33,295 bases of DNA, taken from IMG/VR virus record IMGVR_UViG_3300027749_000321, positions 1-33,295 of that record; one strand, 5' to 3'. The notes beneath the pieces are model-generated. The model was not told the origin of the DNA. It did not search any database and saw only the letters and a list, made by a program, of their open reading frames with translations. This document shows positions 1-33,295 of the stretch, in pieces. Every line of letters starts with the position of its first letter. Positions within the stretch are counted from its first letter, which is position 1. This DNA is from a virus. The position numbers were made by a program, and so were the translations under genes.

Positions 1-1
1 A

Positions 2-1372
2 ACCAATTACTCCGCATGGTCTAAAGCATTTGAAAAAGCGTTCAAAGATGCCAAGAATTACTCTGAAGACGAGAGGTTTAACCTATTCAAAGAGGGGGAA
101 TCTCTAGCCGCACACAGCGAGTTCTTCAAAAAGGATCTTGATGAAGCTGTTAAGTTCCCAAAGATGTGGTCTGGCAAGGAAGTAAATGACATCAAGAACG
201 AGTCAATTGACAGAAGTTCAGAGGATGTTCGATTTACTCAGAAGGCTATTGACGATGATCGTATTGCCCGTGGACTAAACCCTGTTATGAAAGAAGCCGC
301 AATTGCCAGCGGTGAGCATTGGGAGGAGGCAATGGAGCAAATCAATAGCAGAGAGGGATATGCGGCATCATTTATTTCTGCACTAAAAAGGAATGTGAGG
401 GTTCTTTCTCCTGTGGAAACTTCTATTCTTCGGTATTCTGTGGCAGAGGCTATGGCAAAACGAGACACCATAGCGGCAAAGCTGGCTAGGGAGACTGATG
501 AACGCCTCATTAAACGCTACGACAAGGAATACTACGATGCCCAGCGTGAGTATGCAGATCTATCTGAACTCATGTCCCGCACCAATAGCGAGGCTGGAAG
601 GTCGCTAGGATTCCTGAGAATGCTCGTAAAGGCCGATTACTCGCTCCCGACACTCATTACCAAGGCTAGGGCGGCAAAACGCCGTGCAGGGCTTAAAGAC
701 GATAAACTGACAGACGAGGAAAAGAAAAACCTCACCAAACTTAGTGAGGACATCGACAAAACAGAGAAGGAATACTTTGATGCCGTGGAAAAAACCAAGC
801 AGAAAGAGAATATGCGTGGTCTTATTGAGTACCTTGAGTTCTCTAGCCGCATGATTTCAGAGCTTGAGGGAGAGAAAAAGGTACCGAAGGAAGAAGTCGA
901 GAAGTTTACCACTATGCTCAAGAACAACAGGCAAGACCCCATCACTATGGGGATTGCGGTTAGGGGAATGGCTAGGAACCTTTCAGAACTGCTTAAAACC
1001 AAGAATCCAGACAAGATTGCAGATGCCGTCCATGACAGGATCTCAAGGTTTATGGGGGATAATTGGGAGAAGGGACAGACGATGGACATCCTTAATGGCA
1101 ATGGAGCCTTCCACCAGAAGTCTCAAGCTGGCCTCCTCGGATCAATTAGTCGTAACAACGACAAGACATTCCTGTTTAACCGGGCTTTTAGGAAGGCTTT
1201 AAAGATGAAGTCACCAAAGGAGAAGCAAGCACAGATAGCGAAAATCCTTGAAAGGTTCAGCGTTGAGGTTCACAATCTTGAGTCCCAAGTCAGGGGGCAT
1301 ATTGACGATGCAATTATTGATGCTGACAGAATTATAGGAGAACTTGATTATGAGTTGCGTTCGTGCGAATAA
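2..1372 (+). CDS. Large polyvalent virion-associated protein, N-terminal part (5' partial)
   Basis: The frame is open from base 2, so the gene begins outside the window; the ATG at 164 is only an internal methionine. The 456 visible residues are charged and helical. The stretch around 'AIDDDRIARGLNPV' and the following helices resemble the giant polyvalent or internal proteins of many environmental tailed phages. Those proteins are often over 1,000 residues long, are carried in the virion and have an unclear role in DNA delivery. It ends 23 bases inside the next gene, whose product looks like the rest of the same protein family. I infer that the two genes are halves of one ancestral protein. 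No catalytic motif is visible. The family assignment is from memory of similar sequences; the partial state is seen directly. Confidence 0.72.
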   Translation, partial: TNYSAWSKAFEKAFKDAKNYSEDERFNLFKEGESLAAHSEFFKKDLDEAVKFPKMWSGKEVNDIKNESIDRSSEDVRFTQKAIDDDRIARGLNPVMKEAAIASGEHWEEAMEQINSREGYAASFISALKRNVRVLSPVETSILRYSVAEAMAKRDTIAAKLARETDERLIKRYDKEYYDAQREYADLSELMSRTNSEAGRSLGFLRMLVKADYSLPTLITKARAAKRRAGLKDDKLTDEEKKNLTKLSEDIDKTEKEYFDAVEKTKQKENMRGLIEYLEFSSRMISELEGEKKVPKEEVEKFTTMLKNNRQDPITMGIAVRGMARNLSELLKTKNPDKIADAVHDRISRFMGDNWEKGQTMDILNGNGAFHQKSQAGLLGSISRNNDKTFLFNRAFRKALKMKSPKEKQAQIAKILERFSVEVHNLESQVRGHIDDAIIDADRIIGELDYELRSCE

Positions 1373-3575
1373 ATTTGCCCAGCAAGATAAAACTAGCCTA
1401 GAAGACGCCAAGAAAGATCTTGGAGATGACAAGCTGGATATTGGAAAGAAGTTAGGTGCGGCGATGCGTGTTCTCAAGATTGCTGAACAGCACGAGAAAG
1501 AGAAACTATCCTCGCTTCAGGATGATGCTCTAAAGAAGCAAAAGAAGAAAGAATCCTATCGTGACAAGGTTGATTCCAAGGACATCCGTGCTTCTAAAAA
1601 GCAACTAGAGTATTTCAAGTCTAAGGGCGAGGCTCTTGACACCATCAAGACCCTACATGAGGAAACAAAGAAGGAGGAATCCCTGATTCGTCAAATTGAT
1701 GAGAAAACCAATCGTCTTGCTGGGATTCAAGAGGAACGCCGAAAGAGGGCTGATGTACCTACTGAAAGCCGTGCTTTGCTTCAGGAAAAGCTGAAAGAAG
1801 TTAACGATCAAATCAAGAAGCAGGGAAGGATTGAAACGCTCTTAAAAAAGAAGGCAGAAGTTGAGAGCCTTATCAATGAAGGGCCAAAAGAAAAAGCTGA
1901 GAAAGCACCCAAGGAAGTAAGCCCTGAAGAGAAAGCTCTTATTAAGGAGATTTCTGATCTAAAAGCTCAAGTTAAAGACACACCTTGGAAAAAAGAAGCA
2001 TTGAGGGAAGCGGCTATTAAAAACTACTCTGCAAGCCTTGATCGTTCTGCGGCAAGGCTAGAGGAACAGCTTGCTACTGGTGATTTCACATCAAACAGGA
2101 AATACAGAGAGCAGATTAAAACACCTGAAGTGGTTGAAAAGCAGAAAAGGCTTGAAACGCTCAAGGACAATGTGAGGAAGGCTATTGCCAAGATTGAGTA
2201 CGAGAATAGGACTCCGTTGCAGAGGAGCATGGATTTCTTGACCGATCTTAAGAGGTTTTCAATTCTTTCTGGCCCTAAATCTATTGCCAAGCTAACCGCC
2301 GCTAGTGCTGAGGTTGCTTTGTCCCGTGGAATAACTGAAACTGCTGGATATGGGTTGAGGGCTATCCCTTTGATTAACAAGATAGCAAAAATGGCTCCTA
2401 CTGAGGGTGGCAGATGGGAGGAGGCATACCAAGATACAAATGCGTATTGGAAGGGTCTTATAGAAGGGAGCAAGGAAATTAAAGGAATTATTTCAGGCAA
2501 AACATCAGCACTTGATTTAAAATTTGGCAAAGGAACAGATATTCCTCAAAACTGGATGGGATTGTGGGGGAGGCTTCACGAAGCTGTTAAGAATCCAACT
2601 AGGGTTGCAAACTACAACATGGCCTATGGACGCTACCTTAAATGGGCAGAGCGTATGGGAGAAGATCCGCATAGCGAGGCTGTCAAGCAACAGGCTGAAT
2701 TAACCGCATTTGCGTATGGTAATGACTCAATTTTTAAAAGCGACAACTTTGTAGTTAATATTTATAATAGTCAAATCAGAAAACTTGAGCGTGAAGGGAT
2801 GCTTGGGAAAACAATTGCTTTTGGATTAAAACAAACATTGCCGATTGTTAGGATTCCAACAAACATTATTTTTCAAACATTTGAATACGCACTTGGAACT
2901 CTTCCAGCCACACTTAATATTATTAAGGCAGTCAATAAAGGAATTGATAAAATCTCCCCAGAGGAGGCTGATCTAATCATGCGTCAGTTAAAGCGTGGAT
3001 CGGCTGGTGCTTTTATGATAGTTGTCGGTGCTGTGTTTGAAGAAAACATTGGTGGTATTTACATGACTGGAGAAGAAAAGGGAGAATTGGAATATGGTCA
3101 GATTAAATTCCCTTGGTGGGATAAGCCACTTCCAAGAAACCTTCTAGAAAATCCATTGTTTGCTTGCTTGCAAATTGGTGCTTCTATGAGCCGCTATTGG
3201 AAAAACCATGTAGAAGAGACGATGCCTTGGTACGAAAAGGGAGCAGAAATTGCATGGGGGGCAGTAAAAACAGCGGGTGGTCTGGTTGAGGAAGCTCCGT
3301 TTGTTAAATCCATGTTTGAGGTTGAGAAGATCGCTCATGCTAGAGATCGTTTGGCAGAAACATTTGCAGAAGTGTATTTCCAGCCATACATTCCAGCCGC
3401 ATCAAAATATGTGGCAGACCTGATGGATCTTGAACAACCAGTTGACTGGACTAGCTTCTGGGATGTTGCAAATACTGCCGTGGCTCCAAAGTATAACAAG
3501 AGGGTTCCTGAAAATGTATTGCAAGTTATGCAGGAATCTATACCATTCCTCCGCAACGATATTCCGCTACGATAA
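1350..3575 (+). CDS. Large polyvalent virion-associated protein, C-terminal part
   Basis: This protein has about 741 residues. The first ~280 are almost continuous coiled coil rich in Lys and Glu. The rest is a mixed region with hydrophobic stretches, for example 'GAFMIVVGAVFEEN' near residue 555, and a tail with 'RVPENVLQVMQESIPF'. This layout matches the C-terminal half of giant polyvalent phage proteins. I chose ATG 1350 because GGAG at 1337-1340 is a well-placed ribosome binding site (9-nt spacing), one of the few good ones in the window. A TTG at 1344 would sit only 3 nt from it. An in-frame TAG at 1335 blocks any longer start. It overlaps the previous gene by 23 bases in the +1 frame. 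Its stop shares one base with the next ATG (TAATG). A virion role is inferred from the family and from the neighbouring structural genes. Confidence 0.72.
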   Translation: MSCVRANKFAQQDKTSLEDAKKDLGDDKLDIGKKLGAAMRVLKIAEQHEKEKLSSLQDDALKKQKKKESYRDKVDSKDIRASKKQLEYFKSKGEALDTIKTLHEETKKEESLIRQIDEKTNRLAGIQEERRKRADVPTESRALLQEKLKEVNDQIKKQGRIETLLKKKAEVESLINEGPKEKAEKAPKEVSPEEKALIKEISDLKAQVKDTPWKKEALREAAIKNYSASLDRSAARLEEQLATGDFTSNRKYREQIKTPEVVEKQKRLETLKDNVRKAIAKIEYENRTPLQRSMDFLTDLKRFSILSGPKSIAKLTAASAEVALSRGITETAGYGLRAIPLINKIAKMAPTEGGRWEEAYQDTNAYWKGLIEGSKEIKGIISGKTSALDLKFGKGTDIPQNWMGLWGRLHEAVKNPTRVANYNMAYGRYLKWAERMGEDPHSEAVKQQAELTAFAYGNDSIFKSDNFVVNIYNSQIRKLEREGMLGKTIAFGLKQTLPIVRIPTNIIFQTFEYALGTLPATLNIIKAVNKGIDKISPEEADLIMRQLKRGSAGAFMIVVGAVFEENIGGIYMTGEEKGELEYGQIKFPWWDKPLPRNLLENPLFACLQIGASMSRYWKNHVEETMPWYEKGAEIAWGAVKTAGGLVEEAPFVKSMFEVEKIAHARDRLAETFAEVYFQPYIPAASKYVADLMDLEQPVDWTSFWDVANTAVAPKYNKRVPENVLQVMQESIPFLRNDIPLR

Positions 3576-5995
3576 TGGCAACTTCCAAACAACCTAGATT
3601 TCCCAACCCTCCTTTGGAGTGGGGCGTACCTCAATACCCCACCCCCAATGTACCAGACTTCTATACGAAGGATGGACATATCATCCTTGTTGAGAAAGTT
3701 AGCACAGAGAAAGGCCCATACAATCCACAGCCGCTAGACGGATCAATCACCTATAGCAAGAGGGACGCTAACAAGTGGCCTTCTACTCTGTATCTTGTCT
3801 ATCAGAAGCCAGACGAGACTGGTCAGTTTGTTTACAACTACTATGCCAATGACCGAACCTTGGCATCTCAAGATGCATGGAACTTTGGATTGGACTATAG
3901 TGCCAACAATCCAGCATATCCCATTACTAGCCGCACCTATATTGTTCCTCGTAGCCAATATGAGACTGTGGCACTAGGAACTCACGATCCCATCTTTGGC
4001 GGCAATCAAATTATTGCCCAACAAAAGAAGGTGGAGCTTGGCGATGATAATCCGCTTCATTCTCGTTATGTGGCTGTTCAGAGAGTTTATGAGACAATCC
4101 CCGGCCCTGTGCTTACTGGGCAAAAGTTAGACGAAAGAGGGGATCTTGAGACAATCACCACACAGACTGTGGTTGCAGGAACAGCACCAGCCGCAGATGG
4201 ATTGCTGGTCACGCAGACAAGCGTTCAGCCAGTAGATTCTGTTAAAAGCACAAAGACTACTGGAACAGTTGAGGGATATACTACGCTATTCACCAAGGCA
4301 AAAAAGGCTGGACTTCTTGGCACTACATCGACCACGGACGATATTGTTCCTCCATCCACAGAACCAGATGCGTTAAGCACTACTGTTCTTGAGTCCTCTG
4401 TTGATGCACTTACTGCAACCAAGAGCAGGAAGCGTACTACAACATCTAGCGGCCCTACAGAGCTTGACAGCAAAGAAAAAAAGGGAGGATTGCTAGGTGA
4501 AACAACTATTGCACAATCCATCGTTGCATATGGATCGTCGCCAGATTCTCTTTCTACCTCTGTAATTTCGTCTTCTGTTGAGGCAATTGATTCATCAAAA
4601 AGCAAGAAGACTACCATAACATCTACTGGGCCTACTAGCCTTGCTAGTCCATCAAAAAAGGGCGGTCTGCTTGGTGAGATTTCAGTTGTTGAATCAATAG
4701 TTGCGGCTGGCTCATCTCCTGACAGCCTTTCTACAACTGTTCTGTCTTCTGAAGTAACGGCAATTGATTCTGCAAAATCAAAGAAAACAACAACAACTGC
4801 CACAGGCCCAACATCTCTTACTGGAGATGATAAAAAAGCAGGGTTGTTGGGAATTACAGAAACCATTGAAAGCATTGTTGCGGCTGGTTCAACACCAGAT
4901 GATCTCTCTACTACTATCCTTCAATCATCTGTTATTCCTATTGATTCCGCAAAAAGCAAGAAGACCACCATCACGGCTACTGGCCCAACGCTTCTTGGGG
5001 GAGTGGCAAAAAAAGAAGGATTGCTTGGTACAACAACTGTTGAGCAATCTATTGTGACATACGGATCTTCGGCAGACAATCTTTCTGAAACTGTTCTTTC
5101 ATCTGAAGTTACGCCTATTGATTCATATAAATCCAAGAAAGTAACAACAACATCTAGTGGCCCTACTGAGCTTGATGGAAAAACAATCGGAGAATTTGGA
5201 CTTATTACAACAGCTGAATCAATTGTGTCATATGGATCTGCTTTACCAAATCCAACCACAACAACTGTAAAGCTGGATAAATCCCCCATAGATCTTGCAA
5301 AGGCAAAACTAACCAATGCTTCTTATGACTCAACAGAAACATTAGATGGGTATCAATATGATGCTGATCTTGGTCTTGTTGTTCATACAACAAAAGATCT
5401 TATCGCAGAAGGATCATCTCCATTATCAATTACTAATGGAATAATTGCATATAAAGACGAACCAATTGATGCGTGGAAGAGCGTAAGAATTGTATCAAGA
5501 ATTTCAGAGCTTCCAGCCACTCGTACTGAATATAGAACTGGTGCCTATGCCTCTCCCAACCTTGTTACTGGGTTTAATGTGTCTGCACCACAGATGCCGA
5601 ATTGGGACATCAATGTGAGCGTGACTCCAGTAATGAGGGCAAAGAGAAGCTACCAAACTGTGTTTAAGCACATCACTAGCTACCAGTATGGTCAGCCTAC
5701 TCCGTCCTATACTCTGTTTGATCCTATTGCGATCAATGTGTATTATGATGGCTATTTCTTTAAGGTTAACATTCCAGATGCACTAACTAACTCTGGTCTT
5801 TATATTACATTTACCACGGCTTCAAATGATCCTGTTCATGGTTATGTAAACGAAACATATAATGTTCCTGTTTCCTCAACTACAGCAGATCAATATAACG
5901 CATTAGTTGGAACATACCAACTTATTGCATTTGAGGCAGATTACTGGAAGGCTAACATCTGGCGTGTTGTCCAACAGCTTGTTCTTCTAAAGTAA
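3575..5995 (+). CDS. Virion structural or fibre protein with 59-residue tandem repeats
   Basis: This 806-residue protein has three parts. Residues 1-210 form a domain with motifs such as 'DAWNFGLDYSANNPAYPI' and 'DPIFGGNQII', which I associate with a structural protein common in environmental phages. Residues ~211-620 hold tandem repeats of about 59 residues. The remaining ~185 residues are aromatic-rich and beta-like. The repeats carry a KSKK-Thr-rich block, 'TGPT', then 'KK-G-LLG' and 'SIVA-GSS-D'. There is no signal peptide or membrane segment. It follows the polyvalent protein with a one-base overlap and precedes another fibre-like gene. The repeats suggest an elongated stalk. Its exact place in the virion (tail, fibre or neck) cannot be told from the sequence. 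Confidence 0.7.
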   Translation: MATSKQPRFPNPPLEWGVPQYPTPNVPDFYTKDGHIILVEKVSTEKGPYNPQPLDGSITYSKRDANKWPSTLYLVYQKPDETGQFVYNYYANDRTLASQDAWNFGLDYSANNPAYPITSRTYIVPRSQYETVALGTHDPIFGGNQIIAQQKKVELGDDNPLHSRYVAVQRVYETIPGPVLTGQKLDERGDLETITTQTVVAGTAPAADGLLVTQTSVQPVDSVKSTKTTGTVEGYTTLFTKAKKAGLLGTTSTTDDIVPPSTEPDALSTTVLESSVDALTATKSRKRTTTSSGPTELDSKEKKGGLLGETTIAQSIVAYGSSPDSLSTSVISSSVEAIDSSKSKKTTITSTGPTSLASPSKKGGLLGEISVVESIVAAGSSPDSLSTTVLSSEVTAIDSAKSKKTTTTATGPTSLTGDDKKAGLLGITETIESIVAAGSTPDDLSTTILQSSVIPIDSAKSKKTTITATGPTLLGGVAKKEGLLGTTTVEQSIVTYGSSADNLSETVLSSEVTPIDSYKSKKVTTTSSGPTELDGKTIGEFGLITTAESIVSYGSALPNPTTTTVKLDKSPIDLAKAKLTNASYDSTETLDGYQYDADLGLVVHTTKDLIAEGSSPLSITNGIIAYKDEPIDAWKSVRIVSRISELPATRTEYRTGAYASPNLVTGFNVSAPQMPNWDINVSVTPVMRAKRSYQTVFKHITSYQYGQPTPSYTLFDPIAINVYYDGYFFKVNIPDALTNSGLYITFTTASNDPVHGYVNETYNVPVSSTTADQYNALVGTYQLIAFEADYWKANIWRVVQQLVLLK
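4205..5428 (+). repeat. Seven in-frame tandem repeats of about 177 bp
   Basis: Units start at 4205 (degenerate, 56 codons), 4373, 4550, 4727, 4904 (59 codons each), 5081 (58) and 5255 (58, degenerate). A further partial unit runs to about 5540. The middle four to five units are very similar as protein (LST-V-SS-V--ID--KSKK) but differ at many third positions. That indicates old duplication under protein-level constraint, not recent slippage. Units decay toward both ends. Confidence 0.93.
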
Positions 5996-5996
5996 T

Positions 5997-7460
5997 ATGG
6001 ATATAAAAGATGTAAAAGCAGAGTTCTCGGGGTTTGGGCCTATACCAAGCTCAAAAACAACTTTTGCACAAGGAATAGGATTGGGTGGATCATTTGCTCC
6101 AATATGGACTACGGAACCAAAACTTCCAGAAAGAAGACAAACAATATCCAATCAATCAATACCAGAGGCTGTAACATATCCATTTCATTTAACTGTTGTT
6201 TCAGTAACAGTCGGGACAACGCAAGTAAGCAAGATTAGAATTCAGTATGGTGAAATAGATGGTGTTCCACCAAACGGGATGACTCAAGGAGATGATTATC
6301 TTCTTGAGCCGGGGAACTCATTTATTTATTTGATTGTAACATTTGATGGAAATGGAAGAATTAATAGCAGGACAATAGGATTTGCAAATCCTGTTCCAGA
6401 TGATACAGATGACATCAAGCATATTGTTATTGGCGAAGTTGCTTATGGTGGCGGCGTATATACAATTGTTAACCAGAATATTGCACAGGATATTTATCCA
6501 GAGAAAGCAGTTGTTGTTGATAGAAGCAATGGTTCATTTGTTTATTCTTTGTTTGCCGATCCAAGGAAAATAAACGCAATTTACGAGCTTGAGAATTTTA
6601 ATGTCAACTTAAATGGTTCATCTAAAACAACACAGCTTTACATAAAAAGCCAAGATAATAAAGAATATATAGAGCTTAAAAAGGATAGCACAAATGGAGA
6701 ATGTTCTGTTTATGGATATGTAGACGATGACTCAACTAGCTTTTTGTTAAAGAGTGATGGAGATGGGTCTCAAGCAACAGTAACAAATTCCGATGGATCT
6801 TATGTGTCGGTACTTGGAACTCCAGAGGTTTATATTTCAAAATCAGATGGTAGCAATGCCACATATGAGGCTAATCAGCTTACTATAACTGATGCAGGGA
6901 CAGGAGATCAGACATACATATCCACATCTGCTGTTGATATAACATCAAGTGCTGGTCACGGTGTTTATGAGGGGAATCAGTTAACTATTGTTGATAATGC
7001 AACATCAAACCAGTCGTATCTTTCTACATCAGCACTTCACATAACAACTCCTGCTGGTGATTCTGGAACTTATGAGCCTAGTCAACTTACTCTACATAAA
7101 TCTAATGGTGATGAATCATTTTTTTCATCTTCTGAATTAACAATTAATAATGACGGAGAAGTTGGAACATATCTTCAACACGAAAAATTAACTTTAGGTT
7201 TGGTTAATCTTTTACCTAATACACCATTGTGTGAACTAGAAGTAGACAAATTAAAATTTAGTGGAACAGCTAGTAATCCACAGGACGCAACATATAGCTT
7301 AACTGGAGTTCTGATACATTTTATTTCTTCAAATTCAACTTTAAATATTAATGATCCCGGCAACGGTACGGAGCAACGAGACGCAACTTGGCAGGAGATC
7401 GACATTTGCGTTGACGGAACTCCAAAGAAAATGAAGGTATTGGGAACAGCTCCTTACTAA
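5997..7460 (+). CDS. Tail-fibre-like protein with 17-residue beta repeats and conserved tip
   Basis: This 487-residue protein starts one base after the previous stop. Residues 1-200 form an N-terminal domain, presumably for virion attachment. Residues ~200-400 are rich in Ser, Thr, Asn and Gly and contain repeats of about 17 residues, with patterns such as 'YEANQLTITDAG' and 'YISTSAVDITSSAG'. These are typical of beta-helical or triple-beta fibre stems. The C-terminus 'ATWQEIDICVDGTPKKMKV' matches that of the collagen-like fibre ending at 13371, both as protein and as DNA. I infer a trimeric fibre or host-binding appendage. No enzymatic motif is visible. The start has no Shine-Dalgarno sequence, so translational coupling is likely. 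Confidence 0.75.
   Translation: MDIKDVKAEFSGFGPIPSSKTTFAQGIGLGGSFAPIWTTEPKLPERRQTISNQSIPEAVTYPFHLTVVSVTVGTTQVSKIRIQYGEIDGVPPNGMTQGDDYLLEPGNSFIYLIVTFDGNGRINSRTIGFANPVPDDTDDIKHIVIGEVAYGGGVYTIVNQNIAQDIYPEKAVVVDRSNGSFVYSLFADPRKINAIYELENFNVNLNGSSKTTQLYIKSQDNKEYIELKKDSTNGECSVYGYVDDDSTSFLLKSDGDGSQATVTNSDGSYVSVLGTPEVYISKSDGSNATYEANQLTITDAGTGDQTYISTSAVDITSSAGHGVYEGNQLTIVDNATSNQSYLSTSALHITTPAGDSGTYEPSQLTLHKSNGDESFFSSSELTINNDGEVGTYLQHEKLTLGLVNLLPNTPLCELEVDKLKFSGTASNPQDATYSLTGVLIHFISSNSTLNINDPGNGTEQRDATWQEIDICVDGTPKKMKVLGTAPY
6864..7169 (+). repeat. Six degenerate 16-18-residue beta repeats
   Basis: The codons fall into units beginning Y-E-x-N/S-Q-L-T-I/L and Y/F-x-S-T/S-S-A/E-L, alternating every 16-18 residues. 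Pairs of units form a ~34-residue superrepeat. The pattern suits a stacked beta-strand stem. A similar period is visible in the C-terminal half of the collagen-like fibre (12330-13290). Confidence 0.75.
7383..7423 (+). repeat. Fibre-tip repeat, copy 1
   Basis: This 41-base stretch at the 3' end of the first fibre gene matches 13294-13334 at 38 of 41 positions by eye. It encodes the conserved ATW-EIDICV-GTP tip. DNA identity is far higher here than in the flanking stems. Confidence 0.9.
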
Positions 7461-7461
7461 T

Positions 7462-7887
7462 ATGGCTATTGAATTACGAAACTGCTCTGATACTGGCACA
7501 TATCCTTGTGGGCCTTGTAATCCTTGTGGAGAGTTGTACGCAATTATAAGTCAACCAACATTACAAATGACTGTTAGCGGAACTGCACCGCAGGGCATGG
7601 CAATGAACGATTCTATTTCATTTTTTTCTTGGGATAACGGGGTTTCAACTGGATCTGGAACACCTCACTCTTGCTTTATACCCGGTTCTTTTACTGCCAC
7701 TTGGGTTCTGGATTGCGATAATTCAAAATTAAGAATTAGTTTGTCGGATGCTATGCCGCCAGAATATTATTTTTGCTGGGCTGGATTTGATGTTTATTAC
7801 ACAGGAATCATACCTCAAAATGGAGTGCCATTTGAAGCAACGTCTTATGAACTAGGGGCTACAGCAACATTTACTATTTCATGGTAA
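7462..7887 (+). CDS. Cysteine-rich phage protein of unknown function
   Basis: This 141-residue protein starts one base after the fibre gene. The N-terminus holds a tight cysteine cluster (C8, then 'PCGPCNPCGELY'). It is followed by a beta-rich, aromatic domain with further cysteines around residues 70, 83 and 104. There is no signal peptide or membrane helix. Its place directly after a fibre gene suggests a small virion or fibre-associated protein, for instance an accessory tip or a folding partner, but nothing in the sequence proves it. The next gene starts inside its last codons (7-base overlap). Confidence 0.65.
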   Translation: MAIELRNCSDTGTYPCGPCNPCGELYAIISQPTLQMTVSGTAPQGMAMNDSISFFSWDNGVSTGSGTPHSCFIPGSFTATWVLDCDNSKLRISLSDAMPPEYYFCWAGFDVYYTGIIPQNGVPFEATSYELGATATFTISW

Positions 7888-8153
7888 ATAACCGATTCAT
7901 AACACAAAAGATTTCTTCACTTTCCTCTTCTGCCGTTCATTGGGCTGACAAAGGGTTTCCTGTAGTGACAAAAGAACAACTAGAAACACGACTTGCGACT
8001 TGTAAAGGATGCGAGTTCTGGGATCAGAAGGGCTTTGGCAATACAGGGAAATGCACCAAGTGCGGATGCTCCACTCAAGCCAAGCTCCGTATGGCTACTG
8101 CAAAATGCCCTATTGACAAGTGGGGTGCTATTGAGGTAGTTAAGACGGATTGA
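7881..8153 (+). CDS. Small zinc-ribbon-like protein
   Basis: This 90-residue protein has two cysteine pairs and an extra cysteine: C41-x2-C44, C58-x2-C61-x-C63 and C76 in 'KCPIDKW'. The pattern C-x2-C ... C-x2-C-x-C ... CP(I/L)-K-W is one I recognise from small zinc-binding proteins scattered through environmental phages. I infer zinc binding; the partner (DNA, RNA or protein) is unknown. The N-terminal 30 residues may be a separate helix. It overlaps the previous gene by 7 bases and sits 1 base before the glycosyltransferase-like gene. Confidence 0.7.
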   Translation: MVNNRFITQKISSLSSSAVHWADKGFPVVTKEQLETRLATCKGCEFWDQKGFGNTGKCTKCGCSTQAKLRMATAKCPIDKWGAIEVVKTD

Positions 8154-8154
8154 A

Positions 8155-9114
8155 ATGATTGTAGCAATTTCCTATTACGATGGTGATCTAGCCCAGATGC
8201 GGCGTTGGGCAAGCCATGTGGCTAAACTAGGCTCCTATAAAGCCCATAAACTCATCCTAGCTCCAGTAAGGGGTGTGAGTACCGAAGGCATCAAAGACAC
8301 GCTACAGGGCGTATTTGGAGAGATTATCATAGAGAACTGCACCCATGTGCAGACTGGTTGGCCTATCTCTTGCAACCTAGCCTTTGAACAAGTCTGCTGG
8401 TTGGTTTCCATGAAACTCAAGGAACCATTCCTGTGGATGGAGCCAGATGCCATTCCCCTCACTCCAGATTGGATTGATAAAATTGCCGCCGCCTATGCCT
8501 CTTGCGGCAAGCCCTTTATGGGAGACTTTGTAGGCATTAATGGCATCATGCCTAATGGAGTCGATCATATGAGCGGCGTTGCAGTCTACCATTGGGATCT
8601 ACATCGACTAGCCCCCTCTCTCTTTAACAACGAGTTCACGGCTTGGGACATTGCTTCCGCTGGGAATGTGGTTCCGCAGATGGCTCGTACCGACCTAATC
8701 CAGCATGATTGGATTCCAGATAAGAAGTGGAGGCGTGATGTTGTAACTCCCGATTGCGTAAATTCACTTGCTGTCGTATACCATCCTGATAAATTGGGCG
8801 TGTTATTTAACGATGGTTTACTTCCGAATGGTGTGCAGGGAGATCTTGCAACGGGTGGCTCCTGTGAGAGCAAGCCTCATGAAACAAAGGACAATCATAT
8901 TGAAGAAGCACTTCTTACTATTATCAATCATGCAAAACAATCCAGAAAAGCCAAAAAGGAAATCACGGAACGGCTCTGCCAAGAAGGTGTCTTCGCCAAA
9001 ACCAAGGGTTCCAAGCAGTCTCGAAAGAAAGTTCGATCTGCTGTGGGCGGCAGTAAAAGGGCCGTCTCTGGAGGTGGAGTATCGCTTCCATCCAATTCGC
9101 AAGTGGAGGTCTGA
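8155..9114 (+). CDS. Glycosyltransferase-like protein
   Basis: This 319-residue protein looks like a GT-A type glycosyltransferase over residues 1-250. It has an initial beta strand 'MIVAISYYDGD', a metal-site-like 'LWMEPDAIPL' (E96-x-D98) followed by 'DWID', then 'FMGDFVG' and 'HMSGVAVYHWD'. Such enzymes would add sugars to phage proteins, modified DNA or host surface glycans; the substrate cannot be told. Residues ~255-319 are basic and low in complexity, and they are read from DNA that also encodes the next gene. I suspect that tail is an extension acquired by overprinting. The start lies one base after the zinc-ribbon gene and has no clear Shine-Dalgarno sequence. Confidence 0.65.
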   Translation: MIVAISYYDGDLAQMRRWASHVAKLGSYKAHKLILAPVRGVSTEGIKDTLQGVFGEIIIENCTHVQTGWPISCNLAFEQVCWLVSMKLKEPFLWMEPDAIPLTPDWIDKIAAAYASCGKPFMGDFVGINGIMPNGVDHMSGVAVYHWDLHRLAPSLFNNEFTAWDIASAGNVVPQMARTDLIQHDWIPDKKWRRDVVTPDCVNSLAVVYHPDKLGVLFNDGLLPNGVQGDLATGGSCESKPHETKDNHIEEALLTIINHAKQSRKAKKEITERLCQEGVFAKTKGSKQSRKKVRSAVGGSKRAVSGGGVSLPSNSQVEV

Positions 9115-9316
9115 CTACGCCCATCACGATAGCCTCACTCTTATTGAGATTGAAGGCGGTGCATGGGGAGGTCGCCACGCAAGAGGAGGTGGATTCCTTA
9201 AAGACGCAGAGAAATACTGGGAAGCCCATAAACTTGGATGGAAGGTGGTAAGGTGGACTGCACCATTGATTACGCTCGAAAACTGCCAGATTTTGAAGCA
9301 AATGCTACAAAAGTAG
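8930..9316 (+). CDS. Small PD-(D/E)XK-type (DUF559/Vsr-like) endonuclease
   Basis: This 128-residue protein contains 'EVEYRFHPIRKWRSDYA' (D62), 'LIEIEGGAWGGRHARGGGF' (E73, E75, R82, H83) and 'KDAEKYWEAHKLGWKVVRW'. That is the core order of a compact phage endonuclease family related to very-short-patch-repair or DUF559 nucleases. A role in DNA processing or junction cleavage is inferred. I chose ATG 8930; an alternative GTG lies at 8987. The recognisable domain begins near 9011, so overlap with the glycosyltransferase-like frame (end 9114) is unavoidable at about 100-185 bases. The longer frame back to 8768 has no family-like residues before 8930. Confidence 0.68.
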   Translation: MQNNPEKPKRKSRNGSAKKVSSPKPRVPSSLERKFDLLWAAVKGPSLEVEYRFHPIRKWRSDYAHHDSLTLIEIEGGAWGGRHARGGGFLKDAEKYWEAHKLGWKVVRWTAPLITLENCQILKQMLQK

Positions 9317-9326
9317 ATAATTCCTG

Positions 9327-9355
9327 TTGACTTAATTAATATTAAGCTGTAGTTG
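9327..9355 (+). promoter_or_regulatory. Candidate promoter of the capsid gene
   Basis: TTGACT (9327-9332), a 17-base AT-rich spacer, then TAGTTG (9350-9355). The -35 box is good and the -10 box is poor. The 12-mer GTTGACTTAATT at 9326 recurs exactly at 13378, upstream of another structural gene. Transcription would start near 9362, leaving a leader of about 120 nt before the ATG at 9483. Confidence 0.5.
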
Positions 9356-9370
9356 CTGGCATATAGCGTA

Positions 9371-9446
9371 TCTGGGGTCGCAACCAGAATTTAGGCGTAG
9401 GAGGTTTCGCCTCTCCAAAAAGCAAGACAAGGCACAACGCCTTGTC
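9371..9446 (+). promoter_or_regulatory. Three stem-loops in the capsid gene leader
   Basis: Three inverted repeats follow one another. The first is TCTGG (9371-9375) with CCAGA (9384-9388). The second is AGGCG (9393-9397) with CGCCT (9408-9412), or alternatively GGAGG (9400-9404) with CCTCTCC (9410-9416). The third is a perfect 8-bp stem GACAAGGC (9426-9433) with GCCTTGTC (9439-9446) and a 5-base loop. None is followed by a T tract, so they are not simple terminators. They may stabilise or regulate the capsid mRNA. The 36 bases from the last stem to the ATG are A-rich and have no Shine-Dalgarno sequence. Confidence 0.55.
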
Positions 9447-9482
9447 ATAACTAAACCAAACAAACTTATTTTATAAACTATT

Positions 9483-10655
9483 ATGGCTATCGCCTGTTCT
9501 ACAGTTAACGACCTCTTCCAGCGGGAGACTGGTCGCTTCTCAGTTGACATCCAACAGCGTTATCAGGTCGAGTCCCCTTGGGGTCGCCTGACTCGTGTTG
9601 GAAAGTTCCCCCTCGGTATGGGAACCTCCCTCAACGAAATCACGGTTGAGCGTGTTCTTTCTGGCTCTTTTGAGTCGGATTGGAGCAATGTCTCCACCTC
9701 TAACGGAACCTCCTCCTCTGGTTGCGTCCCTACTACCAATGATCTGTCCTTCGGTCAGAGCGTTGCTAACTGGAATCTCCAGACAAAGAGCTACCAAACC
9801 CCTTGCATCTGCTTGGATGACCTCAAGACCTCGTTCCAAATCGAGTCTCAGGTTTCCAAGACCGTGGAGCAACTTACCCAGCTTACCAAGACGGTTCTCG
9901 ACAACCGCCGCCGTACTGAGTATATGCGACTCGTTCCCAAGGTTCAGGCTGGCTACACCACGGAATACAGCGGTGCGTTGAACACCGTTCCCGTTCCTAC
10001 CTTCCAGCTTGCTCAGGATCAGCTAGACACCATCCGTGTTCAGCTTATTCGTGATGGTGCTGGTCACAACCCCCTCGGTCGTGAGAATGGTGCAGCTGTC
10101 CTCGGTCTGATCACCAGCCCTGAGACCAGCCGTCAGCTCATCCGTAACAACAGCGAACTCCGTCAGGACATTCGTTATGCCACCCCTTCGGAGCTTGTCG
10201 CTCCCCTTGGTGTGGATCGTTCGTTCGGTGGCTACTATCACCTGATCGACTTCGAGGTTCCTCGTTTCACCTACTCTGGTGGTGCTTACACGCAGATTTA
10301 TCCCTTCGTGCAACAGGCCGCTCAGACTGGTTACAAGTGGGTTCCGAATCCTGCCTACAACACCGCTCCGATTGAAGCCGCATACATCTTCCACCCCGAT
10401 GTGTATGAGGAGGCAGTCCAGCAGGTTGGGCCGAACATCCCCGGTGCGGCGTTTGACGATTTTCCGTATTACTACAGCGGCCAGTTCTTCTGGCTGAACA
10501 TTCGTGATACGACTGTCAACCCCCTCGGTAAGATCGGTCGCTGGTTGGCTATCTTCCAGAGCGGAAGCCGCCCTCTCCAGCCTTGGCTCGGTCGTGTGGT
10601 TCTCCACAAGCGTTGCCCGAACGACTTCGGTAGCGTTACTTGCACCAACAGCTAA
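9483..10655 (+). CDS. Probable major capsid protein
   Basis: This 390-residue protein is the likely HK97-fold shell protein. Evidence is indirect but consistent: its length is typical, it has its own promoter-like element and a strong terminator, and its codon use is markedly different. Arg is almost all CGN and C-ending codons abound, as expected of the most highly expressed phage gene. The region 'CICLDDLKTSFQIESQVSK' followed by 'DNRRRTEYMRLVPKV' resembles the central helix of capsid proteins in environmental podovirus-like phages. Cysteines cluster at 'GCVP', 'CIC' and the C-terminus 'CPNDFGSVTCTNS'. No maturation protease is seen in the window. The main alternative is another abundant head or tail protein. 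The start is the first ATG after the leader. Confidence 0.78.
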   Translation: MAIACSTVNDLFQRETGRFSVDIQQRYQVESPWGRLTRVGKFPLGMGTSLNEITVERVLSGSFESDWSNVSTSNGTSSSGCVPTTNDLSFGQSVANWNLQTKSYQTPCICLDDLKTSFQIESQVSKTVEQLTQLTKTVLDNRRRTEYMRLVPKVQAGYTTEYSGALNTVPVPTFQLAQDQLDTIRVQLIRDGAGHNPLGRENGAAVLGLITSPETSRQLIRNNSELRQDIRYATPSELVAPLGVDRSFGGYYHLIDFEVPRFTYSGGAYTQIYPFVQQAAQTGYKWVPNPAYNTAPIEAAYIFHPDVYEEAVQQVGPNIPGAAFDDFPYYYSGQFFWLNIRDTTVNPLGKIGRWLAIFQSGSRPLQPWLGRVVLHKRCPNDFGSVTCTNS

Positions 10656-10676
10656 TAGCTGATTAGGTACTCAAAG

Positions 10677-10710
10677 AAAGCCCCTTCCGAAAGGAGGGGG
10701 CTTTTCTTTT
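10677..10710 (+). terminator. Rho-independent terminator after the capsid gene
   Basis: The 12-bp stem AAAGCCCCTTCC (10677-10688), GAAA loop and GGAGGGGGCTTT (10693-10704), with one T-G wobble, runs into TTTTCTTTT (10702-10710). This is the strongest terminator in the window and makes the capsid gene essentially monocistronic. Confidence 0.92.
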
Positions 10711-10713
10711 GTA

Positions 10714-10742
10714 TTGACCCAACTGAATAAAATCATTACTAA
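10714..10742 (+). promoter_or_regulatory. Candidate promoter, near-leaderless start at 10752
   Basis: TTGACC (10714-10719), 17-base spacer, TACTAA (10737-10742). It lies immediately after the capsid terminator, where a new transcript must begin. The predicted start (about 10749) is only 3 nt before the ATG at 10752, and there is no Shine-Dalgarno sequence. Confidence 0.55.
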
Positions 10743-10751
10743 TTACTGACA

Positions 10752-11093
10752 ATGGCTATTGCTTCTTACGATATTACTATTTTGCAGGGGTCAGATTTTG
10801 CCTTGGATCTAACTGTGCAGGACGCAGTTGGAGATCCAATTGATATTACTGGAGCCACTATCCTTTCACAGATTAGGACTTCTTGGGACGCTCCTGTTAT
10901 TGCAACATTCACTTCACTTATCACAGATGGAGTTAATGGTAAGTTTAATATTTATTTAAGAGGGGCTACTAGCCAAGCTATTAATCCACCAGTAAACGCA
11001 AAATATGATGTTTTAGTAACATTGGTTGACAATACTCGTATTAGAGTTCTTGAAGGTAATTGCACTATTCATTTGGCTATTTCCCATGTCTGA
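10752..11093 (+). CDS. Small virion protein, BppU-N-like beta domain
   Basis: This 113-residue protein shows the pattern '[28 protein letters not shown]', then 'F-----DG--GKF-IYL', then '[18 protein letters not shown]'. I recognise this as the small beta-sandwich domain common in phage baseplate or fibre-adaptor proteins (BppU N-terminal-like). It probably links the following fibre to the virion. It is the first gene after the capsid terminator, and its last 8 bases overlap the collagen-like fibre start, so the two are surely co-translated. No membrane segment is present. The family call is by pattern only. Confidence 0.65.
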
Positions 11094-13371
11094 TCCAGTA
11101 AGCATTATCGTTACTCCGCAGGAGCCTGTTCAAATAACAATTTTGAATGGTGTGCAAGGGCCACAAGGCCCACAAGGGCCACAAGGCCTACAGGGAGGTG
11201 GTGGGCCTCAAGGAGCCTTGGGCTTAACTGGATTTGCAGGGCCGCAAGGAACACAAGGTACGGAAGGGGATGTTGGAGATGTTGGCCCTGCTGGATCTAC
11301 TGGGCCTACAGGATCATCTGGAGCGACTGGGCCTACTGGCCCTAAAGGAGAAAAGGGCGATACTGGAGCGACTGGGCCTACTGGAGCTACTGGGCCACAA
11401 GGCCTACAAGGGCCAGCTGGTCACGGAATTACATTTAAGGGGTCTGTGGCGAATCCATCATCTTTGCCGTCAAGTGGCAATTCTGTTGGAGATGCATATA
11501 TCACCCTAAATAATAATCACTTTTTTATATGGGATGGATCTTCATGGGTAGATAATGGTGCATCAGTTCAAGGGCCTCAAGGGCCGACTGGTGCTACAGG
11601 AGCTACAGGAGCAAAGGGAGATAAGGGAGATGCTGGATCTACTGGAGCCGCTGGTTCTACTGGCCCTCAAGGCCCGACTGGGGCGACTGGCCCTAAAGGT
11701 GACAAGGGTGATGCAGGGTCACAAGGCATCCAAGGAATCCAAGGGATCAAGGGAGATAAAGGGGATCAAGGAACTCAAGGTCAAAAGGGAGATACTGGAA
11801 TTCAAGGTATTCAAGGAGTTCAAGGCCCAAAAGGAGATCGTGGAGAGCAGGGGATTCAAGGCATTCAAGGTATCAGAGGCATTCAAGGGCAGACTGGAAG
11901 GGGATTTAATTTTAAGGGATCTGTTTCAACTTCTTCATCTCTTCCTGCAACTGGCAACGCTCAAAATGATGCCTACATTACTACTGATACAAATCATTTT
12001 TGGATTTGGGGCGTAAGCTCTTGGACTGACTCTGGCCCTTCTATCAGAGGCCCACAAGGTGAAGATGGCCCTCAAGGAAACACAGGCACACAAGGGCCAA
12101 GAGGAATTCAAGGAGACCAAGGCATTGCTGGCCCTCAAGGGCCAAAGGGCGATAAAGGAGATACTGGACAGCCCGGTGCAACTGGTCAGCAAGGTGCTAC
12201 AGGCCCACAGGGAAATACAGGGCCAAGAGGCCCAAAAGGAGATAAGGGAGATCAAGGAATAGCTGGCCCTCAAGGGCCACAAGGCATTCAAGGAACTGCG
12301 GCTAATATTCCTAATCCATTGGGCATATCTGATAGCTTTGGTTCAATATCAATTAGTCCATCATCAATAAATCTTAATGCAAATAGTGGTGATAGTTTTT
12401 ATGTAAACCCATCGTCATTGATTTTTGTCCCAGCTTCTGGTGGATCGTTAAATGCATCTCCTTCCAGAGGTCTTAATATAAATTATGATAACAATTATAT
12501 TAATGCCACGGCTAGTGGGGTTAATGCTTATTCATCAACAGGTGCTTTTTTCTCATTAACTCCATCAAATTTGGAAATAAATGATGCAAATGGAAATACT
12601 ATATCAGCAACTCCATATAACTTTATTGTAAATTCTTCATCGGGAAATATTACTGTTGATTCAACTACATTTTCAGCAACATCTAATAATGGAGGAAGTG
12701 CGTCACTTAATTCTAGTGGGGAGTTTTCTGTTAATACATCACAGGGTAATTCTATAACATTTAACGATACTGAATTAAGTGTTGTAAACAATGGTTCAGA
12801 GATCACAGTAGACACGGAAGGAGTTAATGTAACATCCGATAAATTAAGTGCCACAATTGGAGATACAGATGTAAATATAACATCGTCTGAATTGAAGGTT
12901 ACAAACGGAGGAACGGATGTTTCAATTAAATCCAGCGGAATTGAGGCAAAAAAAGGAGGTACAACCACATCTATTGACGATAATGGGGTAAAGGTTGAGA
13001 AGGATTCAATTACAACTTCTATTGGTGGAGATGGCATTAAATATGAAGACTCGTCCAACAACACAGACATTACAATTGCTCATGATGGACTTACTGCATC
13101 TACCCCCGCTGGAACAATTTATGTAACAGCCAACCCGTCTTCACAAAATCCGACACTTGGAATTAGTTTGTTTGACAACGAAAGCAACGAGTGTCAAGTA
13201 TCAGTTCAAAACATTACCATCAAAGACAACGAAAGCGGGGAAGATGTTGTTTTGGATGTTCCCCAAAAGGGAGGTGATGGAGATAAAATTAGTGCAACTT
13301 GGCATGAAATCGACATTTGCGTTAACGGAACTCCTAAAAAGGCGATGGTCTTTATGACCCAGCCATATTAA
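11086..13371 (+). CDS. Collagen-like tail fibre
   Basis: This 761-residue fibre starts at ATG 11086; the upstream in-frame ATG 11026 lies inside the previous gene. Order: ~21-residue N-terminus; Gly-X-Y blocks at about 22-114, 161-273 and 321-403; two ~46-residue cassettes (115-160 and 274-320) of the form 'FKGSV--SSLP--GN--DAYIT---NHF-IW--SSW-D-G'; then ~325 residues of Ser/Asn/Thr-rich beta repeats every 16-17 residues; and the tip '[16 protein letters not shown]'. Collagen blocks would trimerise, the cassettes would be small globular knobs, and the tip a receptor-binding or trimerisation end. The tip is shared with the gene at 5997. Long GGAGAT/CAAGG-type DNA repeats underlie the collagen blocks and are recombination-prone. 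Confidence 0.9.
11149..12294 (+). repeat. Collagen-type Gly-X-Y coding repeats in three blocks
   Basis: Nine-base periodic sequence encodes [15 protein letters not shown] and similar triplets. The three blocks (about 11149-11427, 11566-11904, 12046-12294) are separated by the two homologous 46-codon cassettes. Repeated words such as GGGCCACAAGGC and AAGGGAGATAAGGG create many internal direct repeats. Confidence 0.93.
13294..13334 (+). repeat. Fibre-tip repeat, copy 2
   Basis: Matches 7383-7423 with three mismatches in 41 bases and encodes the shared C-terminal tip [14 protein letters not shown]. Confidence 0.9.
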
Positions 13372-13378
13372 TTATAGG

Positions 13379-13407
13379 TTGACTTAATTTATAATATCTC
13401 TTAATAC
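13379..13407 (+). promoter_or_regulatory. Candidate promoter, near-leaderless start at 13416
   Basis: TTGACT (13379-13384), 17-base spacer, TAATAC (13402-13407). The predicted start (about 13414) is 2 nt before ATG 13416. It shares GTTGACTTAATT with the capsid promoter. A perfect TATAAT (13390-13395) inside the spacer has no matching -35 box. Confidence 0.5.
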
Positions 13408-13415
13408 TACCAATT

Positions 13416-13709
13416 ATGGCACTATCCTTCCCTATCCCCAAAGGCTTTTCTGCTCCAGATGGAGTTAAGGACGGCAACGAGTTTTCCGAGATCGCTGGCT
13501 TTAAGATTGAGGATGGCAAGATCCACATCCTCTCTATCGGGCAGGACAAGACCCTTATCGCCTCCAAGGAGGACAAGGCTGACAAGCCAAAGGGAGCCAA
13601 GGATGCCATCAAGGAACAGCTTGGTGCTATGGAGGACAAGAAGGGATCTGCCTCTATGGAGCAGGAGACCCCAGAGGAACAGGCTTCTCCCGACGAGGAG
13701 ATGGACTAA
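13416..13709 (+). CDS. Small acidic protein of unknown function
   Basis: This 97-residue protein has an N-terminal part 'FPIPKGFSAPDGVKDGNEFSEIAGFKIEDGKI' that looks folded and beta-rich. It is followed by a Lys/Glu/Asp-rich, probably disordered C-terminal half ending in 'EEQASPDEEMD'. The sequence resembles small accessory proteins that I associate with phage structural blocks. The promoter-like element directly upstream suggests separate, possibly strong expression. Codon use (many C-ending codons such as AAG, ATC, GAC) is closer to the capsid gene than to the AT-rich fibre genes. Function is unknown; a head decoration or assembly accessory role is a guess. Confidence 0.65.
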   Translation: MALSFPIPKGFSAPDGVKDGNEFSEIAGFKIEDGKIHILSIGQDKTLIASKEDKADKPKGAKDAIKEQLGAMEDKKGSASMEQETPEEQASPDEEMD

Positions 13710-13714
13710 ATCCC

Positions 13715-13743
13715 TTGCATTGGCTAATAAAAGCCATTAAGAA
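13715..13743 (+). promoter_or_regulatory. Candidate promoter with hairpin spacer, near-leaderless start at 13753
   Basis: TTGCAT (13715-13720), 17-base spacer, TAAGAA (13738-13743). The predicted start is 3 nt before ATG 13753. The spacer is itself a small inverted repeat, TGGCT (13721-13725) with AGCCA (13732-13736), which could act as an operator or as a weak terminator for the previous gene. Confidence 0.42.
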
Positions 13744-13752
13744 TCATCTACT

Positions 13753-14025
13753 ATGAGCCGAGATTTCACCCCTGTTTATTCTTCCACCTCTGATGGTTCC
13801 GACCTCACTCTTTGCCGAATCCTAGAGGCGGCTGGTTCAATCCAAACCAAGGTTACTACTGGATTTGACATCCCCTCCTATAACGATGTTGTTCTTCAGT
13901 ATCAGAATAGCTCGTATCCTACCAAGCCAACCTACATCACCTTTAAGCTAAACGGAACTCCAGTTTACTATGTCTATCTGCAATATGATGGAAATGGTGC
14001 GTTGACTCGTGTTGCTCAAGACTAA
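13753..14025 (+). CDS. Small beta-rich phage protein of unknown function
   Basis: This 90-residue protein contains 'FDIPSYNDVVLQYQN', 'PTYITFKLNGTPVYYVYLQYDGNGALTRVAQD'. The ending 'YDGNG-L' and the 'FDIP-Y--V-L-Y' pattern recur in short beta-sandwich proteins near the fibre genes of many environmental phages. I infer a small virion-associated protein. It lies between two candidate structural genes, 12 bases before the LamG adhesin gene. It has no signal peptide or membrane helix. Confidence 0.62.
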   Translation: MSRDFTPVYSSTSDGSDLTLCRILEAAGSIQTKVTTGFDIPSYNDVVLQYQNSSYPTKPTYITFKLNGTPVYYVYLQYDGNGALTRVAQD

Positions 14026-14037
14026 TTCTTGTAGCTA

Positions 14038-15687
14038 ATGGCACTTACGGATAACATTTTAGCTTACTGGAATCTTAATAATAATGGTTCTGGCGGGGTC
14101 AGCATTGTTGACTCGACTGGTAATGGTTATACATTATCTCAAACTGGAACAGTAGCTCTTGGTACTGGTCTTATTGGGGGCGATGCTGTATTTAGTGGTG
14201 ACGGATCTAATTTGGCAACTACAACGCCATTTGATTTTTCTGGTGATTTTTCTATTTCTTTATGGGGTAAAGTTGATCCAACAAATGTTGGTTTTTTTAT
14301 TGGCCCTGTTTCTGGTTCACAAGGTGTTGAATTATATCTTCTTCCAACGAACAATGGAGCTTTTGTTGCTTCTTATGGAGGAACATTTTTAGCTACAAGT
14401 TCAACAGCACCAACTGATGCTACTGCATGGAATTATTATGTCTTCACTAGGGAAAGCGGAAATATATCAATTTATCTAAATGGATCACCTGTTGGAACAG
14501 GGAGTGAGGGAACGGATTTATCTGGAACTTATTCATTTGGATTCGAAAGTACTTATAATACTTCATTTGCTGGTTCGATTGACGAAGTAGGCGTTTGGAG
14601 CCGAGCTTTGTCCCAATCAGAAGTAACGGAACTATACAATCAAGATGCTGGATTAACTTATCCTTTTGGTGTTGCACTTTATTACAATAATGCTGAAGCT
14701 GATGGAGACTGGGGCAACCTTCTAAACTGGTGGCAGGATTCTGGATTTACTATTCAAGCTACGGCTCTTCCAGATAATGGCAATGCAGTTAATCTTTATG
14801 AAGAAGTAACCCAAAACACGCAAGGGGCAGACCAATGTTTTTGTTATTCTGCTAGTTTTTGGTCGGCAAACTTTGGTGCAGGACTAACACTTCAATCTAC
14901 TGGCGTGGTCAATATGCAGGGTACTTCTATCTTTGCAGGAACGACTACTGATGGAGTTTCAATGCATGACTCCTCACAACTTACCGCAACATCAGTTGTT
15001 GGCAATGTGGTAATGCGTGATAGCTCTAGGGCTTTTGGATCAATCCTTGGTAATGCCACTATTTACTATGATGGAGGAAATGGTCAATTCCCTATTGGGG
15101 GAACTGTTGGTGGATCAGTAACCTATATTGGATGGCCCGCAATAAGCCCGCAATGGTTTAACGATCAAGCTACTGGTGGTGCTGATGATGGCGATTTTGC
15201 TAATATGGCAAATTGGTGGTCTGATGAAACATATACCACACGCCCCATTAATTCAGTAGGCTACCAGCAACTTCCAGATGCTTCAACAAATGTGTTTATC
15301 GCTCCAGATACAGGTATCTACGCAAACACAGGGGATGCCATTCTTGTTAATTCAATTACTGCTAATAATGGATATATTTCTAATATCACATTAACTGTTT
15401 CCAATGGTATTGTATTTAGTGGAAATGGAAATTACGGGACAACAAATGCTATTATTTATGCTGATGTTACTTTTAGTGGAACTGCATATAACGATGGATC
15501 TGCAATCCACGGAAATGCTAATTATACATCTTCTGCTTCTTTAGTTGCGTCATTTAATCACAACTCACTTGGAAAACTTACTTCTGGAGCGTCATATGGA
15601 TCTAATACAATGACCGTAAATATTGCTGGAGGAGGAGGAGGAATGATTTCCAGATTGCTTAACCTTCCTTGGTTTATTAACATCTAA
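14038..15687 (+). CDS. LamG/concanavalin-like adhesin with beta-rich C-terminus
   Basis: In this 549-residue protein, residues ~5-205 match a LamG-type jelly-roll lectin: 'AYWNLNNN-----VDSTGNGYTL', 'FSISLWGKVD', 'WNYYVFTRESGNISIYLNGSPV' and the signature 'FAGSIDEVGVWSRALSQSEVTELY'. Residues ~206-540 are beta-helix-like, with two related motifs 'GDWGNLLNWWQDSGF' (223-237) and 'GDFANMANWWSDETY' (385-399), each followed by 'LP--'. A glycine run 'GGGGGM' precedes a hydrophobic C-terminus. I infer a sugar-binding adhesin or fibre protein. The C-terminal 'MISRLLNLPWFINI' is unusual for a secreted or virion protein end and may be a membrane- or partner-binding tail. Confidence 0.75.
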   Translation: MALTDNILAYWNLNNNGSGGVSIVDSTGNGYTLSQTGTVALGTGLIGGDAVFSGDGSNLATTTPFDFSGDFSISLWGKVDPTNVGFFIGPVSGSQGVELYLLPTNNGAFVASYGGTFLATSSTAPTDATAWNYYVFTRESGNISIYLNGSPVGTGSEGTDLSGTYSFGFESTYNTSFAGSIDEVGVWSRALSQSEVTELYNQDAGLTYPFGVALYYNNAEADGDWGNLLNWWQDSGFTIQATALPDNGNAVNLYEEVTQNTQGADQCFCYSASFWSANFGAGLTLQSTGVVNMQGTSIFAGTTTDGVSMHDSSQLTATSVVGNVVMRDSSRAFGSILGNATIYYDGGNGQFPIGGTVGGSVTYIGWPAISPQWFNDQATGGADDGDFANMANWWSDETYTTRPINSVGYQQLPDASTNVFIAPDTGIYANTGDAILVNSITANNGYISNITLTVSNGIVFSGNGNYGTTNAIIYADVTFSGTAYNDGSAIHGNANYTSSASLVASFNHNSLGKLTSGASYGSNTMTVNIAGGGGGMISRLLNLPWFINI

Positions 15688-15691
15688 AATT

Positions 15692-16003
15692 ATGATTACA
15701 TTATCTTCACCTATTATTATCGCTCCTGCACCTGTTAATGGTAAGGCCATCAAGCCTATTACGCTTACAAATATCGACTACAGCGTAAACTACGATAATA
15801 CCCAACAACAGGCAGTTGCTCGTATCAAGGGAGTGAATGTTAGTTTGGTTCTTTGGGATCAGACTACAACTCCTCCTTATTCCAGCGTTGGTCAATTTAC
15901 TGATGCCGATACGGACAAGCGTGTATCCGAGCTTCTTGGAAAAGACATTGCCGCAGGGATTCTTGCTCTATTTCCCTTTGCAAACAAAGTTAAGAAGTCA
16001 TGA
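15692..16003 (+). CDS. Hypothetical phage protein before the lysis genes
   Basis: This 103-residue protein starts 4 bases after the adhesin gene. Residues ~20-60 look like beta strands ('PITLTNIDYSVNYDNTQQQ', 'ARIKGVNVSLVLWD'); the end 'DTDKRVSELLGKDIAAGILALF' is helical. There is no signal peptide, lipobox or clear membrane segment. Its stop overlaps the next ATG (ATGA), so it is co-translated with the holin candidate. It could be the last virion gene or the first lysis gene. I do not recognise its family with confidence. Confidence 0.65.
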   Translation: MITLSSPIIIAPAPVNGKAIKPITLTNIDYSVNYDNTQQQAVARIKGVNVSLVLWDQTTTPPYSSVGQFTDADTDKRVSELLGKDIAAGILALFPFANKVKKS

Positions 16004-16182
16004 GCAACCATGTGGTCTCCAACGCTGAAGTAGGCTCTACAAGTGCCATCGTCTCGTTGGTGACTCTCGTCGTCTCTTTCTTCAACTCTACCCATGTTTG
16101 GTTGCAGAACATGACCCTGCTGGTATCCCTCATCGCTGGTCTTATCGCCATCTATATTGGGGTTAAGCGGCTCCTAAAATGA
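16000..16182 (+). CDS. Small two-helix membrane protein, holin candidate
   Basis: This 60-residue protein has two hydrophobic helices: about residues 14-28 ('STSAIVSLVTLVVSFF') and 38-55 ('MTLLVSLIAGLIAIYIGV'). They are separated by a short polar turn, and the tail is basic (KRLLK). Size and topology fit a class II-type holin. ATGA overlaps link it to the gene before and to the spanin-like gene after. Holins time lysis by forming holes in the inner membrane. The function is inferred from topology and neighbourhood only. The gene at 17076 is a second candidate. Confidence 0.62.
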   Translation: MSNHVVSNAEVGSTSAIVSLVTLVVSFFNSTHVWLQNMTLLVSLIAGLIAIYIGVKRLLK

Positions 16183-16544
16183 AGAGTATCGCCATCCTAG
16201 CCGCCCTGTTGCTGGCAGGGTGTGCCTCCCACGAGAAGGTTTCCTACACGGCCCCCTCTGTTGTTGGGGTGAAGACCAGCATTGAAAAGCTCAAGCCTCT
16301 CGTCACAACTCCCGCAGGGAATGCGGTTATTAAGGAGCTAAACGCCGCAGTAGACACCTACCAAGCTCAAGTTGACCAACAGTCCAAGGATCTAGCCAAG
16401 GCTCAAAACGATGCCGCATACTGGCATCAAAAGCAGGACAAGGCTCTTAAAGAGCTATGGACATGGCGTTTGATTGCACTTTCTGCAATCTTGTGCGTAG
16501 TGGTTTATATTGGAATCAAGACATCATGGCGATTTCTTTTGTAG
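16179..16544 (+). CDS. Unimolecular spanin-like lipoprotein (u-spanin)
   Basis: This 121-residue protein has a lipoprotein signal 'MKSIAILAALLLAGC' with lipobox LLAGC (lipidation at C15). A coiled-coil middle (~45-90, 'AAVDTYQAQVDQQSKDLAKAQ') is followed by a C-terminal membrane helix (~97-113, 'RLIALSAILCVVVYIGI'). An outer-membrane lipid anchor at one end and an inner-membrane helix at the other is the topology of u-spanins such as T1 gp11, which fuse the two membranes in the last lysis step. Its place between holin candidate and endolysin supports this. It implies a Gram-negative host. The main alternative is a generic membrane lipoprotein. Confidence 0.72.
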   Translation: MKSIAILAALLLAGCASHEKVSYTAPSVVGVKTSIEKLKPLVTTPAGNAVIKELNAAVDTYQAQVDQQSKDLAKAQNDAAYWHQKQDKALKELWTWRLIALSAILCVVVYIGIKTSWRFLL

Positions 16545-16545
16545 T

Positions 16546-17079
16546 ATGGATTTAACGCCACCTAAATTAAAGCCAGCAGGGTTTGTCGATTTCCTTAAAG
16601 ACGAGCCTAAATTCATTTCCCCCGACAGGTGGAGTCCTAATATGAGGGATGTGCGAGAGGATGGATCATTAAAAGGTTATGGGTATCTTGGATTGCTACA
16701 AAGACAAGACAACCCTAAAGGTTTTTCAAGTGAAATTTCTATTGGCATAACCCCAAAAGAAGTTGGTTATGACCCAGAAAAGCACAAAGATTACAAGCTG
16801 ATTGATAGTGAGAATGGTCAATATTTGAGTGTTCCCTTGATGGTTCCGACCTTGAGCAAAAAGGAGATCAATCACCTTCTTGCAACGCCAGAAGACCAGC
16901 TTGATGATGCTCATCCAATCATGAAGTCAATTCGCACAAAGGCCGTGGACTTTGCAAAGAGCAGGATGAAGGAAGGAAAGCCATTGTTCGCCGAAGAAGC
17001 AGAGTCACCAAAATATGGAAAACCAGTAGGTGCTATGGAGAAGATTGTCCAAGACCTAAAAGGATACGGACTAGAGTGA
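16546..17079 (+). CDS. Conserved phage protein of unknown function ('TEISIG-VPTL' type)
   Basis: This 177-residue protein starts at ATG 16546; an upstream in-frame ATG lies inside the spanin gene. It contains 'RWSPNMRDVREDGSLKGYGYLG', 'SSEISIGI', 'LSVPLMVPTLSKKEINHLL' and 'SIRTKAVDFAKSRMKEGKPLFA'. I recognise this motif order from a domain found alone or inside large polyvalent proteins of phages; its function is unknown. It interrupts the lysis cassette. Its last bases overlap the next start (GTGA). No enzyme motif can be identified. Confidence 0.65.
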   Translation: MDLTPPKLKPAGFVDFLKDEPKFISPDRWSPNMRDVREDGSLKGYGYLGLLQRQDNPKGFSSEISIGITPKEVGYDPEKHKDYKLIDSENGQYLSVPLMVPTLSKKEINHLLATPEDQLDDAHPIMKSIRTKAVDFAKSRMKEGKPLFAEEAESPKYGKPVGAMEKIVQDLKGYGLE

Positions 17080-17438
17080 GAAAAGAATCAATAATTGAGA
17101 ACAAGTTGTCCCAAAAGCCGCTGGAGAGCAAAAAGGCGATCTACGCTTTGTTGGCTGGCAGTTGCGTTCTTCTTGTATTTGCTGTCTCTGCTACTCTCAT
17201 TGTCCTCCACGCAGAGGCATCCAAGGACATCGTGGAACTCGCCAACCTCGTTGTTCTTTTCTTTGGAGCCACCGCAACAACTTTAATCACGGGACAGGCC
17301 GCTATGGACTGGAAGGCAGTATCCGCACTCCAGCACATGAGCGAGGATGTGAAGGTGGATAGCAACGCCGAGGCTCCAGACATGGTTGTGAATCAGCGTA
17401 TCCAGAAGTCGAGGTGGCACGATGACGGAATACTTTAG
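17076..17438 (+). CDS. Two-helix membrane protein, second holin candidate
   Basis: This 120-residue protein starts at GTG 17076, overlapping the previous stop (GTGA); no usable ATG is near. It has a ~20-residue polar N-terminus, a hydrophobic helix (~22-44, 'AIYALLAGSCVLLVFAVSATLIV'), a second one (~54-72, 'VELANLVVLFFGATATTLI') and a soluble tail of about 45 residues. It overlaps the endolysin gene by 17 bases. This direct coupling to the endolysin fits a holin or an antiholin partner of the gene at 16000. Inference only. Confidence 0.6.
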   Translation: MRKESIIENKLSQKPLESKKAIYALLAGSCVLLVFAVSATLIVLHAEASKDIVELANLVVLFFGATATTLITGQAAMDWKAVSALQHMSEDVKVDSNAEAPDMVVNQRIQKSRWHDDGIL

Positions 17439-17853
17439 GACGAAGGTTATTCCGTTCCTCTGGGAGCATGAGGGAACAAGCTACGAGAATGATCCAGACG
17501 ATCCCGGCGGCGAGACTCGATGGGGAATAGATAAGAGATCACATCCCAATCTTGAGATAAAAAACATTACTGAAGAGGAAGCAATTTCTGTGTATTGGAG
17601 CGAATGGCTCAAGTACGCTTGCGATCATCTCCCATCCCCGCTCGACTGGATCTTCTTTGATGCGTGTGTCAATTGCGGATTGTCTAGAGCTTTGAAGTTT
17701 TTGAATTTATCTGGAAGAGATCCAAAGAAGTTTCAAAACGAGCGTAGAGGCTTTTACAATCGCCTCGCAGAGCAGAAGACAGTATTGAAGAAATTCTTGA
17801 AAGGATGGTTGGCTAGAGTTGATGATCTTTCAAAAGAAACAGGGTTATCGTAG
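17422..17853 (+). CDS. Endolysin, GH108-like muramidase
   Basis: This 143-residue protein has the N-terminal motif 'FLWEHEGTSYENDPDDPGGETRWGI'-type order that marks the glycosyl hydrolase 108 family; the likely catalytic Glu is E17. It continues with 'FFDACVNCGLSRALKFLN' and the C-terminal 'FYNRLAEQKTVLKKFLKGWLARVD'. It would cleave peptidoglycan glycan strands during lysis. It is shorter than the usual ~170 residues. It has no signal peptide, so export depends on a holin. The usual E-G-G after the catalytic Glu is E-G-T here, a conservative oddity. (Motif strings are given in part; key residues are E17, D24, D27, G29, G30.). Confidence 0.78.
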   Translation: MTEYFRTKVIPFLWEHEGTSYENDPDDPGGETRWGIDKRSHPNLEIKNITEEEAISVYWSEWLKYACDHLPSPLDWIFFDACVNCGLSRALKFLNLSGRDPKKFQNERRGFYNRLAEQKTVLKKFLKGWLARVDDLSKETGLS

Positions 17854-17910
17854 GCTCTCCGCAGGAGCAGTATGGGGATACATAAGGGGTTTTAGAAAAT
17901 CGTGTCAAGC

Positions 17911-17952
17911 TCAAAAATAGTTCTTGCCATCCAGCGGATGCAGTCGTAGAAG
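17911..17952 (+). promoter_or_regulatory. Candidate early promoter with 21-bp repeated element, copy 1
   Basis: A 21-bp element (17911-17931, core AAAAATAGTTCTTGCCATC) is repeated exactly at 18569-18589. It holds TTGCCA (17924-17929), which with a 17-base spacer faces TAGAAG (17947-17952). The A-run upstream could act as an UP element. The predicted start coincides with the ATG at 17959. The preceding ~57 bases after the endolysin hold only a weak GCTC-GAGC inverted repeat. Confidence 0.55.
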
Positions 17953-17958
17953 GGATGA

Positions 17959-18225
17959 ATGAAAACAAATGACACCAACAACGAGGTCGCAAGGCTCCGT
18001 GAGGAGGCTAAAAACTGGCATCAGCACTACCGTGATGAAACTTCAAAGGCTCAGAAATGCAAACAGGCATATATCAAACAAGAGAAAGAAGTCGCAAGGC
18101 TCCGTGAGGAGAATGAAAAGCTACAGGATATAGCAAACCGAGCTTGCAATCTTCTCAACCTAAAAGGCGGGTATCACGAATCTTACGAACTCCGCGACGA
18201 GATCAAGAAGCTCAAACAAAAATGA
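17959..18225 (+). CDS. Small coiled-coil protein
   Basis: This 88-residue protein is almost entirely charged helix, with heptad-like 'NNEVARLREEAKNWHQHY' and 'KEVARLREENEKLQDIANR'. The VARLREE segment is encoded twice by an identical 21-base stretch (17986-18006 and 18091-18111), so the gene contains an internal duplication. It is probably a dimer. It is the first gene after the late block and follows a promoter-like repeat, so it may be an early gene. The ATG at 17955 is in another frame. Its stop overlaps the next start (ATGA). Function unknown. Confidence 0.65.
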   Translation: MKTNDTNNEVARLREEAKNWHQHYRDETSKAQKCKQAYIKQEKEVARLREENEKLQDIANRACNLLNLKGGYHESYELRDEIKKLKQK

Positions 18226-18578
18226 AAACCACACCACACACATTCACCATCACGCCACTTGAAGGAATATCTTCACCATGCGTCAACATCACCATCAGCG
18301 AGGAGTCCACGCTACCAGAGTGCATAGAAGCATTTGAGAGCTTTCTCCACGCCGTAGGATACCGCTTTCCAACTGGAGCCATCCTAGGATACGAGTGGGA
18401 CGAGGAGGACAATCCCACCACACCAGAAGATGAAAATGACTGCTATGATAGAATGGTTGAAATCAAGCTGAAGCAAGCCTCCCTCATCGCCGCCGTAAAT
18501 TTCTGCCTCACGGAGTATCCATCCGACAGAGCTAGTGTTTATCTGGCTCCGATCATGGAGAAACTTTTTCAAAAATAG
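18222..18578 (+). CDS. Hypothetical early phage protein
   Basis: This 118-residue protein starts at ATG 18222 in an ATGA overlap; a longer in-frame start at 18144 lies inside the coiled-coil gene. The section 'ITISEESTLPECIEAFESFLHAVGYRFPTGAILGY' resembles small phage proteins of unknown role found in early regions. An acidic linker (~65-85) and a C-terminal helical part follow. There are no catalytic or metal motifs. Its last codons run into the second copy of the 21-bp promoter-like repeat (18569), so the 3' end doubles as regulatory DNA. Confidence 0.6.
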   Translation: MKTTPHTFTITPLEGISSPCVNITISEESTLPECIEAFESFLHAVGYRFPTGAILGYEWDEEDNPTTPEDENDCYDRMVEIKLKQASLIAAVNFCLTEYPSDRASVYLAPIMEKLFQK

Positions 18579-18610
18579 TTCTTGCCATCAGTCAGCCCAA
18601 CCAATAAAAC
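18569..18610 (+). promoter_or_regulatory. Candidate early promoter with 21-bp repeated element, copy 2
   Basis: Exact copy (18569-18589) of the 21-bp element at 17911. TTGCCA (18582-18587), 17-base spacer, TAAAAC (18605-18610). The predicted start is about 4 nt before ATG 18621. Confidence 0.55.
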
Positions 18611-18620
18611 AACATCCGTT

Positions 18621-18848
18621 ATGAAAAACACCAAACCAAAAACCGCAGTCAAGAAAACCACCAAGACCACCAAGCCTTGCAATGAAATCGCACTTATCAG
18701 CCAACGCATTGATAACGCCATACACAGCCTCAACTACACAGACGAGTCTATCTGCTTTCTTGCTGAACGCCAGCAAGTCATGTTCTACGCTATTGCGGTG
18801 GCAACGCTCCTCGGAGCAGTCAACTTCATCTGGCTCTGCCTCAAATGA
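18621..18848 (+). CDS. Small basic protein with C-terminal membrane helix
   Basis: This 75-residue protein starts at ATG 18621; the in-frame TTG at 18582 is part of the promoter-like repeat. The N-terminus is Lys/Thr-rich ('PKTAVKKTTKTTK'). The end is a hydrophobic helix ('MFYAIAVATLLGAVNFIWLCL'). A tail-anchored inner-membrane protein is inferred. Its function is unknown; early phage membrane proteins often act on host processes. Its stop overlaps the next ATG (ATGA). Confidence 0.6.
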   Translation: MKNTKPKTAVKKTTKTTKPCNEIALISQRIDNAIHSLNYTDESICFLAERQQVMFYAIAVATLLGAVNFIWLCLK

Positions 18849-18991
18849 GCAAATCCCCACTACCAGCACCATTGTCTCCAGAGGACAAAGTGGAGCTTCT
18901 GCTTGAAACTCTTGAGTCCATCCGAAACACGCTAGACGAAACAATTTCCTTCATCGACGACTCAATGATTGAGGCTGACGAGAGGGGATAA
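18845..18991 (+). CDS. 48-residue acidic helical protein
   Basis: The short frame ATG 18845 to TAA 18991 encodes 48 residues with a proline-rich start ('SPLPAPLSPEDK') and an amphipathic acidic helix ('VELLLETLESIRNTLDET'). It fills the gap between two genes and begins in an ATGA overlap with the previous stop, which supports it being real. Function unknown. It could bind a host protein or the membrane protein encoded just before. Confidence 0.5.
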   Translation: MSKSPLPAPLSPEDKVELLLETLESIRNTLDETISFIDDSMIEADERG

Positions 18992-19007
18992 CCAAAAACA
19001 CACACCC

Positions 19008-19472
19008 ATGAAAAACATAACCAAAGCAGTTGCCAAAAAAGCATGGCAAGAAACAGTTGATAACCTGATTCAATACTCCCCAATCAAATTTGCATTGATT
19101 CAAGACTTTTGTTTTGAGTCATATTCAAATGGGGTGATGAAAGTGTCCATTCCGCATTCGGCAAGTGGGGTTAAAGACACTATGTTCTGGCCTCAAATGT
19201 GCAAAAAAATAAATGAATCTATCAATCAACGGCTAGGACAAGAGGCGGTCGTTTATTATCCAATTCAAGATCAAGTTGTTGTCACAACACCCTGCAAGAA
19301 GCCCTGCGATAAGCAGGAGGAAACAACCACCGAGCTTCGTATCGTGTGGGATCACGAAATCAGCGAGAAGATTTACGAGCTTGAGGCTCGTATCCTCTCA
19401 TCCACCATCCTGCTCATCGCCACGCTTGCCGTGTCGGTTGGCAATCTCTTGGCCTTTATCTTCAAGAAATAA
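19008..19472 (+). CDS. Membrane-anchored protein with DnaA domain I-like N-terminus
   Basis: This 154-residue protein starts at ATG 19008. Residues ~10-90 show W-Q at 12-13 ('KKAWQETVDNL'), 'FALIQDFCFESYSNGVMKVSIP' and 'INESINQRLGQEAVVYY'. The spacing of W, F, I, S-NG-hydrophobic-P and the helix before G resembles DnaA domain I, which recruits DnaB and other DnaA molecules. A charged segment with CKKPC (~100) follows, then a C-terminal membrane helix (~128-150, 'ILSSTILLIATLAVSVGNLLAFI'). I infer a possible membrane-tethered replication factor, at low certainty. Its stop overlaps the ERF gene start. Confidence 0.55.
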   Translation: MKNITKAVAKKAWQETVDNLIQYSPIKFALIQDFCFESYSNGVMKVSIPHSASGVKDTMFWPQMCKKINESINQRLGQEAVVYYPIQDQVVVTTPCKKPCDKQEETTTELRIVWDHEISEKIYELEARILSSTILLIATLAVSVGNLLAFIFKK

Positions 19473-20224
19473 TGAGCGAAAACAAAGCACAAGAGGCTTA
19501 TTCACTAGCCCTAGTCGCCGCAATTGGTGAGTTGTCCAATGTGGCTAAAACCGCCGCCAATCCGTATTTTAAGAGCAAGTATGCTCCTTTGGATGCGATC
19601 ATTGACGCTACTCGCCCAATCCTTGCAAAGCATGGTTTGGCAGTCATGCAACAGCCACTCTTCATGGAGGGAACCGCTGGTGTGGAGACTACCATTCTGC
19701 ACAAGGGAGGCTACAGCACCACCTCCACGCTACTGCTCCCTCTCAAGGATCAGTCGCCACAGGGAGTGGGATCTGCCATCACATACGCTCGTCGCTATGC
19801 CCTAGCCGCCGTGTTGGGTATTGCTTCGGAGGATGACGATGACGGAAACATCTCGACTGGACTATCCAAGAGCGAGAAGATCCAAGCCAACATTGATTCC
19901 AGCCGCCCTGCCGTAGCAAAGGCGATGGACAAGAACCCATCCGTGAGGCCAGCAGGAAACGCTGTGGCTACTTGGAGGGGCGTATTGCCCACGCAAGCCA
20001 AGATCGCCGCACAGAGCAAGGAAGGCTCTGCAAAGAAGTGGACGCTCTACTCCGTTGAGTTTAACGACAATGGCAAGAGCATTGAGGCCATGACATTTGA
20101 CGAAAAGCTGTTCATGGCGGCAACTGACTTCGGGGCTAATGGAACGCTGGTGAATGCTGGCGTTGCTCCGGGGAAGAAAGATCCTAGCAAGTGGGAATTA
20201 GTCACATTAACACCAACAGAGTAA
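19472..20224 (+). CDS. erf: ERF-family single-strand annealing recombinase
   Basis: This 250-residue protein matches the ERF family. Residues 25-60 carry 'ANPYFKSKYAPLDAIIDA' and 'RPILAKHGLAVMQ'. Residues ~100-130 carry 'GVGSAITYARRYALAAVLGIASEDDDDGN'-type order (Y105, R107-R108, acidic cluster). ERF proteins anneal complementary single strands and circularise or recombine phage DNA. The C-terminal ~85 residues, from 'WRGVLPTQAKI', form a separate beta-rich domain. It begins in a TAATG overlap with the membrane protein gene. It probably works with the PD-(D/E)XK nucleases at 29767 and 30495 and the SSB-like protein at 32248. (The second motif is quoted in part.). Confidence 0.88.
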   Translation: MSENKAQEAYSLALVAAIGELSNVAKTAANPYFKSKYAPLDAIIDATRPILAKHGLAVMQQPLFMEGTAGVETTILHKGGYSTTSTLLLPLKDQSPQGVGSAITYARRYALAAVLGIASEDDDDGNISTGLSKSEKIQANIDSSRPAVAKAMDKNPSVRPAGNAVATWRGVLPTQAKIAAQSKEGSAKKWTLYSVEFNDNGKSIEAMTFDEKLFMAATDFGANGTLVNAGVAPGKKDPSKWELVTLTPTE

Positions 20225-20229
20225 TAACA

Positions 20230-20424
20230 ATGAAACAACAAAAAATATATGCGTTTTCAAGCAAGTTAAATCACGGAATGACATTGCGTGAGTATTATGC
20301 TGGATTGGCTATGCAGTCATATTGCACTAGAGATTTAGAAAAAGGTTGGAAGAAAGATGAAATAGCGTCAGATGCATTTGAAATGGCTGACGAAATGATT
20401 GCCATAATTGAATTAGGAGAATGA
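20230..20424 (+). CDS. Small conserved phage protein ('GMTLREYYAGLAM' type)
   Basis: This 64-residue protein starts at ATG 20230 after an A-rich stretch; the longer in-frame start at 20191 lies inside erf. The core 'GMTLREYYAGLAMQSY' followed by 'ASDAFEMADEMIA' matches a short helical protein frequent in phage and prophage early regions, of unknown function. It overlaps the phosphoesterase gene by 4 bases (ATGA). Confidence 0.65.
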   Translation: MKQQKIYAFSSKLNHGMTLREYYAGLAMQSYCTRDLEKGWKKDEIASDAFEMADEMIAIIELGE

Positions 20425-21191
20425 AATCCAAAGCAAAGGGGGCGGCGAAAGCCGCCCCTCATATTGGGACAAAATACGAGCGATTCCTCGCCGTATCCTG
20501 TAGTCATGGAAAATACGCTGACCCTACTGCAATTTCTGCGGTTCTTGCCATGCGAGACAAGTGGAAGCCGACGATATGTGTTCATCTGGGCGATTGGTGT
20601 GATACAACCGCTTGGAGATCGGGTGCGGCTGGAAGTAGTGACGAGTCAGAGCCAGTTGCCCCAGACATTGATGGAGGGCTTGCTTTCTTGCGAGAGTACC
20701 GACCAACTCATGTCTTGGATGGAAACCATGAGGATCGAATCCCAAGGATGCTCAATCACCGCAACGCTGTGGTGGCCTACGCCGCCCAAAAAGCAACAGA
20801 CTATATTGACAAAGTGTTTGTCGAGATTGGTTGCCGAAGGATTCCGTATGACGGAGTTTTTCAAAGGCTTGTTATTGGAGATACGACCTTCACTCATGGA
20901 ACAATATATAACGAGAATGCGGCTAGGGATATGGCAGAGACTTATGGCGGCAAAGTCATTTTTGGACACACACATCGCTCGTCGCAAGCAGAAGGCAGAA
21001 CAATTAAGGAAAGCACAGGGTACTGCGTGGGTACGCTTACTCGCAGAGGCGAGATGGACTATGCAAAATGCCGCCGAGCAACCCTTGGATGGCGACAAGG
21101 GCTAGTCTATGGGGAGATCGGGCCAAAGGATAGTGCCGTGTGGCTAATCACCAGAGGAGAGTTCGACAAAGAATGGAGGCTCCCTATATGA
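20421..21191 (+). CDS. Calcineurin-like metallophosphoesterase
   Basis: This 256-residue protein has the metal-binding motifs of the family in order: 'VSCSHG' (C27, H29), 'HLGDW' (G57-D58), 'GNHEDR' (N102-H103-E104), 'FTHG' (H159) and 'FGHTHR' (H183, H185). Members hydrolyse phosphoesters of nucleotides, RNA, DNA or proteins; the substrate is unknown. The first motif normally reads D-x-H; here Cys replaces the Asp. I believe this CSH form occurs in a phage subfamily, so the enzyme may still be active. The basic N-terminus (~20 residues) is probably disordered. ATGA overlaps on both sides put it in the early operon. Confidence 0.82.
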   Translation: MKSKAKGAAKAAPHIGTKYERFLAVSCSHGKYADPTAISAVLAMRDKWKPTICVHLGDWCDTTAWRSGAAGSSDESEPVAPDIDGGLAFLREYRPTHVLDGNHEDRIPRMLNHRNAVVAYAAQKATDYIDKVFVEIGCRRIPYDGVFQRLVIGDTTFTHGTIYNENAARDMAETYGGKVIFGHTHRSSQAEGRTIKESTGYCVGTLTRRGEMDYAKCRRATLGWRQGLVYGEIGPKDSAVWLITRGEFDKEWRLPI

Positions 21192-21427
21192 GTGCTAACG
21201 AATGGGCTGATCTTATTTCCAAACATTCCCACATTGATGTAGAAAAACCTCCAAAGGGGTACAAAACAGCAAGGGAGCTTTGTGTGGAATGGAATCTAAA
21301 AATAGCTCAAACAAATAGAAATATCTGCGAGATGATGGAAGAGAAAAAGATAGAGCGAAGAAAATTCAGAATTAAGACAGGCCACAAAACTTACCCAGTA
21401 CCACACTACAAAATTATCAAGAAATGA
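21188..21427 (+). CDS. Small winged-helix-like DNA-binding protein
   Basis: This 79-residue protein starts at ATG 21188 (ATGA overlap); the longer in-frame start at 21140 lies in the previous gene. The pattern 'GYKTARELCVEWNLKIAQTNRNICEMMEEKKIERRKFRI' followed by 'YPVPHYKII' fits a winged helix: helix, recognition helix, then a beta wing. I have in mind similar small phage proteins with the 'F-I-TG----PVPHY' end. It could be a transcription regulator. It lies in the early operon and is a candidate for control of the TTG-type promoters. Target unknown. Confidence 0.6.
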   Translation: MSANEWADLISKHSHIDVEKPPKGYKTARELCVEWNLKIAQTNRNICEMMEEKKIERRKFRIKTGHKTYPVPHYKIIKK

Positions 21428-21675
21428 ACCAAGAACCAAAACATATCCAGAACCACTACTACATATCAAACGAGTATCATGTGTTGGCTGGCCCATACGA
21501 AATGAACTCACCATCACAGCGTAAGATGCTGGAGAATGTTGTGAGGGACATGAAGCGTGGAAATATCGACTATCGCCTTGTGTCGGAGACAATCAAGCGA
21601 GATGGCGTTGATGTTGAGCGTATCAATGTGGAACGCAGGGGTATGATCCTGTCTAAAGGAGAAACCCATGCTTGA
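21424..21675 (+). CDS. Hypothetical early protein
   Basis: This 83-residue protein begins in an ATGA overlap. It is polar and charged, with an N-terminal 'HIQNHYYISNEYHVLAGPYEMN' and a basic helical middle ('QRKMLENVVRDMKRGN'). It has no cysteines, signal or membrane helix. Its stop overlaps the tiny membrane frame at 21668. No family recognised. Confidence 0.55.
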   Translation: MNQEPKHIQNHYYISNEYHVLAGPYEMNSPSQRKMLENVVRDMKRGNIDYRLVSETIKRDGVDVERINVERRGMILSKGETHA

Positions 21676-21742
21676 CCTACTTATAGCCATTTTAACTGGC
21701 GTTGCTATCTGGTTCTATTTCAACACCTATAAGCCACGATGA
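21668..21742 (+). CDS. 24-residue single-pass membrane micropeptide
   Basis: The frame ATG 21668 to TGA 21742 encodes 'MLDLLIAILTGVAIWFYF' plus six polar residues ending KPR: one hydrophobic helix with a positive C-terminus. It overlaps the previous stop by 8 bases and the next start by 4 (ATGA), exactly filling the gap between two genes. That packing and its pure membrane-helix composition argue that it is translated. It may bind a membrane partner; function unknown. Confidence 0.5.
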   Translation: MLDLLIAILTGVAIWFYFNTYKPR

Positions 21743-22032
21743 AATTCAAAAAGATTGCTTCCCTCACCATCAATGATTCAAAGTGGAGTATTGGATATGG
21801 ATACCCCGGCAAAACAGATGGAAAAACCAACGATGGAATTTGCGACTACGAGAAGCGTAGGATCACAATCAGCCGTGGATCTACTCGCAATCTCCTTGAT
21901 GTGCTGGCACATGAAATACTCCATGCTCGTTTCATTGACCTTACAGAAGAATCAGTTAACGAAGCCGCTGGGATTATTGATGAAGCATATGGTGCTTTTT
22001 CCAAATTCCAGCTTGCCAGACATGGGGGATGA
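21739..22032 (+). CDS. Small HExxH metalloprotease-like protein
   Basis: This 97-residue protein carries 'LAHEILHARF' (H58, E59, H62), a zinc-binding HExxH motif. It follows 'GICDYEKRRITISRG', and precedes 'TEESVNEAAGIIDEA', whose Glu could supply the third ligand. The layout recalls small phage members of the SprT/ImmA-like minimal zincin group. A regulatory protease role is possible, but it could also be a structural zinc protein. It is much shorter than SprT. ATGA overlap at the start. Confidence 0.65.
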   Translation: MKFKKIASLTINDSKWSIGYGYPGKTDGKTNDGICDYEKRRITISRGSTRNLLDVLAHEILHARFIDLTEESVNEAAGIIDEAYGAFSKFQLARHGG

Positions 22033-22066
22033 TTGGGAAGAAGAAGACGAGGAAATATACAAATGA
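22022..22066 (+). CDS. Possible 14-residue acidic leader peptide
   Basis: ATG 22022 to TGA 22066 encodes 14 residues (MGDDWEEEDEEIYK). It overlaps the previous gene by 11 bases and ends in an ATGA overlap with the next start. It may serve only to couple translation across a 30-base gap. Very short; low certainty. Confidence 0.25.
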   Translation: MGDDWEEEDEEIYK

Positions 22067-22254
22067 ACGCTACAGAAAAATTTGAGAATTGGTTTAACAC
22101 CGAGGGTATCCGCACTTATTCCAAGAACCACGGCACAGCCGATGGTCATAAGGAATATATGTATGAAGCCTTTATGAATGGATACAAGATGGCTCTTGAC
22201 CATTGCACAGAGGTGTTGCTTGATCCAAACAACGCAAATATTATTGACGAGTAA
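22063..22254 (+). CDS. Small hypothetical protein
   Basis: This 63-residue protein starts at ATG 22063; an in-frame start at 22033 is less likely because 22063 forms an ATGA overlap. It has 'EKFENWFNTEGIRTY' and 'HKEYMYEAFMNGYKMAL', two amphipathic helices with aromatic residues, typical of small phage early proteins. Its stop shares one base with the next ATG (TAATG). Function unknown. Confidence 0.55.
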   Translation: MNATEKFENWFNTEGIRTYSKNHGTADGHKEYMYEAFMNGYKMALDHCTEVLLDPNNANIIDE

Positions 22255-22913
22255 TGAGCTTTCAAAAGCTAAAGAATATCTCTCAAGTCCCTCCGGGTCG
22301 ATTTTCCTTCACAGTTCCTGAAAATGGATTCAAGGTGGAAGGGCAACTTTCTATTGAGGATCTGTTCAGGAAGGTGGAAGCACATTATAAGGATAATGCC
22401 ATTCCGCTTCCTAGTGACTGGAAAGACAGGGTTGAAGACCAGATTTGCAGGAGGTTGCCAGCAGGGTGGTGCAATTACTCTGGTGAAAAGTATGTTGGGT
22501 TTCAGCCCCAACTATCAGCAGAAACCATCCTGAAGGGTATTAAATCCCTATCAGCAATGGCACTTGCCGCCGTTAAGGGAGAGGAAGTATGGGTGGATCA
22601 AAACGAAGCTAACAAAAGGGCTGAAATATGCTCTCGTTGTTTCTATAATATGTCATCTAACTTCTGTGGTGGATGTGCCACAGGACAGGCTATTAGGGAA
22701 ATGGTTAGCAAGGTAAAGGGCAGTAGGTCAACACCTTCTGATGCAAACCTACAAAGCTGTGGCGTTTGCGGTTGCAAAAATGAAGCCATTGTTCATGTCA
22801 ACAGAAATCTCTTGCTAACAGGGGAGAAAAGTGAGACAACTGCAAGGCGACCTGACTGGTGTTGGGTTAAAAATCCAGACATCACACAAGCGGAATCACT
22901 TCTTAAAATATGA
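22254..22913 (+). CDS. Zinc-binding protein upstream of portal
   Basis: This 219-residue protein has cysteines grouped as C126-x2-C129 ... C138-x2-C141 and C169-x2-C172-x-C174 ... C203. This suggests one or two zinc ribbons in the C-terminal half. The N-terminal 90 residues include 'LPAGWCNYSG'. It is translationally coupled on both sides (TAATG and ATGA), the second time to the portal gene. It may be a packaging accessory protein or an adaptor, but a DNA-binding regulator is also possible. No other motif is recognised. Confidence 0.62.
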   Translation: MSFQKLKNISQVPPGRFSFTVPENGFKVEGQLSIEDLFRKVEAHYKDNAIPLPSDWKDRVEDQICRRLPAGWCNYSGEKYVGFQPQLSAETILKGIKSLSAMALAAVKGEEVWVDQNEANKRAEICSRCFYNMSSNFCGGCATGQAIREMVSKVKGSRSTPSDANLQSCGVCGCKNEAIVHVNRNLLLTGEKSETTARRPDWCWVKNPDITQAESLLKI

Positions 22914-25135
22914 TTACTTACGGACTAATTGACCCCAATGTTGGAGAAAAGCCTCCCAAGAGCAGGGTGGAAGATGCAGGGTCAGTCCGTAGTATGCTCT
23001 ACACCCTTATCGACGATGATCAGATTGCTTCTTATCGTCGTTCTCAGATTCAGGGTATCATTGATGGTAATGCTCCGTACAATGACCAACAGCTTCGTGA
23101 GCTTGGTCAGGCTGATCGTGTGAATGTGAATTGGGGACACGCCGAGTCAAAAGTTGAGTCGGCTGTTATTCCTTACTTCGATCTACTCACCTCCGTTCCC
23201 AATTATGCCACTGTCCGTACTCAGTATGGAAAAGACATGAGCAAGAGGGAGGAATGGAGCCGAACCATCTCTGAGGAGTTTCACAAGCTACTCGCCAAGA
23301 CAAACCCCGGCTTCCTAGCACAGCATCAAATCGCACACAAGCAACTTGTCATTCATGGTCAGGCTTGCTTATATTGGCCTGATGGTACTGATTTCAAGGC
23401 TAAAGCTATTGATCCTTGGAGCCTAGTGGTTCCCAAGGGAGCAAGCGTCAATCAAGATGATTGGGAGTTTTGCTATGTTTTGGATGAGATGTATTGCGAG
23501 GAACTATATCGCTATATTGAGAATCCCGAAGCCGCCAAGCGTGGTGGCTGGAATGTCGAGGAGTGCCAGCAAGCCATCATGGATGCCCGTGTTGACGAGC
23601 AGGATCAACGCCGCCCTTGGGAGTGGTATCAGAAGGAGCTTAAAAACAATGCTCTCTACTACTCCTACGCCAAGAGCAAGATTATCAAGGTGGCTCATAT
23701 GTTTGTTAAGGAATACGATGGTCGTATCTCCCACTATATTTTTGATCGCCTTAACTCCACGGAGTTCCTATGCGAGATGCCTAGCCGTTATTCCAAGTTC
23801 TCCAACGCATTCACGGTCTTCCTTAATGGCGTTGGAAATGGATATTATCATGGAGTTAGGGGACTAGGACAAAAGGTTTATAAGTGGGCAGAAGCCATTA
23901 ATCGTGTAAACAATGCCTTACTTGAGGGGGTTATTGTAGGATCTGCTGTTATGTTCCAGCCCAACTCAGCGGCTGATGCAGAGAAGATTAAGACGATACA
24001 AGTTGGCCCTTACAAGATTCTTCCTCCGGGCATGAACCTAACTCAGGTTAGCGTTGGTTCAAATCTCTCCTCCGCTATGCAAGTAGCGGCTATGTTCCAA
24101 GGTCAGGAAGCTGATGAGATCAGCACATTCATCCCGATGGTTGGTGGTGGTGGTGGACGCAAGAAGGGCAATAAAGAAATTGAAGCCGAGATGGGCGAGA
24201 AGAGCCGTCTCACCAATGTTAAGGCAGAAATCTACCTTCAGGCTCTTGATCTTCACTATAAGGAAGTCTATCGCCGTGCCGCTAATCCCAACATCCTTCC
24301 AGAGGATCAGGGTGGAAATGAGGCTATTGCATTCCAAGAGGCTTGCATGAATCGTGGAGTCCCTGCTGGAGCTTTGCTTGACATTGAGTCAGTCAAGGCT
24401 ACTCGCTCTATCGGTCAGGGAAGTGCCGCCGCCAGACTTGCGGCTATGTCCCAGATTTCTCAATATCTACCCCAGCTTCCTGAGTCCAGCCGTAAGAATG
24501 TTATTAATGCCACGGTTGCCGCTATTGGTGGCGGTCAGATTGCTATTGATGCATTCGGAATCCCGCAGGAAACAAAGCCAGATGGCAACGAGCTTTCCAT
24601 CTCATCCCTTGAGAACAATGCGTTCCAGAGCGGTGGTCAGGTTATTATTGACCCAGACCAAAATCACTTCGTCCATCTCACCGTCCATCTTCAATTCTGC
24701 GAAAGCATGGTTCAGGGTGTTCAGGATCAGAAGGCAGATCCTCGTCAGGTGTCTGTTGTCTTGCAATCCGCTATTCCTCATATTCTCACTCACCTGAAAT
24801 ACCTTGAGGAAGACCCGACTCGTGATGAGCAGTTCAACAATCTCAATGAGCAGACCAGCGAACTTATGAAGGTTGCTGATCAGATCAATAGCATGGCGAA
24901 GCAAATGCAGGAGCAGGAAATGGCTCAACAGCAACAGGGTCAGCAACAGCAAGACCCGAAGGCTATGGTTGCCATGAACAAGATCCAGTTGGATCGGATG
25001 AAGCTCCAGAACGATATCCAGATCAAGCAAGCCAAGGCTCAACACCAGATGCAGTTGCAGGATCGCAAGACCGCACAGCGTCTGATGGTTGACCGCCTCA
25101 AGGTGGCTCAGAAATACGGACAAATCCAACCCTAA
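22910..25135 (+). CDS. Portal protein
   Basis: This 741-residue protein has the length and pattern of podovirus-like portals. It has an N-terminal part with 'RVNVNWGHAESKVESAVIPYFDLLTSVPNYATV', a mid domain with 'IDPWSLVVPKGASVNQDDW' and 'YSYAKSKIIKVAHMFV', and a long helical crown region from ~560. The C-terminus is a Gln/Met-rich coiled coil ('QMQEQEMAQQQQGQQQQ'), a common portal barrel end. Twelve copies would form the DNA entry ring at one capsid vertex, dock the terminase encoded downstream and join the tail. It starts in an ATGA overlap with the zinc protein. (Long motif quoted in key residues: W41-G42-like N-terminal helix start, then PNYATV.). Confidence 0.82.
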   Translation: MITYGLIDPNVGEKPPKSRVEDAGSVRSMLYTLIDDDQIASYRRSQIQGIIDGNAPYNDQQLRELGQADRVNVNWGHAESKVESAVIPYFDLLTSVPNYATVRTQYGKDMSKREEWSRTISEEFHKLLAKTNPGFLAQHQIAHKQLVIHGQACLYWPDGTDFKAKAIDPWSLVVPKGASVNQDDWEFCYVLDEMYCEELYRYIENPEAAKRGGWNVEECQQAIMDARVDEQDQRRPWEWYQKELKNNALYYSYAKSKIIKVAHMFVKEYDGRISHYIFDRLNSTEFLCEMPSRYSKFSNAFTVFLNGVGNGYYHGVRGLGQKVYKWAEAINRVNNALLEGVIVGSAVMFQPNSAADAEKIKTIQVGPYKILPPGMNLTQVSVGSNLSSAMQVAAMFQGQEADEISTFIPMVGGGGGRKKGNKEIEAEMGEKSRLTNVKAEIYLQALDLHYKEVYRRAANPNILPEDQGGNEAIAFQEACMNRGVPAGALLDIESVKATRSIGQGSAAARLAAMSQISQYLPQLPESSRKNVINATVAAIGGGQIAIDAFGIPQETKPDGNELSISSLENNAFQSGGQVIIDPDQNHFVHLTVHLQFCESMVQGVQDQKADPRQVSVVLQSAIPHILTHLKYLEEDPTRDEQFNNLNEQTSELMKVADQINSMAKQMQEQEMAQQQQGQQQQDPKAMVAMNKIQLDRMKLQNDIQIKQAKAQHQMQLQDRKTAQRLMVDRLKVAQKYGQIQP

Positions 25136-25146
25136 AAACAAACCAA

Positions 25147-25338
25147 ATGGAAACGAACCCCTTCGATGCGGGGAAAGCAGAAGCAACGGAATTGATCGTA
25201 GCATTGATCTACGATAGGTACTTGTACCATCGCACCTTCCACGGAAGGGATTCTGAACTGGCACTAGCTCACAAGCTACTGATCCAAACAATTAGAGACA
25301 ATCAAGCAAAGGACATGGGGATTGAAGAAAATGAGTAA
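25147..25338 (+). CDS. Small helical protein after portal
   Basis: This 63-residue protein follows an A-rich, SD-less upstream stretch. It is helical throughout ('KAEATELIVALIYDRYLYHRTF', 'ALAHKLLIQTIRDNQ'), with an acidic end. It overlaps the ATP-grasp-like gene by 8 bases. It sits in the head module, so a head accessory role is possible. Family not recognised. Confidence 0.58.
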   Translation: METNPFDAGKAEATELIVALIYDRYLYHRTFHGRDSELALAHKLLIQTIRDNQAKDMGIEENE

Positions 25339-26611
25339 GTGCCTTGTAATTGACCACGGAATCTTCACGGCATTTGCCGAGCGTCTGGCAGAAGACCATG
25401 ATGTAAAATACTTTGTTCCATATGCAGACAGGAGCTTTCCCAAGCACGGGCCAGCACTTGTTGGAACTGGTCTCAAAAATGTTGAGAGGGTCAATAATTG
25501 GGAGGAGTATTATCAATCAGTAGATTTTGTAGTTATCCCGGATGTTGGCTTTATGTATCTTACGGAACTATTCCGCTCGCAGGGCATCAAAGTCTGGGGA
25601 GCAGGACTAGGAGAGAAGCTGGAAGTCCAGCGTTGGAGGGCTAAAGAGACGATGAAAGCCCTTGGGCTTCCCGTGGGCAAGTGCGAGCTTGTTACTGGCA
25701 TGAGCAATCTCCGCAAGTATCTTGAGGAGAATGACGATGTGTATGTGAAGATTAGCGGATTCCGAGGGCTTGCAGAAACCTTCCACTCTGCTAATTGGAA
25801 GGAAGTGGAGCCTCGCATGAACGAGCTTTGGGATGCACTTGGTGGAGCCTGTGAGGTGTTCCCATTCATCGTGGAGCATAAGATTGATTCAGTCGTGGAG
25901 GCTGGATATGACGGATACTCCGTTGGTGGAAAATTCCCATCTACTTGCCTAGTCGGTGTGGAGGTTAAGGACAAGGGATACCTTGGATGCGTGAGGGACT
26001 ACGATAAGGTTGCTGAACCAGTAAAGTATGTTAACGATTGTTTTACTCCATTCCTTGAGGAATCCGGGTATGCACAATTCTTCTCCACGGAAGTAAGAGT
26101 AACGGAGGACGGGACACCCTATCTTATTGACCTTACGACTCGTTGCCCTGCACCTCCATCTGCCCTGTATTGGGAGATGATTGAGAATATTGGGGAGATT
26201 GTGGAGCTTGGTGCTAACGGAGAGCTTGTGGAGCCTGTATGGAGGGCTAAATACGGAGCCTTGGCAATCATCACTTCCGACTTTGCCAATGAAAGATGGT
26301 GTCCAGTAAGCGTCAAGCCAGAGGATAGGCAATGGATTAAGTGGCGTAACTATGCCGAGATCGAGGGGCAAGGCTACATCGTCCCCACGGATGGCGTTAA
26401 GATGCCAGAGATCGGTGATTGCATTGGAATCGGCGACACGCCAGAAGAGGCAATTAAGGCTTGCCAAGAACACGCTGAAGCTGTAAGTGGATTCAATGTA
26501 GTTGTTAATAGCGACTCCATTATCAAAGCACTTAATGAAATTGAAACAGCGGAGGAAGAAGGAATTCTATTCTCTGATGATGAAATGCCGACTGAAAAAG
26601 ATCTACTATGA
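25331..26611 (+). CDS. ATP-grasp-like ligase in the head module
   Basis: This 426-residue protein starts at ATG 25331; the TTG at 25322 is less likely. Its order resembles ATP-grasp ligases of the GARS type. A Rossmann-like N-terminal part ('CLVIDHG', 'VDFVVIPDVGF', 'IKVWGAG') is followed by the A domain 'RWRAKETMKALGLPVGKCEL' and 'DVYVKISGFRG' (K140, ATP-binding). Then come 'AGYDGYSVGGKF' (D194) and the B domain 'FSTEVRVTEDGTPYLIDLTTR' (E254, D267), with a C-terminal 'AIKACQEHAEAV' element. ATP-grasp enzymes join a carboxylate to an amine or thiol. The substrate is unknown; modification of a virion protein or a small molecule is possible. The usual E-x-N metal motif is D-x-T here. An acidic tail ends the protein. 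(Motif of 21 residues shortened by function, not altered.). Confidence 0.65.
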   Translation: MSKCLVIDHGIFTAFAERLAEDHDVKYFVPYADRSFPKHGPALVGTGLKNVERVNNWEEYYQSVDFVVIPDVGFMYLTELFRSQGIKVWGAGLGEKLEVQRWRAKETMKALGLPVGKCELVTGMSNLRKYLEENDDVYVKISGFRGLAETFHSANWKEVEPRMNELWDALGGACEVFPFIVEHKIDSVVEAGYDGYSVGGKFPSTCLVGVEVKDKGYLGCVRDYDKVAEPVKYVNDCFTPFLEESGYAQFFSTEVRVTEDGTPYLIDLTTRCPAPPSALYWEMIENIGEIVELGANGELVEPVWRAKYGALAIITSDFANERWCPVSVKPEDRQWIKWRNYAEIEGQGYIVPTDGVKMPEIGDCIGIGDTPEEAIKACQEHAEAVSGFNVVVNSDSIIKALNEIETAEEEGILFSDDEMPTEKDLL

Positions 26612-26886
26612 CATATACAGACTGGAGGGCTGACACAGCCCTTGCCGCAGAACTAAAGAAGATCCTTGATCTTCCTATCATGAAACAAGCTCTATCCGTT
26701 GTGGATGGACTCACCGCCGCAAAAGTATTGGGAAGCACCAATGCCCTAGTAGCTAGTGCAAATAATGCCCATGTTCTATTCGGGTTCGATGCTGGCAGGG
26801 CATCTATCATTAATGATCTTCATGGACTCGCAGTTGTTCCAGAAGAAATCGAAGAGATCAACCCGTCCTATCAAGGAGAATTTTAA
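26608..26886 (+). CDS. Small head-module protein of unknown function
   Basis: This 92-residue protein begins in an ATGA overlap with the ATP-grasp-like gene and ends 3 bases before the scaffold. The start 'MTYTDWRADTALAAELKKIL' and 'LHGLAVVPEEIEE' recall small helical phage proteins often found between portal and scaffold genes. It has no cysteines, signal or membrane helix. It could be an assembly accessory. Function not known. Confidence 0.6.
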   Translation: MTYTDWRADTALAAELKKILDLPIMKQALSVVDGLTAAKVLGSTNALVASANNAHVLFGFDAGRASIINDLHGLAVVPEEIEEINPSYQGEF

Positions 26887-26889
26887 TTT

Positions 26890-28071
26890 ATGAGCGAACC
26901 AACAACACAGCCAGCAGACCCCATCATTGCCTCCACGCCAGAGCCAGCCTCTGAGTCGTTTGAGCAAGTATTGAACCGCCAGATCAACCAGAAGCCGAAG
27001 ATCGAGCGTGTAGATTATTCCAAGGTGGAGAGCGGTGAGCAAGTCCCTCAGAGCATTGAGGAGATCACTAGCATGGAATCTGACGAGTTCCTGAAGCATC
27101 TTGACGGAGTGGAGTCCACGCCAGAGGAGCCTAAGAAGGAAAAGAAGACCAAGGAAAAGGCTACTGAGAAAACCGCATCAAGCGATAGCTTTGATCTTTC
27201 GGATCTTGATCTTACAAAAGACCCTGAGCCTGTAGAGGCTCCCAAGAAGAAGTCTAAGGAGGACAATATTGCCGAGCTTCGCAAGAAGGCTGAGGCTTAT
27301 GAGGCTTCCCTCAAGGAGAAAGACACGGAAGTAACATCTTATCGTGATAAGTTGGAGAAGCTGGAGGCAGAGCTTGAGCGTACTGCTTTTGAGCGTTCCC
27401 CAAAATTCAAGGAGAAATATGAGCAACCATATAGTGAAGCGATAGACAAGGCTTCCACATTCGCAAAGGAGATTGGTGATGATCAATCTATTGCGGAGAA
27501 GGCTCTCGCCCTCAAGGGCAAGGAGCGTATCGAGTTTATCGACGAGTCATTTGGTGGTGGAGCCGCCGCCGCTCAGTTCCTTAATCTTATCAATGATGCT
27601 GATGGAAAGCGTGGTAATCTGGAGGGTGCTTTGGAGAACTATCGCCAGACTAATCAGGATCTTCAGGTGGAACAGCAAAAGAACCACCAGCAGTTCATGG
27701 AAAGTGCCAAGAAGAACTTTGATCGTGTAGCGGCACATCTCGCTAACAAGAATGAATTGTTTAGGGAGATCGGTGACGAGGATCACGACAAGGCTGTTAG
27801 AGCTAGGCGTGAAGCCGCAGAAGCCATCATGATGGGTACTGCAAGCTCCGTTGATATGTCACTCACCCCCTTCCTTGCCGTTGCCGCTAAGGATGCTATT
27901 GAGAAGTTGGCTAAGGTGGAGGCAGAGTTGGCTAAGTACAAGAACCGAGCCAAGGAAGACGCTTCCGTTCAGGCTAGGATTACCCGATCATCCTCCGATG
28001 AGGAGAGCGTAAGCAAGGGCAATCCCAAGTCTGGTCTTGATTCCATTCGCTCCCAGCTACGAGGACTCTAA
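26890..28071 (+). CDS. Probable scaffolding protein
   Basis: This 393-residue protein is highly charged and mostly helical. Residues 1-120 are Pro/Glu/Lys-rich and disordered. Residues ~125-160 form a coiled coil ('IAELRKKAEAYEASLKEKD'). An Ala/Glu-rich helical region follows, and the C-terminus is basic ('SGLDSIRSQLRGL'), as needed to contact capsid protein. The composition and the position between portal and terminase fit a scaffold that directs procapsid assembly. AAGGAG (26873-26878) lies 11 nt before the ATG, one of the few SD-like sites. It is ~16 kb from the capsid gene, which is unusual. The main alternative is an internal or DNA-binding virion protein. Confidence 0.65.
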   Translation: MSEPTTQPADPIIASTPEPASESFEQVLNRQINQKPKIERVDYSKVESGEQVPQSIEEITSMESDEFLKHLDGVESTPEEPKKEKKTKEKATEKTASSDSFDLSDLDLTKDPEPVEAPKKKSKEDNIAELRKKAEAYEASLKEKDTEVTSYRDKLEKLEAELERTAFERSPKFKEKYEQPYSEAIDKASTFAKEIGDDQSIAEKALALKGKERIEFIDESFGGGAAAAQFLNLINDADGKRGNLEGALENYRQTNQDLQVEQQKNHQQFMESAKKNFDRVAAHLANKNELFREIGDEDHDKAVRARREAAEAIMMGTASSVDMSLTPFLAVAAKDAIEKLAKVEAELAKYKNRAKEDASVQARITRSSSDEESVSKGNPKSGLDSIRSQLRGL

Positions 28072-28074
28072 GCC

Positions 28075-29763
28075 TTGAAGCTCCAGACCTACGGGCTGGA
28101 TCTAAGCGGGTATCCGTCCATCACGCAACTTGAAATAGAGTTGCTGATGGTGGCGTGTAAAGATCCGTCTGTCTATAGCGGTTTCTCACGAGGCCAGCAT
28201 ATCAAGCATTGTATTGCAATGCTGTGGCCTGATGTGATCAGGTCTTGGAATGATTGGAACGAACTCGCTCTATGGGCTTGGACTAGCTACGATGAAATTG
28301 GAGTGACTGGCTGTGCCGCCGCTGGAAAGACATTCACATTCACGCTCTTGTCTCTGGTGGAGTATTTGGCAAAGCCTATGGCTACACGAGTGGCACTAAC
28401 AAGTACGACTGTTCCATCACTCAGGGGTCGTATCTGGTCTGAAATGATGCGGTTCGTGCGTCCTGCCGTTCCCCTCTTCGGACTTAATGTGGTGGACTCA
28501 CAGACCAAGATCCAGTTCCAGAGAGGAGATGACAGGAGTAGTATCATCGCCCTTGCCGTGGATTCTGGTGCCGTTGAACAGGCAGTAGGAAAGCTACAGG
28601 GAGTTCACTTGCCTCGCATGGTTATCATGGTGGACGAGGCGGCACAGACCAACCCGGCCGTGTATTCAGCTAGGGCTAACTTGGAGGTGGGAACGGACTT
28701 CTATCACTTTATTGCCATTGCCAACGCATCGTCCATGTATGATCCGCATGGATTGTTTTGTGAGCCTCGCATGGGGTGGGGAAGCATAGGGGATGATGAC
28801 GAGCATTGGGAAACCAAGAGCGGAATCTGCGTGAGGTTTGACGGACTCAAGTCTCCCAACATTAAAGCTGGTAAAACCATCTATCCGTATTTATTTGGTC
28901 AAGACAATGTGGACACGATCAAGAAGAACTTCGGGGAGGGAAGCCTTGAATGGAACTCCTATTGCCGTGGTATGTGGAGCAAGAGCGGAGCAAGAAACAC
29001 AATCCTTGATTCAGCAACCATTCAGGACGGCAAAGCTCGTGAGACAATCCTTTGGACTGGTGGAGGAGTGAAGACCATTGCCGCCCTTGATCCAGCGTTC
29101 ACCACGGACGGAGATGATTGTATTCTACGATTTGCAAAAGTTGGCAAGGCAACGGATGGTCAACTCACCATGCTCCTCACCGATGTTGTGAGAATTCATT
29201 TGGAGGAAAGCCCAGACTATCCATTGTTCTATCAGGTGGCAGACAAGACCATCGAACTCCTGAATAAACACAATGTGAGACCAGAGGATTTTTCTCTGGA
29301 TGCCACGGGTGGTGGTGCTGGTATTGCCGACATCATCCAGCAACGATGGAAGAATGGGTTCATCAGGGTCAGCTTCGGAGGATCGGCTACTGACAATGCC
29401 ATCTCCACGGAAGATCCTCGACCAGCAAAGCAAGTCTATGCGAACAGGGTCACGCAACTCTGGGGACAAATCAAGATGATCGTCATGTCTGGAAGACTCC
29501 GTGGATTGGATGACCAAACCGCAAGGGAGCTTTGTGCGAGAATCTATTCGCTCAAGAACGAGAGAACCCTACTTGAGAGCAAGAAGGATTTGAAGAAGCG
29601 AACAAAAGGAAACTCGCCAGACAGGGCTGACGCACTTGCATTACTTTGTGAAATCTTTGTGACGCAAAACGGCCTTGGAAACGCTACTGGAGCCGATGGA
29701 GCCACGGATGAAGATTGGGAAAGATTTGTTCTTGACCATGAGATTGAAGCCTCCTATGAATGA
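28075..29763 (+). CDS. terL: Terminase large subunit
   Basis: This 562-residue packaging motor and nuclease has Walker A 'GCAAAGKT' (79-86), Walker B 'MVIMVDE' (182-188, catalytic E188), and RNase H-like nuclease acids D339 ('AALDPAF'), D409 ('FSLDATGGG') and D516/D519 ('SPDRADAL'). It translocates DNA through the portal and cuts it at the end. I chose TTG 28075, only 3 bases after the scaffold stop and in the same frame. The first ATG is about 24 codons in and would remove the conserved-looking start 'YPSITQLEIELL'. Translation probably restarts after the scaffold stop. No small terminase subunit is recognised in the window. Confidence 0.92.
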   Translation: MKLQTYGLDLSGYPSITQLEIELLMVACKDPSVYSGFSRGQHIKHCIAMLWPDVIRSWNDWNELALWAWTSYDEIGVTGCAAAGKTFTFTLLSLVEYLAKPMATRVALTSTTVPSLRGRIWSEMMRFVRPAVPLFGLNVVDSQTKIQFQRGDDRSSIIALAVDSGAVEQAVGKLQGVHLPRMVIMVDEAAQTNPAVYSARANLEVGTDFYHFIAIANASSMYDPHGLFCEPRMGWGSIGDDDEHWETKSGICVRFDGLKSPNIKAGKTIYPYLFGQDNVDTIKKNFGEGSLEWNSYCRGMWSKSGARNTILDSATIQDGKARETILWTGGGVKTIAALDPAFTTDGDDCILRFAKVGKATDGQLTMLLTDVVRIHLEESPDYPLFYQVADKTIELLNKHNVRPEDFSLDATGGGAGIADIIQQRWKNGFIRVSFGGSATDNAISTEDPRPAKQVYANRVTQLWGQIKMIVMSGRLRGLDDQTARELCARIYSLKNERTLLESKKDLKKRTKGNSPDRADALALLCEIFVTQNGLGNATGADGATDEDWERFVLDHEIEASYE

Positions 29764-29766
29764 GGC

Positions 29767-30498
29767 ATGGAAAAAGTAAAACTCGTACGCAACGCCCCCC
29801 ATCAGAAATACATCCTCGCTGATGGAACGGAAGCCCCCGGAGGATCAACAATCTGCAAGATCGGAGACGATCCTGCCGCCCTAATTCATTGGGCATGGAA
29901 CCTTGGCAGGGAAGGCAAGGACTACAAAAAGGAAAGGGACAAAGCCGCTGACATTGGAACGATTGCACACTTCATGATTGAGTGTATGCTCAACAATCAA
30001 GTGGCAGATCTATCCGATTACACGCAGGAGGAATGCGATAAGGCTCTTGTCTGCTATGGGAAGTTCCTTGACTGGTGGGATGAACAGCACCTTGAGAAGG
30101 TCGCCACGGAGATCCAGCTTGTGCATAACGCCGTCCGTTATGGAGGGACGATTGACCTTATTGCACACAGGGAAAATGGTCATCATGTGTTGATTGATTT
30201 CAAGACATCAAAGAAGATCAGCGAAAGCTATTGGAGACAATGTGCTGGTTATGCGGCGTTGTGGAACGAGAATCAGCCAGTCGCAGAATATGAGGCTATG
30301 GGAGAATCATGTTCATGCAAAACAAATCAAATAAAGTCTCATGCCATCGTCCGTATCGGAAAGCAGGATGAGGGGGACTTTGAAGTGGTGTGGAAGGACG
30401 ATCTTTCAAAAGAATGGTTTGTATTCCAGAAACAGGTTGAGCTTTATTGGGCGATCAAGGCCGCCAAGCCAGAGCCAAAACGCAAGAAGAAGAAATGA
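29767..30498 (+). CDS. PD-(D/E)XK exonuclease, RecB/Cas4-like
   Basis: This 243-residue protein has H68 ('GTIAHFMIE'), E115 ('VATEIQLVH'), D130 ('YGGTIDLIA'), D144-x-K146 ('LIDFKTSK') and Q158/Y162 ('RQCAGYAALW'): the full active-site order of RecB-type PD-(D/E)XK nucleases. It probably resects DNA ends to give single strands for the ERF annealing protein, or processes replication intermediates. A Lys-rich tail (KRKKKK) ends the protein. It starts 3 bases after terL and overlaps the next gene by 4 bases (ATGA). Confidence 0.83.
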   Translation: MEKVKLVRNAPHQKYILADGTEAPGGSTICKIGDDPAALIHWAWNLGREGKDYKKERDKAADIGTIAHFMIECMLNNQVADLSDYTQEECDKALVCYGKFLDWWDEQHLEKVATEIQLVHNAVRYGGTIDLIAHRENGHHVLIDFKTSKKISESYWRQCAGYAALWNENQPVAEYEAMGESCSCKTNQIKSHAIVRIGKQDEGDFEVVWKDDLSKEWFVFQKQVELYWAIKAAKPEPKRKKKK

Positions 30499-30977
30499 TC
30501 ATCACGCTCAACGATGCCGAGATGCGTCTTGCCGCCTATGTTGGCAGGAAGAGGCATTTATGCTCTCGTGCCAACGGAATCGTTGACAAGCAATGCGGCG
30601 ATCAAGACAAGTTCCAGATCGACATTGATGGATGCATGGGGGAGATCGCTCTATGCAAGCATCTGAACATCTATCCAGACCTTGATGCAAAGCCAGTAGG
30701 ACAATCAACAGATAGGGGCGATTGTGAATACAGGGGGCTTACGATTGATGTGAAGACCACACGATACAAGACTGGTAGGCTACCATGTGCATTGTGGAAG
30801 AACAATATGGTTGATGTGTATGTGCTGATGATAGCAGACGGATCACCATCTCTCCGTTGTGCTGGATGGGCATATGCATCTGAACTCAAGAGGCAAGAAA
30901 ATATTAAAGACCTTGGCAGGGGAGAGCTTTACATTATGGATCAAAACCAACTCACAGACATTCAATATTTAATTTAA
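30495..30977 (+). CDS. Second PD-(D/E)XK-like nuclease
   Basis: This 160-residue protein starts at ATG 30495 in an ATGA overlap; the longer in-frame start at 30447 lies in the previous gene. The pattern E50 ('MGEIALCKHLNIYPDL'), D76 ('GDCEYRG') and D85-x-K87 ('LTIDVKTTRYKTG') fits a compact restriction-type or resolvase-type nuclease seen in phage replication regions. A role in branch resolution or host DNA breakdown is inferred. It lies one base before the helicase gene. Confidence 0.68.
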   Translation: MIITLNDAEMRLAAYVGRKRHLCSRANGIVDKQCGDQDKFQIDIDGCMGEIALCKHLNIYPDLDAKPVGQSTDRGDCEYRGLTIDVKTTRYKTGRLPCALWKNNMVDVYVLMIADGSPSLRCAGWAYASELKRQENIKDLGRGELYIMDQNQLTDIQYLI

Positions 30978-30978
30978 C

Positions 30979-32235
30979 ATGACAAAACAAACAACACCAC
31001 AATCCGATCCAGCAGAGAAGGCATTCCTTTCCTGCGTATTACAGAACTCAGCCATCCTCAACGAAGCCGCTGACTACGCCAGCCCCAAGCTGTTTCACCA
31101 CCCATGCCACAGGAAGATCTTTGAGGCCGCTCTGAGCCTCTGGACTGAGGGCAAGGAGTGCGATCTGGTCACTATCACAGACCACATGAGCGTTGGTGGG
31201 ACATTGGATGATGTGGGAGGCCCATCATTCATCACGGAGTGTTTTATCTCGCCAGCCGTGACTTCAAACTGGAGTGAGTACCTTGACATCCTACGCAAGA
31301 AGCATACTGCCCGCCTAGCCAAGGCTGGAGCAGAGAAGATCATTCATGCCGCTGACGATCCAGCAGGGGGAGGAGATCTATCCGAAATCGTGCAGAAGGT
31401 GCTGATTGGAATCGCCGCTGATGCTGAGTCGAAGGGACGCATTGAGTCCGTTGGTGAGGTGGCACTAAACCGATTGTCTGCCTACGAGGAGATGGTCAAG
31501 AACCGAGGCAAGCTGATCGGCATCACGACTGGATTCAAACCACTAGATGACATCACCTCTGGCTTTCGTGGTGGACAAGTGATCGTGATCGGAGCGGCTA
31601 CGAAGGGGGGCAAGACTAGCCTCGCCCTGAACATGGCTATGCGTACCGCTAATGCTGGCAACCCTGTTGGCATTATTTCCCTTGAGATGGGAAGTGGCGA
31701 GTTGCTTGATCGCCTTGTATCTTCATTCTCAGGAGCCGACATCAGTCAGCTATCCAAAGATCCAACCCAAGACCTGATGAGCAAAATCCGTTGGGGAATT
31801 GGTCAGGTGAGTAAGCTACCAATCTATGTGAGGGATGAGTCCAGTATCAATCCGCTTCAACTCCGTGCCGCCGCTCGACGCATGGCGGCTGTGCATAAGA
31901 TCAAGATGCTTGTCGTGGACTACATTCAACTCATCGAACCCCTGAACCGCAAGGAGAGCCGGGAACAACAAGTGGCTGAGAGTTCACGCACTATCAAGAT
32001 ACTCGCAAAGGAGCTTGGCATTCCCATCATCGCTCTCACACAGCTTAATGCTGATGGAGCATCTCGTGAATCAAGGGGAATCGAGAATGACTGCGATATG
32101 TTTTTGAAGATCCAGAGAGACGAGGAGAACCCTAACGATTGGTGGTTAAATATAGCCTTGTCTCGTGCCACCTCTACTGGTAGAATCCCACTTTCCTTCC
32201 GTTCCGAATATCTACGATTCGACGAGAGGGATTAA
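30979..32235 (+). CDS. dnaB: DnaB-type replicative helicase
   Basis: This 418-residue protein has a DnaB N-terminal helical domain (1-105, 'DPAEKAFLSCVLQNSAILNEA') and a RecA-like C-domain with Walker A 'GAATKGGKTS' (205-214), 'SLEM' (234-237) and Walker B 'LVVDYIQLI' (311-319). A glutamine sensor 'ALTQLN' (Q355) follows. It is a hexameric 5'-3' helicase that unwinds the phage replication fork. It is slightly shorter than the ~450-470 residues of bacterial DnaB. No primase or polymerase is seen in the window; they may lie downstream or be supplied by the host. Confidence 0.92.
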   Translation: MTKQTTPQSDPAEKAFLSCVLQNSAILNEAADYASPKLFHHPCHRKIFEAALSLWTEGKECDLVTITDHMSVGGTLDDVGGPSFITECFISPAVTSNWSEYLDILRKKHTARLAKAGAEKIIHAADDPAGGGDLSEIVQKVLIGIAADAESKGRIESVGEVALNRLSAYEEMVKNRGKLIGITTGFKPLDDITSGFRGGQVIVIGAATKGGKTSLALNMAMRTANAGNPVGIISLEMGSGELLDRLVSSFSGADISQLSKDPTQDLMSKIRWGIGQVSKLPIYVRDESSINPLQLRAAARRMAAVHKIKMLVVDYIQLIEPLNRKESREQQVAESSRTIKILAKELGIPIIALTQLNADGASRESRGIENDCDMFLKIQRDEENPNDWWLNIALSRATSTGRIPLSFRSEYLRFDERD

Positions 32236-32247
32236 CAACAAACAACA

Positions 32248-32505
32248 ATGCAATACGATAATAAAAACAGAGGTGCGGCTTTCCGCAAAGACAATGCAAA
32301 TCCCAAAGCCCCGAAGTTCGCTGGCCCACTTAATGTGGACGGAAAGGATTACGAGGTGAGCATCTGGGAGAAGACTTCAAAGAATGGCGATGCTTTCCTC
32401 TCGCTGTCTGTGAAGGAGCCGTTTAAAAAGGGTGTTGACTCCCACAACAAGTCGAAGTCTAATGGCTACGCCCCAAAAGATCGGGACGAAGAAATCCCAT
32501 TCTAA
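32248..32505 (+). CDS. SSB-like / DUF736-like single-strand DNA-binding candidate
   Basis: This 85-residue protein contains 'GPLNVDGKDYEVSIWEKTSKNGDAFLSLSVKEP', the small OB-like pattern I associate with DUF736-type phage proteins. It ends in the acidic-hydrophobic tip 'DRDEEIPF', which mimics the SSB tail (DDDIPF) that recruits replication partners. It lies 12 bases after dnaB behind an A-rich, SD-less leader. I infer single-strand binding at the phage fork. (Core quoted as G-P-L-N-V-D-G, W-E-K, F-L-S-L-S-V.). Confidence 0.68.
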   Translation: MQYDNKNRGAAFRKDNANPKAPKFAGPLNVDGKDYEVSIWEKTSKNGDAFLSLSVKEPFKKGVDSHNKSKSNGYAPKDRDEEIPF

Positions 32506-32529
32506 AATTTAGTTCGGTGCGTGGTTGCG

Positions 32530-32574
32530 TCCCCTCTCCAGTTGTCATGTGCTGGGGAGGGGATTTCCATTTTA
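32530..32574 (+). terminator. Rho-independent-like terminator after the SSB-like gene
   Basis: The 12-bp stem TCCCCTCTCCAG (32530-32541) pairs with CTGGGGAGGGGA (32552-32563), with one T-G wobble and a 10-base loop. It is followed by T-rich TTTCCATTTT. It closes the replication operon. The gap 32506-32687 otherwise holds the promoter-like element at 32615. Confidence 0.8.
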
Positions 32575-32614
32575 TCCGCACCCACACAGTCTGCAAAGGC
32601 CATGAAAAATAATT

Positions 32615-32628
32615 GAAAAAAGTTCTTG
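32615..32628 (+). promoter_or_regulatory. Diverged third copy of the early promoter-like element
   Basis: GAAAAAAGTTCTTG matches the core AAAAATAGTTCTTG of the 17911 and 18569 copies at 12 of 14 bases. It lies just after a terminator, where a new transcript is expected. Here the hexamer is TTGATC (32626-32631) and no convincing -10 box is found 17 bases on. Confidence 0.4.
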
Positions 32629-32687
32629 ATCATCCTGCAAAACCTGAAAGACTGATCTCAGCGGCACAACCTCCGCTCAACCAAAAC

Positions 32688-32939
32688 ATGAAAAACACAC
32701 ACGCAGTAATCGACAACATCAAACCCCTCCTCCATGTCGCAGTTAAGATGGCAGACAGACATGGCATGGACGAGATCCGTATCAGCAAGTCACGAGCAAA
32801 TGAGATCCTGCATCTCGCCATTGCCGCAGATAAGGAACTCGAATCCAACTACGCTGAACCCCACCACTTCGCCCACCTCGACTCCATCTTCGCCGGGGCG
32901 GCATCAATGAACAACGCAATCGCCAAGTCAATCAAATGA
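32688..32939 (+). CDS. Small helical protein of unknown function
   Basis: This 83-residue protein starts at ATG 32688; the in-frame TTG 32613 overlaps the promoter-like element and is unlikely. It contains 'DNIKPLLHVAVKMADRHGMDEIRISKSRANEILHLAIAAD' and a His-rich 'EPHHFAHLDSIF' near the end. It looks fully helical and soluble. First gene of a new unit after the terminator. Its stop overlaps the next ATG. Function unknown. (Quoted in key segments: KPLLHVAV, SRANEILHLA.). Confidence 0.55.
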   Translation: MKNTHAVIDNIKPLLHVAVKMADRHGMDEIRISKSRANEILHLAIAADKELESNYAEPHHFAHLDSIFAGAASMNNAIAKSIK

Positions 32940-33109
32940 AATACCTCCTTCTTATTCCGTTATGTTCGTTCACCGCATGGGAAACCCTGCCTCCTCCGTT
33001 TGAGATCCACGATCCATCCCCGATCATCATCAATGTGATCAATGAAGGGCCGAGCGTGGACACGATCATCGTAGGCACAGCCCTCGGCAACGAACTCTCC
33101 AACGATTAA
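32936..33109 (+). CDS. 57-residue putatively secreted protein
   Basis: ATG 32936 (ATGA overlap) to TAA 33109. The N-terminus 'MKYLLLIPLCSFTAWE' looks like a short signal peptide or membrane anchor. The rest is Pro/Ile-rich ('PPPFEIHDPSPIIINVIN') and acidic. The cysteine at residue 10 is not in a good lipobox. Likely exported or membrane-anchored; function unknown. Confidence 0.5.
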   Translation: MKYLLLIPLCSFTAWETLPPPFEIHDPSPIIINVINEGPSVDTIIVGTALGNELSND

Positions 33110-33110
33110 T

Positions 33111-33295
33111 ATGACCATTCTAGTAATCTCCCTTGGAGTGGTCACGCTTGTCGTGGGGCTTGTAGTCTATAGCTTCCAGCTACTCGAATATAGCCGCAAA
33201 CAGACCGAGAAAAACATCGCTGTTTTTTATCGTGACAAACCTATGGAATGCACGATGATGCTCAACAGGATCTCCCTCAAGGAGACCAAGAAAGA
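33111..33295 (+). CDS. Membrane-anchored protein (3' partial)
   Basis: The frame is open from ATG 33111 to the window end (61 residues seen). It begins with a strong membrane helix ('ILVISLGVVTLVVGLVVYSF'), followed by a charged cytoplasmic-type part ('EYSRKQTEKNIAVFYRD'). It starts one base after the previous stop, in the same unit as two other small proteins. The rest lies outside the window. Function unknown. Confidence 0.55.
   Translation, partial: MTILVISLGVVTLVVGLVVYSFQLLEYSRKQTEKNIAVFYRDKPMECTMMLNRISLKETKK

Follow-up and report, generated by a model that had tools for sequence, protein, structure and literature searches.

A GARS-like ATP-grasp enzyme, probably an optional extra, encoded among the presumed head genes of a phage lineage

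The stretch of viral DNA analysed here, referred to as the window, is the 33.3-kb IMG/VR virus record IMGVR_UViG_3300027749_000321 (33,295 nucleotides); IMG/VR records may be fragments. It encodes a real and probably active ATP-grasp enzyme with the predicted full-length fold of GAR synthetases (GARS, PurD). With moderate confidence, the protein is considered to be an active, phage-specific ligase of the GARS branch that has changed its acyl substrate and is carried as optional, late-expressed cargo. Its gene lies among presumed head genes:

22910–25135, + strand: presumed portal protein, 741 aa (position; phrog_1216 portal, E 0.4)
25147–25338, + strand: g31, 63 aa, upstream of the enzyme gene, a neighbour conserved in relatives with and without the enzyme
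25331–26611, + strand: GARS-like ATP-grasp protein, 426 aa (ORF; AF2 and Foldseek; dN/dS)
26608–26886, + strand: g33, 92 aa, downstream; the next conserved gene after g31 in enzyme-less relatives
26890–28071, + strand: presumed scaffold protein, 393 aa, with many charged residues (position and composition)
28075–29763, + strand: terminase large subunit, 562 aa (phrog_38, E 9e-4, a weak match)

The names portal, scaffold and capsid reflect position and have weak family support or none: the portal match is very weak and involves only three of nine members, and the presumed scaffold protein has no family match.

The enzyme ORF extends from an ATG at 25331 to a stop at 26611, and an alternative TTG start at 25322 would add three residues. 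An earlier sequence-only reading had described a 426-residue ATP-grasp ORF tightly overlapped on either side, and the overlaps indeed amount to 8 nt with g31 (25331–25338) and 4 nt with g33 (ATGA, 26608–26611). Since the reading frames overlap, the gene is apparently co-transcribed with the head genes; scans for promoters and terminators returned sites no more frequently than in shuffled sequences. The coding status of the ORF is certain, because dN/dS among relatives is 0.05–0.12, which indicates purifying selection, and homologues are encoded at 55 or more IMG/VR loci, with identities of 61–100%. Compared with locus L002, the gene is mosaic at 25331–25630: DNA identity is only 56% at gene positions 121–240 and 85–100% beyond about position 240, while the L002 proteins flanking the enzyme gene are 97–100% identical to those of the window, suggesting an exchange inside the N-terminal domain.

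In the lineage of the window (G1), the enzyme gene is located between g31 and g33 in 55 of the 55 loci that show neighbours, some of which contain an extra gene inserted beside it. A fixed position, which the sequence-only reading had named as something to check, is borne out within this lineage. The proposed order of portal, enzyme and scaffold stands as a position in the head module and needs amending in that g31 and g33 intervene and the portal and scaffold labels are little supported.

The AF2 model of the window protein has a mean pLDDT of 83 and a pTM of 0.82. The top 15 PDB matches in Foldseek are all GAR synthetases, aligned from end to end (best E 8.8e-19, TM 0.63), with about 14% identity in the structural alignment; the three domains of this fold (N, ATP-grasp and C) together span the whole protein, confirming the GARS-like ATP-grasp core recognised earlier. 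By sequence only, the evidence is weak (PDB 2yw2, E 0.0056; NCBIfam purD, TIGR00877, E 0.0014). The Pfam search returned no ATP-grasp, GARS_A or GARS_C match, the viral fold library yielded distant ATP-grasps only and the defence library nothing. A HicB-like antitoxin match at residues 358–411 was rejected, being below the cutoff and overlapping the GARS C-domain-like region.

The window protein branches far out within a large phage family of GARS-like proteins, encoded in hundreds of IMG/VR stretches. A tblastn search of the phage collection gave no match to the enzyme at 1e-5, and no relative of the window's portal or terminase was detectable at that E value either. A weak match (E 0.5) to Caudoviricetes sp. 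ct2os315 (MW202796.1) proved real; it is an unannotated ORF that matches Pfam GARS_A:

L057 19992–21323, equivalent to MW202796.1 42140–43471: GARS-like ORF of ct2os315, 443 aa

An alignment scan of IMG/VR with this ORF found relatives encoded in 296 stretches, of which the best 80 were kept, and a scan with the motif E-F-T-x-R-[FY]-G-Y-P-T added L150, L151/L152/L154, L153 and L155. The window protein is connected to the family by phmmer (E 6e-7 to L153, 2e-6 to L127, 6e-6 to L136), by an HMM match to L153 (E 7.5e-10) and by an HMM–HMM link (E 3e-8). The ct2os315 protein and its IMG/VR relatives form the G2 group, whose model has a pLDDT of 90 and whose best GARS match reaches E 2e-28 and TM 0.74–0.78. 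A tree that included six PurDs separates them from the phage proteins by a well-supported branch. The G1 branch is very long (3.4 changes per column), so the details around it are unsure and a divergence in mechanism of the window lineage is possible. A signature consisting of (E/D)-x-T-x-R, Arg for PurD K103 and Glu for PurD D212 is invariant in all sampled members (36 distinct G1, 27 distinct G2 and 4 others).

None of the family members scanned against PHROGs has a convincing match. Six other phage-collection matches to the G2 protein were set aside, since they look like bacterial PurD in UNVERIFIED records; five carry E-x-N-x-R-x-G-D-P-E and the sixth a near copy, EYNWRFGDTE. Cellular genomes gave no relative in exact short-pattern scans, which do not establish absence. 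No paper on phage GARS-like or PurD-like ligases was found in the literature searched. The source of ct2os315, a spring, suggests a freshwater habitat, to which the IMG sample series presumably points as well. Besides the enzyme family, the only window protein matching the compared ct2os315 pieces is a small Cys-rich protein (7881–8153), weakly similar to DUF6171; a larger Cys-rich protein is g29 (22254–22913).

The active site can be read against that of A. aeolicus PurD, in which K103, K143, E185, E192 and K214 contact ATP, E100 and K214 contact Mg, and D212, R287 and E292 contact glycine (PMC8880213). Residues of the N-terminal half were mapped via the phmmer alignment to 2yw2 and the remainder via the family alignment; conservation was assessed over the 36 G1, 27 G2 and 4 other phage proteins. 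The corresponding features are as follows:

25622–25633, + strand: E98 and R101, equivalent to A. aeolicus PurD E100 (Mg) and K103 (ATP) (alignments)
25748–25768, + strand: K140, the ATP-grasp lysine (PurD K143), then I-S-G-F-R-G (alignments)
25874–25900, + strand: E182 and E190, equivalent to PurD E185 and E192 (ATP) (family alignment)
25961–25969, + strand: E211-V-K213, where PurD D212 (glycine) is changed to E and K214 (ATP/Mg) is kept (family alignment)
26084–26092, + strand: S252-T-E254, a strand position with a Glu invariant in the window lineage (family alignment)
26129–26158, + strand: D267-L-T269-T-R271-C-P-A-P-P276, the altered metal motif (alignments; PMC8880213)
26393–26491, + strand: GARS C-domain-like region (GIGDTPEEAIKAC...) (alignment with PurD)

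All of the ATP/Mg-contact residues of PurD are present, with K103 changed to R101. E98, R101, K140, E182, E190, E211, K213 and R271 are invariant in G1, E98 and R101 also across the phage family. The I-S-G-F-R-G segment after K140 is presumed to be the phosphate-binding loop, with GFRG in the window protein versus GLAAGKG in PurD, and the GDxGPNTGG loop that follows the equivalent of E211-V-K213 in PurD is mostly deleted. The replacement of E-x-N by D-x-T in the metal motif, pointed out in the sequence-only reading, is seen at D267-x-T269 and is invariant across the lineage. Every aligned phage protein has Thr in place of the PurD Asn and has lost E292; Asp for the Glu of E-x-N is confined to G1, as is E254, whose strand neighbours that of D267. 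At the E254 position, Salmonella PurD has Y271/G273 and other phages have D or N.

These changes could be taken to mean that the ATP-grasp protein has lost catalysis and persists as a binding or structural factor, an explanation for which the D-x-T motif, the GFRG loop and the deleted loop segment speak. It is judged quite unlikely: every ATP-contact residue is invariant or conservatively changed, an invariant E254 lies on the strand beside D267, and relatives keep the head block without the enzyme, making an essential structural role unlikely. D-x-T alone would not suggest loss of activity, because Thr characterises the phage family and Asp keeps the carboxylate.

Further changes fall at the substrate sites. 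R271, equivalent to the carboxylate-binding R287 of PurD, is kept, while the glycine-binding E292 is replaced by P276, so the PurD glycine-site motif E-x-N-x-R-x-G-D-P-E is not matched. Nor does the alignment show a GPNTGGMG loop or an N-terminal G-G-R-E-H motif, both being absent or deleted. With the carboxylate-holding Arg retained but no counterpart of the Glu that binds glycine in PurD, the enzyme probably takes an acyl substrate other than glycine; the loss of the loop and of G-G-R-E-H makes phosphoribosylamine an improbable acceptor. We infer that the ATP chemistry has been retained and the acyl substrate changed.

It is very unlikely that the window protein is PurD. An auxiliary metabolic enzyme of purine synthesis, a diverged PurD that boosts host GAR synthesis, would agree with the nearest solved folds all being GAR synthetases and with the relative L150 passing the Pfam cut-offs for both GARS_A and GARS_C. 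However, the glycine-binding Glu, E-x-N and the GPNTGGMG loop are kept by the genuine PurDs in the alignment and lost here, and the NCBIfam purD score is 17.5 bits versus a cutoff of 288, leaving this explanation with hardly any probability.

A scan based on the portal added 66 new portal loci, comprising 33 with the enzyme, 19 without it and 14 cut too short. The 19 enzyme-less relatives keep the block of portal, g31, g33, scaffold and terminase, and several of them have g31 directly adjoining or overlapping g33. The enzyme label switches no fewer than four times across the portal tree, three of the changes being forced by well-supported branches; the enzyme is thus not a constant companion of the head genes. 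An all-against-all comparison, which included a positive control, found the enzyme in 14 of 14 genomes of the plus group and in none of the eight long genomes of the minus group; searches in the records of 14 minus loci, run without a positive control, gave no match. Portal and enzyme distances correlate (Mantel r 0.64, with none of 2000 permutations as high). The portal tree does not tell gain from loss of the gene; the fixed slot points to an ancestor with the enzyme and later loss, or to replacement of the segment. In relatives, the g31–g33 interval also hosts HNH endonucleases, a PAPS-reductase-like gene, DUF3310-like genes and other small ORFs, as named from sequence motifs rather than library searches, and it is a landing site for optional genes.

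Outside G1, placement varies, according to gene names read from sequence. The G2 gene closes the late operon, downstream of the genes for presumed internal virion proteins, and that of L150 also ends a late operon; the L153 gene lies among baseplate genes, between gp5-like and gp25-like ones, and the L151 and L155 genes are in a non-structural region. The scattered placement that was to refute the sequence-only reading is found across the wider family and not within the window's lineage. For most of the phage groups encountered, the gene still lies within a structural module or closes one, which may be more than coincidence; the late-module placements are most simply explained by late expression being convenient.

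The sequence-only reading had proposed a role in head assembly, in which the enzyme could modify a virion protein or make a small molecule. As an account of the function, modification of a virion protein during morphogenesis, for example by linking an amine or the C-terminus of a head protein with an amino acid or a small acid, is unlikely. It is favoured by the fixed slot in the head operon with overlaps at both ends, and by G2 and L153 homologues also lying in, or at the end of, structural operons. Against it, several lineages are without the enzyme and show no visible alteration of their head genes; the C- and N-termini of the presumed capsid, portal and scaffold proteins, g31 and g33 do not differ consistently between phages that have it and phages that lack it; the L151 and L155 homologues lie in a non-structural region; and the proteins with the nearest folds, PurD, PurK and PurT, act on small molecules. 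Terminal tags on head proteins were considered as substrates and rejected, there being no pattern between phages with and without the enzyme. The intact g31–g33–scaffold–TerL block of the 19 relatives, the repeated label switches across the portal tree, the further optional genes of the interval and the varied distant placement all speak against the head-assembly role, and location in the head operon does not demonstrate one. Since this gene block persists in close relatives that lack the enzyme, the latter is probably an optional extra and not a part of capsid assembly.

Elsewhere in the window, a small predicted membrane protein (17076–17438), holin-like by its position before a GH108 endolysin, is of a type present in 12 of 14 plus genomes and none of eight minus genomes; an alternative 131-aa type occurs in all eight minus genomes and one of 14 plus genomes. 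This association is only a lead, because the minus genomes span three portal clades. A 319-aa protein (8155–9114) conserved in 22 of 22 compared genomes reads like a glycosyltransferase and has no Pfam or PHROGs match. The long protein with collagen-like G-x-y repeats (11026–13371), which varies among relatives, is probably a tail fibre.

Compared with PurD (PDB 2yw2, 2xcl, 1gso, 2qk4), the window protein shares the full-length fold and the ATP-contact residues and differs in D-x-T and in lacking the glycine Glu, the GPNTGGMG loop and the N-domain motif. G2, L150, L151, L155 and L153 have the same fold, E-x-x-R, E-x-K and (E/D)-x-T-x-R and have likewise lost the glycine Glu; unlike the window protein, G2 has retained both the Glu of E-x-T and the DGELGVTTGEQG loop and has another genome location. 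ORF28 of the LUZ24-group phage UFV-P2 is also a phage-encoded ATP-grasp protein of unassigned substrate, but it has 291 aa and its early-gene neighbourhood includes an amidoligase and a glutamine amidotransferase (PMC3890496); the window protein has no similar protein in the phage collection (tblastn, 1e-5). Jumbo phages also encode ATP-grasp ligases, the R2K peptide ligases, whose predicted targets are proteins and which are described as a separate clade (PMC7824862, PMC4431377).

By homology of fold, the favoured GARS-branch ligase would use Mg-ATP to convert a carboxylate into an acyl-phosphate and would pass this to an amine (or thiol); no partner gene indicates a substrate. As optional late cargo in the g31/g33 slot, its gene would ride on transcription of the head operon, and the enzyme may help the phage in some hosts or conditions, with particle building presumably possible without it. 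A bolder proposal, possible but doubtful, is that an undescribed, widespread phage branch of GARS with new acyl and acceptor substrates acylates a virion or host protein, or makes a new small amide, late in infection; if true, such chemistry is not described for phages in the literature found. GARS-fold ligases, encoded by hundreds of environmental phage contigs, are mostly missed by the family libraries used. The split between what is kept (the ATP chemistry) and what is changed (the acyl and acceptor sites) turns the substrate into a testable question, and similar head operons with and without the gene offer a natural comparison for its role.
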